From the NCBI GenBank assembly GCA_015055545.1, contig SVHY01000001.1, positions 1 to 64,000 of the forward strand: 64,000 nucleotides of DNA, read 5' to 3'. How positions within the stretch are numbered: position 1 is the first letter of the stretch; the number at the start of each line of letters is the position of its first letter. This document shows positions 1 through 64,000 of the stretch, one piece after another. The DNA comes from Clostridiales bacterium. GTDB taxonomy: Bacteria; Bacillota; Clostridia; Christensenellales; Borkfalkiaceae. Under the pieces are notes generated by a model. That model was not told the origin of the DNA. It did not search any database and was given only the letters and a program-made list of their open reading frames with translations. The position numbers and the translations under genes were made by a program.

Positions 1-8
1 CCTTACGC

Positions 9-93
9 TGGTGCGGTCGACAGGAATTGAACCTGCATGGAGTTACCCACAAGATCCTTAGTCTTGCGCGTCTGCCAGTTCCGCCACGACCGC
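9..93 (-). tRNA. tRNA-Leu (anticodon TAA)
   Basis: Read on the minus strand, the acceptor arms GCGGTCG and CGACCGC pair, followed by discriminator A and an encoded CCA. The anticodon stem CAAGA/TCTTG closes the loop CTAAGGA, giving anticodon TAA. The long variable arm is typical of class II leucine tRNAs. It decodes UUA. Confidence 0.95.
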
Positions 94-191
94 ATTAACG
101 AACATTATTATATATCAACACGCTAAGTTTGTCAACTTATTTTGATTGCTCTTTTGAAAAATTTTAAAATTTTTTCATTTTTCCCCTTTTT

Positions 192-220
192 GTATATTTT
201 TTTCCTGTTTACCCATATTG
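192..220 (+). promoter_or_regulatory. Candidate sigma-G promoter of spoVT
   Basis: GTATA at 192-196 and CATATTG at 214-220, 17 nt apart, approach the sigma-G consensus (GHATR and CATHHTA). Family knowledge: spoVT is transcribed by sigma-G in the forespore in B. subtilis. The -10 differs at its last base and the region is AT-rich, so this is suggestive only. Confidence 0.35.
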
Positions 221-287
221 TTTGTAGATAAGAAAATCACAATCCAAACTCGTAAAAAACGCGTTTTGGCTAAAAGGAGTAATCATT

Positions 288-833
288 ATGAAAGCAACTG
301 GTATTGTTAGAAGAATCGACGAACTCGGCAGAGTCGTTATCCCAAAAGAAATTCGGCGCACGCTGCGCATTAAGGAAGGCGACCCGCTGGAAATCTTCAC
401 CGACCGCGACGAGCTTATGCTCAAAAAATATTCGCCCATCGCCACGTTAGAACGGTTTAGCAAAGCGACGGCGCGTTCTCTCAACGATTTAAGCGGTAAG
501 CTTGCCGTTATATGCGACACGGACGGCGTACTGCACGCCTACGGCGACGGCAAGAAAGACCTTGACGGCAAAAGTCTTTCGGAAGACATGGACAAAATTT
601 TACGCGAGCGCCGTAGTTATATCGCGAACGCCGCGGAAGGCGGCGACGTAATCCCGCTCACGTCCACACGTGAAGAAGGCGTAACGGCGCAAGTAATCGT
701 GCCTATCGTATCCGGCGGGGACTGTCTTGGCGCAGTTGCGGTTCTCTCCAAGGAAGAGGGCGCGAAAATGGACGGTTCGGACATGAATTTAGCCCGTTTA
801 ACCGCCGATATTTTAGCCAATCAATTTGAATAA
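288..833 (+). CDS. spoVT: Stage V sporulation transcriptional regulator SpoVT
   Basis: The 181-aa protein has an N-terminal AbrB-type swapped-hairpin DNA-binding domain (about residues 5-50, with GRVVIPKEIRRTL) and a C-terminal GAF-like domain (about 60-178). This is the layout and length of SpoVT, a forespore regulator that adjusts sigma-G dependent genes and spore coat and germination properties. The start is set by AAAAGGAG just upstream of the ATG. It is monocistronic and ends at a strong terminator shared with the convergent gene. The two-domain length argues against AbrB or Abh, which lack the GAF part. Confidence 0.93.
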   Translation: MKATGIVRRIDELGRVVIPKEIRRTLRIKEGDPLEIFTDRDELMLKKYSPIATLERFSKATARSLNDLSGKLAVICDTDGVLHAYGDGKKDLDGKSLSEDMDKILRERRSYIANAAEGGDVIPLTSTREEGVTAQVIVPIVSGGDCLGAVAVLSKEEGAKMDGSDMNLARLTADILANQFE

Positions 834-868
834 AAAAGTACGCCAACCGAATTGGACGCACAATAAAA

Positions 869-913
869 CGGGGCTGTATGCGCTTCAACGCATACATGCC
901 CCGTCCTTTTTTT
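869..913. terminator. Bidirectional Rho-independent terminator
   Basis: GGGGC-TGTATGCG pairs with CGCATACA-T-GCCCC around a CTTCAA loop, followed by a T run on the plus strand and TTTTATT on the minus strand. It lies between the convergent spoVT and CvpA-like genes and can end both transcripts. Confidence 0.9.
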
Positions 914-925
914 CCTTAAAGCAAT

Positions 926-2191
926 TTAAAACGGTATTTTTGCAAACCAGTTGGGTGCGATTTCACCAAACCGTTCTAAATACGGTCGTAAATACACGTT
1001 GCACACGTCCAACAAGCCTTTGGAAAGGCTCGTTTCGCCCGCAAACAAATCGCTGCCTGTAAACACCCCGTAATACCCAAGCACGTAGATTAGCGCCCAA
1101 ACGACCGCGCACACGAGCACGCCGATAATCATAAACACCAAACAGGAAAGAGCCCCGTCCACGGCGCGTAAAAAGCCAACGCCGTCCACGAAATTCGCCA
1201 ATGCTTTCAGCAAGAACCCTACCAACCAAAGCACCGCCGCGAACAACCCTGCAAGCAATACGCCCGACAAAATTTTTGCAATAATTCCCGCCACCTTTTC
1301 ACTTGCACCGAGCTTTTCAAACGCGCCCGCGCTTCTCGAAACCAAGCCGTACAACACGCGCACGCCGTCTTCCGCAGCAAACCGCGAGAAAGGCAAATAA
1401 AAACTGATTGCTATTGCCGCTGGCATACCCACGCCCAAAATCAAACCGCGCAAGGTTTGAATCATACCCTTTCTACGCCCCGCGCACGCGATACATACGA
1501 TAATCCCTATCAACGCGAAATCTAAGGCGTATTTTGCCGCCAAGCTTTCAAACTTGATAACGGCGGGCACGGTGTACATCGTCGCCAAAACGCCCGTTTT
1601 TAAGCGCGTAGCGCTCAATATAAACACCGCCACGGCAAGCACGGTCAAGAGTACCATTGCCGTATTCACTACGCAAATGACGCCGCCGCAAAGTCTACCA
1701 AACCCCGACGGTTTGCCGTAGCCCTTTCTCACGAGCACCTTGCGGTTTTGATAATCCTCGTAATCGTCGTAGTCCTTATAATCGTCGTCGTATTCGATAC
1801 CGTACTCGTCCTTAGTAAAGATATCTTCCGTCTTTTCTTTCCACCTTGCTTTCGGGCGGTACAATACCGTACAAATCCCGTACAACAAGAGCGCGATTAA
1901 GATACAGCCGAGCGCAAGCGTAAACGAGCACGCAAACGCTACGACGCTTTCGTCCTTAAACCAACGCGCAAACAGGTTTTCAAGCGGTAATTTATCCAAA
2001 AGGAACTTATCGGCAAGCAAGAACCCGCCGCCTGCAATAAGCCAAACCAAGCCGCTCCAACTCACTCTCCGTCCACCCTTTTTCAAGCCAATGCAAAGCG
2101 CAACGAACAATACGACCGCGCAAAAACACACCGTCGCCATAGGCAGATAGCCCCAAATATTCGAATTGCCCGCAAGAACGGAATAAATCAT
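926..2191 (-). CDS. CvpA-like multi-spanning membrane protein
   Basis: The 421-aa protein has an N-terminal membrane part (about three segments in residues 10-115), a charged, tyrosine/aspartate-rich cytosolic stretch near 135-160 (EYDDDYKDYDDYEDY), then about five further segments. The C-terminal half (from ALDFALIGIIVCIACAGRRKG onward) resembles CvpA/colicin V production family proteins: a helix ending in a basic RRKG turn followed by more helices. Function is unknown; CvpA proteins are linked to envelope stress. I take the ATG at 2189-2191, with AAAGGT upstream; a GTG two codons earlier is possible. It follows glnS by 12 nt and is probably co-transcribed. Confidence 0.6.
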   Translation of the reverse strand: MIYSVLAGNSNIWGYLPMATVCFCAVVLFVALCIGLKKGGRRVSWSGLVWLIAGGGFLLADKFLLDKLPLENLFARWFKDESVVAFACSFTLALGCILIALLLYGICTVLYRPKARWKEKTEDIFTKDEYGIEYDDDYKDYDDYEDYQNRKVLVRKGYGKPSGFGRLCGGVICVVNTAMVLLTVLAVAVFILSATRLKTGVLATMYTVPAVIKFESLAAKYALDFALIGIIVCIACAGRRKGMIQTLRGLILGVGMPAAIAISFYLPFSRFAAEDGVRVLYGLVSRSAGAFEKLGASEKVAGIIAKILSGVLLAGLFAAVLWLVGFLLKALANFVDGVGFLRAVDGALSCLVFMIIGVLVCAVVWALIYVLGYYGVFTGSDLFAGETSLSKGLLDVCNVYLRPYLERFGEIAPNWFAKIPF

Positions 2192-2203
2192 ACGCACTTA
2201 CCT

Positions 2204-3838
2204 TTACTTATTGAAATTATCTTTCAAGGACACGATTTCGGAAAGAACCAAACCGCCCTTTTCGTCCGTGCACTTTTTATAATACCCCACGCGCATCAGC
2301 TGGAACGCTTTATTTTCCGCGCTTTCAAACAGATACGGTTCGGCTTTACCGTAGTAGATATGTTCGCTATCCAAATTCATACGTTCGCCGAAGTCCTGTC
2401 CTGCGTACTGTGCGTCGTTGAGCAAATAGCTGTATCGACGGATTTCCGCGTCCACGCCCGTTTTACCGTCCACCCATTGAATCGTACCTTTCACTTTAAT
2501 ACCGCTTGTATCGCTAGCAGAGCGGCTGTTTTCCACGTACGAGCATTTGAGTTCGACCACTTCGCCGTTCTCGTCTTTCACCACCTCGTCGCAATGGATA
2601 ATATACGCGCCTTTAAGCCGCACGTACCCGTCCAGTTTCAAACGCTGATATTTAGGCGGAGGGTCGAGCGAGAAATCTGCTTTATCGATATACACCACGT
2701 TAGAAAACGCGACTTGCCGCGTACCCAGTTCGGGCTTTAACGGGTGCAACGCCGTTTCCAGCATTTCTTCGCCTTGGTAGTTGGTAATGGTAACTTTCAA
2801 CGGCTCTAAAACCGCCATCGCGCGTTCCGCGTTCTCGTTGAGATTGTCGCGAATACACGCTTCCAAATAGGAAAGCTGACACTCCGAATTCGCCTTTACC
2901 ACCCCGATTTTCGTACAGAAATCCAAAAGCGCTTCGGGGGGAACGCCGCGATTGCGAAGTCCAGCAACCGTCGGCATACGCGGGTCGTCCCAACCGCGCA
3001 CGTGCCCTTCTTCCACGAGCTTTTTCAAATACCGCTTACTCATTACGGTATTCGTAATAGCAAGCCGCGCAAACTCGATTTGACGGGGTTTTGGAGCAAA
3101 ACCAAGCTGAATCCCCACCCAGTCGTACAAAGGACGGTGGTCCTCAAATTCGAGCGTACAAAGCGAATGGGTAACCCCTTGCAAATAATCGCAAATAGGG
3201 TGCGCGTAGTCGTACATAGGATAGATACACCACGTATCGCCCGTGCGGTGGTGCGTAGCGCGTAAGATGCGGTAAATAACGGGGTCGCGCATGTTCATAT
3301 TCGGCGACGCCATATCGATTTTCGCGCGCAAGCACTTACTACCGTCGGGGTATTTTCCCGCTTTCATTTCACGGAAGAGCTGCAAATTTTCTTCCACGCT
3401 ACGGTTTCTGTACGGGCTTTCTTTACCCGCTTCGGTGAGCGTACCGCGCGTAGCGGAAATTTCTTCGGGCGAGAGGTCGCACACGAACGCCTTACCGTCT
3501 TTGATAAGCGTTTCAGCATACTCGTAGATAACAGGGAAAAAGTCGGAGGCGTACACTTCTTTCGCCCACTCGTAGCCTACCCATTCGATATCTTTACGAA
3601 TGGCGTCTACGAACTCCGTCTTTTCCTTGGACGGGTTAGTGTCGTCGAAAAACAGGTTACACTTGCCCCCGTATTTTTTTGCCGTACCGAAATTGACGAG
3701 CATACTTTTAATATGTCCTATATGCAAATACCCGTTGGGTTCGGGCGGGAAACGGGTTTGTACCGCCGAAATCTTTCCCGCGTCGATATCGTCGTTAATA
3801 ATCTGTTCAATAAAATTCGTTGCTTCAATCTTTTCCAT
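2204..3838 (-). CDS. glnS: Glutaminyl-tRNA synthetase
   Basis: The 544-aa class I synthetase charges tRNA-Gln directly with glutamine. PPEPNGYLHIGH (residues 31-42) carries the HIGH motif and VMSKR (265-269) the KMSKS-type loop; the C-terminal part is the two beta-barrel anticodon-binding region of GlnRS. The proline-rich signature and the length separate GlnRS from GluRS. Many Firmicutes lack GlnRS and use GatCAB amidation instead; some Clostridia acquired glnS. Whether gatCAB is also present cannot be seen here. SD GAGAAGAG precedes the ATG. Confidence 0.95.
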   Translation of the reverse strand: MEKIEATNFIEQIINDDIDAGKISAVQTRFPPEPNGYLHIGHIKSMLVNFGTAKKYGGKCNLFFDDTNPSKEKTEFVDAIRKDIEWVGYEWAKEVYASDFFPVIYEYAETLIKDGKAFVCDLSPEEISATRGTLTEAGKESPYRNRSVEENLQLFREMKAGKYPDGSKCLRAKIDMASPNMNMRDPVIYRILRATHHRTGDTWCIYPMYDYAHPICDYLQGVTHSLCTLEFEDHRPLYDWVGIQLGFAPKPRQIEFARLAITNTVMSKRYLKKLVEEGHVRGWDDPRMPTVAGLRNRGVPPEALLDFCTKIGVVKANSECQLSYLEACIRDNLNENAERAMAVLEPLKVTITNYQGEEMLETALHPLKPELGTRQVAFSNVVYIDKADFSLDPPPKYQRLKLDGYVRLKGAYIIHCDEVVKDENGEVVELKCSYVENSRSASDTSGIKVKGTIQWVDGKTGVDAEIRRYSYLLNDAQYAGQDFGERMNLDSEHIYYGKAEPYLFESAENKAFQLMRVGYYKKCTDEKGGLVLSEIVSLKDNFNK

Positions 3839-3922
3839 ATTCTCTTCTCTTTATTCCTAATTTAATGAATTGGCTTCGCCGTGGGCGTTCCCTGCCCGCA
3901 ATTATGCATTTTGCATTTTCGC

Positions 3923-5578
3923 CTACGAAAGCCCTACAATCACGCCGTCGCTGGTTAAATCAATCTTTTCCGCCGCAGGGTGCGCACCCAGCCCGGGCAT
4001 TAACATAATCTTGCCCGCAATCGCCACGATAAAGCCCGCGCCGCCCTTTAATACGATATCGCGAACGGATACTCTAAATCCCGTCGGTCTACCGATAAGC
4101 TCTGCGTTGTCGGATAACGAATACTGCGTTTTCGCAATCATAACGGGCAAATTTTTATACCCATTTTCTTCAATCGTCTTGATTTTTGCAAGCGCCTCGT
4201 CGGAAAAATCCACGCCGTCCGCGCCGTATACCCGCGTTGCCACCTTTTCGATTTTTTGGCAAACGCTTTCGTCCAGCTCGTAGGCATAGGCGAGCTTAGA
4301 CTTAATCTCGCAAGCCTTAATCACTTCTTCGGCAAGTTCTTTACCGCCCTCGCCGCCCTTTAAGAACACGTCGGTAAACACCGCGGTTGCGCCCGCTTTT
4401 TCCACTTGCGCAATCACGAAATCGGTCTCCGCTTGCGTATCCGTGAAGAAACGGTTCATCGCCACGACTACGGGCTTTTTGTACACGTTTTGTACGTTTT
4501 CGATATGTTTCATCAAGTTGGGCATACCCTTTTCCAAGGCAACCAAATCCTCTTGCGACAAGTTCTCTTTCGCCGCGCCGCCGTGCAATTTCAACGCTTT
4601 CACCGTCGCCACAACGACGATACAATCAGGCTCGATACCCGCTACACGGCACTTGGTATCCAAGAACTTTTCCGCACCCAAATCCGCGCCGAACCCCGCT
4701 TCCGTAACCGCGTAATCGGCAAGACTCATCGCCGCATAAGTCGCTTGAATACTGTTGCAACCGTGCGCGATATTCGCAAACGGACCGCCGTGAATAATCG
4801 CAGGCGTGTGTTCCAAGGTCTGTACGAGGTTAGGTTTCATAGCGTCTTTGAGCAGCACCGCCATCGAACCGACCGCCCCGGGGATATCTTTCGCGTATAC
4901 GTATTCGCCGTCCGTATTCAAGCCGACGATAATATTGCCCAGCCGTTTTTTCAAATCGTCAATATCCGTAGCCAAGCACAAAATCGCCATCATCTCGCTT
5001 GCGGCGGTAATATCGAAATGGTCCTCGCGCGCTACGCCGCGCCCCTGACCACCGATTTGGATATTGATAAGCTCACGTTCGTTCATATCCATACAACGGT
5101 GGAAATAAATATTCTCCGTATCGATTTTCAAAGCGTTGCCACGGAAGATATGGTTATCCATAAGCGCGCACAACAGGTTATTCGCCGTCGTAATCGCGTG
5201 CAAATCGCCCGTGAAATGCAAATTGATATCTGCCATCGGCACTACTTGCGCATATCCGCCGCCCGCCGCGCCGCCTTTAATCCCGAACACAGGTCCTAAC
5301 GAGGGTTCGCGCAGAGCAAGACAAACCTTTTTTCCAAGCTTAGCCATACCGTCGGCAAGCCCGATAGAAACGGTAGTTTTGCCCTCGCCGCTGGCGGTGG
5401 GATTGATAGCGGTAACTAAAATGAGTTTGGCTTTTCGCTCCGCGTTTTTCGGCAACGTAATTTTGGCTTTATACTTTCCGTACAGCTCCAACTCGTTTTC
5501 CGTTAAATTCAATTTTTTCGCAACCTCGCGAATATCGATAAGCTGTGCGGATTCCGCAATTTCAATATCAGAAAGCAT
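3923..5578 (-). CDS. fhs: Formate-tetrahydrofolate ligase
   Basis: The 551-aa cytosolic enzyme makes 10-formyl-THF from formate, THF and ATP, the entry step of the methyl branch in acetogens and a one-carbon supply route in other anaerobes. The P-loop-like TASGEGKTT lies at 61-69, and GGGYAQVVPM and the VATVRALK-like stretch VATVKALKLHGG are typical of the family. Length is normal (about 555). AGGAGG lies 8 nt before the ATG. No other folate gene adjoins it. Confidence 0.96.
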   Translation of the reverse strand: MLSDIEIAESAQLIDIREVAKKLNLTENELELYGKYKAKITLPKNAERKAKLILVTAINPTASGEGKTTVSIGLADGMAKLGKKVCLALREPSLGPVFGIKGGAAGGGYAQVVPMADINLHFTGDLHAITTANNLLCALMDNHIFRGNALKIDTENIYFHRCMDMNERELINIQIGGQGRGVAREDHFDITAASEMMAILCLATDIDDLKKRLGNIIVGLNTDGEYVYAKDIPGAVGSMAVLLKDAMKPNLVQTLEHTPAIIHGGPFANIAHGCNSIQATYAAMSLADYAVTEAGFGADLGAEKFLDTKCRVAGIEPDCIVVVATVKALKLHGGAAKENLSQEDLVALEKGMPNLMKHIENVQNVYKKPVVVAMNRFFTDTQAETDFVIAQVEKAGATAVFTDVFLKGGEGGKELAEEVIKACEIKSKLAYAYELDESVCQKIEKVATRVYGADGVDFSDEALAKIKTIEENGYKNLPVMIAKTQYSLSDNAELIGRPTGFRVSVRDIVLKGGAGFIVAIAGKIMLMPGLGAHPAAEKIDLTSDGVIVGLS

Positions 5579-5764
5579 TTTTCAAACTTCCTCCTAAGTA
5601 CACTCGACCGTTTTTGGCAACACTACATTATAATACAAGTATATTATAACATATCTTTCAAGAAAAAGGAATAGAAAGCAAGGAAAAATTTTAAATTTTT
5701 TTGTAAATTTTTCGGCTTTTTTCAAAACGGCAAACGCAAAATCGCAAAAACCGTCGTGAAAGAT

Positions 5765-5793
5765 TTGACTTGATAAGCAAAATATCGTATAAT
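5765..5793 (+). promoter_or_regulatory. Sigma-A promoter of glyS
   Basis: TTGACT (5765-5770), 17-nt spacer, TATAAT (5788-5793). The 80-nt leader before the glyS ATG contains a short TGCATTA repeat stretch (5820-5850) and no T-box motif. Confidence 0.8.
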
Positions 5794-5872
5794 AATCAAG
5801 ATAAAAAATCTTACCACCATTATGCATTTAGCATTCCGCATTATGCATGAAGGAAAAAAGGAGCTAACTATC

Positions 5873-7273
5873 ATGGCAGAAAAAAGAGCGGTAACAATGG
5901 ACAAACTCGTTTCTCTTTGCAAAAATCGGGGTTTCATCTTCCCGGGCAGCGAAATTTACGGCGGTCTTGCCAACACTTGGGACTACGGTCCTTTGGGCGT
6001 GGAACTGAAAAACAACGTCAAAAAAGCGTGGTGGAAGAAATTCGTACAGGAAAACCCGTACAACACGGGCGTAGACTGCGCGATTTTGATGAACACGCGT
6101 ACTTGGAAAGCGTCGGGGCACTTGGGCGGATTTTCCGACCCGCTCATGGACTGTAAGTCCTGTAAAGCCCGTCACAGAGCCGACCAACTCGTAGAAAAAT
6201 ACGTTGAGAAACACAGCTTGGACGTCAAAGTAGAGAGCATGGACAACGAGGCTCTCGAAGCGTTCATCACCGAAAAGAAAATCGCTTGCCCCGTTTGCGG
6301 CAATTCCGATTTCACTTCTATTCGTAAATTCAACTTAATGTTCAAAACGTTCCAAGGCGTAACGGAAGACAGCGCAAACACGGTATACCTCCGTCCCGAA
6401 ACGGCGCAAGGCATTTTCGTCAACTTTGAAAACGTCCAACGCGCTACGCGTATGCGCGTGCCGTTTGGTATCGCGCAGGTGGGTAAGTCTTTCCGTAACG
6501 AAATTACCCCCGGCAACTTCACCTTCCGTACCCGTGAATTTGAGCAAATGGAACTTGAATTCTTCTGCAAACCCGGAACGGACTTGGAATGGTTCGCATA
6601 CTGGAAAAACTTCTGCCGCGACTGGTTGTTGTCGCTCGGCATCAAGGACGAACACTTACATCTTCGCGACCATTCGCCCGAAGAACTTTGTTTCTATTCC
6701 AAAGCCACGACCGACTTTGAATACGACTTCGCGTTCGGTAGAGGCGAACTTTGGGGTATCGCGGACAGAACGGACTACGACTTATCCCAGCACGCGAAAG
6801 AATGTGGCAAGCCCATCGATTATCTCGATCCCGTAACCAACGAACGGTATATCCCGTACGTAATCGAACCGTCGCTCGGTGCAGACCGCGTAGTGCTTGC
6901 GTTCTTGACGGAAGCGTACGACGAAGAAGTAGTAGACCCCGCAAAGAACGATACGCGTGTGGTTATGCACTTCCACCCCGCACTCGCGCCCTACAAATGC
7001 GCAGTATTGCCCTTGCAAAAGAACTTGTCGGAAAAGGCGGACGAAATCTACGCGCAAATGCGTAAGAAATTCGCTACGACGTACGATTTGACGGGCTCTA
7101 TCGGTAAGCGTTACCGTCGCCAAGACGAAATCGGCACGCCTTATTGCGTAACGGTCGATTTCCAAACCTTGGAAGACAACACGGTAACGGTACGCGACCG
7201 CGACACCATGGAACAAATCCGCGTAAGCGTAGAAGACGCAATCAAATATATCGAAGAAAAAATCGAATTTTAA
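5873..7273 (+). CDS. glyS: Glycyl-tRNA synthetase, homodimeric (alpha2) type
   Basis: The 466-aa class II synthetase charges tRNA-Gly. [20 protein letters not shown] near the N-terminus is the hallmark of the alpha2 (eukaryote/archaea-like) form, not GlyQ/GlyS. Class II motifs include RPETAQG (motif region), a [10 protein letters not shown] motif 2 and the C-terminal [11 protein letters not shown] motif 3. A CKSCKARH...CPVCG pair suggests a small zinc-binding insertion. The anticodon-binding domain occupies the last 100 residues. The start is the ATG at 5873, preceded by AAAAGGAG; an earlier in-frame ATG at 5822 lies in repeat sequence and has no SD. Confidence 0.95.
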
Positions 7274-7287
7274 TGAATAATTTACAA

Positions 7288-7320
7288 ACGAAAACGCAGG
7301 CTCAACGCCTGCGTTTTTAA
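7288..7320. terminator. Terminator between glyS and the first XRE gene
   Basis: AACGCAGGC-TCAAC-GCCTGCGTT is a perfect 9-bp stem with a T run on the plus strand. It ends glyS and, on the other strand, the convergent XRE gene. The same hairpin recurs at 8445-8471. Confidence 0.9.
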
Positions 7321-7523
7321 TATTCCGTTCTTCCAAGTAAATAATCCGCACTCACTTCAAAGAAATCACAAATTTTTCTAATAACGGCTATCGACGGTTC
7401 ACTCCGTCCCTTTTCCCACGAATAAATACTGTCGTCCGTCGTTTGCAACGTGGTTGCAAGCTGTTGTTGTGTCAACCGCTTTTCCATTCTCAATTCTTTT
7501 AATCTTATCGCAAAAATATCCAT
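7317..7523 (-). CDS. XRE-family repressor, 68 aa (copy 1)
   Basis: The whole protein is one helix-turn-helix domain: RLKELRMEKRLTQQQLATTL (residues 7-26), recognition helix around TTDDSIYSWEKGRSEPS, and the tail ADYLLGRTEY. Such small Xre/Cro-type proteins act as dimeric repressors. It diverges from a promoter whose spacer holds the palindrome CCGTAAAAATTACGG, and a second related site covers its own promoter, so autoregulation is likely. There is no SD: TAAAAT ends 6 nt before the ATG, suggesting a leaderless mRNA. It is closely related to the gene at 8469-8675, mainly at the C-terminus and 3' flank. Confidence 0.85.
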   Translation of the reverse strand: MDIFAIRLKELRMEKRLTQQQLATTLQTTDDSIYSWEKGRSEPSIAVIRKICDFFEVSADYLLGRTEY

Positions 7524-7535
7524 ATATTTATTTTA

Positions 7536-7586
7536 CCGTAAAATATACGGAAAATGCTTGACAACCGTAAAAATTACGGGTATAAT
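7536..7586 (+). promoter_or_regulatory. Promoter with two XRE operator palindromes
   Basis: TTGACA (7558-7563), 17-nt spacer, TATAAT (7581-7586) read rightward. CCGTAAAAATTACGG fills most of the spacer (7565-7579) and CCGTAAAATATACGG lies at 7536-7550, beside the -10 of the leftward XRE gene. The layout predicts that the XRE protein controls both directions. Confidence 0.75.
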
Positions 7587-7602
7587 GCATTTGCTATATA
7601 GG

Positions 7603-7625
7603 CTTCGGCTGGCGCACTTTTTTAT
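7603..7625 (+). repeat. Truncated copy of the downstream terminator (direct repeat)
   Basis: This 23-bp stretch, CTTCGGCTGGCGCACTTT plus TTTAT, differs at one base from 7848-7870, where it forms the 3' half of a complete UUCG-loop terminator. Here the matching 5' arm is missing, so it is a fragment left by duplication or insertion. Confidence 0.7.
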
Positions 7626-7641
7626 ATTCGCACAAAATCGC

Positions 7642-7670
7642 TTGATAAAAGCAAGAAATTGTGTTATACT
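7642..7670 (+). promoter_or_regulatory. Sigma-A promoter of the candidate small RNA
   Basis: TTGATA (7642-7647), 17-nt spacer, TATACT (7665-7670). Transcription should begin near 7677, within the left arm of the long inverted repeat. Confidence 0.75.
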
Positions 7671-7676
7671 AACTAT

Positions 7677-7868
7677 GGCGTACAATTTTATATTAAGATA
7701 TGACCAATGAAGGGGATATTTTACCCTTTTTATTGTCATACTCTCACTATTGTTATTTGTTAAAAATGCAAATTCCAAGTGGGAGTGATTGGTCATTTCT
7801 ATTAAATTGTACGCCATACAACGGAGTTTGCGTTTTTGGTGCGTTAACTTCGGTTGGCGCACTTTTTT
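7677..7868 (+). ncRNA. Candidate ~190-nt structured RNA or leader of the SLOG gene
   Basis: The unit runs from a consensus promoter to a strong terminator. Arms at 7674-7708 and 7788-7818 pair (TATGGCGTACAATTT with its complement, then ATGACCAAT/ATTGGTCAT). Inside are a hairpin AAGGG/CCCTT and a stem ACTCTCACT/AGTGGGAGT with one G-U pair. This makes a rod-like fold with an off-centre bulge. It may be a trans-acting RNA (6S-like in size and shape, without a sequence match I can claim), a transcription attenuator for the SLOG gene 15 nt downstream, or a transcribed 145-bp palindromic element. No credible protein is encoded. Confidence 0.5.
7839..7868 (+). terminator. UUCG-loop terminator upstream of the SLOG gene
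   Basis: GTGCGTTAAC-TTCG-GTTGGCGCAC pairs over 10 bp (two G-U) and is followed by six T. It ends 14 nt before the SLOG start codon, so that gene is reached only by read-through or by a promoter not visible to me. Confidence 0.85.
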
Positions 7869-7882
7869 ATTTTTAGGATTTT

Positions 7883-8443
7883 ATGATGGAAAAAAGTAAA
7901 ACCTGTTCGTTCTTTGGCCACAGAAACGTGGAAACGACCGAAGAATTGAAACAAAAAGTAAAACAAACAGTTGAATATTTAATTACGCAATGCCAAGTAT
8001 CCACTTTTTTATTTGGCAGTCGCAGTAATTTCAATACGCTTTGTCATTTGGTTGTTAGCGAGTTAAAAGAAGAATATCCACACGTAAAACGTATCGCCTA
8101 CACGTGCAAGAGCGAAACTTGTATTCTCGAATCCGAACGGAAAAAATGGAAAAAGCTTTATTCCCTTTTCCAAAACGAAAAAGTTCCATTTCTTTGCGTA
8201 GAAAAAGAAATAGAACATGAAACGAAATATACGGCAGGGAAAGGTGCTTACGTAGAGCGAAATTACGCCATGATTGACGATAGCGATTATTGTGTTTTTT
8301 ATTACAAAGAAAATTATCAACCAAAACCGAGAAAATACTCAAAACGCAATCTTACCGATTATCAACCCAAAAGCGGTACGGCACTTGCCTTTCACTATGC
8401 AACGAAAAAGCAAAAAGATATAATCAACCTTTCTAAATATTAA
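7883..8443 (+). CDS. SLOG-fold (DUF1273/YpsA-like) protein
   Basis: The 186-aa protein opens with CSFFGHRNV, a Rossmann-like nucleotide-binding start, and ends with SGTALAFHYATKKQKDIINL, the glycine-serine-threonine loop and helix of the SLOG superfamily (YpsA/DUF1273, related to DprA and LOG). SLOG proteins bind nucleotide-derived ligands; several are thought to act as sensors or effectors in bacterial conflict systems. The second ATG (7886) is better spaced from AGGA at 7875. It is flanked by two XRE genes that share their 3' ends, is AT-richer than the surroundings, and follows the candidate RNA. Its ligand is unknown. Confidence 0.75.
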   Translation: MMEKSKTCSFFGHRNVETTEELKQKVKQTVEYLITQCQVSTFLFGSRSNFNTLCHLVVSELKEEYPHVKRIAYTCKSETCILESERKKWKKLYSLFQNEKVPFLCVEKEIEHETKYTAGKGAYVERNYAMIDDSDYCVFYYKENYQPKPRKYSKRNLTDYQPKSGTALAFHYATKKQKDIINLSKY

Positions 8444-8444
8444 A

Positions 8445-8527
8445 AACGCAGGCTCAACGCCTGCGTTTTTAATATTCCGTTCTTCCAAGCAAATAATCCG
8501 AACTCACTTCAAAAAAATCACAAAGCC
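8445..8527. repeat. ~83-bp direct repeat (copy 2 of 7293-7375)
   Basis: This stretch matches 7293-7375 with a handful of differences. It covers the AACGCAGGC hairpin terminator and the 3' ends of the two XRE genes. The copies bracket a ~1.15-kb cassette holding XRE copy 1, its operators, the candidate RNA and the SLOG gene. Confidence 0.85.
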
Positions 8528-8675
8528 GCAATAAATCTTTAAAAGACGGTTCTTGATAATTACATTCCCAATGCGAAAGCGTGGGCACGGTAACGGACAA
8601 TTCCACCGCCAACGCCTTTTGCGTAAGTCCCTTTTCTAATCTCAATTCTTTTAATCTTTCGCCAAATGTTTTCAT
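8469..8675 (-). CDS. XRE-family repressor, 68 aa (copy 2)
   Basis: A single helix-turn-helix domain (RLKELRLEKGLTQKALAVEL, recognition helix around VTVPTLSHWECNYQEPS) ends in SDYLLGRTEY, nearly the same tail as copy 1. The recognition helix differs, matching a different operator (ATCGAAAAACGAT). The start at 8675 aligns with copy 1; the in-frame ATG at 8693 lies upstream of the -10. TATAAT at 8682-8687 ends 6 nt before the ATG and no SD is present, so the mRNA is probably leaderless. Confidence 0.85.
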   Translation of the reverse strand: MKTFGERLKELRLEKGLTQKALAVELSVTVPTLSHWECNYQEPSFKDLLRLCDFFEVSSDYLLGRTEY

Positions 8676-8698
8676 ATACATATTATAACACATAAACT

Positions 8699-8739
8699 AT
8701 CGAAAAACGATTGACAATCGAAAAACGATATGTTATAAT
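8699..8739 (+). promoter_or_regulatory. Rightward promoter with paired ATCGAAAAACGAT operators
   Basis: TTGACA (8711-8716), 17-nt spacer, TATAAT (8734-8739). Perfect palindromes ATCGAAAAACGAT lie at 8699-8711 and inside the spacer at 8717-8729. It is read away from XRE copy 2, but only ~70 nt follow before a terminator, so its target gene may have been lost or may be a short RNA. Confidence 0.75.
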
Positions 8740-8774
8740 ATACTTGCCACGCAAATCTCGGTAGTCGCCACGCT

Positions 8775-8815
8775 AAAAGCGCCCTGCTTATCATAAGCAA
8801 GGCGCGTTTATTGTA
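8775..8815. terminator. Terminator for ridA and the short rightward transcript
   Basis: GCGCC-C-TGCTTA pairs with TAAGCA-A-GGCGC, with one mismatch, followed by GTTTATT. On the minus strand it ends the branched-chain amino acid/ridA transcript. Confidence 0.75.
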
Positions 8816-8824
8816 GTATGTCAA

Positions 8825-9202
8825 TTATAAAGTTGCGATAACTTCCACTTCCACGAGCACGTTTTTAGGGAGTGTTTTCACGGCAACGCAGCTACGCGCG
8901 GGTTTGGTTGTGAAATACTCGGCGTAAACGGCGTTAAAAGCGGCGAAATCGTTCATATCCGCCAAAAAGCAAGTGGTTTTCACGGCTTTTTCAAAGCTAC
9001 TACCTGCCGCGGCAAGCACCGCGCCAAGATTTTGCATAACCTGTTTTGCCTGTTCTTCAATGGTGGTCGTTTCCACCGCACCCGTAGCGGGGTTGATAGG
9101 GATTTGTCCCGAAGTGAACACGATATTTCCGCAAACGATGGCTTGGGAATACGGTCCGATTGCCGCAGGTGCTTTATCCGTTGCTACTGTTTTCAATTCC
9201 AT
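8825..9202 (-). CDS. ridA: RidA family 2-iminobutanoate/2-iminopropanoate deaminase
   Basis: This 125-aa protein hydrolyses the reactive enamine/imine intermediates that PLP enzymes such as threonine dehydratase release. GPYSQAIVCGNIVFTSGQIP, CFLADMNDFAAFNAVYAEYF and the ARSCVAVKTLP strand carrying the substrate-binding Arg are classical RidA signatures. The length is normal. It follows ilvA on the same strand across a 220-bp hairpin array, which fits its role of clearing the IlvA product intermediates. SD AAGGAG is present. Confidence 0.93.
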   Translation of the reverse strand: MELKTVATDKAPAAIGPYSQAIVCGNIVFTSGQIPINPATGAVETTTIEEQAKQVMQNLGAVLAAAGSSFEKAVKTTCFLADMNDFAAFNAVYAEYFTTKPARSCVAVKTLPKNVLVEVEVIATL

Positions 9203-9227
9203 AATAGTATTTCTCCTTATATTTGAA

Positions 9228-9425
9228 TGAATTTCAAACTTCGTTTGCGTGAATTGAAATCAAAGATTTCATGAATTGCCCTACGGGCGTGAATTGCAAA
9301 ACTTTGTTTTGCATTATGGAAATATTACCACAATGACGGCAAAGCCGTCAATTCATGAACGCAAAGCGTTCAATTCATGCGCCAACGGCGCAATTCACGA
9401 AAAGCATAGCTTTTCAATTCATTAA
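9228..9425. repeat. Mirror-spaced hairpin array (ridA-ilvA gap)
   Basis: About eight small palindromes with unrelated stems follow one another: AAATCaaaGATTT, CCCtacGGG, CAAAActtTGTTTTG, ACGGCaaaGCCGT, AACGCaaaGCGTT, CGCCaacGGCG, AAAAGcataGCTTTT. In the left half each is followed by TGAATTG, in the right half by CAATTCA, so the spacers are mirrored about the core near 9311-9339 (ATGGAAATATTACCACAATG). No gene or promoter is evident here. Confidence 0.85.
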
Positions 9426-9428
9426 TCT

Positions 9429-10625
9429 TTAATCCAAAAGTTTAAAGCCGTAATCCGTCAACGCTTTCTTTATTTCTTCAATGTGCGCGAAATTACGCGT
9501 TTCCAAGATAATACGCAAATAACAACCGTTGACGTCCGAACCCTCGTTCGCACGTTCGTGGTGTACGCTCGTTACGTTGCCGCCCAAGTCGGCGATAATG
9601 CGCGATACGTGCTTTAATTGTCCGGGTTTGTCCATAAGCTCGATCATGAGCTGACAGCTTCTGCCCGACATCAAAAGCCCACGCTTGATAACGCGCGATA
9701 ATATGGTCACGTCGATATTCCCGCCCGAAAGCAAGCACACCGCTTTTTTGCCCGTCAAGTCCACTTTCTTGAACATAGCCGCCGCTACGGCAACCGCGCC
9801 CGCACCCTCGGTTACGAGTTTGTGCTGTTCCATAAGCGCCAAAATCGCCGCGGAAATTTCATCGTCCGTTACCGTTACGATTTCGTCCACGTACTTGCTG
9901 CAAAGTTCGTACGTCAAATCCCCGGGCTTTTTCACGGCGATACCGTCCGCAATCGTCGAAACGGAGGCAAGCTCTTCAATTTGTCCGTCTTCCACCGACT
10001 TTTTCATAGACGGCGCGCCCGCCGCTTGTACGCCGTACACTTTCACGCGCGGGTTTACCGTTTTCATGGTATACGCCACGCCCGAAATTAAACCACCGCC
10101 GCCGATAGGCACGAGCACCGCGTCTAAATCCGCGATTTGCTCAATAAGTTCCAAGGCAATCGTGCCTTGACCTGCAATTACGTCGGGGTCGTTAAACGGG
10201 TGAATGAACGTATACCCCTTTTCGTCGCGGAGCTGCAACGCTTTTTGATACGCGTCGTCGTAAACGCCCTCCACAAGGCACACTTCCGCGCCGTAGTTTT
10301 TTGTCGCCTCCACTTTGGAAATGGGCGCGCCGTCGGGCAAACAAATCACCGATTTAATGCCGTTCTTCGTCGCCGCCAAGGCAACGCCTTGCGCGTGATT
10401 CCCTGCCGAACAAGCAATCACCCCACGCGCTTTTTCCTCGTCCGAAAGCGTGGTCATTTTATAATACGCCCCGCGCACCTTGAACGAACCCGTAATCTGC
10501 AAATTTTCCGTTTTCAAATACAAGTCCGCCCCCGGGCAGAGCTTGGGCGCGTAAATCACGTCCGTCTTTCTTATTACGCCTTTAAGCGCATTACTTGCTC
10601 TGTACACGTTATCAATCGTCAACAT
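9429..10625 (-). CDS. ilvA: Threonine ammonia-lyase (threonine dehydratase)
   Basis: This 398-aa PLP enzyme converts threonine to 2-oxobutanoate, the entry to isoleucine. GSFKVRGA carries the PLP lysine (K49), SAGNHAQG and GGGGLISG bind the cofactor phosphate and substrate. A single C-terminal ACT-like domain (about 325-398) follows. This is the short one-ACT form, not the two-domain IlvA, so control by isoleucine may be weaker or by another ligand. I use the ATG at 10623-10625 with GGGG upstream; a TTG two codons earlier is possible. It lies in the leu/ilv block, upstream of ridA. Confidence 0.93.
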   Translation of the reverse strand: MLTIDNVYRASNALKGVIRKTDVIYAPKLCPGADLYLKTENLQITGSFKVRGAYYKMTTLSDEEKARGVIACSAGNHAQGVALAATKNGIKSVICLPDGAPISKVEATKNYGAEVCLVEGVYDDAYQKALQLRDEKGYTFIHPFNDPDVIAGQGTIALELIEQIADLDAVLVPIGGGGLISGVAYTMKTVNPRVKVYGVQAAGAPSMKKSVEDGQIEELASVSTIADGIAVKKPGDLTYELCSKYVDEIVTVTDDEISAAILALMEQHKLVTEGAGAVAVAAAMFKKVDLTGKKAVCLLSGGNIDVTILSRVIKRGLLMSGRSCQLMIELMDKPGQLKHVSRIIADLGGNVTSVHHERANEGSDVNGCYLRIILETRNFAHIEEIKKALTDYGFKLLD

Positions 10626-10654
10626 AGTCAATACCCCGTTTTAAATATCTTCCA

Positions 10655-10688
10655 CCATTTTGCATTATGCATTATGCATTTTGCATTA
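10655..10688. repeat. TGCATTA-type repeat stretch
   Basis: Five TGCATT units (ATTTTGCATTATGCATTATG and on) form a partial copy of the element seen complete at 20340-20435 and 51252-51342. It fills the gap between the DUF815 gene and ilvA. Confidence 0.7.
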
Positions 10689-11867
10689 TAATAAGCTGTC
10701 TATAAACTGTTCCGCGCACCGCGCCGAACGGCTGCCCTTTTTGAGCGCAAACGCTTCCGCTTGCAAATCGAGTTCTTCGCCGCTCATTTGTACCCCGCGC
10801 CGCGCCGCTAATTCGCGCACGATTTCCAAATACAACGCCTTGTTGGGTTTAGAGAACAGCACCACAAGCCCGAACCGTTCGGACAACGAGAGCGTTTCTT
10901 GCAACGTATCGTTTCTATGCACGTCGTCGCCGTCGCGGTCGGAAAAGCTTTCCTTAATGATATGGCGACGGTTGCTCGTCGCGTAAATCACGGCGTTATC
11001 CGCTTTCGCGCTTGCCGAACCTTCCAGCGCGGCTTTGAGCATACTGAAATCGTCGTCGCTCTTTCTAAACGATAAGTCGTCGATAAAGATTATAAACTTC
11101 AACGGATTGCCGCTGATTTTACCCATGACGTAAGGCAAATAATGCAGTTGGTCTTTGCGCAGTTCGATAAGTCGCACGCCCTCGTCGAAAAAGGCGTTCG
11201 CCACCGCTTTGACAGTGGACGATTTCCCCGCGCCCGCGTCGCCGCAAAGCAACGTATTTGCCGCAGGTCGGTTTTCCACGAACGCGCGCGTGTTCGCAAT
11301 CACACGTTCCCGTTCCTTTTCATAACCTACGAAACTCGCAAGCGTAGTCTTGTCCGCGCTGATAATCGGTTCAATTTCTCTATCGTCCGACAAACGGAAC
11401 ATACCGTGCGCGGAAAAGATACCGTACCCGTATTTCCCGATCGAACGCAAACGTTTTTGATACGCGCCGACGAAATCCTTTTTCTTAGACGAAAAAGCGG
11501 GTAAATCGCTTTCCGACACACCCATGTCTGCGGCGAAATCGGAAACAGTGAGCGCGGCGAACTCGGAAAACACGGCAAGTTCACGCTTTGCCGCGCTTAA
11601 AATCGCCGCCGAAATTTTCTTGTTTTGCGCCACCGCTTTCACGTACACGTTCTCGTTTTCAAATACGAGTTTTTCAGAAAGCTCGGTTAAAGAATCGCCG
11701 TGTTGATAAATTTCCGCAACGAAAGCCGCGTACGCGCGCCGTTTTGGCGCGCCGTTTTCCGCTTGACAATACGTATCGAACGCGCGGAAGAGCGGCGTTT
11801 GCATTACGCCGTTGAACACGCTAGTCAGCGCCAAGTTTTCATACGTTGTTTTAACTGCTAAACTCAT
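10686..11867 (-). CDS. DUF815-type AAA+ ATPase
   Basis: The 393-aa protein has an N-terminal helical region and a C-terminal P-loop ATPase. GDAGAGKSS (about 210-218) is Walker A, KFIIFIDDLSF Walker B, VIYATSNRRH sensor 1. These are hallmarks of DUF815, an AAA+ family of unknown role whose gene often stands alone in Firmicutes. It sits between leuB and ilvA, which is not a metabolic match and may be incidental. The chosen ATG (11867) follows AAGGTAG and lies 7 nt after the leuB stop; an upstream start overlapping leuB is less likely. Confidence 0.85.
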   Translation of the reverse strand: MSLAVKTTYENLALTSVFNGVMQTPLFRAFDTYCQAENGAPKRRAYAAFVAEIYQHGDSLTELSEKLVFENENVYVKAVAQNKKISAAILSAAKRELAVFSEFAALTVSDFAADMGVSESDLPAFSSKKKDFVGAYQKRLRSIGKYGYGIFSAHGMFRLSDDREIEPIISADKTTLASFVGYEKERERVIANTRAFVENRPAANTLLCGDAGAGKSSTVKAVANAFFDEGVRLIELRKDQLHYLPYVMGKISGNPLKFIIFIDDLSFRKSDDDFSMLKAALEGSASAKADNAVIYATSNRRHIIKESFSDRDGDDVHRNDTLQETLSLSERFGLVVLFSKPNKALYLEIVRELAARRGVQMSGEELDLQAEAFALKKGSRSARCAEQFIDSLL

Positions 11868-11874
11868 ATCTACC

Positions 11875-12945
11875 TTACAGATTTTCAATAATTTTATCCG
11901 TCATTTCCACGGTCGAAAGCGCGTTTTCACCGCCGCGCAAGTCCGCCGTTCTATATCCTGCGTTAAGCACTTTATCCACGGCGTTTACAATCGCGTCCGC
12001 CGCCGCGCTTTCGTTAAACGCGTACAAGAGCATCATCGCCGCCGACAAAACCGTAGCGATAGGATTCGCCTTGTTTTGTCCCGCGATATCGGGCGCAGAG
12101 CCGTGAATGGGTTCGTACAAACCGCGCGTTTCGCCCGAAAGGCTTGCGCTGGGCAACATACCGATAGAACCCGTAATTTGCGATGCTTCGTCGGAAAGAA
12201 TATCCCCGAACATATTGCTCGTTACGATAACGTCGAATTGCGACGGGTTTTTTACGAGCTGCATCGCCGCGTTATCCACAAGCATATCCGAAACTTCTAC
12301 GTCCGTATATTCCGCCGCGATTTCGTGTACGATTTTCCGCCAAAGTCGCGACGTTTCCAAAACGTTCGCCTTGTCAATGCTCGTGAGTTTCTTTCTACGT
12401 TTTCTCGCCGTTTCAAAAGCTACGCGCACGATGCGTTCGATTTCCATACGGCTATAACTTTCCGTATCGTACGCCTCTTCGCCGTACTTACCCTCGCGAT
12501 AGCCGCGTTCGCCGAAATAAATCCCGCCCGTAAGCTCGCGCACGATCATAATATCAAAACCGTTTGCCACGATATCCGCGCGGAGCGGGCAATCGTCCTT
12601 TAACGCAGGGTATAATTTCGCAGGCCGAAGGTTGGTAAAAAGCCCCATCGCCGCACGAATCCCCAAAAGCGCCTTTTCAGGGCGCAAATGCCCGGGGAGC
12701 GTATCCCATTTCGGTCCACCGACCGCACCGAGCAAAACGCTGTCGCTTGCCAAGCACCCTTTCACCGTTTCTTCAGGCAGAGGCTGACCGCAAGCGTCGA
12801 TAGCCGCACCGCCGATAAGATAGGGGGTAAAGGTAAAGGAAAGGTCGAACTTTTCCCCCACGGCTTTCAAAACGCGCACCGCGCTATCCACGATCTCAGG
12901 GCCGATACCGTCCCCGCGTAATAATCCGATTTTATACTGTTTCAT
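11875..12945 (-). CDS. leuB: 3-isopropylmalate dehydrogenase
   Basis: The 356-aa enzyme oxidises and decarboxylates 3-isopropylmalate to 2-oxoisocaproate using NAD+, the third leucine-specific step. GDGIGPEI at the N-terminus, [13 protein letters not shown], the [11 protein letters not shown] motif and [13 protein letters not shown] with the metal-binding Asp residues are diagnostic. TAGGAG lies 7 nt upstream of the ATG at 12945; a longer reading to 12966 runs into TGCATTA repeat sequence. It follows leuD in the usual leuCDB order. Confidence 0.96.
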
Positions 12946-12987
12946 AATTTCTCCTAAATTATGCATTCTGCATTACGCATTATGCAT

Positions 12988-13482
12988 TTACTTAACGTCG
13001 CCTTTTTGAATGGACGCTACCAAGCCGCCGTTTTCAATAATCTTTTGAATGAACGCAGGGAACGGTTGCGTTTTAAACGCTTTGTTCGTCGTACGGTTAT
13101 AAATCACACCGTTGTCTAAATCCGCTTCCACTTTATCGCCGTTTTCAATCCCTTCCACCGCTTCGGGACATTCCACGATAGCAAGCCCGATATTGATAGA
13201 ATTACGGTAGAAAATGCGAGCAAAGCTCTTGGCAATCACGACGGAAATGCCGCTTTCTTTGATAGCGATGGGCGCGTGTTCACGCGACGAACCGCAACCG
13301 AAGTTAAACCCCGCCACCATGATATCGCCCGCGCACACCTTTTTGGTGAACTCCGCGTCTATATCTTCCATACAATGGGACGCAAGCTCTTTTTTATCGC
13401 TGGTATTTAAGTACCGCGCAGGAATAATAACGTCCGTATCTACGTTGTTGCCGTATTTAATGGCTTTTCCGTTAAATTTCAT
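12988..13482 (-). CDS. leuD: 3-isopropylmalate dehydratase, small subunit
   Basis: This 164-aa swivel subunit pairs with LeuC to isomerise 2- to 3-isopropylmalate. [20 protein letters not shown] and [14 protein letters not shown] are signature segments. The short length matches the archaeal/clostridial-type LeuD. Its ATG overlaps the leuC stop by four bases, implying translational coupling, and GGAGGTGCTGAA provides the SD. Confidence 0.96.
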
Positions 13483-14744
13483 TTCAGCACCTCCATAGGG
13501 TCGGCGATACGTCCTGCAATCGCGCTTGCCGCGGCAACCGCAGGGGATGCGAGATACACTTCCGACTTCACGTCGCCCATACGCCCGACGAAGTTTCGAT
13601 TCGTCGTCGCCACCGCGCGTTCACCTGCCGCAAGGATACCCATGTACCCGCCAAGACAAGGTCCGCAAGTAGGCGTGGAAACTACGCAACCCGCCTCGAT
13701 AAATATTTTAAGCAGCCCGTTTTCCATGGCTTTCAAGTAAATGTCTTGCGTAGCGGGAATAATAATCGCACGCACGTTTTTCGCGACCTTTTTGCCTTTC
13801 AAAATCATCGCCGCTTCTTCAATGTCTTTATAATGCCCGTTGGTACACGAACCGATAACCACTTGGTCGATTTTCACGTCGCCGATTTCTTCGAACGTCT
13901 TGGTGTTTTCGGGCAAATGCGGGAACGCTACCGTCGAACGGATTGTGGACAAATCAATTTCGTACGTTTCGTCGTACACCGCGTCGTCGTCCGCTTTGTA
14001 AGCAACGAACGCTCTGTCGCTGCGTTCTTTCACGTACGCCGCCGTCTGCTCGTCCACTTCAAAAATCCCGTTCTTTGCACCCGCCTCAATCGCCATGTTC
14101 GCAATCGTCAGTCTGTCGTACACGGTGAGCGCTTGCACACCCTCGCCCACGAATTCCATGGACTTATATAAAGCCCCGTCCACACCGATTTTACCGATGA
14201 TATGCAAAATAACGTCCTTGCCCGATACGTACTTATTCAGCTTACCTTTGAGCACGAACTTAATAGCGGACGGCACTTTAAACCAAGCCTTACCCGTCGC
14301 CATACCGCACGCCATGTCCGTCGAACCCACGCCCGTGGAGAACGCACCGATAGCGCCGTACGTGCAAGTATGCGAATCCGCGCCGATTACTACGTCGCCA
14401 GGCACGACCAACCCTTTTTCAGGGAGCAGAGCGTGTTCAATACCCATTCTACCCACGTCGTAAAAATGCGTAACGTCGTGTTCGTTGCAGAAATCGCGGC
14501 ACATTTTACATTGTACGGCGGCTTTGATATCCTTATTGGGCGCAAAGTGGTCCATGACCATCGTAACCTTGTCCTTATCGAACACGGTTTTTGCACCGAT
14601 TCTTTGAAATTCTTTAATCGCAACGGGCGAGGTAATATCGTTGCCGAGCACTCTGTCCACGTTCACGAGTACGAGTTGCCCCGCCTCGACGGTATCAAGC
14701 CCCGCGTGCGCCGCAAGAATTTTTTGCGTCATTGTCATTCCCAT
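13479..14744 (-). CDS. leuC: 3-isopropylmalate dehydratase, large subunit
   Basis: The 421-aa aconitase-family subunit carries the 4Fe-4S cluster. [11 protein letters not shown] and VIGSCTNG with the later [11 protein letters not shown] hold the three cluster cysteines. Its size and the separate leuD place it in the LeuC2/homoaconitase-like group common in Clostridia and archaea. TGGAGT precedes the ATG. The leuCDB genes follow ilvD. Confidence 0.95.
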
Positions 14745-14801
14745 AATGTTTACTCCAAAATTACGTTCTTAAAAGCAGACAGTCGCTGCTATTTGAATGC
14801 A

Positions 14802-16460
14802 TTACTTATTAATGATTGCGCCTTTATCCGCGGAACTTACCTGCGCGGCGTACCGTTTCAAATACCCCGAAACTTCCTTTTTCTTCAAAGGCATTTCCGC
14901 TTTCCGTTTCGCAAGCTCTTCGTCGGAAACTTTGAGCGCGATTTTGTAATTGGGTATATCGATAGAAATGATATCGCCGTCTTTCACGTACGCAATCGTA
15001 CCGCCCGAAACCGCTTCGGGGGAAACGTGTCCGATACTCGCCCCGCGCGTCGCACCCGAGAATCTACCGTCGGTGATAAGAGCTACGTCCTTATCCAAAC
15101 CCATACCCGCAATAGCGGAAGTAGGCGATAACATCTCGCGCATACCAGGCCCGCCCGCAGGACCTTCGTAGCGGATCACCACCACGTCGCCCTTGACGAT
15201 TTTGCCCGCGTAGATAGCCGCGATACATTCTTCTTCGCTTTCAAATACTTTGGCAGGGCCCTCGTGCACGAGCATTTCAGGCGCAACCGCCGCACGTTTG
15301 ACCACGCACCCATCGGGGGCAAGGTTGCCTTTCAAAACGGCAATACCGCCCGTTTTCCCAAACGCGTTTTCGGGTTTTCTGATAACGTCGTCGTCCAAAT
15401 TCACCGCGTCTGCGATATTTTCGCCCAACGTCTTACCCGTGCAGGTCATTACGTCCGTTTCCAAAAGCCCTAAATTATCCAGCTCTTTCAAAACGGCGTA
15501 CACGCCGCCCGCCTCGTTCAAGTCCTCCATATAGGTAGGGCCAGCAGGAGCTAAATGGCACAAGTTAGGCGTTTTTTCGCTGATACGGTTGACTTCTTCC
15601 AAATCAAATTCCACGCCGCACTCGTTGGCAATCGCGGGCAAGTGCAACATACTATTCGTCGAACAGCCGAGTGCCATGTCCGCCGTGATTGCGTTTTTAA
15701 TCGCTTTCGCCGTCATGATATCGCGCGGGCGGATATTCTTTCTCACAAGCTCCATAACCTGCATACCCGCGTGTTTCGCAAGCTCGATACGCGCGGAATA
15801 CACCGCGGGAATCGTGCCGTTGCCCTTTAAGCCCATGCCGAGCACTTCCGTCAAGCAGTTCATGGAATTCGCCGTATACATACCCGAACACGAACCGCAG
15901 GTAGGACAAACTTTCTTTTCAAATTCGGTCAAACCACATTCGTCTAATTTGCCCGCTTTGTACGCGCCGACCGCCTCGAACATGCTCGAGAGCGAACGTT
16001 TTTTGCCGTTCACGCGCCCCGCAAGCATAGGTCCGCCGCTCACGAACACGGTGGGGATATTCAATCGCGCCGCCGCCATCAAAAGCCCGGGTACGTTCTT
16101 GTCGCAGTTGGGGATCATAACCAACCCGTCAAAGCCGTGCGCAAGCGTCATGGCCTCGGTGGAATCGGCAATCAAATCACGGGTAACGAGCGAATATTTC
16201 ATACCCGTATGCCCCATGGCGATCCCGTCGCAAACGGTGATAGCGGGGAACATAATCGGCGTACCGCCCGCCATCGCAACGCCAAGCTTTACGGCTTGCG
16301 CGATTTTGTCAAGATTGACGTGTCCAGGCACGATTTCGTTATAGGACGAAACGATACCGATAAGAGGACGGGACTGTTCCTCCTCCGTCAAACCGAGCGC
16401 GTGATACAGCGAACGGTGCGGAGCGTTATGAAACCCGTCAACGATAGTGTCTTTAATCAT
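14802..16460 (-). CDS. ilvD: Dihydroxy-acid dehydratase
   Basis: The 552-aa iron-sulfur dehydratase makes 2-oxoisovalerate and 2-oxo-3-methylvalerate, shared by Val, Leu and Ile synthesis. Cluster cysteines lie in NCDKNVPG and [35 protein letters not shown] near the C-terminus is the second family signature. Length is normal. AAAGGAG precedes the ATG. A 440-bp repeat region separates it from ilvC. Confidence 0.96.
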
Positions 16461-16902
16461 AATGATTCTCCTTTGGAAGAATGAACTGAAAAGCTATGCT
16501 TTTCGTGAAATGCAAAACAAGTTTTGCATGATTGAATAATTCCCACAATGCAAAGCCGTTTGTTGCCCATCTACACGCCGTAGCGTGTTGACCGCTACGC
16601 AGTGAAAAGCAAAACTACGTTTTGCTTTACATGGGGCTTATTTTGCCCTTATGGGCAACGCTTGCCAGCGAGGCGTAAAGGCGCTGCCTTTACAATCCGC
16701 AAGGGACATCGTCCCTTGACCCGTACCGTTGCCCGTCAAACGGAGCAAGACGCAAGCAAATCAAGGCGCGCCCACCCGTCAAAACGGATTAGATACGAGC
16801 AGAGCAAGAAAGGCGCGGATTGCCCGACGGGCGCGTACATAGACGTACGCAACCAAGGGCAACCGCAAGCCTGACGCCGCTATGCGACGTATATAATTCG
16901 TT
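16461..16902. repeat. Mosaic palindrome region between ilvD and ilvC
   Basis: No gene is supported here. 16526-16554 carries the core GATTGAATAATTCCCACAAT shared with other arrays. From ~16555 follow ACGCCGTAGCGT, AAGCAAAACTACGTTTTGCTT, GGGGCTTATTTTGCC, and GGGACATCGTCCC with CTTGACCC. The same ordered pieces with different stem sequences recur at 17985-18115, 22129-22270 and 44583-44863. 16745-16890 holds further GC-rich short palindromes. Confidence 0.8.
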
Positions 16903-18105
<1,203 letters not shown>

Positions 18106-18115
<10 letters not shown>

Positions 18116-18606
18116 AACAGCGTATTTGCGCCGCGTTCCAAAGCAACTACGCCCGTACGGCACATTTCCAAAATCCCGAACGGTTGCATGAGCTTTACAA
18201 ACGCGTCGATTTTAGACGGGTTGCCCGTAACTTCGATACACATGCTCTCCGTCGAATAATCGATAACGCTCGCACGGAATACGTCCACCGCGGTCATGAT
18301 ATCGTTTCTATACTCCGACTGATTGCTCACTTTGATAAGCATAAGCTCGCGTTTAATAGGTTCGTCTTCCAGCACTTCCACTTTCTTGACGACGAACAGT
18401 TTTTTCAGTTGGTTCACAAGCTGCGCTTTCACGTAATCGTCCCCGCTCATACTAATCGTGATACGGGAATATTCACTACGTTCCGTTTCACCAACGGTAA
18501 GCGTATCGATATTGAAATTCCGACGGGTGAACATACTCGTTACGCGCGTTAAAACGCCCGATTTATTTTCTACGTATACGGCTATTACAAATTTATTGTT
18601 TTCCAT
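18106..18606 (-). CDS. ilvN: Acetolactate synthase, small (regulatory) subunit
   Basis: The 166-aa subunit stabilises IlvB and gives feedback control, mainly by valine. The N-terminal ACT domain holds VENKSGVLTRVTSMFTRRNF and IDTLTVGETE; the C-terminal half is the ALS_ss_C domain. Length matches IlvH/IlvN. AAAGGAGG precedes the ATG at 18606, 19 nt after the ilvB stop. IlvH is an equivalent name. Confidence 0.95.
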
Positions 18607-18625
18607 AATTTCCTCCTTTCTGCGT

Positions 18626-20305
18626 TTAGTTGACCTTGGTAATAATGTCGTCGATTGCACCACCAGGGGGCAACATGGGCAGAACGAATTCGTCCTTGTC
18701 AATCCGCGCGTCGATAACCACGGGTTTACCCGCTTGCAACGCCGCCGTGAACGCTTTCTTAAATTCCACGGGCGTTTCCGCTAAATATCCGTCCGCGCCG
18801 AACGCTTTCGCGAGCGCCACGAAATCCGTCTTTCTATCGAGCACGGTGTTGGAATAACGTTTCCCAAAGAACAGCGTTTGCCATTGCCGTACCATACCGA
18901 GCACTCCGTTGTTCATAAGTACGATTACGATGGGCAGTTTATACGTAACCGCGGTGGCAAGCTCGTTCAAGTTCATACCAAAGCTACCGTCGCCCGTAAT
19001 CAATACGGTGGGGTCTTTCGTCGCCACGTACGCGCCCATCGCCGCGCCCAAGCCAAAGCCCATCGTGCCCAGCCCGCCGCTAGAAACGAATCTTCTCGGG
19101 CCGTCGAACGTCGCGTATTGCGCCGCCCACATTTGGTGTTGACCAACGTCCGTCGTAATAATGGTTTTCGCGGGTTTTTCCGCGTTGATAATATCCATTA
19201 CCTGCTTAGGCGTAAGCGCCGCTTTATCCGCCGCCGCGATTTGTTCTTCGCAAGCGACTTCTTCCGCTTTAAGCGCCTTTACCCTGTCTTGCCACATGGG
19301 CAAGCTCTTCGCTTCGCACGCGCTTGCAATCCGCTTAAACGCGTCTTCGACGTCGCCCACAAGCCCTAATTCCACGCGCACGTTCTTGTTGATTTCCGCG
19401 CTATCGGGATCGAGCTGAATAATCTTCGTCTTTTTCGCGAATTTAGCAACGTTGCCCGTGGCTCTATCAGAGAACCGCACGCCCACCGCCAAAATCACGT
19501 CCGCTTCGTTTTGCGCCATGGACGAAGCGTAATGCCCGTGCATACCTTGCATACCAAGGAAACGGGGACTTTCGTTGGGTACTGCGGACAGCCCCATAAA
19601 CGAACAACCGATCGCCGCGTCGATTTTATCTGCAAACGCTACGATATCCTTACCCAAGCCCAAACCAGCCGCGCCGCCGCCGATATAAATATACGGGCGC
19701 TCTGCTTGCGCAAGCATTTCCACCGCTTGGTCTATCTTGCTTTGCGCGACCTTGGGCAGAGGCGTTTTTTCCACCATGGCTTTGGGTTCGTAATCGTATT
19801 TCCCCACCTGTACGTCTTTGGGAATATCGACGAGCACGGGTCCGGGTCTGCCCGATTTGGCAATCGCGAACGCCTCGCGCAAAATATCCGCCAAGTCTTC
19901 AATTTTATTGACGAAATAGTTATGCTTGGTGATAGGCAACGTCACGCCCGTGATATCCACTTCTTGGAAACTGTCTTTCCCGATCAGCGAACACGGTACG
20001 TTCCCCGTAATAGCGACCAAAGGAATGGAGTCGAGCATCGCCGTAGCAATCCCCGTAACCAAGTTGGTAGCGCCCGGGCCGCTGGTAGCGATACAAACGC
20101 CTACCTTACCCGTTGCGCGGGAATACCCGTCCGCCGCGTGCGACGCGCCCTGTTCGTGCGCGGTCAAGATATGGTTGATTTTGTCTTTATATTCATATAA
20201 TGCGTCGTAAATATTGATAACCTGTCCACCGGGATAACCGAACACGTCGGTTACGCCCTGTTCGATAAGGGTTTGTACCAAAATTTGCGCTCCTGTTAAT
20301 TTCAT
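18626..20305 (-). CDS. ilvB: Acetolactate synthase, large (catalytic) subunit
   Basis: The 559-aa ThDP/FAD enzyme condenses pyruvate with pyruvate or 2-oxobutanoate. VFGYPGGQVI and the catalytic Glu in TAHEQGASHAADGY lie in the PYR domain; GDGSFGMN (ThDP/Mg motif) and the conserved GMVRQWQ stretch lie in the PP domain. Length and motifs separate it from catabolic AlsS, and the neighbouring ilvN confirms the anabolic role. AAAGGAG lies upstream of the ATG. Confidence 0.96.
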   Translation of the reverse strand: MKLTGAQILVQTLIEQGVTDVFGYPGGQVINIYDALYEYKDKINHILTAHEQGASHAADGYSRATGKVGVCIATSGPGATNLVTGIATAMLDSIPLVAITGNVPCSLIGKDSFQEVDITGVTLPITKHNYFVNKIEDLADILREAFAIAKSGRPGPVLVDIPKDVQVGKYDYEPKAMVEKTPLPKVAQSKIDQAVEMLAQAERPYIYIGGGAAGLGLGKDIVAFADKIDAAIGCSFMGLSAVPNESPRFLGMQGMHGHYASSMAQNEADVILAVGVRFSDRATGNVAKFAKKTKIIQLDPDSAEINKNVRVELGLVGDVEDAFKRIASACEAKSLPMWQDRVKALKAEEVACEEQIAAADKAALTPKQVMDIINAEKPAKTIITTDVGQHQMWAAQYATFDGPRRFVSSGGLGTMGFGLGAAMGAYVATKDPTVLITGDGSFGMNLNELATAVTYKLPIVIVLMNNGVLGMVRQWQTLFFGKRYSNTVLDRKTDFVALAKAFGADGYLAETPVEFKKAFTAALQAGKPVVIDARIDKDEFVLPMLPPGGAIDDIITKVN

Positions 20306-20339
20306 ACTATTTTCTCCTTTGCGGGTGCGCCCCGCTTGT

Positions 20340-20435
20340 TGTTAATGCAAAATGCTTAATGCTTAATGCATAATGATTGAATGATTTTTAATTTTACCGC
20401 AATTATGCATTTTGCATTCTGCATTATGCATTACG
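20340..20435. repeat. Complete TGCATTA repeat element (copy 1)
   Basis: Left arm: repeated AATGCTTAATGC units; centre ATGATTGAATGATTTTTAAT then TTTACCGCAATT; right arm: repeated TGCATT units in the opposite sense. The arms are inverted relative to each other. The element matches 51252-51342 in arms and centre. It separates leuA from ilvB within the presumed operon. Confidence 0.8.
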
Positions 20436-20440
20436 CTTTT

Positions 20441-22099
20441 TTAAAGCATACGGTTGACCGCCGACACTAAAGCCCTAACCGACGACGTCATAATATCCGT
20501 GTGGATACCCACGCCCCAATAGGGCTTGCCGTCTGCCACAACGCAGATATACGACGCGGCTTTGGAGGTGGATTTTTCTTCCAACGCGTGTTCGACGTAG
20601 TTTTCCAAAACGTAGTCCTTGCCCGTTACTTGTTTTATGGCACGGCTCACGCAGTCCAGTCTACCGTTCCCTTCCACTTCCACCGTCGTAGCCTTGCCGT
20701 CGTATTCGATAACCAGTCTACCTTTCACGTTTTCGGCGGAAACGTCGTCGTAGCCCGCCTCCAAAACGTTGAGTTTTTCGGTCAGGTTGACGAAATCACG
20801 CGTGAAGATATCGTGTACCTCGTTTGCGGAAAGTTCTCTGTGTTCATGGTCGGAAATACTCTTGACGTGATAACCGAACTGTTCGCGCATTTTGGGCGGC
20901 AACACCAGTTTGAACTGTGTTTCAAGGATATAACCTATCCCACCTTTTCCCGATTGAGAATTGATGCGGATAACGTCCGCCTCGTACACTCTGCCAACGT
21001 CGGCAGGATCGAGCGGGAGATAGGGTACGGTCCAAGTATTCGTGCCCCTTTCCACGCGGTATTTCATGCCCTTTGCAATTGCATCTTGGTGCGAACCGGA
21101 AAACGCCGCAAATACGAGCTGACCGCTGTACGGTTGCCGTTCGCCCACCTTCATACGCGTTACGCGTTCATACACCTCGGTAATGGACGGCAAATCGGTG
21201 AAATCGAGCTGGGGGTCAACCCCTTGCGAATACATATTCAAAGCCAGCGTAACGATATCGACGTTGCCCGTTCTTTCGCCGTTGCCAAACAGCGTACCTT
21301 CGATTCTGTCGCCGCCTGCAAGCAAGCCCATTTCGCTATCCGCCACCGCGCAACCGCGATCGTTATGCGGGTGCAAAGAAATGACTACGTTCTCGCGGTT
21401 TTTCAAATTCTTGCACATGTATTCCACTTGATTCGCATACACGTGCGGCATGGAATTTTCCACCGTCACGGGCAGGTTGATAATCGCTTTATCGTCCGCC
21501 GTGGGCTGCCAAATATCCAGCACCGCGTTACAAATTTCCGCCGCGAACTCGGGTTCCGTGCCCGTAAAGCTTTCGGGCGAATACTCAAAGGAAATTTTTC
21601 CCTCCGCTTTTTCACGGTATTCCTTGCAAAGTTTCGCGCCCGTTACGGCAATATCGATAATTTCCTGCTTGCTACGACGGAACACCTGTTCCCGCTGTGC
21701 CACGGACGTAGAATTATACAAATGCACGATAGCCCTTTTCGCGCCTTTGAGCGCCTCAAAAGTTTTCGCGATGATATGTTCACGCGACTGGGTAAGCACT
21801 TGAATGGTTACGTCGTCGGGGATAAGGTTGCGTTCGATCAACGCGCGGCAGAACTCGTATTCCGTTTCGCTCGCCGCGGGGAAACCGACTTCAATTTCCT
21901 TAAACCCGATTTTGCAAAGCAGGTTAAAAAATTCAAGTTTTTCATCCAAACTCATAGGAATAATGAGCGCTTGGTTTCCGTCGCGCAAATCGACGCTACA
22001 CCAAACGGGCGGTTTTTCGATGCACGTTTTTTTGGTCCAGTCCATCGTTACGCCTTGGGGTGCAAAATATTGTTTAACGTATTTTTTACTGTTTTTCAT
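20441..22099 (-). CDS. leuA: 2-isopropylmalate synthase (LeuA type 2)
   Basis: The 552-aa enzyme condenses 2-oxoisovalerate with acetyl-CoA, the committed leucine step. CSVDLRDGNQAL is the HMGL-type metal and substrate site; the SLHPHNDRGCAVADSE stretch gives the metal-binding HxH-type residues. The C-terminal ~120 residues form the LeuA dimer/regulatory domain that binds leucine. The PPVWCSVDLRDGNQ opening marks the LeuA2 (longer) subfamily. Expression is probably set by the upstream T-box. ACAAGGAG precedes the ATG. Confidence 0.94.
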   Translation of the reverse strand: MKNSKKYVKQYFAPQGVTMDWTKKTCIEKPPVWCSVDLRDGNQALIIPMSLDEKLEFFNLLCKIGFKEIEVGFPAASETEYEFCRALIERNLIPDDVTIQVLTQSREHIIAKTFEALKGAKRAIVHLYNSTSVAQREQVFRRSKQEIIDIAVTGAKLCKEYREKAEGKISFEYSPESFTGTEPEFAAEICNAVLDIWQPTADDKAIINLPVTVENSMPHVYANQVEYMCKNLKNRENVVISLHPHNDRGCAVADSEMGLLAGGDRIEGTLFGNGERTGNVDIVTLALNMYSQGVDPQLDFTDLPSITEVYERVTRMKVGERQPYSGQLVFAAFSGSHQDAIAKGMKYRVERGTNTWTVPYLPLDPADVGRVYEADVIRINSQSGKGGIGYILETQFKLVLPPKMREQFGYHVKSISDHEHRELSANEVHDIFTRDFVNLTEKLNVLEAGYDDVSAENVKGRLVIEYDGKATTVEVEGNGRLDCVSRAIKQVTGKDYVLENYVEHALEEKSTSKAASYICVVADGKPYWGVGIHTDIMTSSVRALVSAVNRML

Positions 22100-22128
22100 A
22101 ATACTCCTTGTATTACACGGGATAATTT

Positions 22129-22270
22129 AGAAAGGGTCAAGGGACGCGGTCCCTTGTGGGGTGTGGGGCAAAGCCCCGCAGAACAAGCCCCCAATAAGCA
22201 AAGCTCTGCTTTGCGCTTTTCACCGCCTTTGGCGGTCAATCGCTCGTTAGAGCGAACTTCTTAGCCCAAG
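22129..22270. repeat. Mosaic palindrome element between T-box and leuA
   Basis: Read on the minus strand it contains TCGCTCTAACGAGCG, ACCGCCAAAGGCGGT, GCAAAGCAGAGCTTTGC, GCGGGGCTTTGCCCC and AAGGGACCGCGTCCCTT with TGACCCTT. This is the same order and spacers as 17985-18115, with different stems. It lies in the transcribed leader downstream of the T-box terminator. Confidence 0.8.
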
Positions 22271-22381
22271 TAAAGCAACGCAGGTTGCGCCCTATAAAAT
22301 TACAGGCGACGCTCACGTTAGAAAAACGAGCGGAAAATTGTAGAAGCTCCGCCGCGGGGCGTTCCCCGCTTGCAATTCATT

Positions 22382-22693
22382 GAAAAAATAATCTCTTTCA
22401 CACGCTAAAAAACGCATAAAAGAGACGAAGACATTTCTCCGCGGTACCACTCTGTTTGGCGGATAACCCACCCACTCGTGTCTTGGAAAGACTTACTCTG
22501 TAACGGGAGCACCCGTCCGAATCTACTAAGCGTTTTTTCACAGCCGTTCTGTCGGCGGCTCGGGGAGGAGCTATATTCCGCGGCCCGTATTGACTCGCAC
22601 CCACCGTCAACTCTCTGAAAATCGGATTCCGAACGGATTTTTATTCCCGTCATAGCCTTTAAAATGAAATTTTTCTCTATTATAAAATAGATT
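22382..22693 (-). promoter_or_regulatory. T-box riboswitch controlling leuA and the BCAA operon
   Basis: On the minus strand, stem I carries GCTATGACGGGAA at its base, the CAGAGAG and GGTGGGTGCGAGTC distal-loop motifs, and a probable specifier CUC (Leu) placed one base before the closing stem (AGCUCCUCCCC). The antiterminator T-box sequence GAGTGGTACCGCGGAG lies at about 22438-22453. The terminator pairs CTCTTTTATGCG with AGCGTGTGAAAGAG (22393-22424), followed by TTATTTTTT. Uncharged tRNA-Leu would stabilise the antiterminator. Presence of a T-box is near certain; the specifier call is an inference from alignment with the glyQS pattern. Confidence 0.93.
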
Positions 22694-22699
22694 TTATCT

Positions 22700-22728
22700 A
22701 TTCTATCACAAAACCGCCCGTTTGTCAA
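22700..22728 (-). promoter_or_regulatory. Sigma-A promoter of the T-box/leuA operon
   Basis: TTGACA (22723-22728), 17-nt spacer, TAGAAT (22700-22705). The start site is near 22693, at the 5' edge of the T-box leader. Confidence 0.85.
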
Positions 22729-22793
22729 GGGGGTACTGCCAAGTTTTTTAAAAATTTTCAACAAAATTTCAAAAAAACAAATAAAATGTAGAA

Positions 22794-23858
22794 TTACTTA
22801 ATCTTATGCACCCAGTTAAACGTATCGGGCACTTTTCCCCATTGAATACCCGTCAAAATATCGTAGAGCTGTTGCGTAACCTTACCGATACCGCCGTTGC
22901 CGACGACAAATTCCTCGTCGCCGTAGGCAAGCTTTCCAATGGGCGAAACGACCGCCGCCGTACCGCAGCCCCAAGCTTCTTCCAAAGAACCGTCTTTAAG
23001 CGCCGTCAACAGCTCGTCCACGGACAGCAAGCGTTCGCTTACGGTATAGCCGAGCGATTTCAAAACTTCGATACAGCTCTTTCTGGTAATGCCGGGTAAG
23101 ATAGAACCCGTGAGCATGGGCGTAACGATTTCGCCGTTGATTTTAAACATAACGTTCATCGCGCCCACTTCTTCGATATACTTTCTTTCCACGCCGTCCA
23201 GCCAAAGCACCTGCGAATACCCTTTTTTCGCCGCGCGTTCGCCCGCACGCGTACTCGCTGCGTAGTTACCACCGCACTTTGCATAGCCCGTGCCGCCGCG
23301 AACGGTACGCACGTCCTCGCTTTCAATCATGATCTTAACGGGATTAATCCCCTCCGCGTAATAACTACCGCTAGGGGAAGCTATCAACATAAAGGTCGCT
23401 CTATGCACGGCATGCACGCCCAAGCTCTCGTCGTTGCCGAACATGAACGGGCGCAAATACAGGGAAGTCCCGAACGACTTTGGCACGAACCGTTCTTCTA
23501 AGCGTACGAACGTTTCTAAAATTTCCAACGCGTCGTTCTCGTCCAAAAGCGGTAAACTCATACGCTCGGCAGAGTTATTCATACGCCGAATATTTTCCAT
23601 CGGTCTAAACAACTGCACGCCCCCGTCCGCTCTGCGGTACGCTTTCAACCCCTCGAAGATTTCCGCGCCGTAATGTAAAACCGTGGACGCAGGGTGGAGC
23701 GATATCCGCCCGAACGGTACGATTCTCGCATCGTGCCAACCCGTTTTATCGTCGTAGTCCATCAAAAACATATGGTCGGTGAACACCTTCCCAAAACCCA
23801 AACTCTCTTCGGGCGGCATCGTGGACGGCGTAGTCGTTTTCGTGATTTGAATTTCCAT
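22794..23858 (-). CDS. ilvE: Branched-chain amino acid aminotransferase
   Basis: The 354-aa fold-type IV PLP enzyme performs the last step of Val, Leu and Ile synthesis with glutamate as donor. GYAKCGGNYAAS and the PLP-lysine segment ERKYIEEVGAMN mark the long (BCAT type II, ~355 aa) subgroup. The start is the ATG at 23858, 7 nt after GGGAG; a GTG seven codons earlier would overlap the SD. It is read into the T-box region from its own promoter. Confidence 0.94.
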   Translation of the reverse strand: MEIQITKTTTPSTMPPEESLGFGKVFTDHMFLMDYDDKTGWHDARIVPFGRISLHPASTVLHYGAEIFEGLKAYRRADGGVQLFRPMENIRRMNNSAERMSLPLLDENDALEILETFVRLEERFVPKSFGTSLYLRPFMFGNDESLGVHAVHRATFMLIASPSGSYYAEGINPVKIMIESEDVRTVRGGTGYAKCGGNYAASTRAGERAAKKGYSQVLWLDGVERKYIEEVGAMNVMFKINGEIVTPMLTGSILPGITRKSCIEVLKSLGYTVSERLLSVDELLTALKDGSLEEAWGCGTAAVVSPIGKLAYGDEEFVVGNGGIGKVTQQLYDILTGIQWGKVPDTFNWVHKIK

Positions 23859-23924
23859 ATCCCATCTCCCGCGTACCATTCAAAAAATGAATTAATCCGC
23901 TTTACATTATTAATAATTTATATA

Positions 23925-23953
23925 ATTATACACCCCTATTTTGTTTAAGTCAA
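23925..23953 (-). promoter_or_regulatory. Sigma-A promoter of ilvE
   Basis: TTGACT (23948-23953), 17-nt spacer, TATAAT (23925-23930), about 60 nt upstream of the ilvE start. No T-box or other leader motif lies between them. Confidence 0.8.
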
Positions 23954-24021
23954 CGATTTCCACGCAAGAAAAACAAGGAAATTCTAAAAAACTCGAATTT
24001 TTTTCGTTCAGACCTTGTCTT

Positions 24022-24049
24022 TTGACGGCTAAATGTGCTATACTATAAT
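24022..24049 (+). promoter_or_regulatory. Sigma-A promoter of galM
   Basis: TTGACG (24022-24027), 16-nt spacer, TATAAT (24044-24049), with AAAGGAAC before the ATG at 24075. Confidence 0.75.
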
Positions 24050-24074
24050 AAAATCTAAAAGGAACGGCACAAAA

Positions 24075-25103
24075 ATGATAGAAAAAACCTACTCTTTCGC
24101 GCAAAACAATCAAGAATACGAAGTATATACGCTCACGAACGTGAACGGCTTAAAAATGGACGTACTCACCTACGGCGCGCGCATTATCAACCTTTTCACG
24201 CCCGATAAAAACGGAGTTTTAGGCGACGTTTTGATAGGGTACGCCACACCTGAACAGCAGTGCGGCGCGCACGGTTATTACGGCGCGACGGTAGGCAGGT
24301 TCGCAAACCGTATCGGCGGCGCAAAATTCACTTTAAACGGCGCGGAATACGTTTTGGAACAAAACGACGGCAAAAACACGCTCCACGGCGGAAACACCGC
24401 CAATTTCGACGCCCAAAACTGGCAAGCGGAAATCATCGAAAATTCGCTCGTTTTATCCCACTTCTCCCCCGACGGCGCGGGCGGCTACCCAGGGAATATG
24501 ACCGTCAAAGTTACTTTCACGCTCACGGACGACGACGAAGTGCGTATCGATTATTTCGCAACCACGGATAAAGACACCCTTTGCAACCTCACCAACCACG
24601 CATTTTTCAATCTCGGTGGACAAGACACCGTTTTATCGCACGAACTCATGATAAAAGCGCGGAAAATGACCCCCGTCGACGACGAGCTTATCCCCCACGG
24701 CGAAGTGGTGGATATCGACGGTACGCCGTACAGCTTCTACCCCGCCAAAAAAGTGGGCGCGGATATCTTCTCGAACGCCCCCTTGATTAAACACTGCAAC
24801 GGCTATGATTTTAACTACTGCTTGGAAAAAGCGGGCAATAATTTAGAACATTTCGCCTATCTCTACGACGAACAATCGGGCAGAAAAATGGACTGCTACA
24901 CCACGCTCCCCGCCGTCCAGCTTTATACCTGTGGCAAAATGGATTTTAACGGCAAAAAGCATTACGGCGTGCACGCAGGCTTGTGCTTGGAAACGCAAGG
25001 CTACCCCAACTCCCCCAACTGCCCTGCCTACCCGTCCACCGTCTTAAAAGCAGGCGAAACCTACCGCGAAACCACTATCTACAAATTCTCGGTAGTAAAA
25101 TAA
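24075..25103 (+). CDS. galM: Aldose 1-epimerase (mutarotase)
   Basis: The 342-aa beta-sandwich enzyme interconverts alpha and beta anomers of hexoses. GATVGRFANRIGGAKFTLNG, LTNHAFFNLGG (catalytic His) and the C-terminal CLETQGYPNSPN (catalytic Glu) are diagnostic. No signal peptide is seen, so it is cytosolic. No other sugar gene adjoins, so its partner pathway is not shown here. Confidence 0.94.
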   Translation: MIEKTYSFAQNNQEYEVYTLTNVNGLKMDVLTYGARIINLFTPDKNGVLGDVLIGYATPEQQCGAHGYYGATVGRFANRIGGAKFTLNGAEYVLEQNDGKNTLHGGNTANFDAQNWQAEIIENSLVLSHFSPDGAGGYPGNMTVKVTFTLTDDDEVRIDYFATTDKDTLCNLTNHAFFNLGGQDTVLSHELMIKARKMTPVDDELIPHGEVVDIDGTPYSFYPAKKVGADIFSNAPLIKHCNGYDFNYCLEKAGNNLEHFAYLYDEQSGRKMDCYTTLPAVQLYTCGKMDFNGKKHYGVHAGLCLETQGYPNSPNCPAYPSTVLKAGETYRETTIYKFSVVK

Positions 25104-25109
25104 AAAAGC

Positions 25110-25137
25110 CAAAAGAGAGCCGCTCGGCTCTCTTTTA
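25110..25137. terminator. Bidirectional terminator galM/queH
   Basis: AAAAGAGAGCCG-CT-CGGCTCTCTTTT is a near-perfect hairpin with flanking A and T runs. It lies between two convergent genes. Confidence 0.9.
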
Positions 25138-25722
25138 TCGTTTGGAATATTTGCAACCGCAAAAGTTTTGACGGTATAGCCCGTATTGATTAGACAATTC
25201 AATCGAACGGCGATAACCGTTCTTTTTCTTGAAATCGGTGTATAGATAGCCCACGCCGTACGCCGCGCCTGCCTTTTCGCCCAGCTCGTTCAGCCATTCG
25301 GCGTTTTTGTGCGGACTTAACGTGAGCGTGGTGGCAAACCATGCAAAACCCTGCTCTTTCGCCGTTTGCGCGGTTTTTTCAAGGCGCAAGGCGTAGCATT
25401 TATAACAGCGCGCGCCACGTTCGGGCTCGTTTTCCAAGCCCTGTGCTATCTTTGCGAACGCGGCGGCATCGTGGTCGCAATCGAGAATATTCGCCCAGCC
25501 CGTTTCTTGTAAAAAGCGGATTTGTTCGGCTTTGCGTTTTTCGTATTCGGCGCGTTCGTCGATATTCGGGTTATAATACAAAACGGTGATAGAAAAACGG
25601 TCTTTGAGCCGTTCCAAGCACGCGGAAGAACAGGGTGCGCAACAGCTATGAAGCAAAAGCGGCGTACCTTGTTCGATTTGCGATATTTGCGAAAGCATCA
25701 GTTCTTCAAAATTCCGTTTCAT
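25135..25722 (-). CDS. queH: Epoxyqueuosine reductase QueH
   Basis: The 195-aa enzyme performs the last step of queuosine synthesis in tRNA, replacing QueG in many anaerobes. LLHSCCAPCSSACL holds the CC...C metal-binding cysteines, YYNPNI and DHDAAAF follow, and NFCGCKYSKR at the C-terminus gives the remaining cysteines. There is no SD: TATAAT (25729-25734) ends 6 nt upstream of the ATG and pairs with TTGACA (25752-25757) at 17 nt, so the transcript should begin at the start codon itself. Confidence 0.92.
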   Translation of the reverse strand: MKRNFEELMLSQISQIEQGTPLLLHSCCAPCSSACLERLKDRFSITVLYYNPNIDERAEYEKRKAEQIRFLQETGWANILDCDHDAAAFAKIAQGLENEPERGARCYKCYALRLEKTAQTAKEQGFAWFATTLTLSPHKNAEWLNELGEKAGAAYGVGYLYTDFKKKNGYRRSIELSNQYGLYRQNFCGCKYSKR

Positions 25723-25728
25723 AATTCT

Positions 25729-25795
25729 ATTATACTTGCCTTTGCGGCGTTTGTCAATCGTAGAGCTTGACAAATTTTCTAAAAACGGGTATAAT
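25729..25795. promoter_or_regulatory. Divergent leaderless promoter pair (queH / methyltransferase)
   Basis: Leftward: TTGACA 25752-25757, N17, TATAAT 25729-25734. Rightward: TTGACA 25767-25772, N17, TATAAT 25790-25795. Both are full consensus at the optimal spacing, both have exactly 6 nt from -10 to ATG, and neither gene has an SD. Confidence 0.85.
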
Positions 25796-25801
25796 AGGGT
25801 T

Positions 25802-26947
25802 ATGAAACTATTAATTCCCGTCGCGTTCGGCTTGGAACAGACGACCAAACGACAACTTTTTAAATTAGGCTATGAGAAAGCGCCAGCCGACAACGGCAGG
25901 ATTGAGCTGGACGGCGATTGGCAGGATATCGCGCGGCTCAACCTGTTTTTGCGCAGCGGCGAACGGGTGCTTATCTGCCTTGCGCGGTTTCACGCCGTTA
26001 CTTTTGACGAGCTGTACGACGGGGTGTATTCGATTGCTTGGGAAGAATGGCTTTCGCGCGATTCCAAAATCTTAATGGACGGGAAAAGCGTACAAAGCGC
26101 GCTTGCCGCTATCAAAGCCGCGGGCGGGGTTGCCAAAAAGGCGATTATCCGTCGGCTTGCAGACAAGCTGAAAACGGGAAGAACGGTATTCGCCGAAACG
26201 GGTGCACGCGCTGTCGTTGGGTTTTCCATTTTCAAAGACCAAGTAACGGTTACGCTCGACACGTCGGGCGACGGGTTGCACAAGCGCGGGTATCGTTCGC
26301 TTGCCTACGCCGCCCCGATAAAAGAAACGCTGGCGGCGGGCATTATCGACGATTCCTTTTATAACCCCGCGCGAGATATGGAAAAACCGTTCGCCGACCC
26401 CTTTTGCGGCAGCGGCACGTTCCCCATCGAAGCGGCAATGAAAGCGCTCAATATCGCCCCGGGGAAAAACCGCGATTTCGATTTCGCGCACTGGGCTTGC
26501 ACGCCTAACCATATTTTAACTCGCGCGCGCGAGGAAGCAAACGATTTGGAAAACCGCGCCGCTAAACCTTGTATCTTCGGCGGCGATATCAACCCCGAAG
26601 CGATTTCTATCGCCAAATACCACGCTAAAAAAGCGGGCGTTTCACACGTCATGCGCTTGGAAGTAGCGGACGCGCGCAAATTTACATACGCCACACCCCA
26701 CGGCGTTCTTGCCACCAACCCCCCGTACGGGGAACGGCTTTTAGACGAGCGCGCTACGCAAACGCTCATGCGCGAGTTTGGAAACACCTTCCGCGCTCTG
26801 CCCGACTGGAACGGATATATCATGACTTCGCTTACCGATTTTGAACGGTATTTCGGCAAGCGCGCGGACAAAAAGAAAAAACTGTTCAACGCCAATTTGA
26901 CCTGCGGTTTGTACGAATATTTTTCCAAACCGCCCAAAGGAGAATAA
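25802..26947 (+). CDS. THUMP-domain class I SAM-dependent rRNA methyltransferase (YpsC/RlmL-like)
   Basis: The 381-aa protein has an N-terminal ferredoxin-like/THUMP region (about 1-155) and a Rossmann methyltransferase domain. DPFCGSGTFPIEAAM binds SAM and NPPYGERL is the catalytic motif IV for N2-guanine methylation. The family includes B. subtilis YpsC and the N-terminal half of E. coli RlmL, which modifies G2445 of 23S rRNA. The exact target is inferred. The start ATG follows TATAAT by 6 nt with no SD, so the mRNA appears leaderless. The stop overlaps the SD of the next gene. Confidence 0.88.
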   Translation: MKLLIPVAFGLEQTTKRQLFKLGYEKAPADNGRIELDGDWQDIARLNLFLRSGERVLICLARFHAVTFDELYDGVYSIAWEEWLSRDSKILMDGKSVQSALAAIKAAGGVAKKAIIRRLADKLKTGRTVFAETGARAVVGFSIFKDQVTVTLDTSGDGLHKRGYRSLAYAAPIKETLAAGIIDDSFYNPARDMEKPFADPFCGSGTFPIEAAMKALNIAPGKNRDFDFAHWACTPNHILTRAREEANDLENRAAKPCIFGGDINPEAISIAKYHAKKAGVSHVMRLEVADARKFTYATPHGVLATNPPYGERLLDERATQTLMREFGNTFRALPDWNGYIMTSLTDFERYFGKRADKKKKLFNANLTCGLYEYFSKPPKGE

Positions 26948-26948
26948 C

Positions 26949-27707
26949 ATGTTAGATTATACGAAAGCCGCTTTAAAAAAGACGGTGGAAGATTTTAAAA
27001 AGCTCGATTATATCCGCAATATTTGCACGCAAGCGGTGTATATTGCCTATTTGATTTACGCATGGATAGCGGGCGCAGGCTTGCTGTGGGCGAATATCGC
27101 GTTATTTTCGCTCGCCGCGGCGTACTTCGCCTTTTTCCTTATCGCTACGGCAGGCGTACCCGACGGCGCAAAACGCTTAAAAAAGCGCGTTCGCGACGTA
27201 TTTTTCGTTTGTAAACAAACGGTAAAGCTGTTCACGCTCGGCGTTATGATTTACGGTATTTACGCCACCACCACCCACGTTACCCCCCTGTCCGTGATTT
27301 TATCCGCGCTCATGATCGTGGGCTGGGTGTTGCAGGTCATATTTGAAGTGGTATTCCGTTTTTTCCTTTCCAAAGCGTATTTGATTATGGCGGGTATGGA
27401 AGCCGACTACGAACAAATAACTAAACCCGTCAAAACGGTGGGCAACTTCTTCAAAAAGCTCGCCGGCAAGGAAGTCGAACCCGAAAAGCAAAAATCCAAA
27501 CACCGCGTTTGGCTGGATAAAAAAGTAGCCGAAAGCAAAGCGGATAAAAAAGAACGCAAAGCCGAAGAAAAACGAGCCAAGAAAGACGCGAAAAAACAAA
27601 AACGGGAAGATAAAAAAAATACCGTCTACTTCTTTGAAGAAGACGAAACGGACGAACAAACCGCGCCCGAACCCAACGAAATATTTGAAGAAAACGACGG
27701 GATTTGA
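26949..27707 (+). CDS. Hypothetical membrane protein with lysine-rich tail
   Basis: The 252-aa protein has about four hydrophobic helices (near 27-45, 47-66, 93-112, 118-140) and a cytosolic C-terminal third packed with Lys/Glu (KADKKERKAEEKRAKKDAKK), ending in an acidic tail. I do not recognise the family. AAAGGAG lies within the end of the preceding methyltransferase gene, one base after which this ORF starts, so the two are co-transcribed. The basic tail could bind RNA or ribosomes, but this is speculation. Confidence 0.75.
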   Translation: MLDYTKAALKKTVEDFKKLDYIRNICTQAVYIAYLIYAWIAGAGLLWANIALFSLAAAYFAFFLIATAGVPDGAKRLKKRVRDVFFVCKQTVKLFTLGVMIYGIYATTTHVTPLSVILSALMIVGWVLQVIFEVVFRFFLSKAYLIMAGMEADYEQITKPVKTVGNFFKKLAGKEVEPEKQKSKHRVWLDKKVAESKADKKERKAEEKRAKKDAKKQKREDKKNTVYFFEEDETDEQTAPEPNEIFEENDGI

Positions 27708-27722
27708 TTTCCCGCCGTTTTA
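27693..27722. terminator. Terminator between membrane protein and XRE gene 3
   Basis: AACGACGGGA-TTTGA-TTCCCGCCGTT (one mismatch) with a following T run. It overlaps the end of the upstream ORF and serves the convergent XRE gene. Confidence 0.75.
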
Positions 27723-27926
27723 TTCTTCCATTCCTTCCGTCAATTCTTCAAACGTAATAGAAAATACTTTTAATATTTTCAATATGTTATACAGCGACGG
27801 TTCTACCTTATCACATTCCCATTCACTCACGCGCTGTTGTGTCGTTTGCATTCTCTCTGCAAACTCTTTTTGGCTCATCTTATTCACTTTTCGCAAGCTT
27901 TTTAAATTGTTCCCCAACGTTACCAT
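27720..27926 (-). CDS. XRE-family repressor, 68 aa (copy 3)
   Basis: A lone helix-turn-helix domain: NLKSLRKVNKMSQKEFAERM then TTQQRVSEWECDKVEPS and the tail ITFEELTEGMEE. It is the same length as the two other small XRE proteins but more distant in sequence. It diverges from the lipoprotein operon, whose promoter spacer holds the perfect palindrome ACACTAAAATTAGTGT. TAAAAT (27933-27938) ends 6 nt before its ATG and no SD is present, so it looks leaderless and autoregulated through the nearby second site. Confidence 0.85.
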   Translation of the reverse strand: MVTLGNNLKSLRKVNKMSQKEFAERMQTTQQRVSEWECDKVEPSLYNILKILKVFSITFEELTEGMEE

Positions 27927-27937
27927 GCCACTATTTT

Positions 27938-27988
27938 ACACTAAACCCCGTGTTTTTATTTGACATACACTAAAATTAGTGTTATAAT
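27938..27988 (+). promoter_or_regulatory. Lipoprotein operon promoter with XRE operators
   Basis: TTGACA (27960-27965), 17-nt spacer, TATAAT (27983-27988). ACACTAAAATTAGTGT occupies 27967-27982, the whole spacer bar one base. A weaker site ACACTAAACCCCGTGT lies at 27938-27953, over the XRE promoter. Binding should block the operon and the repressor gene together. Confidence 0.8.
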
Positions 27989-28018
27989 TTTCACATAACA
28001 CTATACTTGGAGGTTCTT

Positions 28019-29671
28019 ATGAAGAAAAGATTTTTTGCAAAACTTTGCACCGTTTTAGCAACCGCGCTTTTTTTAAGCATGAGCGCAAGCTGTTTTGGTG
28101 GAACTGATTACACTGAAATGGACGACACCCCATCCGCCCCAAAAGAATATACCATTTCGTATACAGACGACGCAGGCTTACACGAGCTGACTGTAACCAG
28201 CGGCGCGGCGTATTCGTTAGAAGTTGTTCCCGAAAAATACGGCTATGACTTTTTAGGTTTGTTCGACGCAAAAACAGGCGGTACGCAATACGTAGACGAA
28301 ACGGGAAGTTGCCTTTCGACGTTTACCGATAATCGCGATTTGGTTTTATTCCCCCAATACAAAGCAAAAGAATATACGCTGATTTTGGATTACCAAGGCG
28401 CGCCCGTAACGGGTAGCCGCTCTATGACGGTAAGCTATAATTCTACGATAGGCGAATTACCCATGAATTTATCGCTTGACTATAAAGAATTTACGGGTTG
28501 GTATACTAAGCCTAACTGCGGCGGCACGCAAGTTGCTGACGAATACGGTATTTTACCGACAAGCAATAAAGTAAACGAAACCGTATTTGATTTGTCAAGT
28601 GAAAATAACACCGTATATTTATACGCAGGATTTGAAAGCGTGAAGTATACCGTAACTTTCTATTTTGAAGACAGCAACACCCCCGAAGAATTACAGGTGG
28701 AACACGGCACGGACATTAAAAACGTAGTACCTGAAACACGTGTCAACGGTAACGCCGTACTCACTTGGTCGAAAGTGAAAAACGATACAGAAAAAGCGTA
28801 CGTATTTACAGGCAAAGTTCTTGACGATATGATTTTATACGCAACCGAATACGCGCCCGTTATTGATTTTGATGAAAACGGCGGTAACGAAGTAATCCCC
28901 GTCGTTGCACGCGCAGGTTCTGCCGTTTCTCTGCCAACGCCCACCAAAGAAAATTATAAGTTTATGGGTTGGCAGAACGAAAGCGGCGATTCGTACACGT
29001 CTACTACTATGCCTTCTAATAGTATCACATTAACCGCCGTTTGGCAAGCAAAAATCGTCTTTGACGAAAACGGCGGCACGGATGTAAGCGATATTTCTAA
29101 AGCTGTAGGCAACTCCGTTACGCTCCCCACACCCGAAAAAGACGGATTTATTTTCGCAGGCTGGTACACTTCAGATAAAGAAAAATACGAAACGACGACC
29201 ATGCCCGTCACCAGCGTACAGCTTAAAGCTGGTTGGTATGCGAAAAAAACAGCAACAATCTATCAAGTAAGCGGCGATTCACACCTTGGAGGATACGATG
29301 AAAAAAGTATCACAATGAAAAATGGCTTAACTTTAGATATGTCCGCATATTTGCCGAATACATTCACTGGAACAGTAAAGATTCAGGCATATTTGAAAAT
29401 TTGTCAATCATCAGCCACCTTGTCTTCTCCTAGAACCGTGACATTATATTTCTATTCAGCTGATACAATTAGCGACAACTATTTATTGTATCAGAAGGAA
29501 TATAAAATCACTTCTAAGGAATATGCAGCATTCGATTATTCTTTTACCGCAAATATAAACAGCAACAAGATTTATGGTGCTGAAAAAATTTCTACCTCTA
29601 ATGGTTATGCGTATATTTCAGACTATTATTTTGAGGTAACCTATCCCGATACCGCAAATTTATATTTATAA
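28019..29671 (+). CDS. Secreted lipoprotein with InlB-type (Flg_new) repeats
   Basis: The 550-aa protein begins MKKRFFAKLCTVLATALFLS and has a likely lipobox ending in Cys near residue 24 (SMSASC). Four or so beta-grasp InlB B/Flg_new repeats follow; clear ones read VIDFDENGGNEV...FMGWQ and IVFDENGGTDV...FAGWYTSDKEKYETTTMP. The last ~150 residues form a separate beta-rich domain. Such repeats occur in surface proteins of gut Firmicutes with adhesive or scaffold roles. Base use becomes more AT-rich after ~29240. TGGAGG precedes the ATG. It is the first gene of an XRE-controlled operon. Confidence 0.75.
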   Translation: MKKRFFAKLCTVLATALFLSMSASCFGGTDYTEMDDTPSAPKEYTISYTDDAGLHELTVTSGAAYSLEVVPEKYGYDFLGLFDAKTGGTQYVDETGSCLSTFTDNRDLVLFPQYKAKEYTLILDYQGAPVTGSRSMTVSYNSTIGELPMNLSLDYKEFTGWYTKPNCGGTQVADEYGILPTSNKVNETVFDLSSENNTVYLYAGFESVKYTVTFYFEDSNTPEELQVEHGTDIKNVVPETRVNGNAVLTWSKVKNDTEKAYVFTGKVLDDMILYATEYAPVIDFDENGGNEVIPVVARAGSAVSLPTPTKENYKFMGWQNESGDSYTSTTMPSNSITLTAVWQAKIVFDENGGTDVSDISKAVGNSVTLPTPEKDGFIFAGWYTSDKEKYETTTMPVTSVQLKAGWYAKKTATIYQVSGDSHLGGYDEKSITMKNGLTLDMSAYLPNTFTGTVKIQAYLKICQSSATLSSPRTVTLYFYSADTISDNYLLYQKEYKITSKEYAAFDYSFTANINSNKIYGAEKISTSNGYAYISDYYFEVTYPDTANLYL

Positions 29672-29697
29672 GAAAATAACATAAAGGAGAAAATACA

Positions 29698-32600
29698 ATG
29701 AAAAGGAACAAACTTGTAGCATTTTTGAGCTTTATTTTGTTGACAATTTGCGCTGTATTCGGCTTTGCAAGTTGCAAAAAAGACGACGTAGAAGAATTCG
29801 TAGAAGGCTTATACAAGCCTACGAATATCGTATACGACGGGGCGCGCTTAACTTGGGATAAAGTGGAGCTTGCCGAATATTACACCGTTTCCATTAACGG
29901 TGGCGAAGCGAAACGCGTCAATACTACGCTTTACACGTATGAAAATACGGAAGGTGGAGAATTTGACGTTACCGTAAGCGCGATTGTAAACGGTAGCTCC
30001 AACGCAGAAAGCATGCACTTTATCCCCCTTGACACGATTACGGATATCACTGTTTCGGAAGACGGCGTTTTGTCTTGGGCGGAAATTGCAGGCGCGGGCG
30101 CGTACCGTATTAGTGTAAACGGGGAAATTTTAGCAACGGACGTTACGGAAACGCGTTATGAAACAGCGGAAGGAAGCAACCGAATTAAAGTGCGCGCCGT
30201 CGTTCCCGAAGACAACAGTTATTATTCGCTTTGGAGCGAAGAAAAACAGGTGTACGTAAATTCCGTACCGACTTCCGTTAATTACGACGGCGAAACGCTG
30301 TCTTGGATTGGAAACGCCAGATCTTATTCGGTGAGTATAAACGGAGTTGCGGAAACGGTTACGGGAAATTCTTATCTGTTCGATTCGGAAAGCCGTGATT
30401 TTGCCGTGGAAATAAAAGCATTGGGCGACCATGTTTCGTCCTACGATTCCAAAACGGCAAGCGAAACGTTCCACTATCTGCAAGCCGCAACCAATCTCGT
30501 CGTAGAAAACGGGCTTTTAAGTTGGGCGGAAGTAGAAAACGCGGAAGGCTATCAAATCCGCGTGAACGGCGTTGTACAATCGCAAACGGTTGCCGATCCC
30601 GTTTACGAACAATTAACAGCAGGCTCTTCGATTGCCGTAGAAGTAAAACCTTATAACGAGAGCGGAAAATATTTCTCCGTTTGGTCGGAAGTAAAAGACA
30701 TTTTCATTCTGCAATCTCCTAATACGTCTTGGAACGCAGATTTAGAACTTGACGGACAAGCTAATAACAATTTCACTTGGGATATAGTAAACGGAGCTAT
30801 TGGCTACACAGTAGAAATTGAAAAAGACGGCAACGTTACACATTACGATTTCCCTATTGCGCAAGCTGCTTTTCCGTACGAATATGAAGAAGTCGGCACC
30901 TACAAGGTTCGCGTAAAAGCGCGCGCAAGTATCGGTTCTGATTATTACGATTCCAAATATTCCACTGCAATAACGGTGGAACGGCTTGCAGCGCCGCGCG
31001 CAGCAAGCACAAGCTATATTACGAGCGATCCCACCGCACTTGCAAACGGATTTACGGTAAATTATACGCAAGTTACAGGTGCAAGCGGTTATCAGTTATA
31101 CAAAGACGGCGTGCTGCTCGACGGGAAATATTCCACCGTATTATCTATTACGGATTCTAATGTTGCCGACGATTCCATCGCAGCGCAACAAGAATACAAC
31201 TATTATATCCGCAGTATGGGGAGCGTACAAACGGCGGCAGGACAAACGTTTGTAACACTTCCTTGCTTGACCGCAAACGCTTTATCGTTTAAAATTACCG
31301 TGCAAGCCATGCCCACCGACCTTACCATGCAAGGTTTTAATGCACAATGGACTGGCGTGAGTGGCAACAACGGCTACGGGGTACAATATAACGGATCCGT
31401 TTCCACGGCTACGGGTACGTCTTTTGACCTTTCCACCTTACACGCAGGCACTTACGACGTAAGCGTATGTACGAAAGGGAACGGTTCAAACACTCTTGCG
31501 TCCAATTACACTGCGCCACTTGCCCTGCATAGACTGGTTGCACCCACCAATATTAAAATTGCTTACGGTGAAGGCGAAGGCGATTTAACGTTTGACGCAG
31601 TTGCCAATGCAAAAAGCTATCAAGTATTCTTGGACGAAAGTTCGCAAGCGCTACCAGAATCGGCTTTTGATAACATGTATCAATATATCCGAGAAAGCGG
31701 AACAGTCTTACATATGGTTGCCGTGGCAAATTATTTCAACGATTTAGGCACACTTTATTATATGACCTCGGAATCATCTCCCACGCAACAATTTATAAGA
31801 CTGGCAACCCCCACTTTCCCCGAAGGCGCTTTATCCAATAATGTTGAACTTGTTTGGAACGCGCCTAATAATATTAACACCGCAGAATACACGCCTACGT
31901 ATGAAGTATACGAAAGTGATGTAGCTCAAACGGGCGGTGTTCAAAACGCAACGAAATTCGGTTTGCAATATCTTACAGGCGGACAAAGCTACACTTTCCG
32001 CGTCAAAGCAATCGGGAACGATAGCAAATATTTGGACAGCGAAAAATCCACGGCAATTACGGTATATAAGCTTGTAACCCCCACGTTGACCATTCAAAAC
32101 GGGAAATATTGTTGGCAAGGCGTAGCAAACGCCAGCGCATACGTCTTGGAAATTGACGGCGTGCGCGTAAACAACGACATTCACGTATCTGGTACGGAAT
32201 ATTCATATACGCCGCGTTATACAGAAATCGGAAACCATAGCGTAAAATTATATGCTGTTGGCGATGGATTTAATAATATCAACAGCGATTCCGTAAACTA
32301 CACGCAAGTCGTAAAAGCTTGTCTTGCTCCCGAAATTGAATTCTCGTATTCAAGCGACCGCTTTATCAACGGCGGTACAATTGACGTAAATATTGCAACC
32401 GTTTCCGCAAATTGCACACAATATCAATATGAGATTGCAGGCGAAAGCATTCCCTCGTCTAGCTTATCGCAATCCAAAGCAATAGAAAGTGCAGGTACGT
32501 ATTATGTACGCGTAAAAGCTTTGGGGGGCACCTTCGACGAAAATGAAGTATATTACATCGATTCGCAATATGCAGGTGGAAACTCTGGATATGCGCTTAC

Positions 32601-32880
32601 TTTACTCTCGCCACCCACCGTTTCCACTTTCTCAATTAATTCAGACGGTGCCGTTAAATGGGCGACGATTACAGGCGCAGCAGGTTACGATTATCAAATT
32701 TCGTTGGACGGTGGCGAATTCGGAAACGTTTGCCATTCGGGAACAGCTTCCTTAAATGAATTAATTACAAATTATCGCGATTATACAACGATAAAAATTC
32801 GCGTTGCTGCTTGCGGCAATGGAGAAAACGTTATTTCGTCCGCTTGGATCGAATGGCTTTGGACTAATCCAAACAAATAA
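29698..32880 (+). CDS. Large secreted lipoprotein of ~12 fibronectin-III-like modules
   Basis: The 1060-aa protein has a lipoprotein signal (hydrophobic run, then FGFASC near residue 26). About a dozen modules of 70-100 aa follow, each with a variant of GxLSWAEVxxAxxYxIxVNG and a later VRVKAxG strand, like fibronectin type III domains. There is no catalytic motif or membrane anchor besides the lipid. It starts 26 nt after the InlB-repeat gene with AAGGAG, so both are made together, probably as cell-surface partners for adhesion or polysaccharide binding. The ligand is unknown. Confidence 0.75.
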   Translation: MKRNKLVAFLSFILLTICAVFGFASCKKDDVEEFVEGLYKPTNIVYDGARLTWDKVELAEYYTVSINGGEAKRVNTTLYTYENTEGGEFDVTVSAIVNGSSNAESMHFIPLDTITDITVSEDGVLSWAEIAGAGAYRISVNGEILATDVTETRYETAEGSNRIKVRAVVPEDNSYYSLWSEEKQVYVNSVPTSVNYDGETLSWIGNARSYSVSINGVAETVTGNSYLFDSESRDFAVEIKALGDHVSSYDSKTASETFHYLQAATNLVVENGLLSWAEVENAEGYQIRVNGVVQSQTVADPVYEQLTAGSSIAVEVKPYNESGKYFSVWSEVKDIFILQSPNTSWNADLELDGQANNNFTWDIVNGAIGYTVEIEKDGNVTHYDFPIAQAAFPYEYEEVGTYKVRVKARASIGSDYYDSKYSTAITVERLAAPRAASTSYITSDPTALANGFTVNYTQVTGASGYQLYKDGVLLDGKYSTVLSITDSNVADDSIAAQQEYNYYIRSMGSVQTAAGQTFVTLPCLTANALSFKITVQAMPTDLTMQGFNAQWTGVSGNNGYGVQYNGSVSTATGTSFDLSTLHAGTYDVSVCTKGNGSNTLASNYTAPLALHRLVAPTNIKIAYGEGEGDLTFDAVANAKSYQVFLDESSQALPESAFDNMYQYIRESGTVLHMVAVANYFNDLGTLYYMTSESSPTQQFIRLATPTFPEGALSNNVELVWNAPNNINTAEYTPTYEVYESDVAQTGGVQNATKFGLQYLTGGQSYTFRVKAIGNDSKYLDSEKSTAITVYKLVTPTLTIQNGKYCWQGVANASAYVLEIDGVRVNNDIHVSGTEYSYTPRYTEIGNHSVKLYAVGDGFNNINSDSVNYTQVVKACLAPEIEFSYSSDRFINGGTIDVNIATVSANCTQYQYEIAGESIPSSSLSQSKAIESAGTYYVRVKALGGTFDENEVYYIDSQYAGGNSGYALTLLSPPTVSTFSINSDGAVKWATITGAAGYDYQISLDGGEFGNVCHSGTASLNELITNYRDYTTIKIRVAACGNGENVISSAWIEWLWTNPNK

Positions 32881-32893
32881 TCTGCTTATTTGT

Positions 32894-32932
32894 AAAATAC
32901 CCCTAACGGCATCCTACCATTAGGGGTATTTA
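32894..32932. terminator. Terminator of the lipoprotein operon
   Basis: AAATACCCCTAA pairs with TTAGGGGTATTT around a 13-nt loop. The A/T-rich outer stem allows use in both directions, serving the convergent nuclease gene too. Confidence 0.85.
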
Positions 32933-32942
32933 CTTTCATTGC

Positions 32943-34460
32943 TTAATACATATTAAAGAACGCTTTCGTGCCCGATAAAAGGTTTTCGTCCAACGCCCAT
33001 TCGCCGTTCTTTTTGACGATACCAAACCCACATTCTTTTGCCGTTTCGTATAAGTCCGTGCCGTCGTAGCCCACGAATTTATCCGACGTTTCTTCTAATA
33101 TCCGTTTCGCCTCAGGCGTGAACCTTGACGTCGTTATAAATATCCCGCGGCAATGCTGCTTACCGTCCTTTGCCTGTCTGCATACGCACGCGCCGATAAA
33201 TTGCTGTAACAGCGTTTCGCCTACCACCCACAGTTTTTCGTCGCCCTTGGACGGGTCCCAATTCTTCGCTTGTATGTAGATGGTTTCTCTAAATCCCAAT
33301 CTATCCGTAAGCTCGATTTCTCCGTCAATACCGCCGTCGTGATCGCCGCCTGTAATCTGCAAACCCTCCAAACGTCTACCGTTCATGCGCGAATATTTCT
33401 CTAAAAGATATATCGAATAATATTCAAAATACTCCCCGCCAAGCTTATGCAAACGGCTCAAAAACGCGTCCTGCAATTTCTCGTCCGCCGTCATTTGCCG
33501 CGCGGGCTTTTTCGTCGCGACGGGCTTTGCAACACGCTCTTTTGCCGCAGGTTTTTGCGGCTGCGGTTTACTTTCCGCTTTCTTCACTTCCACTTTCGTT
33601 TCCGTTTTCGTTTCCGCTTTCACCGCAGGTTTTTCCTTTGTTTGCGCCTTTATCGGTTCTTTCGCCGTTTCCACCGCCTTTATCGCGGGTTTTTCTTCCG
33701 TTTTTCTCCGCTTTACTTCCCCAAAAAGAAAGCTCATATCCATCAGCGTACCTTTGGGCGCGCTTTCCACCTTTTCAAGTGTCGTTTCTTCTGCCTTGAC
33801 GGGTTCTTCTTTTATCTCGACTTTTTCTTCCGTCTTTGCGGCGGGTTCTTCCTTAACTTCCGTCGTTTTTGCCTTTTTCGCGCGTTTTTTAGTTGCGGGC
33901 TTTTCTTCCGTCTTTTCGGGAATGGGCTCGGGCGCAACTTCGGGTGTAATAGGCGCGACGGGTGCTATCGGTTGCACGGGCGCAGGCGGCAAGGGTTGTT
34001 TCTTTTCTTCGTCCGCTTTATCCGTTTGTTCTACTGTTTCCGTTTTGGCATTCGACGTTTTGCGCGTCCGTTTCGCCTTGGGTTTTTCTTCCGCTTTTTC
34101 TTCCGTCTTTTCTTCCGTTACGACGGGTTCTGCCGCCGTTTTGGCTTTGGTTGATTTACGTTTGGATTTGGGCTTTTCTTCCGTTTTTTCTTGCGGTATA
34201 GGCGCGTTCAACGCACACATACCCCCATCGGAGCGCACTTCGCCGTCCTTTTTCATCAAATCGAGAACCGAACCGATTCTGCCTTTCACGTCGTTGGCGT
34301 TGTCCGTTTCTTCATCGCCGAAACGTTCAGAAAAAATCTTTGCCGCCTCGTCGATTAAATCGTTGTTCTTTTTATCCGCTTTTTGCAAAATCTCGCGGAT
34401 AATACCTTTTGCCGCCTCCCGTTTTTCCGCGCGGGTAGGCGTTTTCGTTTCTTTTTCCAT
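32943..34460 (-). CDS. Mrr-like PD-(D/E)XK endonuclease with long charged linker
   Basis: Three parts make up 505 residues: a small N-terminal helical, winged-helix-like domain (1-90); a ~240-residue low-complexity linker of repeated EEKP/KAKT/KTEEK units; and a C-terminal Mrr-type nuclease domain (about 345-505). ITGGDHDGGIDGEI and YIQAKNWD give the D...QxK catalytic core. Mrr enzymes cut modified DNA; others of this fold act in repair. It follows recO by 6 nt in the era-recO operon, which suggests a housekeeping or repair role rather than a mobile restriction system. No methyltransferase is nearby. Confidence 0.78.
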   Translation of the reverse strand: MEKETKTPTRAEKREAAKGIIREILQKADKKNNDLIDEAAKIFSERFGDEETDNANDVKGRIGSVLDLMKKDGEVRSDGGMCALNAPIPQEKTEEKPKSKRKSTKAKTAAEPVVTEEKTEEKAEEKPKAKRTRKTSNAKTETVEQTDKADEEKKQPLPPAPVQPIAPVAPITPEVAPEPIPEKTEEKPATKKRAKKAKTTEVKEEPAAKTEEKVEIKEEPVKAEETTLEKVESAPKGTLMDMSFLFGEVKRRKTEEKPAIKAVETAKEPIKAQTKEKPAVKAETKTETKVEVKKAESKPQPQKPAAKERVAKPVATKKPARQMTADEKLQDAFLSRLHKLGGEYFEYYSIYLLEKYSRMNGRRLEGLQITGGDHDGGIDGEIELTDRLGFRETIYIQAKNWDPSKGDEKLWVVGETLLQQFIGACVCRQAKDGKQHCRGIFITTSRFTPEAKRILEETSDKFVGYDGTDLYETAKECGFGIVKKNGEWALDENLLSGTKAFFNMY

Positions 34461-34466
34461 ATTCTT

Positions 34467-35195
34467 TTATTCCTCGTCGATAAGTCTAATAAATTCGCCT
34501 AAATTCTCAAAACGCGTTTCCGTTTTTTGGGAAAGGTAGGCTTTGATAAGGCGCAACGCGCGTTTTTTGCCGCCTTGCGTCTTGGTTTCGTCGAACGCTA
34601 AACCCGCGCATTTGCGCAAGGTATGATAAGTGGATACGCTTGCCCGTTCACCCGACTCGCAACGTTCAAAGCTTGCAAACCGTCCGTCGTCGAAATCAAA
34701 CCACAGCTTATCCCCGATATCGCCGTCACATTCTTCCAAATACCCCAAATCGATGGGATAGCCGCTTTCTCGTAAAGCGACGAGCAGGAATGAAACGAGC
34801 GATTCCGCCTCGTCTTCACCCGATAGACAAAGCGATTTTAAACACTCGATAAAGCCTATGAACAGTCCTTCGTAGCGTTCGTTTTCAAAGGAGAGTTCGC
34901 GGCAGACTTCCGCGGCGGCACAAGCGGCGTAAAAACGGGTTATGTCCGTGCGCAGCTCGAAAAAGCTTTCGTGCATATATGCGGAAGTAACGGTGTATCT
35001 GCCACCCTTTTCGGCAAGCACGTATTCGGCAAAACAAAAGGGTTGGGCGGCAAAATTGAGTTTGGCGGTCGGTTTTTTCACACCGCGAATCCCCGCGGTG
35101 ATTTTTCCAAGCGTCGGGGAAAACAGCGTAAGAAGTTTATCGTTGTCTTTATAGTCCATCGTCTGTAATACGACGGCTTCCGTTTTTACTTCCAC
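34467..35195 (-). CDS. recO: DNA repair protein RecO
   Basis: The 242-aa protein acts in the RecFOR pathway, loading RecA onto SSB-coated gaps. The N-terminal OB fold starts with EAVVLQTMDYKDNDKLLTLFSP and GKITAGIRGVKKP; a helical C-terminal domain follows. The usual four-Cys zinc motif is reduced to two cysteines (CDGDIGDKLWFDFDDG...C). The start is GTG, set by AAGGGG 8 nt upstream. It follows yqzL and era, the standard Firmicute order. Confidence 0.93.
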   Translation of the reverse strand: MEVKTEAVVLQTMDYKDNDKLLTLFSPTLGKITAGIRGVKKPTAKLNFAAQPFCFAEYVLAEKGGRYTVTSAYMHESFFELRTDITRFYAACAAAEVCRELSFENERYEGLFIGFIECLKSLCLSGEDEAESLVSFLLVALRESGYPIDLGYLEECDGDIGDKLWFDFDDGRFASFERCESGERASVSTYHTLRKCAGLAFDETKTQGGKKRALRLIKAYLSQKTETRFENLGEFIRLIDEE

Positions 35196-35214
35196 TACGT
35201 TATCCCCTTGGCTT

Positions 35215-35328
35215 TTATTTGTGGCGCGTTAAGTCGTGATAGAGCATATAATAACTGACGTTGCCCGTCTTTTCAAACATTTCCCAAGCGAGCTTGGACG
35301 CGCCGTTTTCTTCCCGTTTGTCTTTCAT
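35215..35328 (-). CDS. yqzL: YqzL-like small protein, 37 aa
   Basis: The sequence KLAWEMFEKTGNVSYYMLYHDL fits the YqzL family (WxxFxxTGxxxxYLxxxxL), which lies between era and recO in Bacillus and Clostridia. Function is unknown. AGGGGGAAAT precedes the ATG. The SD can pair with ATATTTCCCCCT at 35362-35373 on the transcript's upstream side, so translation may be controlled by a hairpin. Confidence 0.85.
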   Translation of the reverse strand: MKDKREENGASKLAWEMFEKTGNVSYYMLYHDLTRHK

Positions 35329-35373
35329 ATATTTCCCCCTATTCCTAATTTGCGTTATGCAAGGGGGAAATAT
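35329..35373 (-). promoter_or_regulatory. Hairpin that can hide the yqzL SD
   Basis: On the minus strand ATATTTCCCCCT (35362-35373) and AGGGGGAAATAT (35329-35340) are perfect 12-bp complements separated by 21 nt. The second arm holds the SD and ends directly at the ATG. No T run follows, so this is not a terminator. Confidence 0.6.
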
Positions 35374-35376
35374 ACT

Positions 35377-36264
35377 TTACTGTAAATCTTCGTAACCGTA
35401 ATCGCGCATCAAGTTGGGGCGATCGCGCCAGTCTTCCTTGACTTTTACGTACGTGGTTAAAAAGACTTTTCCGCCTAAGAATTTTTCCATGTCTTGGCGC
35501 GCGAACGACGAAACTTCCTTGATCGCCTTGCCCTGTTTGCCTATCAAAATCGCCTTGTGATTCGCCCGTTCGCAAACGATATCCAAATTCACGTCGAAAA
35601 CGCCGTTGTCTTGCCGTTCAAACGAGTTGATAACGACGGCTATTCCGTGCGGAATTTCCTTGTCAAATTTGAGCAAAATCTTCTCGCGCATAATCTCTGC
35701 GAGCATAAACTTTTCGCTCTTGTCCGATACGACGTCCTCGGAAAACACCTTTTCGCCCTCGGGCATTTTGGAAACTAAAAAGGCTTTGAGCTCGCGCACG
35801 TTTTTGCCCTTTCGCGCGGACACGGGAAACACGTCCAAATCCAAAAGCGAATCAGCAAATTTCGCCATATCGAGCGGGATATTTTCCTTGGGCATGATAT
35901 CAATTTTGGTGTATGCCACCGCCATAGGCAAACCCAAATCTTTATACTTTTTCATCAGCGAAAAATCCTCGTCCGAAATCCCGTTGTGCCCGTCCACGAC
36001 GTAGAGAATGAAATCCACGCTCTTGGCGCTCGTTTCGGTGGTGCGCATCATCATATCGGTAAGCGCGTTTCTCGCCTTGTAAATCCCGGGCGTATCCACG
36101 AACACGATTTGATAATCCGTTTCCGTCAATACCCCCAAAATCCGATCGCGCGTGGTTTGGGGCTTAGGCGACACGATAGACACCTTTTCCCCCACCATAA
36201 CGTTGATAAGCGTGCTCTTGCCCGCGTTTGCTCTGCCGATAACGGCTACGTATCCGCTTCTCAT
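35377..36264 (-). CDS. era: GTPase Era
   Basis: The 295-aa GTPase binds the 3' end of 16S rRNA and helps 30S assembly. GRANAGKST (G1), DTPG (G3), TKID (G4) and SARKG (G5) form the GTPase domain; a C-terminal KH domain has GKQGKAIKEVS. The start at 36264 overlaps the ybeY stop (ATGA) with AGGAGAAG as SD; a longer reading would run inside ybeY. Confidence 0.96.
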   Translation of the reverse strand: MRSGYVAVIGRANAGKSTLINVMVGEKVSIVSPKPQTTRDRILGVLTETDYQIVFVDTPGIYKARNALTDMMMRTTETSAKSVDFILYVVDGHNGISDEDFSLMKKYKDLGLPMAVAYTKIDIMPKENIPLDMAKFADSLLDLDVFPVSARKGKNVRELKAFLVSKMPEGEKVFSEDVVSDKSEKFMLAEIMREKILLKFDKEIPHGIAVVINSFERQDNGVFDVNLDIVCERANHKAILIGKQGKAIKEVSSFARQDMEKFLGGKVFLTTYVKVKEDWRDRPNLMRDYGYEDLQ

Positions 36265-36764
36265 TGTTCTTCTCCTTTTTCGTCGCCGCGCGTAATACCC
36301 AGCTTGCTCAAAATCAACTCTTCTTTCTCCCGCATTTCCGCACGCTCGCCGTCTGTCATATGGTCGTAACCCAAGCAATGCATAATCCCGTGCACGAGCA
36401 AATAATGCAATTCCCGTTCAAAGCTATGCCCGTACTCTTTTGCCTGCTCCTTGGCGCGCTCTATACATACCGCCACCGAACCGATTAAAAGATTGCCCGC
36501 CTCGTCCGTATCGTAGGGAAAATCCGCCGCGCGGATAGGTTGTCCTTTGATATTATCGAGCGTAGGATAACTGAGCACGTCGGTTACTTTATCTATGCCG
36601 CGCGTTTGCGCGTTCAAACGCTTAATCTCTTCTTCGTCCACGAACGAAAATTCAATAAGCAGCGGAATATCCGAAGCCACGAACCCGTCCATCGCTCTTT
36701 CCAGCGCACGCGCATTGTCCGCAGGAAAAATTTCGTCGTCGCAATCAATCAAAAACTTACTCAT
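36261..36764 (-). CDS. ybeY: Endoribonuclease YbeY
   Basis: The 167-aa zinc protein takes part in 16S rRNA 3'-end maturation and ribosome quality control. HGIMHCLGYDH is the conserved HxxxHxxxxxH zinc site. RLNAQTRGIDKVTDVLSYP is the second family block. It overlaps the preceding pgpH stop and the following era start by four bases each, showing tight coupling. Confidence 0.95.
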   Translation of the reverse strand: MSKFLIDCDDEIFPADNARALERAMDGFVASDIPLLIEFSFVDEEEIKRLNAQTRGIDKVTDVLSYPTLDNIKGQPIRAADFPYDTDEAGNLLIGSVAVCIERAKEQAKEYGHSFERELHYLLVHGIMHCLGYDHMTDGERAEMREKEELILSKLGITRGDEKGEEQ

Positions 36765-38269
36765 GCGTTTTCCCCTTTCGTACCGCTTTCCGTACGACGG
36801 TATTTGATATTCGGGTACTTAATGCGGTGGTGGTACACACCCGACAGGGTGTTAACGAGCGCGTAACGGATTTTCGTCAAGTCCGCCATGGTGATATCAC
36901 ATTCGGCAAACTGTTCTAAATCCATACGCTCTTCAATCACCGCGCGAATCGCTTTTTCCGTTTCCTCGGGCGTACGCGCATTCGCCGCGCGAACCGCCGC
37001 TTCCGACGCGTCGCAAATCATGATAATCGCCGCTATTTTCGTGCGCGGTTTCGGACCTAAATAGGAATAATCTTCGATATTCAATTCCCCGTCCGTGAGT
37101 TTCAACGCCTTGGCGTAGAAATAACGAATAGGCATCGTGCCGTGGTGTTCAACCGCTACGTCTGCCAAGAACTCGGGCAGGTGTTTATTGCGGATTAAAT
37201 CGTACCCGTCTTTCGCGTGCGAACGGATAATGTCCGCGGAAAGCTCGGGGGTGAGCTCGTCGTGCAAGTTATAATCGCCCTGATTTTCGGTGAAATGTTC
37301 GGGGTCGTGCAATTTCCCGACGTCGTGATACAGCGCCGCCGCACGCGCGTAATCGACGTTCTCACCGATTGCCGCCGCGCTCGCTTCCGCAAGCTGGGAA
37401 ACCATCACCGAATGGTTGTACGTACCCGGAGCTTGTTCTTTGAGCATTTTCAAAATCTTCGCGTCCGACGTAGTGAGTTCGCGCAGACGGTACACCGTCA
37501 AACAATTAAACACGCTTTCAAAAATCGGGAGCAGCGCAAGGAAGAGAATGGTAGACGCTACGCCGCCGAAAAAGCCGTAGCCCATTTGCGTAAAGATATA
37601 TTGCCATTTAGACTGCGCGCCGATTGCCACTTCGCCGCCGACCACGCCCGATATTTCGAGCAAAATAACGATAATGTCGATAGGGATTACGATAGCAATC
37701 CCAACGCCCAAAATACGCAAACGCGTTTTTACGCGGTTGCAAAGGAAGATTGCGAACATACCCGCCGAGAACGAGATAATGAGCGACGAATAACATTCAC
37801 GGTTGCTCACTTCCGTTACGGCGAACGTGTCGATAACGAACACGAGCAACGCGCTAACGATGTTCATAAAAATAGCGTTTCGTCTGCCAATGAGCGTGAA
37901 AATAAGCAACGCCACCACGGCAACGGGACGTGCGTACACGGCGATTTTATAACCGATTAAACACGCGCAAATCAAATACGTATCCAGAACCGTAAACACG
38001 AGCGCTATTTTTTTGCCGCTTGACAAAATTTCCCTATCTTCAAACAAGAAATACAAATACGTAATAAAAAACAATAGAAAAATACAGAACGTAGCGTACA
38101 TATAATCCGCGCCCTGTTCGCGGAAATTCTTCGTCAAATTTCCCCATTTGTCGCCCAGCACCAACAGCGCCGCCAAAAGCATAAATATCAAAAAGTGCAT
38201 GAAAAACAGCCACGCGCTTTTAAACGCCGTGCTTCTCGTCCACTCCTTACCGAATTCTTTTGCTGCCAT
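36761..38269 (-). CDS. PgpH-like HD-domain membrane phosphodiesterase, short form
   Basis: The 502-aa protein has seven or so membrane helices in residues 20-260 and a cytosolic HD domain (about 275-480) with AALYHDVGK and AVEHHGTMP. This is the membrane and HD part of PgpH/YqfF, which hydrolyses cyclic di-AMP. The ~200-residue extracellular 7TMR-HDED domain found in typical PgpH (~700 aa) is absent. The gene position (phoH-pgpH-ybeY) matches yqfF. Activity on c-di-AMP is inferred. GGAG precedes the ATG. Confidence 0.85.
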   Translation of the reverse strand: MAAKEFGKEWTRSTAFKSAWLFFMHFLIFMLLAALLVLGDKWGNLTKNFREQGADYMYATFCIFLLFFITYLYFLFEDREILSSGKKIALVFTVLDTYLICACLIGYKIAVYARPVAVVALLIFTLIGRRNAIFMNIVSALLVFVIDTFAVTEVSNRECYSSLIISFSAGMFAIFLCNRVKTRLRILGVGIAIVIPIDIIVILLEISGVVGGEVAIGAQSKWQYIFTQMGYGFFGGVASTILFLALLPIFESVFNCLTVYRLRELTTSDAKILKMLKEQAPGTYNHSVMVSQLAEASAAAIGENVDYARAAALYHDVGKLHDPEHFTENQGDYNLHDELTPELSADIIRSHAKDGYDLIRNKHLPEFLADVAVEHHGTMPIRYFYAKALKLTDGELNIEDYSYLGPKPRTKIAAIIMICDASEAAVRAANARTPEETEKAIRAVIEERMDLEQFAECDITMADLTKIRYALVNTLSGVYHHRIKYPNIKYRRTESGTKGENA

Positions 38270-38275
38270 CTTTCG

Positions 38276-39292
38276 TCAATCTCCTTTCTTTTTCCCGTCC
38301 GTTTTTTTCGTTCTTTCCGTTTTTTCCGCTTTTTCCGCGTCCTTTTCGTACGCGCGGATGATCCGCATAACCAGCGGGTGTCGCACTACGTCCTGCGCCG
38401 TCAGCGTACAAACCGCCACGCCCTCCACGCCGTCCAAAATCTTCGTCGCGTGCACGAGCCCGCTCTGCTTCCCGTCCAAATCGATTTGCGTAACGTCCCC
38501 CGTTACGACGGCTTTACTGCCCTCGCCCAGACGGGTTAAAAACATTTTCATTTGCTCTTTCGTCGTATTTTGCGCCTCGTCCAGAATAATGAACGCGCCC
38601 GACAGCGTTCTGCCGCGCATGTATGCAAGGGGCGCGACCTCTATCGCGTGGCGTTCGAGGAGTTTTGCGTACGTTTCCAAACCCAACAATTCCTGCAAAG
38701 CATCGTACAGCGGCCGCAAATACGGGTCTACCTTTTCCTGTAAATCTCCGGGCAAAAACCCAAGCTTTTCCCCCGCCTCCACGGCAGGACGGGTGAGCAC
38801 GATTCGCTCTACCTGCTTGCTCTTAAACGCCGAAACAGCCATACACACCGCAAGGTAGGTCTTACCCGTACCCGCAGGCCCAACGCCGAACGTAACCGTG
38901 TTTTTCTTGATAGCGGAAACGTAGTTCTTTTGCCCAAGCGTCTTACATTTAATTTGCTTGCCGCGCGCCGTAATCGCCACCGCGCCGCCCGTCAACGTTT
39001 CCAACTCGTCCGTGCGGTTTTCCTTGGCAAGCTCGATACAGTACGCGGTACGCGTTTGGTCGATTTCTTCGCCGCTTTCCGCAAGCTTGACAAGCGCGGA
39101 CAAAGCGCGCTGCGCCGCCAAAACGTCCGCAGCCGTGCCCTCCACGCGGATTTTTACCCCTTCCACGTACGCCACGACGGAAAGTTCCCGCATTAAGAAC
39201 GCGAGATTTTCGTCGTACGCGCCCAGCACGCGCGAGAGTTTGTCCACCGAACCCGTATCCACGGTTAAATTCGTCTTTTCGACTTTTGCCAT
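38276..39292 (-). CDS. phoH: PhoH family ATPase
   Basis: The 338-aa P-loop protein is linked to RNA metabolism and is regularly encoded beside ybeY. An N-terminal KH-like region (about 1-100) precedes the ATPase: GPAGTGKTYLA (Walker A), FIILDEAQN (Walker B) and VVTGDVTQID (sensor). A basic Lys/Glu tail closes the protein. The start is the ATG at 39292 with AGGAGTGG upstream. The yqfD gene ends 9 nt before it. Confidence 0.94.
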   Translation of the reverse strand: MAKVEKTNLTVDTGSVDKLSRVLGAYDENLAFLMRELSVVAYVEGVKIRVEGTAADVLAAQRALSALVKLAESGEEIDQTRTAYCIELAKENRTDELETLTGGAVAITARGKQIKCKTLGQKNYVSAIKKNTVTFGVGPAGTGKTYLAVCMAVSAFKSKQVERIVLTRPAVEAGEKLGFLPGDLQEKVDPYLRPLYDALQELLGLETYAKLLERHAIEVAPLAYMRGRTLSGAFIILDEAQNTTKEQMKMFLTRLGEGSKAVVTGDVTQIDLDGKQSGLVHATKILDGVEGVAVCTLTAQDVVRHPLVMRIIRAYEKDAEKAEKTERTKKTDGKKKGD

Positions 39293-39300
39293 TTCCACTC

Positions 39301-40215
39301 CTAAAAATTCATCGTTTCTATCGCCGTATACGCGATTTTCACTATATACCCGTTTTCCGTTTGCGTAATTTCCGCGTTCTCGATTTCGTCGTATTCGCCA
39401 AGCCCCAACTCTAAATACGCCGCCGCGAACGCTTGCTCTTCCGATTCCGCGGTGAACAAGCACTCGTACGCGCACGCAAGTTCCGCGCGCGCGATAGGCG
39501 CAACCGTCTTTTGCGTTCCGCTCTCCGTTTGGAAATACCCGCCGACAAGTGCCTCGCCCGATACGACCGTATCCCCTACGTTTTTGAGCGGCGTACCGCG
39601 AATTACCGTAATACGTCTTATCTCACCCGAACGTTTCGCAGTCATATCCCCCGTCGAGAGCGTTGGTTTATGGAATTTCGCCAATCGAATATCCACTACC
39701 ACGCGCAAACCCGATTTCTTTACCGTGCAGTATTCCACCCCGTCCAAGCGCAAAATCTCGCTACATATTTCGTCCACGCCGTCCGCGCCGTATTTGGAAA
39801 AGGGTTTTACGCCGTAAGATTCGAGTATGCTTTTCACCTCGCGGTCGTACGCGCGCGTGCCTACAACGTCCACGCTAAACACCAGCGTATCGGCAAACAG
39901 GGTAAGTGCGCAAAACGCCAAGCCGCCGACGATAAGCCCCACGCGGTTTTTTACAAACGCCCACGCTTTGGCAAGCCCAATATCGCCCAAGACCGTCGCA
40001 GTGTACGGACTGTACCCACTACTATTATAACACACGTTTGGATAAATTGCAAAAACTTTTTCGACGTCTTTTTTCTTTACTTCCAAAAGTATTTGCGTTT
40101 TTTGCACTTTTTTCACCCTATACAGGGCAATTCCCGCACGACGGAGTTTTAACAGCGCGCGTTCGGGCATAACCCCGTCTATGCGCACGCGCGTACGAAA
40201 AGTTAAAAATTCCAT
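39301..40215 (-). CDS. yqfD: Sporulation protein YqfD
   Basis: The 304-aa protein has one membrane segment near 90-110 and an extracytoplasmic part with POTRA-like/stage-IV domain features (VDVVGTRAYDREVKSILESYGV). Members are made in the mother cell under sigma-E; deletion affects sporulation in some Bacilli. The ATG at 40215 follows the yqfC stop by 4 nt with AAAGGG upstream; a longer start overlapping yqfC is possible. Confidence 0.88.
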   Translation of the reverse strand: MEFLTFRTRVRIDGVMPERALLKLRRAGIALYRVKKVQKTQILLEVKKKDVEKVFAIYPNVCYNSSGYSPYTATVLGDIGLAKAWAFVKNRVGLIVGGLAFCALTLFADTLVFSVDVVGTRAYDREVKSILESYGVKPFSKYGADGVDEICSEILRLDGVEYCTVKKSGLRVVVDIRLAKFHKPTLSTGDMTAKRSGEIRRITVIRGTPLKNVGDTVVSGEALVGGYFQTESGTQKTVAPIARAELACAYECLFTAESEEQAFAAAYLELGLGEYDEIENAEITQTENGYIVKIAYTAIETMNF

Positions 40216-40219
40216 ACGC

Positions 40220-40501
40220 TCAACCGCCCTTTTTGGACGTTTTTTCGTCCGCTTTATCAAGCACCGCTACGCTAAAAATCCGTCCCGTCAAATACAAATC
40301 GCCTTCGTAATACTTACCGATAGATAAATTTTCACCTATGATTTCCACGCTCTCACGGGGGAAGTAGAGCACAATCCGCTCGTCTGAAAAATCCCCAACC
40401 GCTTTCACGCCTTCAAAATATCCACAGCCCCGCGGCACAATATTACACCGCGCCGCCGTCACGCCGTCCACGCCTTTCAACCATTCGTCGTATAACCGCA
40501 T
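40220..40501 (-). CDS. yqfC: Sporulation protein YqfC
   Basis: The 93-aa protein (FPRESVEIIGENLSIGKYYEGDLYLTGRI) matches YqfC, a small sigma-E regulated partner of YqfD. It opens the operon that runs through phoH, pgpH, ybeY, era, yqzL and recO. TAGGAG precedes the ATG. Confidence 0.88.
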   Translation of the reverse strand: MRLYDEWLKGVDGVTAARCNIVPRGCGYFEGVKAVGDFSDERIVLYFPRESVEIIGENLSIGKYYEGDLYLTGRIFSVAVLDKADEKTSKKGG

Positions 40502-40519
40502 AATCTACTCCTACGAAGT

Positions 40520-40582
40520 ATTATATGCGCAGGATTAGGGCAATATAATCCAAACTCTTTGTTATTATATCACGATTTTCAT
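40520..40582 (-). promoter_or_regulatory. Overlapping sigma-A and candidate sigma-E promoters of yqfC
   Basis: On the minus strand TTGCGT, 17 nt and TATAAT form a sigma-A promoter near 40554-40582. Downstream, ATA (40544-40546), 16 nt and CATATAAT (40520-40527) resemble the sigma-E consensus. Family knowledge: yqfCD is in the sigma-E regulon, while era/recO need vegetative expression. Two promoters would fit both needs. The sigma-E call is tentative. Confidence 0.4.
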
Positions 40583-40623
40583 GGAAACGCAACGGTTTTT
40601 TGCATTTTTTACATTTATAATGT

Positions 40624-40649
40624 AAAAGAGCGGATATTTTCCGCTCTTT
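40624..40649 (-). terminator. Terminator of the 325-aa membrane protein gene
   Basis: AAAGAGCGGA-AAATA-TCCGCTCTTT-type hairpin, followed on the minus strand by TTTTACATT. Confidence 0.8.
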
Positions 40650-40654
40650 CTCTC

Positions 40655-41632
40655 TTATTCTTCGTCCTTTTCTGGACTTTCTTCCGTTTCTTCGTCCACG
40701 TCCACCGTGCCGCCGCTTATCAATGCTTTATACAAATCCCTGTATTCGCGGATTTCGTAAAGTCTTGCGCCCTCTTCCGTAGTGGATAAACTCTCGTTCG
40801 CGCGTTTCATACGCAGTGCGTTTATCCATTTGTTCGCGATTAAAATAAACACGATAAACACTACGAAAAACGCCGCGCCGAGCACGATGGTCGGCATCAT
40901 ATACTCGTTCGTTTTCACCGTGAAGTTCTTGAACAAATACAACAGCGTACAAACGAGCAACGCTATCGTCGGCAACGCCGCAATCAAGGTAGCAACCGTC
41001 GAACGCATCACGCGCGATTTTAAAACTTCTCTACGCCGTTGTTGTTTGCGTTCAAACGCTTCGGCAAGCGGTTTTTCTTCGGCGTTAAGCTCTTTCACGC
41101 GCTTTTCAAACACGTTGCGGTATTTTTCGCGAATAATATCCGTCGCGCGGTAACCAAGGTCGAATTCCAAACTCTCAATCCCCGGTTCCCAATACTCTGC
41201 AATCAAAACGTCGGGTTGCGTGAACTCGGACGTTTTTGCGCGCCAATACCCCACCGACGCGTCCGTAGCCTCGTCGTCAAGCGGCAACGCCTTTTCAAAT
41301 TTCAATTCCGCGGCGTGGAAACTCCCCGCGTCGAGCAGTTCTTCACCCTCCGCACAAAGCCGTTCGTATTCAGCGCGTTTTTTAGCAAGTTCTTCTTCCT
41401 TGCGTTTTCTAAGCGCGGCGGCTTCTTCGGGCGAAAGCCCCACTAAATCCTCGTCGTCCTCGTCCGTATCCAAAACGGGAAACTCAAACGCAACTTCTTC
41501 GTTGATTTCTTCGTTTTCCGTTTCTTCCTGCGGCGTTTGGGCGAGCTCGTCCGTCACGTCAACGTACCCTTCTTTCGTCTTTTTCAAGCGGATACCTCTG
41601 CCGTATTCGTCGTCGATAATTCTTTCTTCCAT
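40655..41632 (-). CDS. Hypothetical protein with acidic N-terminus, coiled coil and two membrane helices
   Basis: The 325-aa protein has an acidic N-terminal region (1-70), a Lys/Glu-rich probable coiled coil with a TPR-like stretch (RKRKEEELAKKRAEYERLCA then EELLDAGSFHAAELKFEKAL), a charged helix (185-215), two hydrophobic helices (about 220-243 and 252-275), and an acidic tail. I do not recognise the family. It stands alone, bounded by a terminator and short repeats. Confidence 0.7.
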   Translation of the reverse strand: MEERIIDDEYGRGIRLKKTKEGYVDVTDELAQTPQEETENEEINEEVAFEFPVLDTDEDDEDLVGLSPEEAAALRKRKEEELAKKRAEYERLCAEGEELLDAGSFHAAELKFEKALPLDDEATDASVGYWRAKTSEFTQPDVLIAEYWEPGIESLEFDLGYRATDIIREKYRNVFEKRVKELNAEEKPLAEAFERKQQRRREVLKSRVMRSTVATLIAALPTIALLVCTLLYLFKNFTVKTNEYMMPTIVLGAAFFVVFIVFILIANKWINALRMKRANESLSTTEEGARLYEIREYRDLYKALISGGTVDVDEETEESPEKDEE

Positions 41633-41654
41633 AATTTTTCTCCCTGCTTAATAC

Positions 41655-41700
41655 CATGTAATGAAATTTATTTCAATTCATGCAAGCCCTTCTTGCAATT
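41655..41700. repeat. Short hairpin-array fragment (two units)
   Basis: GAAATTTATTTC and GCAAGcccttCTTGC, each followed by AATTCAT. These units follow the same pattern as the right half of the 9228-9425 array. Confidence 0.65.
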
Positions 41701-42596
41701 CATTCTTCTAACACGAACGGGTTTTTCCATTCTTTGACTTGGCTAACTGTTTTCAACACGAACGTGCGGAACTTCCCGCGATAACGACTCTTTGCCCATT
41801 CGCACAGCTCTTTCGTTTCAAACATCGCCAAAACGCAACTGCCCGAACCCGTCATCACCGCGCCCAAAGGAGAAAAGGAAAGTGCCTCATCGTACGCTTT
41901 TTTTACGCTCTCGCAAAGGGTAGTGGCGGGCAAAAACAAATCGTTCGTCAAATACCTGCCCAGCCCCTGCATATCGTTTTCCTTTAACGCGCTTATGGCG
42001 TTTTGCGTAAAACTTTCGCCACGTTTTTCGCCGTTTAAACGGTCGTATTCGCGATAGCACGCGCCGCTGGAACACCCGTCCTTGGGACAAATTGCCAAGA
42101 AATGCAACGTCTGCCCGCTTTCAATAGGCGTTACTTCGCCGCCCCTGCCCTGCATACGCGCGAACCCGCCGTCTAACATATACCGCGTATCGCTACCCAG
42201 CGTATCGGCAAGCTCGGCTATTTTCTTCCTGTCGTCCACGCCGTACAGTTTCGCCATACCGTTTAACACCCCGCTCGCGTCCGCGGACGAACCGCCAAGC
42301 CCCGCACCAAGCGGTATATTTTTGTACACCGTGATATCCGCGCCGTTCACGCCAAACGCCGCCGAAAACGCCTCCGCGGCTTTGAGCGCGTTGTTATCTT
42401 CGGGCGGAATACTTTCACTACCCAAACCTTTCATGGTTATAGACGAAAGCTTGTCCTTGCGCGCTTTCAAAACGATTGAATCGAACAAATCCACGCTCGC
42501 CACCAGCGAATCGAGCACGTGGTACTCTGCCGTTTGCCCGACGATTTCGAGTGTTACGTTCACCTTGGCATACGCTTTGATTTTTACCGTTTTCAT
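41700..42596 (-). CDS. ispE: 4-diphosphocytidyl-2-C-methyl-D-erythritol kinase
   Basis: The 298-aa GHMP kinase phosphorylates CDP-ME in the MEP isoprenoid pathway. AYAKVNVTLEI opens the family fold; PLGAGLGGSSADAS is the ATP-binding loop; GAVMTGSGSCVLAMF is the third GHMP motif. Length is normal. It lies alone on the minus strand after a terminator. Confidence 0.94.
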   Translation of the reverse strand: MKTVKIKAYAKVNVTLEIVGQTAEYHVLDSLVASVDLFDSIVLKARKDKLSSITMKGLGSESIPPEDNNALKAAEAFSAAFGVNGADITVYKNIPLGAGLGGSSADASGVLNGMAKLYGVDDRKKIAELADTLGSDTRYMLDGGFARMQGRGGEVTPIESGQTLHFLAICPKDGCSSGACYREYDRLNGEKRGESFTQNAISALKENDMQGLGRYLTNDLFLPATTLCESVKKAYDEALSFSPLGAVMTGSGSCVLAMFETKELCEWAKSRYRGKFRTFVLKTVSQVKEWKNPFVLEE

Positions 42597-42610
42597 ATCA
42601 ACCGCCTGAA

Positions 42611-42645
42611 AATTGCGGCGAAGAACTTCCCCGCCGCAACGATTT
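42611..42645 (-). terminator. Terminator of the SPOCS-LysM gene
   Basis: TTGCGGCG-GGGAAGTTCTT-CGCCGCAA followed by TTTTC on the minus strand, just upstream of ispE. Confidence 0.75.
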
Positions 42646-42702
42646 CTTCCGTTTTATTGTAACATATTTTTCCCAAAATTACAATATTTTATAGCCGATT
42701 TT

Positions 42703-44187
42703 TTAAATTTTTCGATAAACGAATATGCGCTGCCCCGCTTTTACGGGAAATTCCAAAGTCGGATTACTCTTTACCAGCTCGTCGGGGTTACGGCGCAAGC
42801 GCTTTGCCACTTCCCAAAGCCCCTCGCCCTCGCGGAGCGCGTACACCGAAATAGCGGCTTTTTCCGCCTCGTACGCTTCTCCCTCCACCGTTTCGCCGAT
42901 ATATTCCCATTCCCGACGTTCGTACGCGCAAACCTGCATTTGTACGGTCGCCTCCACTTCCGTTTCGCCGCTCTTTTGTCTGCGCACTTTCAAACCGCAA
43001 ACTACGCCGTCCGCTTTCACGTCGTCGCCGTCGATATGCAGCGGGAATACGAACGGCAACGTGAGCGTACAAGTCCTGTTCCCACCGTCCGCGCTACGCA
43101 AAACGAGATCCGCTAAAACCGCACCTTCCATTTCCCAACCGTTATCCCCTTTCCGACAAGCCGCCTCCACGCGCGGCAGCAACGCGGCGCGCAAACTATA
43201 CTCCCCGTCAAGCGCAGGTAAAACGGAGGCTACGCCGCTTACGCGTTCCACGCATTTTATCGCGTTCGTTAAATACATACCCCCGTCCTTCGTCCGTTTC
43301 AGCGTTAAATACGCTTGGTCGGAAAAGGCGTCCGTAGCCACCGCAAACGTTTCTTCCGTATGCAGGAAACAATCGGCGGAAAGCGCGTACTCGAACAGGA
43401 TTTTACTCTTGTTCTTGTCTTCGTCCACCGCCGCCGTCAAGCGCGCTTCTTTTACGCACACACGCGCCCCCACGCGCACTTGCCCGAACGCGTCCTCGCA
43501 CGGGATTTGCATACGGAAAGGAATTAAGCGTTCGTACGAACAAAGCTCGTCGCCGCCTTTGAAAACACAAACCCCCAAAGCAAGCTCACCTTCGATATCG
43601 ATTTGCCCTGCGTTTGCGCTTACACGGGAAACGATGGCGCGTTCGTCGTGCAATAAAATATCGCCCACGAACTCCGTTTCAAATTCGTCCTCCGACTCCG
43701 TTTCGCCCGATACGCAAATACTCTTACAAACGCTACACTCGCCCGTTTGCGTAATCATATTATCGCCGCCGACGAGATATTCCATCTGCCGCGCACCGTA
43801 TACGGTGGACAGCGCGGCAATCACGACGGATATATATAATCCCGACCCCTCCCGACGATGGTTGACGTTTTCCACCTTTAATAACGTTTTGGCAAAACAC
43901 GCGGGGGAAACTTCGCTCCCGTCCGCTTTATGGAAAAACTCCGCGCCACGTTCGGCGCGACAAATTTGCCCGTCCAGATCTTCATACACAACGCATAACA
44001 GCAGTTTGCCGTTATACCGCACTTCCCCGTCCGCGCACGTGCAATCGACAAGCGTCGTTTTTGCTTGCACGGCAAGGATATTCCCTATTTCGCTCCCGGG
44101 CAAGCGACATTCCACCATAGACTGGCTTTGTAAATTGCACACTTCACCCGTATAACGGTAGCTTTCATAATTCGGTTTTATAGACAT
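42703..44187 (-). CDS. SPOCS (DUF3794) domain protein with C-terminal LysM
   Basis: The 494-aa protein has tandem SPOCS/DUF3794 beta domains (one around residues 30-120, a second around 165-250, more weakly a third near 330-420) and a C-terminal LysM domain (ISVYALREGEGLWEVAKRLR...NPTLEFPVKAGQRIFV). DUF3794-LysM proteins relate to SafA/SpoVID-type spore coat assembly factors and are common in Clostridia. The start at 44187 follows AAAGGAG. It diverges from veg. Confidence 0.85.
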   Translation of the reverse strand: MSIKPNYESYRYTGEVCNLQSQSMVECRLPGSEIGNILAVQAKTTLVDCTCADGEVRYNGKLLLCVVYEDLDGQICRAERGAEFFHKADGSEVSPACFAKTLLKVENVNHRREGSGLYISVVIAALSTVYGARQMEYLVGGDNMITQTGECSVCKSICVSGETESEDEFETEFVGDILLHDERAIVSRVSANAGQIDIEGELALGVCVFKGGDELCSYERLIPFRMQIPCEDAFGQVRVGARVCVKEARLTAAVDEDKNKSKILFEYALSADCFLHTEETFAVATDAFSDQAYLTLKRTKDGGMYLTNAIKCVERVSGVASVLPALDGEYSLRAALLPRVEAACRKGDNGWEMEGAVLADLVLRSADGGNRTCTLTLPFVFPLHIDGDDVKADGVVCGLKVRRQKSGETEVEATVQMQVCAYERREWEYIGETVEGEAYEAEKAAISVYALREGEGLWEVAKRLRRNPDELVKSNPTLEFPVKAGQRIFVYRKI

Positions 44188-44283
44188 AACTCCACTCCTT
44201 TCATCTTTTTCAAGCACTGTATACTATGAAAAAGCGCGTAAGAATATGCGTATAAAAACCAAAATTTGGAACATACTTTTACT

Positions 44284-44523
44284 ATGATTAAACCGAGCAA
44301 GAACATTTCCGACGTTAAACAAATGGTAAAATCGTGCGACAACCAGCGTATAGCCGTGCACGTCAATTTAGGCAGAAACAAGAGCTTGCGATACTGCGGC
44401 GTACTTTCGGGCATATATCCCGCTCTATTCACCGTCAAGCCCGACGAGGACGGATTTTTAGGCAAAACCGCCTATTCCTATTCCGACGTGCTTTGCGGCA
44501 ACGTCAAGATTAAAAGGATATAA
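44284..44523 (+). CDS. veg: Veg family protein
   Basis: The 79-aa protein (HVNLGRNKSLRYCGVLSGIYPALFTVK then AYSYSDVLCGNVKI) matches Veg, a small conserved SH3-like protein that in B. subtilis promotes biofilm gene expression and affects germination. I choose the ATG at 44284; a TTG at 44266 would add six residues. No clear SD is present at either, which is unusual for a gene normally highly expressed. Confidence 0.88.
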   Translation: MIKPSKNISDVKQMVKSCDNQRIAVHVNLGRNKSLRYCGVLSGIYPALFTVKPDEDGFLGKTAYSYSDVLCGNVKIKRI

Positions 44524-44536
44524 ATATCCGCACTCA

Positions 44537-44582
44537 CAAAAACGCCGCCGTGGCTCAAAACGAGCCGCGGCGGCGTTTTATT
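44537..44582 (+). terminator. Terminator of veg
   Basis: AACGCCGCCG-t-GGCTC-aaaac-GAGCC-g-CGGCGGCGTT followed by TTATT. A very stable stem. Confidence 0.88.
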
Positions 44583-44863
44583 GTTCCGTATCTATACGCC
44601 ATAGCGTAATGACCGCCTACGGCGGTAAAAAGCGCAAAGCAAGCTTTGCTTATTGGGGGCTTATTTTGCCCGGGCAACGCCTGCCGGCGGGGCGTAAAGG
44701 CTTTTCTCGCGCAACGTAAGGTAAGCGTTGCGCTCGGTCATCGCGCGGACGGACATATGTCCGCGCTCATCTCGTCCCTACAAGGCATTATTAATGCCTT
44801 GCTTAACGGGCAACTCGTCCTTCCAAATCCGCAAGGGACTGTGTCCCTTGACCCTTGTACGTT
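44583..44863. repeat. Mosaic palindrome region upstream of the uvrA 3' end
   Basis: In order: ACGCCATAGCGT, ACCGCCTACGGCGGT, GCAAAGCAAGCTTTGC, TTGGGGGCTTATTTTGCCC, CGCAACG...CGTTGCG, GCGGAC...GTCCGC, AAGGCATTATTAATGCCTT, AAGGGACTGTGTCCCTT and GACCCTT. It is the longest member of the family also at 16555, 17985 and 22129. A short TGCATT stretch follows at 44864. No gene is supported. Confidence 0.8.
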
Positions 44864-44876
44864 TATGCATTTTGCA

Positions 44877-47696
44877 TTATTTTAGCACTTTTTTCAAAAA
44901 CTGTCCCGTATAGCTTGCGGGGCAAGCCGCTACTTCTTCGGGCGTGCCCTCGCACACGATTTCGCCGCCGCCGTTGCCTCCCTCCGGACCAAGGTCGATA
45001 ATATAATCGGCGGTTTTGATAACGTCTAAGTTATGCTCGATAACAAGCACGGTGTTCCCACCCTCACGCAGTTGCAATAAAATCTTAATCAGTTTATCCA
45101 CGTCGTAGCTATGCAAGCCCGTCGTCGGTTCGTCCAAGATATAAAAAGTCTTGCCCGTCGAGCGGCGGGAAAGCTCTGTGGCGAGTTTCACGCGTTGCGC
45201 TTCGCCGCCCGAAAGCGTGGTAGAGCTTTGCCCCAAACGGATATATCCAAGTCCTACCTCGTTCAACGTCTTTATCTTATTATAGATAGAGGGTATCGGT
45301 TGGAAAAATTCGCAAGCCTCCTCCACCGTCATATCCAGCACGTCGGCAATGCTCTTGCCCTTGTATTTCACTTCCAGCGTTTCACGGTTATAGCGTTTCC
45401 CGCCGCACACTTCGCACGGCACGAAAATATCGGGCAAGAAATGCATTTCTATTTTGATAATCCCGTCGCCGAAACAATGCTCACAGCGACCACCTGATAC
45501 GTTGAACGAGAACCGCCCTGCTTTATACCCGCGTTCTTTTGCATCGGGGGTCATAGCGAACAGATCCCGAATAGCGTTGAACACGCCCGTATACGTCGCG
45601 GGGTTGCTCCGCGGCGTTCTGCCTATCGGCGATTGATCGATTGCAATAACCTTATCGAAATGTTCCACGCCCGTCATACGCGCGTACTTACCCAGCGCAT
45701 GTTTCGCGCCGTTGAGCTGGTTAGCAAGCGTAGGATACACGATCTCGTTTACGAAACTCGATTTACCGCTCCCCGAAACGCCCGTTACGGCGGTGATAAG
45801 TCCCGCAGGCACTTTGACGGAAACGTTTTTCAAATTATTTTGACAGCACCCGTCCACGCACAGCCATTTATTGCCCACGGGCTTGCGTACGGCGGGCACT
45901 TCTATCTTCCGTCTACCAGCCAAATAATCGCCCGTGATAGAGTTGGAAGTATTCATAATATCGTTCGGCGTACCGCAAGCGACGATTTCGCCGCCGTGCA
46001 CCCCCGCTTTCGGTCCGATATCGACGATATAATCCGCTTCGCGCATGGTATCTTCGTCGTGCTCGACGACGATGAGCGTATTCCCTAAATCGCGCAAGCC
46101 TTTCAAGGAATTGAGCAGTTTTTCGTTGTCGCGTTGGTGTAAACCGATACTCGGTTCATCCAAGATATACAAAACGCCCGTCAGCGCGCTGCCTATCTGC
46201 GTAGCCAAACGGATACGTTGGCTTTCCCCGCCCGAAAGCGTAACCGCCGTCCGCGTGAGCGTTAAATAATTCAAACCCACGTTCCGTAAAAAACCCAAAC
46301 GGTTATTGATTTCTTTGATAATCGCGTCCGCGATAAGGTGTTCGGTTTTGGTGAGTTTTTCCTGCAAATCGTCCATGAAATCACAAAGCTTGTCCACGGA
46401 CAGTTCGCAAACCTCCCAAATATTCTTCCCGCCCACGCGCACGGAAAGCGCTTCCTTTTTCAAACGCTTACCGCCGCAACTGTCGCACGGCGCGTTGCGC
46501 ATAAGCCGTTCGATATCGTGCTTTACACCGTCGGAAGTGGTCGTGCCGTAGCGGCGTTGCAAGTTATTGACGTACCCTTCCCAAGTTTTTTTGAAACTAC
46601 CCGAGAAAGAACGGGTGTTATACTGCATATCCACGCGTTCGTCCGTGCCGTACATCAATAAATCGTACGTTTCCTTGGACAAATCCTGCACGGGCACGTC
46701 CAACGAGAACCCGAACGCCTTGGAGAGCGCGGAAAGCTCCATAAGCGCCATGGAATTAGAGCCCAAATTCCAACCCGTTACACGCATAGCCCCCTCGCGC
46801 AGGGTTTTGCTCTTGTCGGGGCAAATCAAATCGGGGTCTACGAACTGCTTAAAACCCAAGCCCGAACAGGTCGGACACGCGCCGTAAACGGTGTTAAACG
46901 AGAACATTCTCGGTTCGATTTCTTCAATGGAAACGCCGCAATCGGGGCATGCGTAATTGACGGAGTACAGTTCTTCCTCGTCGTTGCAATCGATAACAAC
47001 TAACCCGTTTGCAAGCTTTAACGCCGTTTCCAAACTGTCCGTCAAGCGTTTTTGCACGGTCGGTTTCACCACCAACCTATCCACGACCACGGAAATATTG
47101 TGCTTTATATTCTTTTCCAGCTTGATTTCTTCCTGTAAATCGTACACGACGCCGTCGATTTTCACTCTGCCAAACCCGCTCTTTTTGAACCCTGCAAGCT
47201 CTTTTACGTATTCGCCCTTTCTGCCGCGCACGACGGGCGCGTTGATTAAAATTTTACTGCCCTCGGGCATGAGCATTACCCGATCGCAAATCTCGTCCAC
47301 CGTCTGCCTACGGATTTCCCGACCGCATTTAGGACAATGCGGCACGCCGATTCTCGCAAACAAAAGACGGAAATAATCGTAAATTTCCGTAACCGTACCC
47401 ACGGTCGAACGGGGGTTACGCGACGTCGTTTTTTGGTCGATGGAAATAGCGGGCGATAAGCCGTCTATGCTCTCTACGTCCGGTTTTTCCATTTGTCCTA
47501 AGAATTGCCGCGCGTACGACGACAAACTCTCTACGTACCGTCTTTGTCCCTCGGCGAAAATGGTATCGAACGCAAGCGTCGATTTACCGCTCCCCGAAAG
47601 CCCCGTAAAAACGGTAAGTTTATTACGGGGAATGGTTACGTTGATATTCTTTAAATTATTCTCTTTTGCGCCTTTAATTACAATTTCTTCTTGCAT
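44877..47696 (-). CDS. uvrA: Excinuclease ABC subunit A
   Basis: The 939-aa DNA damage sensor has two ABC ATPase halves (GLSGSGKSTLAFDT, GVSGSGKSSFVNEI; two LSGGE signatures) and zinc-binding CPKCG/CPDCG/CEHCFGDG motifs. It works with UvrB in nucleotide excision repair. The start is either this ATG or a GTG at 47705 that overlaps the uvrB stop as GTGA; the latter would give strong coupling. It is the second gene of a uvrB-uvrA operon. Confidence 0.97.
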   Translation of the reverse strand: MQEEIVIKGAKENNLKNINVTIPRNKLTVFTGLSGSGKSTLAFDTIFAEGQRRYVESLSSYARQFLGQMEKPDVESIDGLSPAISIDQKTTSRNPRSTVGTVTEIYDYFRLLFARIGVPHCPKCGREIRRQTVDEICDRVMLMPEGSKILINAPVVRGRKGEYVKELAGFKKSGFGRVKIDGVVYDLQEEIKLEKNIKHNISVVVDRLVVKPTVQKRLTDSLETALKLANGLVVIDCNDEEELYSVNYACPDCGVSIEEIEPRMFSFNTVYGACPTCSGLGFKQFVDPDLICPDKSKTLREGAMRVTGWNLGSNSMALMELSALSKAFGFSLDVPVQDLSKETYDLLMYGTDERVDMQYNTRSFSGSFKKTWEGYVNNLQRRYGTTTSDGVKHDIERLMRNAPCDSCGGKRLKKEALSVRVGGKNIWEVCELSVDKLCDFMDDLQEKLTKTEHLIADAIIKEINNRLGFLRNVGLNYLTLTRTAVTLSGGESQRIRLATQIGSALTGVLYILDEPSIGLHQRDNEKLLNSLKGLRDLGNTLIVVEHDEDTMREADYIVDIGPKAGVHGGEIVACGTPNDIMNTSNSITGDYLAGRRKIEVPAVRKPVGNKWLCVDGCCQNNLKNVSVKVPAGLITAVTGVSGSGKSSFVNEIVYPTLANQLNGAKHALGKYARMTGVEHFDKVIAIDQSPIGRTPRSNPATYTGVFNAIRDLFAMTPDAKERGYKAGRFSFNVSGGRCEHCFGDGIIKIEMHFLPDIFVPCEVCGGKRYNRETLEVKYKGKSIADVLDMTVEEACEFFQPIPSIYNKIKTLNEVGLGYIRLGQSSTTLSGGEAQRVKLATELSRRSTGKTFYILDEPTTGLHSYDVDKLIKILLQLREGGNTVLVIEHNLDVIKTADYIIDLGPEGGNGGGEIVCEGTPEEVAACPASYTGQFLKKVLK

Positions 47697-47701
47697 ATTT
47701 A

Positions 47702-49666
47702 TCACCGTTTCGTTGCTTTGTGCAGCCGCATTTTCAGCTCGGCAATTTTTTCGCGAATTTCAATCGCGCGCTCAAAATCGAGCTGTCCGCTTGCCACTTT
47801 CATAAGCGCTTTCAATTTCTCTATTTCATCAGGAATTTCCTGCATCTTAATATCGTCGCCCTTGGACTTTTTCGTAATATTGAGCGTGGATTTCACGTCT
47901 TTTATAATCGTTTTGGGCACGATTCCGTGCGCTTGGTTGTATTCGTTTTGTACCTTGCGCCGACGTTCCGTTTCGCCGATCGCCCGTTTCATACTGTCCG
48001 TAACCGTATCCGCGTACATCACCACGCGCCCTTCGCTGTTCCGCGCCGCGCGCCCAATCGTTTGAATGAGCGCGGTATCGCTACGCAAAAAGCCTTCCTT
48101 GTCCGCGTCTAAAATCGCTACCAACCGCACTTCCGGCAAGTCCAATCCCTCGCGGAGCAGGTTAATTCCGCACAAAACGTCAAACTCGCCAAGCCGCAAC
48201 CCGTTCACGATATCCACCCGTTCCAACGTATCGATATCGCTGTGCATGTACTTGACTTTCACCGCATGTTCCTTTAAATAATCGGTCAGCTCTTCCGCCA
48301 TTTTTTTCGTGAGCGTGGTAATCAACACGCGCCCTCCCGCGCCCACCACCGTATAAATTTCGGACAGTAAATCGTCGATTTGCCCGCGCGTGGGTTTCAC
48401 CGTTATTACGGGATCGAGCAAGCCTGTAGGACGGATAAGCTGTTCCACCGTTTGCCCCGCTTGTTCCAATTCGTAGGGGGCAGGTGTGGCGGAAACGAAT
48501 ACCACCTGCGGTACGCGTTCGTCAAATTCAGGGAACGTGAGCGGTCGGTTGTCGTACGCCGCTTTCATTCTGAATCCGTAATCGACGAGATTTTTCTTGC
48601 GCGATAAATCGCCGTGATACATCGCGCGGATTTGCGGAATAGTCATGTGGCTCTCGTCAATGAACACCAAAAATTCCCCGCTCGGGAAATAATCGAGCAA
48701 CGTAAACGACGGTTCGCCTGGGTTTCTGCCGTCGAAATAGCGACTGTAATTTTCAATCCCGCTACAATACCCGATTTCACGCATCATTTCCAAATCGTGC
48801 TCGGTGCGCTGCTTTAAGCGTTGCGCTTCCAAAATTTTGCCCGCGTCCTCAAACGCTTGCACTTCGCCACGCAAATCTTCTTCAATCATGGCAAGCGCGC
48901 TTTTGAGTTTTTCCGTACCCACGGCGTACTGGCTCGCAGGGAAAATCGCCACGTGCGAAAGCTCGTTCAATTTATTGCCCGTCAACGCTTCCACTTCGTA
49001 AATTTTCTCTATTTCATCGCCGAAAAATTCCAAGCGGATTGCAACCTCCGAATTAGACGCAGGGAAAATTTCCAACGAATCCCCGCGCACGCGGAAGGTC
49101 GAACGCTTGAAATCTATATCGTTGCGCGAATACTGCAATTCAATGAGCTTACGCATCAAATCGTTGCGCTCCCATTCCATACCCGGGCGCAAGGACAAGG
49201 ACAAACGGAAATATTCCTCGGGCGCGCCCAAACCGTAAATACACGAAACGGACGCCACCACGATAACATCCTTCCGTTCCATAAGCGAACCTGTCGCGCT
49301 GTTGCGCAGTTTATCAATTTCGTCGTTCATCGACAGGTCTTTTTCGATATACGTATCCGTCGTCGGGATATAACTTTCGGGCTGATAATAATCATAGTAC
49401 GAAACGAAATATTCCACGCGGTTTTCGGGGAAAAATTCCCTAAACTCGTTGCAAAGCTGCGCGGCAAGCGTTTTGTTATGCGCGATAACCAGCGTCGGTC
49501 TATTCACGCGCGCGATCACGTTCGCCATCGTGAACGTTTTCCCACTGCCCGTAACCCCGACCAGCACTTGCGAACGCATACCGTCCAAAATCCCGTCCGT
49601 CAGTTTTTCAATCGCTTGCGGTTGATCCCCCGTCGGCTGAAAGGGCGAAGATAATTTAAATTGCAC
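47702..49666 (-). CDS. uvrB: Excinuclease ABC subunit B
   Basis: The 654-aa helicase-like protein loads at damage with UvrA and recruits Uvr[14 protein letters not shown] is Walker A, FIDESHMT the DExH box, and the C-terminal UVR motif ([14 protein letters not shown]) binds UvrC. The start is GTG at 49664-49666 ([16 protein letters not shown]), set by AAGGAGG about 9 nt upstream. A longer reading to an upstream ATG would put the SD inside the gene. Confidence 0.97.
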
Positions 49667-49693
49667 GTTTTTCGCCCTCCTTGGCGTTTTTTT

Positions 49694-49739
49694 AAACAAA
49701 TGTTTGTATTATTATAGCATAGTTTGACGAAAAAGTAAA
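49694..49739 (-). promoter_or_regulatory. uvrBA promoter with LexA-like palindrome
   Basis: TTTACT (49734-49739), 17-nt spacer, TATAAT (49711-49716). Downstream, AAACATTTGTTT at 49694-49705 is a perfect palindrome related to the Gram-positive SOS box (GAAC-N4-GTTC). Control by LexA is plausible, since uvrBA belongs to the SOS regulon in Bacillus. The outer bases deviate. Confidence 0.55.
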
Positions 49740-49758
49740 CGGATTGAACGGGAATTTT

Positions 49759-50115
49759 TTAAAATATCCGTTTTAATAAAAGCCCGACGAGAAAGGCGAT
49801 CACAGCGGACGCCACCGCCCAACCGAATTTGAAAAGCAGATCGCGTTTTTGTTGCACGAAACTGCGTTTATAGGCATATCCGTTCGCGTGTAGGGAAATC
49901 ACGTACATTTTTTCGCCCTTGCGCTCGGAAGAAAGCAGCTGAAAATAATCGTCTAAGGCAAGCGCGCTTAAAATTTTTTCCAGCTGCTCATCGGTATATT
50001 TTTTCTTGGGCGGGAGCAAGCCTACGATTTCTTCGGGCGAAACCAAACAAACGCCGCGCCCCTCGCAAAGAGTATACACCGCGTTCATCACTTCGTTTTC
50101 CTGCCTGCTTAACAC
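49759..50115 (-). CDS. Hypothetical small protein with C-terminal membrane anchor
   Basis: The 118-aa protein has a helical N-terminal domain resembling a winged helix (NEVMNAVYTLCEGRGVCLVSPEEIVGLLP...YTDEQLEKILSALALDDYF) and one C-terminal membrane helix (about 95-116). Start is GTG after GGAGCGG. I do not recognise a named family. It is read toward uvrBA and might be a membrane-tethered regulator, but this is a guess. Confidence 0.7.
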   Translation of the reverse strand: MLSRQENEVMNAVYTLCEGRGVCLVSPEEIVGLLPPKKKYTDEQLEKILSALALDDYFQLLSSERKGEKMYVISLHANGYAYKRSFVQQKRDLLFKFGWAVASAVIAFLVGLLLKRIF

Positions 50116-50276
50116 TTTCGCAACCGCTCCTTTTTCAATTCAACGCATACATACCCCAAGGCTTTACGCTTTTCAACGCATAGTATTTGCACTTTTGCGT
50201 ACGTTCATACACAACAAACTTGTATATAAATATTAAATATTCTTTCAACAATCTAAAAAAATGTAGTGAAAATGAA

Positions 50277-50305
50277 TTGACGAAACAAAAAATATTTGAT
50301 ATAAT
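50277..50305 (+). promoter_or_regulatory. Sigma-A promoter of tRNA-Pro
   Basis: TTGACG (50277-50282), 17-nt spacer, TATAAT (50300-50305), 12 nt before the tRNA. Confidence 0.8.
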
Positions 50306-50317
50306 GATTGCCGTAAA

Positions 50318-50393
50318 CGAGGCGTAGCGCAGCTGGTAGCGCGCAGCGTTCGGGACGCTGAGGTCGTGGGTTCGATCCCCGTCGCCTCGACCA
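50318..50393 (+). tRNA. tRNA-Pro (anticodon CGG)
   Basis: Acceptor CGAGGCG pairs with CGCCTCG, then A and encoded CCA. Anticodon stem CAGCG/CGCTG holds TTCGGGA, anticodon CGG. T arm GTGGG-TTCGATC-CCCGT is intact. The last 20 bases recur at 50575-50594. Confidence 0.95.
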
Positions 50394-50430
50394 AAAATCC
50401 GAAAATGGAGTTTCCATTTTCGGATTTTTT
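50394..50430 (+). terminator. Terminator of tRNA-Pro
   Basis: AAATCCGAAAATGGA-GTT-TCCATTTTCGGATTT followed by TTTG. A 15-bp stem. Confidence 0.88.
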
Positions 50431-50574
50431 GTTTACGCTGCTTGCGACGGGATTCGAAGGTGGGAGCCGTTTTGCGAGAGCAAAACGCTTTGCCTTACGG
50501 GCTTGGGAAATGAAAAGCTTGACGGCAAAGGACGACGTTGATAACGTCGGAGCGGGGCGCACCGCTAAAGGTGA

Positions 50575-50597
50575 GATCCCCGTCGCCTCGACCAAAA
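50575..50597 (+). repeat. Displaced copy of the tRNA-Pro 3' end (att-like repeat)
   Basis: GATCCCCGTCGCCTCGACCA plus AAA matches 50374-50396 exactly. The 200 bp between the copies holds no recognisable gene and includes an inverted T-arm-like piece near 50450 (TTCGAATCCCGTCGC on the minus strand). A tRNA 3' end repeated downstream is the usual trace of site-specific integration or of a tRNA-targeting repeat element. Confidence 0.8.
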
Positions 50598-50630
50598 CGG
50601 GCAGTGCCAAATGGCACTGCCCGTTTTGGT
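50594..50630 (+). terminator. Hairpin after the displaced tRNA 3' end
   Basis: AAAACGGGCAGTGCCA-AA-TGGCACTGCCCGTTTT is a 16-bp perfect stem with a T run. It repeats the tRNA plus terminator arrangement with an unrelated stem. Confidence 0.8.
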
Positions 50631-50728
50631 TGAGTGACGGTTGCGAGAAACCACGTATTGCCGTGGGCAAATCCCGCAAAAAACAAAACCGCGACAGTTA
50701 GCCGCGGCTCGTTTGTTTTATGCTTTTC

Positions 50729-50911
50729 TTATTTGGTCATTTCTTCAAGAGCTCTCTTGTATGCACATTTTGCGCAAAGCTCTTCTTTAATATCTTCGTA
50801 ATAAGCTACGGTTGCATCGTCCGACTTACATTCGTCGCACTTACCGTTTTTACAACCTGCAAAGCAGAACACCGTTGCCAAAGCAAACACTACACAAAGA
50901 AATTTTTTCAT
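50729..50911 (-). CDS. Small cysteine-rich lipoprotein, 60 aa
   Basis: A signal peptide (MKKFLCVVFALATVFCF) ends in the lipobox FAGC. The ~40-residue mature part has CDEC and CAKC pairs, which could bind zinc or form disulfides. I do not recognise a family. It has its own TTGACA-N17-TATAAT promoter (50944-50972) and GGAGG SD, so it is very likely a real gene. A CCGCG...CGCGG hairpin with a T run (about 50685-50705) ends it. Confidence 0.78.
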   Translation of the reverse strand: MKKFLCVVFALATVFCFAGCKNGKCDECKSDDATVAYYEDIKEELCAKCAYKRALEEMTK

Positions 50912-50943
50912 ATTTTTATCCTCCCAGATAATTTAGTGTCTTT

Positions 50944-50972
50944 ATTATATCACTTCGCTTTCCGATTGTCAA
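50944..50972 (-). promoter_or_regulatory. Promoter of the 60-aa lipoprotein
   Basis: TTGACA (50967-50972), 17-nt spacer, TATAAT (50944-50949), upstream of GGGAGG and the ATG at 50911. Confidence 0.85.
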
Positions 50973-51126
50973 GCACTCAAAAGCATTTTTTATCACAAAA
51001 ACAACACAATTGTCGCTTTTTGCCAAAAAACGCAAAATTTTTTATCAAACTTAACAAAAACTGTTGTAAATATAACAAAATAAAATTCTTTAAAAATTTT
51101 TTATCATTTTATTTACTTTTTGTTTG

Positions 51127-51189
51127 TTATATGTTAAAATATATTTGTAAATAAGTTGTGGCGACACGACGAATAAATATGCTCATCAT
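51127..51189 (-). CDS. Possible 20-aa peptide
   Basis: A short ORF (MMSIFIRRVATTYLQIYFNI) follows AAGGGGG at good spacing on the minus strand. No promoter is clear, and a hairpin (51212-51244) lies upstream. It may be chance in AT-rich DNA. The stretch 50973-51120 otherwise shows nothing. Confidence 0.25.
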   Translation of the reverse strand: MMSIFIRRVATTYLQIYFNI

Positions 51190-51211
51190 TTTCCCCCTTA
51201 TCATATATTTG

Positions 51212-51244
51212 GTAAACGCCTTGGACTTTTGTCCAAGGCGTTTA
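51212..51244. other. Isolated 11-13 bp hairpin
   Basis: AAACGCCTTGGAC-TTTT-GTCCAAGGCGTTT. Its stem resembles the terminator at 51343-51383 (GCCTTGG/CCAAGGC) but a long T run is lacking on either strand. Role unclear. Confidence 0.5.
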
Positions 51245-51251
51245 TCCATAT

Positions 51252-51342
51252 ATAATGCATAATGCAAAATGCTTAATGCATAATGATTGCATGATTATAA
51301 TTTTCCCAAAATTATGCATTGTGCATTATACATTCTGCATTA
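51252..51342. repeat. Complete TGCATTA repeat element (copy 2)
   Basis: Left arm of AATGCATAATGCAAAATGC units, centre ATGATTGCATGATTATAATT then TTCCCAAAATT, right arm of TGCATT units in the opposite sense. It matches 20340-20435 in layout and core. Confidence 0.8.
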
Positions 51343-51383
51343 ACAAAATAATAGCCTTGGCAACCTGCCAAGGCGTTATTTTC
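51343..51383 (-). terminator. Terminator of the ~690-nt transcript
   Basis: On the minus strand GCCTTGGCA-GGT-TGCCAAGGC is followed by TATTATTTTG. Nine-bp perfect stem. Confidence 0.85.
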
Positions 51384-51482
51384 ATATTCAGTTGTAAGAA
51401 CACGTTTCTATTCTTACGCTCCGCGTTTATTCGGACTTAATTCCATTGCGGCTATGCCGCGCGCTTCTTTTGCGGATCTTTT

Positions 51483-51512
51483 TTATACGTGCTCTCCGCT
51501 TAAATCGTTCAT
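51483..51512 (-). CDS. Micro-ORF 3 in the 690-nt transcript (9 aa)
   Basis: MNDLSGEHV preceded by AAAAGGGAG. No family known. It may be a translated signal peptide-like product, a ribosome-loading decoy, or chance within a structured RNA. Confidence 0.25.
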   Translation of the reverse strand: MNDLSGEHV

Positions 51513-51528
51513 TGGACCGTTCTCCCTT

Positions 51529-51576
51529 TTAATCTTCTTTCTTGAAATACCTACCAGTTGAATTCAATACAGTCAT
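51529..51576 (-). CDS. Micro-ORF 2 in the 690-nt transcript (15 aa)
   Basis: MTVLNSTGRYFKKED preceded by AAGGAGG at 9 nt. The SD is among the strongest in the window, which is the main reason to list it. No family known. Confidence 0.3.
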   Translation of the reverse strand: MTVLNSTGRYFKKED

Positions 51577-51622
51577 TTTCCTGTACCTCCTTCTCTTTAC
51601 TCTCACTACCGACTCCCGTCGG

Positions 51623-51670
51623 CTAACGCTCGTACGTTGGAGTATCTCCTTTTGAAGCAGTTACAATCAT
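51623..51670 (-). CDS. Micro-ORF 1 in the 690-nt transcript (15 aa)
   Basis: MIVTASKGDTPTYER preceded by GAAGGAGGAG. Same length as micro-ORF 2. No family known; coding status uncertain. Confidence 0.3.
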   Translation of the reverse strand: MIVTASKGDTPTYER

Positions 51671-52044
51671 CTTTATTGCTCCTCCTTCATGATTTTCCCG
51701 TATCTATCGCTCTACGGGCTGCGCGTTCCGTGTATATGTGCTTTGGAATTTCGTCAAATTCCGCTTGACGCATACGCATCGGTTCTGTTGTTCAATATCG
51801 ATATTTTTTCTTTTTTCCTTTTTAGACTTCCGTCTGCGGTCTGTCAGACTTCCGCCCTAACCTGGCCGGGAATCATCGCTTTTCGTACCCCCCTTTCCTT
51901 TTTTTCTTTGCCTTTCGCCGTATCCCTACGGCACTTTGCCGAACCCTTTTCGGCTGCGCTTTACTTGTGCATCGGCGTTCTCTCTTTACATTTTATTTGA
52001 AAGTTTCAAACATTTTTTGTTTGTTTCTTTCTCTTTGTACTTCT

Positions 52045-52072
52045 ATTATAGCACAAATTTTTCATTTGTCAA
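52045..52072 (-). promoter_or_regulatory. Promoter of the ~690-nt transcript
   Basis: TTGACA and TATAAT, 16 nt apart, both full consensus, facing the ornate region. Transcription should begin near 52038. Confidence 0.8.
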
Positions 52073-52121
52073 GCGTTTTTCGAAAAAAAATTGAAAATTT
52101 TTGAAAATTTTTTTTGAACAT

Positions 52122-52150
52122 AAAAAAACGGGGGATTTGCACCCCGTTGA
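52122..52150 (-). terminator. Terminator of the ppx-maf-mreB operon
   Basis: ACGGGG-TGCAAATC-CCCCGT followed by TTTTTTATG on the minus strand, downstream of mreB. A truncated mosaic repeat (ACGCCATAGCGT, GTCCCTTGACCC) lies at 52185-52225 between gene and terminator. Confidence 0.88.
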
Positions 52151-52239
52151 TTTCTACATTATATATTATTCCATTTCTTTCATCACTACGCCATAGCGTA
52201 ATAACCGCCAATGTCCCTTGACCCTGTCAAATATACAAT

Positions 52240-53247
52240 TTATTCCGCATCTTTGGCGAGTTGGGCGAGTAGGTCTTTATCCCGCGCCACCGCGCCGCCG
52301 CCTAATACCGTGGCGAACTGCGGTTCTTCGCATAAGTGATAGCGCATTTCCAGTTTCGCGCCGATATATTGCGGCAGGTACGCAAGTTTCATTACCCCGC
52401 CCGATAAAAACACGCCGTTGCGATTGACCGCCGCCGCGACTTCCGCGGGCAATTTCCGAAGTACCGCGCCCGCGTATTCCAAAATTTTATCCACGTATAC
52501 GCGCATACAATCGGTTAAATCCGCCGCGTGCACGGACGACGCCGCAGGTCGGCACGTTTCTACCGAACTGCCTTCCGCGACGATAGAGCCGCGCGCGTTC
52601 GTCGAAAGCGAACCGATTTCGTTCTTGATTTTTTCCGCCGTCAGCGAACCGATACGCAAACCGTTCACGCGCGCAACACGCGTTAAAATATTCGCGTCCA
52701 TATTATTACCGCCGATATTCATCGACAGTCCCGCGATAATCCCGTCGCCCGAAACGACGGCAATATTCGTAACGCCGCCGCCGATATCCAGACAGAAAAC
52801 GGGATCGGAATTGCTCAGCACCGCACCTGCGCCCACCGCTGCCAAATAGGGCTGTTCGACGGTGAATATCTTTCTCAAACCGCACTCTTGAGCAAGCGCG
52901 ATATAATCTTCTAACAACCGTTGACTTGCACCGCAAGGCACGGCGAGCAAGACCTGCGCGCGCCTGATAGCCGACGGTTTCATGCCGATACGCGTTAAAA
53001 ACGCTTTCAGCATCGCCGCCGCCAAGCGCATATCCACGATTTCGCCTTCGTAAACGGGATAGATAATGCTGGTGTATTCCGCCGTCTTGCCGATTAGATT
53101 TTTCGCTTCTTTGCCGATCGCTTTCACTTCCTTGTCTTCACCCGCAACCGCCACACACGACGGCTCGGCTAAAACAATACCGCTTGACGTATCCGCGCGG
53201 TATATCTTGGTCATAGACGAACCCAAATCAATCGCAAGTTTCCACAT
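52240..53247 (-). CDS. mreB: MreB/Mbl-type rod shape-determining actin homologue
   Basis: The 335-aa actin-fold ATPase guides lateral cell-wall synthesis. AIDLGSSMTKIY (phosphate 1), LDIGGGVTNIAVVS (phosphate 2), NIGGNNMDANI and GVFLSGGVMKLA (adenosine) match MreB. It may be a paralogue (Mbl/MreBH); mreC and mreD are not beside it. It lies downstream of maf, a frequent neighbour of mre genes. AAGGGG precedes the ATG. Confidence 0.88.
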   Translation of the reverse strand: MWKLAIDLGSSMTKIYRADTSSGIVLAEPSCVAVAGEDKEVKAIGKEAKNLIGKTAEYTSIIYPVYEGEIVDMRLAAAMLKAFLTRIGMKPSAIRRAQVLLAVPCGASQRLLEDYIALAQECGLRKIFTVEQPYLAAVGAGAVLSNSDPVFCLDIGGGVTNIAVVSGDGIIAGLSMNIGGNNMDANILTRVARVNGLRIGSLTAEKIKNEIGSLSTNARGSIVAEGSSVETCRPAASSVHAADLTDCMRVYVDKILEYAGAVLRKLPAEVAAAVNRNGVFLSGGVMKLAYLPQYIGAKLEMRYHLCEEPQFATVLGGGAVARDKDLLAQLAKDAE

Positions 53248-53270
53248 ATCTTATCCCCTTTTCCTTTCGT

Positions 53271-53837
53271 TTAATTTATCTTGCGGAGCATTTCTTCCAG
53301 CAATTCGAGCGGCAAGCCCACGACGTTGGAATAACTGCCGTTTACGCTTTCAACGAGCCCCCCGTCCTGTATGCCGTACGCGCCCGCTTTATCCATAGGC
53401 GAGCCCGTTTTTATATACGCGGCTATTTGTTCTTCGGTGAGCGCGTAAAAGCGCACGTCCGTTTTCGCCGCAGCGATATATTCTTTGCGCCCGCCCGTGT
53501 CCGTGGGCAGAGAAATACAAACGCCCGTATACACTTCGTGGCTACGTCCCGACAACGCGCGGAGCATACGCGCCGCATCCCGTTCGTCCTTGGGTTTTCC
53601 CAGCGTTTCGCCGTCCAACGCAACAATGGTATCCGCGCCCAAAACGGCTTTGTTTTTCGCCTGCGGCAAGCACGCGACTTCCCGTGCTTTTTGCGCGGAC
53701 AAAGCTTGAACGAGAGCCGCCTCGCGCAAGCCCTCGTCTTTTTCCTCGCCGTGGGCGGGGATAATATCAAATTCCGCTATCAACTCGCGCAGAAGTTCCT
53801 TTCTTCGCGGCGATGCGCTTGCCAAAATCCAGTCCAT
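53271..53837 (-). CDS. maf: Maf family nucleoside-triphosphate pyrophosphatase
   Basis: The 188-aa protein opens with ILASASPRRKELL and has VLGADTIVALDGETLGKP and SGRSHEVYTGV, the Maf signatures. Maf enzymes hydrolyse dTTP/UTP and modified nucleotides and are tied to septum control. The ATG follows the ppx stop codon with no gap, implying translational coupling. Confidence 0.95.
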   Translation of the reverse strand: MDWILASASPRRKELLRELIAEFDIIPAHGEEKDEGLREAALVQALSAQKAREVACLPQAKNKAVLGADTIVALDGETLGKPKDERDAARMLRALSGRSHEVYTGVCISLPTDTGGRKEYIAAAKTDVRFYALTEEQIAAYIKTGSPMDKAGAYGIQDGGLVESVNGSYSNVVGLPLELLEEMLRKIN

Positions 53838-55349
53838 TTACAGGATTTCCAAGTTCTTTCTGAACGCGCGCTTAAATTCGGGGTTTGCCGCGCTGGCGTC
53901 GCGAATTTCCAACGCCGCGTCGCCCGTGATAATCGTTTTCATAATCACCGAATCCCCGAGCACGTCGCAATTCAAGCCCGTAACCACGCCGCATTGCGAA
54001 CGGTCCAAGCTTTCCGCAATCCGCAAAAGAACGCCCAGTTTTTTCACCGCGTCCAAATCCTCTTCGTTGACGATATCCTTATATTTTTGCCATTCGCCAA
54101 GGGGCAATTCCTCGCGGTTATGGCAACCTGCCACGAACGCCGCAAGCACGATTTCTCTATGCGTAGCACCGTAAATCGCGGAGTTCAAACCCATATACCA
54201 GCTGTGTTTTGCGTGGTTGTAATACCGCATACAACGCCCGCAATCGTGCAAGCTTGCCGCTATCTTCAAGATTTTGAGATACTGACGGGAGAACTTATGC
54301 AATACGCGTAGTTGTTTGAAAAGCTGAATAGACAGCTGCACCACGTGTTCCACGTGTTTAGTGCTACAACCGGAATAGCGCACGAGCGTTTCCAAACTGT
54401 ACGAAAGCACGTCGGAAATGGGTTTTTCTTGCGTGATAGGCAAGGCTTGATTAATCATAAGCCCTTCGCGCAAGCCCGAACCGCTGATCGCGAACGTGTT
54501 GATATTCGCGTAATCCGTGAACGCCTTGATAATCGCCATCGACGCGGGCATAATATCCGCGCGACGGGGAGATAAGCCCTTGATTTTCTTACGCTTGTCC
54601 ACGTCAAGCGATTTCATCATGCCGTAGATGTTTTCAAATTCTTCCGTCTTCATGCGGTAGTTGTGCGGCGTGTCGAGCGGATATTTACGTACGAGTTTAG
54701 AGATTTTGAACAGGTTTCTAAACGAACCGCCAACGCCGATCATTTGCGCCTCGGGGTCTATCTCCTTAATCCAAGGCAACGTCTTTAACTGTTCGGTGAA
54801 GAACTCTTCGATATGCGCCGCCGCAATTTCAGGCGTGGGATCGTTTGCAAAGAGTTCGGTAAGCGTTACCGCTCCGAACGGAAGCGAGGCGTAGTGCAAT
54901 AAATTTCTACGGTTATACGCAACGATTTTCGTGCTACCGCCACCGATTTCCAAAATCAAGCCCTTGGGGATATCCATGGAATTGATAACGCCACGGTATA
55001 CCAACACCGCCTCTTCTTCTTCGGATAAAACCCGAATAGTAATGTTGCACGAAACTTGAATTTCGTCTAAAAACGAGCGTTGATTTTTCGCTCTGCGCAC
55101 CGCTGCCGTACCCACGGCGATAATACGTTCTACGCCGCTTGCGTCGCACAGGCGTTTGAACATTTTCAACGTTTTAATCGTTTCCGCAATGCGTTGGGGT
55201 TTCAAAAACCCGTCGCGATCCATATCCTGACCTAAACGAACCGTTTCTTTGAGTTCGTCAACCACCATGTAATGCCCGTCCGAAAACATATCTGCAATGA
55301 CGAGCCGTGCCGTATTTGAGCCTAAGTCGATAATACCAATTTTTTCCAC
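53838..55349 (-). CDS. Ppx/GppA phosphatase family protein
   Basis: The 503-aa protein has an ASKHA N-terminal part (IGIIDLGSNTARLVIADM, GLILEIGGGSTKIV, GLREGLMI) and a C-terminal HD-like helical domain (AASLHDCGR). The family splits polyphosphate or pppGpp. Start: GTG at 55347-55349 with AAGGAAAGG upstream. The in-frame ATG at 55427 lies against the -10 box and cannot be in the transcript, so it is excluded. Confidence 0.9.
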   Translation of the reverse strand: MEKIGIIDLGSNTARLVIADMFSDGHYMVVDELKETVRLGQDMDRDGFLKPQRIAETIKTLKMFKRLCDASGVERIIAVGTAAVRRAKNQRSFLDEIQVSCNITIRVLSEEEEAVLVYRGVINSMDIPKGLILEIGGGSTKIVAYNRRNLLHYASLPFGAVTLTELFANDPTPEIAAAHIEEFFTEQLKTLPWIKEIDPEAQMIGVGGSFRNLFKISKLVRKYPLDTPHNYRMKTEEFENIYGMMKSLDVDKRKKIKGLSPRRADIMPASMAIIKAFTDYANINTFAISGSGLREGLMINQALPITQEKPISDVLSYSLETLVRYSGCSTKHVEHVVQLSIQLFKQLRVLHKFSRQYLKILKIAASLHDCGRCMRYYNHAKHSWYMGLNSAIYGATHREIVLAAFVAGCHNREELPLGEWQKYKDIVNEEDLDAVKKLGVLLRIAESLDRSQCGVVTGLNCDVLGDSVIMKTIITGDAALEIRDASAANPEFKRAFRKNLEIL

Positions 55350-55427
55350 TTTCGTTGTACCTTTCCTTTCTCTCTTTGCCCGCGCGTTCGAGCGCGCAAA
55401 AAAATACTCTATATAATTTTTTCCCAT

Positions 55428-55456
55428 AGTTTACCACATAAAACGCGATTTGTAAA
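55428..55456 (-). promoter_or_regulatory. Promoter of the ppx-maf-mreB operon
   Basis: TTTACA (55451-55456), 17-nt spacer, TAAACT (55428-55433). This fixes the ppx start at the downstream GTG. Confidence 0.7.
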
Positions 55457-55596
55457 TACCCTTTTTGAAAATTTTTTTCATTTTTTCAAAATTTTTTCAT
55501 TTTTGATAATTTACCCGCTTTTTTTTGTGCATTTTGCCATACGAAAAACGCGAAAAACTCCCGCTAACGAAAAGCGGGAGCAATAAAAGCAAGGTT

Positions 55597-55959
55597 TTAG
55601 CCGTTTTTGACTTTATACAAAGTACCGAAGGAAAGCACGATTAAAAACGCGCCGAAAGCTTTTTTCAAGACCAAAGACGGAAGATAGGCGGCAAGCGCCG
55701 TTCCGAGCGCGGAAAGAGCCAAGGCGGGCAAGACAATCCACCAAACGCCCTGCGTTTTCAAAAGCCCGTTTTGCGCGTGCGTTTTCAAGGCGAACGCGCT
55801 CATGGGCAAAAATGCAAACAGGTTTGCGCACTGCGCGATTTTTTGTTCCACGCCGCCCACGAGCACCAAAAGCGGTATAGTAACCGTACCGCCGCCCATA
55901 CCCATACCAGCGGGAATCCCACCTAAAAAGCCCAACAAAAGATAGAGATAGAAAGACAT
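55597..55959 (-). CDS. TauE/SafE family half-permease, C-terminal-type half
   Basis: The 120-aa protein has about four membrane helices and the TauE glycine motif FLGGIPAGMGMGGGTVTIPLL. Full-length TauE/SafE exporters (~250 aa) are two such repeats joined; this is one. The ATG abuts a hairpin array and has no SD. The sister half is 250 bp upstream. Either the two act as a heterodimer, as small paired TauE proteins do in other Clostridia, or one gene was split by the array. Substrate (sulfite, sulfoacetate or other anion) unknown. Confidence 0.75.
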   Translation of the reverse strand: MSFYLYLLLGFLGGIPAGMGMGGGTVTIPLLVLVGGVEQKIAQCANLFAFLPMSAFALKTHAQNGLLKTQGVWWIVLPALALSALGTALAAYLPSLVLKKAFGAFLIVLSFGTLYKVKNG

Positions 55960-56216
55960 ATGTAAAAACGCAAAAGCGTTTTTACAGTGATATAAATTCG
56001 CCAAAAGCGAATTTGTGATATGTTGCTACGCAACGTGATATGCCCCTGCGGGGCGTGATATACGCCTTGCGGCGCGTGGTGGCTGTATTATAAATTATCC
56101 CACAACGTTTTGCCCACGGCAAAACATATCACTTTTTCGCAAGAAAAAATCTCACTCCACGAAAGCGGAATTTCACATTACGCAAAGCGTAATATATCAC
56201 TGTTTTTCAGCTCCCG
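55960..56216. repeat. Mirror-spaced hairpin array (TauE pair)
   Basis: Left half palindromes, each followed by GTGATAT: GTAAAAACGCaaaaGCGTTTTTAC, AAATTCGCcaaaaGCGAATTT, GTTGctacGCAAC, GCCCctgcGGGGC. Right half palindromes, each followed by ATATCAC or a close variant: GTTTTGCCcacGGCAAAAC, TTTTTCgcaaGAAAAA, TTACGCaaaGCGTAA. The centre GTATTATAAATTATCCCACA resembles the core of the other arrays. Confidence 0.88.
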
Positions 56217-56578
56217 CTGAAAAACAAAACCGCGCCCGCTAAAAACTGCAACGCCGCGAAAATGAGCGTTATTTTTTTCGTGGGCAATTTACCTAATAAT
56301 TTTGCACCCAACACCCCGCCCGCGCTCACACCGAGCGCCGTGGGTACGAGTACGGAAAAATCGTATAAACCCCGCCAAGCGTATAAAATGAACGAGAACA
56401 AGGATATGGGCAAAATAACCAAAATCGCCGTGGCGTGCGCTACCTTTTCTTCATAGCCCGTTTTCGTCAACAACGGCACGGCAATCATACCCCCGCCACC
56501 GCCGAATAAGCTGTTTGCCGCGCCGACGACGCCACCGCAAAAAAGACGTTTTGCGTTCACCGATTTCAAATTTTCCAA
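56207..56578 (-). CDS. TauE/SafE family half-permease, N-terminal-type half
   Basis: The 123-aa protein has about four membrane helices and GVVGAANSLFGGGGGMIAVPLL, the first-repeat motif of TauE/SafE. Together with the downstream 120-aa half it equals one full exporter. The stop lies at the edge of the hairpin array, whose first palindrome overlaps the gene end. No SD is clear at the ATG. Confidence 0.78.
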   Translation of the reverse strand: MENLKSVNAKRLFCGGVVGAANSLFGGGGGMIAVPLLTKTGYEEKVAHATAILVILPISLFSFILYAWRGLYDFSVLVPTALGVSAGGVLGAKLLGKLPTKKITLIFAALQFLAGAVLFFSGS

Positions 56579-56674
56579 AATTTACACCTCTCGCGCACGC
56601 GTTTCATATATATTTTGCGTAAATTTTTGCTTTTTATCAAACTTTTTCTTTTAATAGCCACCGTAAACGCTTGC

Positions 56675-56703
56675 CAATAAATCGATTTTGTATTAAAATA
56701 ATA
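56675..56703 (+). promoter_or_regulatory. Promoter of the 1127-aa surface protein gene
   Basis: TTGCCA, 17-nt spacer, TAAAAT upstream of a ~85-nt leader. AAAAAAGGTGG is the SD before the ATG at 56788. Confidence 0.65.
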
Positions 56704-56787
56704 TAGCGTGGCGAAATATCCACCGATTTTTCGGCGTATGACGCTTTCGCAAAGACAGTAAAAACAAAACCAAAAAAGGTGGTTTAT

Positions 56788-59700
56788 ATGAGAAAAAATA
56801 AATTTCTTGCACTTTGGTTATCGGTTATGATGCTCTCTTCCACGGCGGCGGCTTTGGCTGCGTGCGCGGAAGAAGAAACGACGACCGACGACGAATCCAC
56901 GTCCACGGAATCGACGGAATCTACTTCCACGCCCAAGGACACGGGTATTATTAAAAACATGGGCTTCGAGCTGGATTTAGAAGACGAAGAAAAACCCATT
57001 CTCACTTCCGTTACGGGCTGGACGCGCGCGGTCAACTCCGCGACAAGCGGTAGCGCGCTTTCTTCTAAGGCGGCAAGCGGTGTTATCGACACGGCGAACT
57101 GGGCGGATTTGACGACTTCTAAACTCGGCGATTTAAAAATCGACGATTTGGTTGCCGACGAAGAAAAAGCGGCAGCAAACTGGGACAAGCTCACGACGAA
57201 AGACAAGCTGGAATATTACAAGGCTTGGGAAGAAAAGAACAAAGACGATAAAGAAGCGGATATCGAAGATTTGGAATTTTACCAATCGTTCAATATCGAC
57301 GTAGACGATTTACCCGCGGCAACCGTAGCCAACCCCGGCACGCATTATGCAGCGGACGACGCGGCAAACAAAGATAACACGTCCGTCTTGATGATTCACA
57401 ACGAATATTCCAACTCTACCTACGATAGTTTCGGTACGGCGCAAAAGTTCACGTCCTCGTCCACCGTAACGGTTACGGCAGGCACGCGCGCGGAGTTTTC
57501 CGTTTGGGTGAAAACGAGCGACCTTACCACCACCAACTCTTACGGCGAGGAACAACCCGCCGTGAATAAGGGTGCGTATATCAGCATTACCAACACGGTC
57601 GGCGGTAAAACGATGGACCCTGTGGAAATTCAAAATATCCAAGCGGACGAATGGACAAAATACACGTTCACGCTCCAAAGCGCGTCGTTCGCAGATTCCA
57701 CGTTCACGATCGTTTTAGGGCTTGGTAAAGGCGGCGGTACGGACAGAAGCGAATACGTCAACGGTTACGCGTTCTTCGACGACATCACCTGTACGACGGC
57801 CATTGCAGAAAAAATCACCAATCCAACCGTCGATTTTGCAAGCGATAAAGACGAACGTATTTTAAGCGCGGCGAACAAGAACGTTTCCATTGATTATTCC
57901 GATTCCGAAACGGCAACGGCGATTGATTTGAACGCTTACGACATTAGCTCCGCTTTGACGAAAGAAAAAATCGGTTCAAAAGAATACACGGCGGAAGAAT
58001 GGTTGGGCGTTGCTTGGGATAAAACCAACGACATCAAAGGCGCGTTGAAAACGGGCGCGGAAATCAAAGCGATGACAGACAACAAGTACGCGCAAACGGT
58101 GTATAACAACTATCTTGGCGAAAGCGAAGACAATACGGAAATGTTCGTATTCCTTTCGGCGAGCGGCGCGGCGTACACGACGGAAGTGAAGACCACGGGT
58201 CAAGATTACCTCGTCAAACTCCCCGCAGAAGAAAAATATATGGCTCTTTCGTTCTTTGTCAAGACGAGCAATTTGAGCGGCTTTACGGGCGCGAACGTAA
58301 CGGTAGTTGACGGCGACAACAAGACGTCCATCTCCTCTATCGACACGTCGGCGGTGGAAGGCGTAAACCTCGTGGGCGCGGACGGTAAAACGACGAAAGA
58401 AGACATTCACGACGGTTGGCAACAATGCTTTATCTTCCTCTCCAACGACACGGACGAAGAACAGGAATTCTATTTAGAACTCACGTTCGGACCTACGGCG
58501 GTGAAAGATACGGCGGAAAGCGCATACTATCCCGGATTCGTAGCGTTCAAGGATTTCCAAGTCTACCCTAATTTGAGCAAGGAAGCGTACGAATGTGCGA
58601 CGAGCGGCACGTACACGAGCGTCGTTACGCTCACGGAAGAATCGGAAGAAGCGGCGGGCGACAACGGTTTCGACTCCCCTATGGGCGTACCCTCCGATGC
58701 GATTGAAAACGGTTATGCATTCCCGCAAAACTATCGCGGCGTATACTCGGGCGACGGCTTGGTAAACGGCGTGGGTTCGAGCAGTGTGAACACCCCTGAA
58801 AAAGATCTTTCGACGGGGCTTTTGAATAAAGAACACGCGGCAAACTATACGGCAATTTTGGAAACGCTCGGCGGCACGGGCGCAACTTGGGACAGCGTAT
58901 TTGGTAGCAACGTTACGCAACCGCTCGTTATCTACAACCACAACCACGTAGCGCAAGAAAAGGCGTACGGTTATATCGGTAAAACGACGAACTTAGCGGC
59001 GAATACGTACACCACGATTTCCATGCGCGTGAAAACGAGCGCGGGCGCAAAAGCGTCTATCTATCTTATTGATACAGACGACAAAACGCGCGCTTCCACG
59101 TTGACCATCGGTGCAAACGCAACCTACTGGTACGACGACGAAGGCAATATCTGCGTAAGCGATCCGTCCAAGAGCACGTTTAATGAAAAGAAAGATATCG
59201 CGTTCAAACTGCAACCCAACGGCTTGTATAAAGTCAACGAGAAGTGGTCGGGCGCGGCGAACGCAGACAAGAACGCATACTATGCAAACCTTTCCGCGTA
59301 TACGGAAAAGGACGAAGCGGGCAACCTGCTCGTTGCGGAAAACGGCGTTTCGTACGATTACACGGACAAGTGGTTGAACGACGGCAACGACGGTATCGCG
59401 TATTATAATAAGGACGGCAAATTCTACGCGGACAGCGCGCATACGGTAGTCGTGAAGAACCTTGCCGACGTAGCAGAACTTCCCGTACGCACGACGGCGC
59501 AAGCGGCGAAAGCGTTGCAATACACGGAAATCGACACCAACGGCGAATGGGCAACCGTCACGTTCTATATCCATACGGGCGATCTTGCGAAGAACTACCG
59601 TTTGGAAGTTTGGAACGGCACGCGCGACGGTAGCGTAAAGAACGGCGCGAATTCGTACGTCATGTTCGATGCGTACAAACCCGCGGACGTAGACGCGACG

Positions 59701-60171
59701 TCGTTCGCAAACCTTATCAAGGAAAGACAGGATTTGGGCGCGGATTATTTTGAAAGCGTATACTCGTTCTACGATACGGACAAATTCTTGCGCTACGACG
59801 AAACGGCGGACAAGAACGAAGTCGGCAATTCTTACGAAAGCTATCTCTCCTCCGCTTACACGAAGAACGTTGCTTATCTTGCTTATCAAGACGAAAGCGA
59901 AAACGTATACGAAACGTACGTTGACTACGCGCTTTCGGAAATTGAAGTAGCGGCAGACGTAGAAGAATCGGACGACGAAGATGCGAGCGACGAAGACGAA
60001 ACGAGCGACGAACCCACCAACGTATGGCTTTTGGCAAGCTCTATTTCGATTGCCGCAGTCTTGTTGTTGGCTGTAGCAAGCCTTATCATTCGTAAGGTTG
60101 TAAAGAACCGCAGAAAGCATAGCGCAACGGCTACGCCCAAAGCGAAGAAAGAAAAGAAATCCAAGAAATAA
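56788..60171 (+). CDS. Large surface lipoprotein with C-terminal membrane anchor
   Basis: The 1127-aa protein starts with a lipoprotein signal (MRKNKFLALWLSVMMLSSTA, lipobox ALAAC), then an acidic Ser/Thr/Glu stretch. It has three or so large beta-rich regions (about 180-340, 430-600, 690-990) with carbohydrate-binding-like jelly-roll motifs (VTAGTRAEFSVWVKTSDL, DEWTKYTFTLQSASF, YVNGYAFFDDI). A C-terminal helix (LLASSISIAAVLLLAVASLI) and a Lys-rich tail close it. Both a lipid and a C-terminal membrane anchor is an unusual pairing. I do not recognise a named family; glycan binding is inferred. Confidence 0.7.
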   Translation: MRKNKFLALWLSVMMLSSTAAALAACAEEETTTDDESTSTESTESTSTPKDTGIIKNMGFELDLEDEEKPILTSVTGWTRAVNSATSGSALSSKAASGVIDTANWADLTTSKLGDLKIDDLVADEEKAAANWDKLTTKDKLEYYKAWEEKNKDDKEADIEDLEFYQSFNIDVDDLPAATVANPGTHYAADDAANKDNTSVLMIHNEYSNSTYDSFGTAQKFTSSSTVTVTAGTRAEFSVWVKTSDLTTTNSYGEEQPAVNKGAYISITNTVGGKTMDPVEIQNIQADEWTKYTFTLQSASFADSTFTIVLGLGKGGGTDRSEYVNGYAFFDDITCTTAIAEKITNPTVDFASDKDERILSAANKNVSIDYSDSETATAIDLNAYDISSALTKEKIGSKEYTAEEWLGVAWDKTNDIKGALKTGAEIKAMTDNKYAQTVYNNYLGESEDNTEMFVFLSASGAAYTTEVKTTGQDYLVKLPAEEKYMALSFFVKTSNLSGFTGANVTVVDGDNKTSISSIDTSAVEGVNLVGADGKTTKEDIHDGWQQCFIFLSNDTDEEQEFYLELTFGPTAVKDTAESAYYPGFVAFKDFQVYPNLSKEAYECATSGTYTSVVTLTEESEEAAGDNGFDSPMGVPSDAIENGYAFPQNYRGVYSGDGLVNGVGSSSVNTPEKDLSTGLLNKEHAANYTAILETLGGTGATWDSVFGSNVTQPLVIYNHNHVAQEKAYGYIGKTTNLAANTYTTISMRVKTSAGAKASIYLIDTDDKTRASTLTIGANATYWYDDEGNICVSDPSKSTFNEKKDIAFKLQPNGLYKVNEKWSGAANADKNAYYANLSAYTEKDEAGNLLVAENGVSYDYTDKWLNDGNDGIAYYNKDGKFYADSAHTVVVKNLADVAELPVRTTAQAAKALQYTEIDTNGEWATVTFYIHTGDLAKNYRLEVWNGTRDGSVKNGANSYVMFDAYKPADVDATSFANLIKERQDLGADYFESVYSFYDTDKFLRYDETADKNEVGNSYESYLSSAYTKNVAYLAYQDESENVYETYVDYALSEIEVAADVEESDDEDASDEDETSDEPTNVWLLASSISIAAVLLLAVASLIIRKVVKNRRKHSATATPKAKKEKKSKK

Positions 60172-60186
60172 TTTTTAGCATAAACC

Positions 60187-60224
60187 AAGCGCCCCGCTTA
60201 TGAAAAGCGGGGCGCAATTTTTAT
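60187..60224 (+). terminator. Terminator of the 1127-aa protein gene
   Basis: GCGCCCCGCTT-ATGAA-AAGCGGGGCGC followed by AATTTTTAT. Eleven-bp perfect stem. Confidence 0.9.
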
Positions 60225-60230
60225 ACAGTT

Positions 60231-61022
60231 TTATAATTCGTATTTGCGGTTAAGCCATGCGTACTTGACGGGCGCAAGCGGATTATAGGGCAATTTCTCC
60301 CACGAATCCTTCCCTACGATTTCCGCAATCGCGGCAAGATTTTTCGGTGTATCGGTTATATTCGGAATGAGCGGCGTACGAATAACGAACGGCGTTCCGC
60401 TCTCTCGCAAAATTTCCAAATTCTTTAAAATTAGTTGGTTGGAAACGCCCGTGTATCGGATATGTTCCCTTTCATCGGCTAATTTTAAATCAAATAGAAC
60501 GTAGTCCACGCGTTCCACCACTCGACGAAAGAGTTCGCTATTTGCATATCCACACGTTTCTACGGCGGTATGAATATCCACTTTCTCTATCGCCTTCAAA
60601 ATTTCTTCGCCCTGCAACAACGGCTCGCCACCCGAAAAGGTAATACCGCCCTGCTCGCCGTACAGACGTTTTTGCTTTTCTACCAAACGCACGAACGCGT
60701 TTTCGTCCAACGTCGAAAGCGCATACCGCAACGCAACGCTCGGACAGACCGCTACACACGCACCGCAAAGCCTACATTTATCACGCAAAATATCGTGCTT
60801 GTTTTCGCTTAAAACGTGCGCGCCGTTTGGGCAAGCCTGCACGCACGCTCCGCAACCGATACACTTTTCCGCTTGATACAATAGGCTTTGGCTTATGCTT
60901 TGCGTTTCAGGGTTATGACACCACGCACAGCGTAGCGGACAACCGCCCAAAAAAATCGTCGTACGAATCCACGGCCCGTCGTGCAAAGAAAATTCCTGTA
61001 TTTCCGTGATTTTCAGTCCCAT
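60231..61022 (-). CDS. Glycyl radical enzyme activase (radical SAM)
   Basis: The 263-aa radical SAM protein forms the glycyl radical on the neighbouring enzyme. CPLRCAWC (about 28-35) binds the catalytic 4Fe-4S cluster. An inserted two-cluster ferredoxin domain follows (CIGCGACVQACP, CRLCGACVAVCP), typical of activases for non-PFL glycyl radical enzymes. ITFSGGEPLLQ and VETCGYA are further SAM-binding motifs. The start is ATG at 61022 with TAAGG, 8 nt after the enzyme gene. Confidence 0.93.
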   Translation of the reverse strand: MGLKITEIQEFSLHDGPWIRTTIFLGGCPLRCAWCHNPETQSISQSLLYQAEKCIGCGACVQACPNGAHVLSENKHDILRDKCRLCGACVAVCPSVALRYALSTLDENAFVRLVEKQKRLYGEQGGITFSGGEPLLQGEEILKAIEKVDIHTAVETCGYANSELFRRVVERVDYVLFDLKLADEREHIRYTGVSNQLILKNLEILRESGTPFVIRTPLIPNITDTPKNLAAIAEIVGKDSWEKLPYNPLAPVKYAWLNRKYEL

Positions 61023-61030
61023 ACGCAACC

Positions 61031-63241
61031 TTACGCTTGATAAAAATTCCGCGACAAAAATTCGTCTTGGTATTTAGGCGAAAGCAACACGAACGGCGCG
61101 GAAAATCCGCTCACACGCACGATTATATGCCCGTAATTTTCAGGTTCTTTTTGCGCGCGGAGCAACACTTCCTTGCTCACACAGCTTGGTTGCATACCCT
61201 GTAAACCGCACCTTGACGCCGCACGGAAAAATTCCACAGCACGCTGTAAATCCATCTTCCCTGCAGGCAAGGTAATCGTATACGTCGCGTTACCGCCACA
61301 CTTTTGCATATCCATATACCGTACCCCGTCCAACAAGTCGGAAAGCGTCGTACCGCGTTGCAATCTCGACGGCGTAAGCCCGGGGCTGAAATAATCCCCC
61401 TTTCTGCGCCCGTTGGGGAACGCAAGTAACTTATCACTCCACAACACTACTTCGGTATACACGTTAAAGCCCATGCGATAACGTCCACCGTATGCCGTAG
61501 GCATTTCTTGCACGATATCGTACAAATCGTCGAAGAATTTCCCTGCAAAGCGCGCGGATTCTTCCGAGCCGTCCGCGTACGAACAAACGCGCAACGCGCG
61601 TTGACGGAGCGTTTCGTCTTGCCACTCGCTACGAACGGCGTCGCAAAGTTGCTCTATGCTACAAACCTTTTCGTCAAAGCAAAGCTTTTTAATCGCAAGC
61701 AACGAATCCACCACATCGGCAAATCCTACCAAATACACGCTTTCGCGGTTATACTTCCCACCGCCTGCCGTCAAATCTCGGCGTTTGTCTATACACGTTT
61801 CCAAAAGCGCCGAAAGCGCGCCGACGGGATTGACTTTATACCACGTTCTCGAACCTTTCGATTGCGCCATGCCCTTTTTCATAAGCAACAGTTTCACAAT
61901 CGCAAGCCAACGCGCGTACACTTCTTCAAACGAGCGCGCCCCGTCCAAACAATCGGCAGGAAAACCGAACGATTGCAATTCTTCTACGTTGCCATGCACG
62001 AACCATTCCCAAGGCTTTAACATACTCACGTATTCACCGCTGAATTTATTGCTACACTCGGGCGTAATCGCGTCCCAGCACCCGCCGACCACATAATCTC
62101 TTGCATCTTGCAATTCCACCCCCGCTTTTACAAGCGCAGGAATAATCGCATCGTCGCTTTCATACAGGCTAAAACTCTGCCCGTCGACGAGCGGTTTGAA
62201 CACCTTTTCCATATATTCTTGCGGCGAGTTCGCAGAATACCGAATCATCATTTTCGGGTACAACGCGCCTGTATTTTCACGCGCGTCAAGGAATAAACGG
62301 GTTACTTCATTATATAACGGTTTCCCATCGTCGTCGCAACCACCCAAAGTGAGCGTGTTTTCCAGCTCGTATTCCCACGCGCCTTGCATTTTCTCGCGCG
62401 TATCCAACATACTATCCCACACGAGCAAAAACTTGCAAATGCAGTCGAGCATTTCTTCTTCCGAAACGCCACGCGCAATATCCTTTTCGTATAACGGGTA
62501 CAAAATTTTATCTACCCGTCCAAACGAGTTGAACCCTACGCCTTCCAGCGAACCGAGCGCTTTGCGCAAAAACGCCATTGCGCACAAGCCTTCGTGGAAC
62601 GTTTGCGGTGGTTGCCAAGGCACGCGTTTTGCTATTTCGCAAAGCTCTATTCTACCTTGTTTTTCCGCTTCCTGCGCAAACCGCTCCGCAATTCTCTTCA
62701 ACGCTAAAATTCCTGCTTTCGCGCACAGGAAGAAATCCCGTTCTTCGTCCGTTTGCGCCGTACTTTCCTTTGCTAAGAGTTCTTCGTACACACCGCAAAG
62801 CCCAACCGTGAACATTTTGCGCATAGGCAAACCGATATGCATATTATCGATATACGTTTGCGTTACACCGTACACATCTTTTGTAATGCCTTTACGCATT
62901 TGGTCGAATAAATCAGTGTCTAAATCTTGAAACAAATGACGGTTGCGGATAAACAACCAACCGTTTGCATGCACCGCGCCACGGTTAAACCCACCGTCGC
63001 AAAGCGGTACGAGCGAGCTCGTTTCGCAATAAAAAGGTACGTCGTCGAAAAAGCGCGGCTCAATTTCTTCCGCAATCGTTTCGTACAACTTCGCCTTTAA
63101 AACAAACGCGTTTTGGTTGGGATTTGCCACGTCGTATTCGTCCATTTTCGCAAACACGCGCGCACGCATTTTCTCTACGCAATCGGGCAATTCATCAAAA
63201 TAAAACGCCTTCAAATCTTTCCGTATTTTTTCGTATATCAT
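61031..63241 (-). CDS. Glycyl radical enzyme of unassigned subclass (PFL-like)
   Basis: The 736-aa protein has an N-terminal PFL-like barrel and the C-terminal radical motif RVSGFSAPFVLLSPKYQ, radical Gly near residue 712. The thiyl Cys is C388 in VVGGCWDAITPEC. Known subclasses mostly have GCVE (diol/choline/HPA lyases) or CC (PFL); GCWD keeps an acid at +2 but with Asp and a Trp between. That argues against PFL and points to a lyase or dehydratase with another substrate. SD AAAGGGG precedes the ATG at 63241. No microcompartment genes are visible. Confidence 0.88.
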   Translation of the reverse strand: MIYEKIRKDLKAFYFDELPDCVEKMRARVFAKMDEYDVANPNQNAFVLKAKLYETIAEEIEPRFFDDVPFYCETSSLVPLCDGGFNRGAVHANGWLFIRNRHLFQDLDTDLFDQMRKGITKDVYGVTQTYIDNMHIGLPMRKMFTVGLCGVYEELLAKESTAQTDEERDFFLCAKAGILALKRIAERFAQEAEKQGRIELCEIAKRVPWQPPQTFHEGLCAMAFLRKALGSLEGVGFNSFGRVDKILYPLYEKDIARGVSEEEMLDCICKFLLVWDSMLDTREKMQGAWEYELENTLTLGGCDDDGKPLYNEVTRLFLDARENTGALYPKMMIRYSANSPQEYMEKVFKPLVDGQSFSLYESDDAIIPALVKAGVELQDARDYVVGGCWDAITPECSNKFSGEYVSMLKPWEWFVHGNVEELQSFGFPADCLDGARSFEEVYARWLAIVKLLLMKKGMAQSKGSRTWYKVNPVGALSALLETCIDKRRDLTAGGGKYNRESVYLVGFADVVDSLLAIKKLCFDEKVCSIEQLCDAVRSEWQDETLRQRALRVCSYADGSEESARFAGKFFDDLYDIVQEMPTAYGGRYRMGFNVYTEVVLWSDKLLAFPNGRRKGDYFSPGLTPSRLQRGTTLSDLLDGVRYMDMQKCGGNATYTITLPAGKMDLQRAVEFFRAASRCGLQGMQPSCVSKEVLLRAQKEPENYGHIIVRVSGFSAPFVLLSPKYQDEFLSRNFYQA

Positions 63242-63266
63242 AAAAAACACCCCTTTGTTTTTTATT

Positions 63267-63295
63267 ATCATAGCACAGTCACGCAAAAAATGCAA
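63267..63295 (-). promoter_or_regulatory. Promoter of the glycyl radical enzyme operon
   Basis: TTGCAT (63290-63295), 17-nt spacer, TATGAT (63267-63272). The weaker -35 is consistent with activation by the divergent AraC protein. Confidence 0.65.
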
Positions 63296-63336
63296 TGTAC
63301 AATACAAACAAATTTGCACAAAAGGGAAATAAATCG

Positions 63337-63365
63337 TTGACCATATACGAAAAAAGTGTTATAAT
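63337..63365 (+). promoter_or_regulatory. Promoter of the AraC regulator gene
   Basis: TTGACC (63337-63342), 17-nt spacer, TATAAT (63360-63365). Confidence 0.75.
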
Positions 63366-63383
63366 CATAGAAAAAAGGGAATT

Positions 63384-64000
63384 ATGCGTATGATACAAAT
63401 CCACGAACTTTCTTCTATATACACCTACGAAACGGACAAAAAGACCTTTTCGAGCGGTCCGCCACGCGGTTGCCATACGCTCGCCTATCAAGTTTCAGGC
63501 TCGTACGAACATTTCTTTTCAAGCCAAACGCTTTCCGTCAAAAGCGACACGCTGTTTTTTATCAACAAGAACGACGTCTACACCGTTCGAAAAGCGGAAC
63601 AAGGTTATTCCATTTGTATCACGTTCACCGCCGATATCGATTTTTCAAGTTGTATTTTGGATTGCAGCAACGACCCGCAGGTTTATAACCTTTTTCAAAA
63701 ACTTTTACGCGTGCGCAATTTAGACGTAAAAAGCAACCGCTGTCTTGCTACGGCAATCGTTTACGAAGTCTTTTCCGTTTTTTATAAACAAAAAGAGCGC
63801 GCGTACGTTCCTTCCACTACGCGTGGAAAAATCGAGTTTGCGCGCAATCACATACGCACGCATTACCGCGACGAAGAATTTCAAGCTCAATCGCTTGCAA
63901 AGCTTTGTGGCGTTGGCGTAAAACGCTTTCGAGAACTGTTCAAGCAACTATATAAAACGACGCCCACGCAGTACGTTATCGATTTGCGCTTGAACGCCGC
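63384..64000 (+). CDS. AraC-family transcriptional regulator (partial, cut by window end)
   Basis: The reading frame is open from ATG at 63384 (AAGGGA upstream) to the window edge, about 205 codons. A cupin-like N-terminal part (residues ~10-100) is followed by a helix-turn-helix start: AQSLAKLCGVGVKRFRELFK and TPTQYVIDLRLN, the AraC signature. It diverges from the glycyl radical operon, which it probably controls in response to the enzyme's substrate. The second recognition helix is missing here only because of the cut. Confidence 0.85.
   Translation, partial: MRMIQIHELSSIYTYETDKKTFSSGPPRGCHTLAYQVSGSYEHFFSSQTLSVKSDTLFFINKNDVYTVRKAEQGYSICITFTADIDFSSCILDCSNDPQVYNLFQKLLRVRNLDVKSNRCLATAIVYEVFSVFYKQKERAYVPSTTRGKIEFARNHIRTHYRDEEFQAQSLAKLCGVGVKRFRELFKQLYKTTPTQYVIDLRLNA

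Follow-up and report, generated by a model that had tools for sequence, protein, structure and literature searches.

ROOL, GOLLD and OLE resemble the RNA analysed here in size class, in being free-standing and in their conserved structure, and the function of ROOL and GOLLD is unknown (PMC12286853). ROOL and GOLLD are RNAs of prophages and phages and are often found near tRNA islands, while the RNA analysed here adjoins housekeeping genes; it also carries an array of micro-ORFs, which is no stated feature of ROOL, GOLLD or OLE. The dual-function sRNAs SgrS/SgrT and RNAIII/hld each contain just one ORF, tens of codons long. They are likewise both structured or regulatory and translated (reviewed in PMC10339803), whereas the present RNA has two to six ORFs of 2-23 codons each (one to four of them of the B, C and D type described below), with a conserved minigene and an ORF lying within the structural core. 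The minigenes lambda bar and axe-txe mg2 also consist of a two- to three-codon ORF behind a Shine-Dalgarno (SD) sequence, and mg2 acts in cis, possibly by protecting its mRNA (PMC8708949). The minigene found here is in contrast an element of a free-standing RNA and is not followed by a protein gene. Leader peptides and attenuators share with this RNA short ORFs able to remodel hairpins, and SDs hidden in hairpins, but the RNA is without a conserved downstream gene. tmRNA (RF00023) is likewise structured with a short translated frame, but no Rfam tmRNA match is found here. As far as we can tell the components (minigenes, SD hairpins, coupling and dual-function RNAs) are known, while their combination in a free-standing RNA is new. 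No description of the RNA family was found in the open-access literature, the supplements of large motif surveys such as PMC8040213 being beyond reach, and the family is apparently undescribed.

The locus is encoded on the minus strand of the window, that is, the whole stretch of 64,000 nucleotides that was analysed, and all elements of the RNA are given in coordinates of this strand. A promoter and a terminator delimit about 690 nt (52072-51345). The consensus promoter noted in the preliminary description, TTGACA-N16-TATAAT at 52072-52045, matches at 12/12 positions and has in addition a TG before the -10 box (extended -10). It is near-perfect also in those homologues whose upstream sequence reaches far enough, and is preceded by an UP-element-like region of A/T-tracts (52073-52114), with the same A/T blocks before the promoter in relatives. 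The RNA is apparently strongly transcribed. Perfect promoters seem to be frequent in the source genome, since seven others (TTGACA-N16-18-TATAAT) were found in the 64-kb window while 0.04 were expected in shuffles. These are situated at 135 (-), 7558 (+), 8711 (+), 25757 (-), 25767 (+), 27960 (+) and 50972 (-), the 25757/25767 promoters forming a closely spaced divergent pair. The intrinsic terminator (51345-51380) has the 9-bp core described earlier, at 51374-51354, and extends to 51380-51345; in homologues a terminator hairpin is found after the ACAACUGAAUA motif. No ORF of 60 codons is present on the minus strand within 52072-51345, and the frame of a 103-aa ORF on the opposite strand is not kept, only fragments of it being found in the comparison; the absence of an ordinary gene was thus correctly noted. 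The window RNA folds more stably than its shuffles (z -6.9; -3.0 for the 3' part alone).

Some other elements were observed in the window. A 60-aa lipoprotein-like ORF, MKKFLCVVFALATVFCFAGC..., is found at 50729-50911 (-) with its own perfect promoter (50972-50944), and relatives of it lie near the RNA in seven loci, the window included. Most genomes of the genus contain the 25-mer CTCATCATTTTCCCCCTTATCATAT (51182-51206, +) without a single change; other families of the order have one to three copies each, differing at 0-2 positions, while the reversed control gave zero. On the plus strand (51112-51243) a promoter-like site (51112-51140) lies upstream of the 25-mer and a GC hairpin (51213-51243) downstream. 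No Rfam family matched at this place, and the arrangement resembles that of a small RNA whose C-rich seed complements SD sequences. Two Gut-1 RNAs (RF01706) in opposite orientation are found 55 nt apart, at 55985-56066 (+) and 56121-56202 (-), and a T-box leader (RF00230) at 22418-22662 (-) is barely over the threshold.

A cmscan against Rfam 15 at gathering score matched no known family in the window RNA or in 26 homologous loci, and relaxed thresholds gave only chance-level matches, no family matching the RNA of the window or of the 26 relatives. The covariance models of ROOL, GOLLD, OLE and raiA likewise had no match in the window copy or in these 26 loci. A tmRNA replacement was rejected since the genome has a separate tmRNA (RF00023) at G000:C47:11160-11525, and together with the missing Rfam/ARAGORN tmRNA match this agrees with the earlier statement that the RNA is not a tmRNA.

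Most members of the window's genus proved to have the locus when related genomes were searched at the DNA level. Three covariance models were then used: R1 for the 5' module, R2 for the 3' domain, and the broader R3. R1 places the family in 51 of the 57 genomes of the genus, including 12/12 of those that are at least 90% complete, and also found it in genus g45. R2 found each of the 55 loci where it was expected, including 16 that had not gone into the model, and extends the range to genera g1, g4, g43, g45 and g46, all of one bacterial family. Outside this family R3 gave no match in an order sample of 396 genomes or a class sample of 341 genomes, at filters strict enough that distant copies may be missed. 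The matches in G059 (5' hairpin-like) and G091 from the first DNA search turned out to be unrelated sequence; R2 afterwards located the genuine G059 copy. The named records with matches are rumen and hindgut Clostridia MAGs. The upstream neighbour is often an mreB-like gene on the same strand (29 loci), and in the window's genus the RNA usually follows it. As a rule there is one copy per genome; G490 (genus g4) has two diverged copies, L149 and L161. In L035 (G030, about 3060-3350) R1 matches the 5' module twice in one RNA, the second time with the minigene MNK-stop, an apparent internal duplication. A mobile or phage element was rejected because an exact 23-nt motif is absent from viral contigs and there is one locus per genome as a rule, the motif being a single one from one ORF, so that divergent phage copies could escape.

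The RNA is about 250-880 nt long across species. In the window's genus the order from the 5' end is a ACAAAAAAUGU hairpin, ORF A, two hairpins of which the second has a GGGA loop, ORF B, in the long forms more hairpins and ORF C, then a second GGGA hairpin, ORF D, ORF E, the 3' domain, ACAACUGAAUA and the terminator. Short forms of about 390-500 nt are without the C region. The 5' part differs in genus g46 and in most g4 copies, where no minigene is seen, while the D-E pair, the 3' domain, ACAACUGAAUA and the promoter are kept. In five g46 loci (L151, L154, L156, L158 and L160) ORF A is replaced by a long conserved 5' region with GCGNCGGUUUCCNCCGG..AAGUGCACAGGGAA..CGCAAGGG, which is probably another folded domain.

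The 5' module begins with a covarying hairpin, GAAAG...CUUUC (51999-52031), whose loop, ACAAAAAAUGU, is near-invariant. Downstream of ORF A follow the hairpins GCCGA...UCGGC (51938-51954; helix 3), in which 4/5 pairs are changed on both sides, and GCCGUA-GGGA-UACGGC with a GNRA-type loop (51917-51932; helix 4), in which 5/6 are. Altogether 90.6% of cells pair in the module and 13 of the 21 pairs have changed on both sides (0/500 shuffles). The alignments of this module and of the 3' domain were partly fitted to the model, but the signal is abolished when partners are shifted by 1-3 columns. ORF A (51961-51972) is the minigene AUG CAC AAG UAA, encoding MHK, in a conserved CCRAUG context with a weak SD. 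Its frame is closed by a stop after 2-4 codons in 55/55 loci, against 21/55 and 4/55 for the other two frames, with many different combinations of codons and with use of each of the three stops. In genera g1 and g45 ORF A is a minigene of 2-4 codons with an SD, the SD match often being just 4-5 nt. ORF A is not essential to the family since it is not seen in most g4 or in g46 copies and lacks an AUG in G014. A single long ORF running from the 5' AUGUUU to ORF A was rejected, the frames being random.

The middle region contains ORF B, MIPGQVRAEV-stop (51844-51876), behind an SD-like AAAGGGGGG at 51896-51888, with homologues such as MIPSHLEAEA-stop; pairing of this SD with the ORF's own codons is weakly supported (63/5000 permutations, relatedness ignored). 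Two hairpins were read from the sequence, GGAAUUUGACGAAAUUCC (51745-51762), whose loop UUGACGAA recurs in other long-form homologues, and CCCGUA-GAGCGAUAGA-UACGGG (51697-51718), with similar ones in such homologues. ORF C, MIVTASKGDTPTYER (51623-51670), has the SD GAAGGAGGAGC at 51688-51678. The distance from its AUG to a CCRACG motif is 18, 21, 27, 30, 42, 45 or 48 nt, every one in frame, and its SD pairs with its own following codons (0/5000 permutations, relatedness ignored). Its end is abutted by the hairpin CCGAC-GGGA-GUCGG (51609-51622), which is found after ORF C in many homologues; both hairpins with GGGA loops described earlier (51932-51917 and 51622-51609) are thus present. For the middle ORF of genus g45 too the SD or start codon would lie in a hairpin, copies reading CAUAUCG-SD-CGAUAUG. 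ORF D, MTVLNSTGRYFKKED (51529-51576), is found in nearly all loci with the SD GAAGGAGGUAC at 51593-51583, and here too the SD pairs with the codons that follow it (0/5000 permutations, relatedness ignored). ORFs C and D are the two micro-ORFs of 15 codons that had been pointed out, but this length carries no meaning, as homologues span 8-23 codons.

ORF E, MNDLSGEHV-stop (51483-51512), has the context GUCCAAUG and starts close to the end of ORF D. In 75/79 loci the stop codon of ORF D falls -11 to +18 nt from where ORF E begins (11/104 for other frames), and the four exceptions are three read-through fusions with E and one locus without D. In genus g4 the two ORFs overlap as AUGA. P1, the helix that closes the 3' structured domain (51385-51515), has the codons of ORF E as its 5' strand. 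It pairs 51494-51487 with 51405-51398 and P2 pairs 51478-51472 with 51425-51419, while P3 (51462-51448) and P4 (51444-51433) are hairpins. Between P1 and the terminator lies ACAACUGAAUA (51385-51395), a near-invariant single-stranded motif found in all 55 loci examined and in other genera. In the domain 82.7% of cells form standard pairs and 211 cells have changed on both sides against 73.9 in shuffles (0/500); over five genera the values are 83.1% pairs and 163 both-side changes (0/500). An independent duplex test of P1, between ORF E codons and the nucleotides before ACAACUGAAUA, gave a mean of -12.5 kcal/mol with the own partner and -8.1 with swapped partners (0/10000 permutations, relatedness ignored). 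The P1 strand corresponds to codons 5-8 or so of ORF E, and at the P1 of the window the register is one base off the reading frame, so that the pairing rather than the peptide is kept. The stop of ORF E was dropped as coding evidence since other frames also stop in the A-rich sequence (52, 51 and 41 of 55).

SD-plus-AUG pairs are in excess when 37 homologues are taken together (113 against 10.6 expected in shuffles); taken singly, the window copy shows a weak excess (2 against 0.36 expected; 118/2000 shuffles). A conserved ORF inside a structured RNA, translated by comparative evidence, is thus found here as in the dual-function sRNAs, and we are confident from the comparison of sequences that the family is both structured and translated. 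The preliminary description left a choice between a large non-coding RNA and a polycistronic micropeptide RNA and proposed a search for homologues and covariation. Relatives were found in most of the genus, with stems of the 5' module and the 3' domain that covary far beyond shuffles; signs of structure and of translation are both conserved, and the word non-coding turned out to be wrong.

The best explanation, which we put forward tentatively, may be a free-standing translation-gated RNA, the fold of which is set by ribosomes passing serial micro-ORFs. The SD or start codon of ORFs C and D, and of the middle ORF of g45, would sit in a hairpin. A ribosome finishing ORF D would cover the start of ORF E and initiate there by coupling, and its passage along ORF E would pull P1 apart. 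The 3' domain and ACAACUGAAUA would then alternate between two states depending on running ribosomes, and the open or closed domain would bind a putative protein or RNA partner, the switch and the partner being guesses. ACAACUGAAUA and the 5' loop are candidate base-pairing sites for target mRNAs. Located close to the 5' end, the minigene would likewise serve to load the RNA or protect it. We hold it possible, with greater reserve, that the micro-ORFs in series act as the moving parts of a device, in which ribosomes on the minigene and on the coupled D-E pair would set the fold of a trans-acting RNA, so that this RNA would read out the translation state of the cell. Sequence comparison supports the structure, the reading frames, the D-E coupling geometry and the ORF E/P1 overlap, while translation in cells, switching and a trans-acting output are what we infer. 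A translation-gated RNA is favoured because the coupling and the overlap naturally expose the 3' domain to passing ribosomes. The pN/pS of 0.67-1.04 in the window's genus leaves the peptides nearly free to change, and this indicates that translation as such is preserved more than its products. Against gating stands that ORF A is dispensable to the family, as seen in most g4 and g46 copies and in G014, that the stop of ORF E does not discriminate between frames, and that ORF D of g46 is under strong selection at the peptide level, which gating does not need.

This selection is the strongest argument for the RNA being a micropeptide messenger, that is, a small polycistronic mRNA where the peptides, above all that of ORF D, are the product and act for instance by stalling or signalling, while the hairpins merely tune translation and stability. 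The core [KR]SDLRKL of g46 ORF D has a pN/pS of 0.07-0.09, compared to 1.5 and 5.7 in the other frames, and is kept with many synonymous codons, including six for Arg. In L043 tandem ORFs have a common RRGETRAG with only synonymous differences, and conserved frames, SDs and coupling are what a messenger would show as well. However, the peptides are wholly different among genera (RYFNKE, RILARK, SDLRKL and FQALN), a minigene of 2-4 codons is too short to encode a specific effector, and RNA pairing accounts for some of the conserved peptide stretches. The proposal that peptides are the product therefore fits one ORF in one genus, g46, but not the window's genus (pN/pS about 0.7-1.0), and we regard a messenger as an unlikely account of the family.

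Minigenes cause peptidyl-tRNA drop-off in E. coli. The RNA could be a ribosome or initiation sink, an abundant transcript whose multiple SD-AUG sites and very short ORFs would sequester 30S subunits, initiator tRNA or, by drop-off from minigenes, peptidyl-tRNA. The perfect promoter with its A/T-rich upstream region, SD-AUG pairs at about ten times chance across homologues and the strict minigene length in all 55 loci would suit such a role. On the other hand, the SDs of ORFs C and D are partly hidden in hairpins, contrary to what a sink needs, the elaborate covarying 3' domain is left unexplained, ORF A is not found in most g4 and g46 copies, and there is as a rule one copy per genome; a sink thus seems rather improbable.

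That the RNA is a cis-acting leader or attenuator, where translation of the micro-ORFs would govern terminator read-through into a downstream gene, is very unlikely. The ORFs resemble those of leader peptides, and ORF E overlaps a helix upstream of the terminator. However, no recurrent downstream gene was found, the largest groups comprising 7-8 of 55 loci, which indicates that the RNA is a stand-alone gene, and in the window the gene that comes next on this strand is served by a separate perfect promoter (50972-50944). Least probable of all, to the point of being hardly tenable, is a purely non-coding RNA in which SD-AUG-stop strings arise by chance from purine-rich structural sequence, since the strong structural conservation and the indiscriminate stop of ORF E are outweighed by the invariably short ORF A, the kept frame of ORF C, the D-E coupling and the codon pattern in g46.

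All near-complete genomes of a gut genus carry the family, which was detected in five genera, and it blurs the boundary between coding and non-coding RNA, escaping both ORF finders and Rfam. It is a natural system for asking what genes of two to ten codons do. It is also a test case for translation itself, rather than its product, as the selected function, and for an RNA that would work through the transit of ribosomes.
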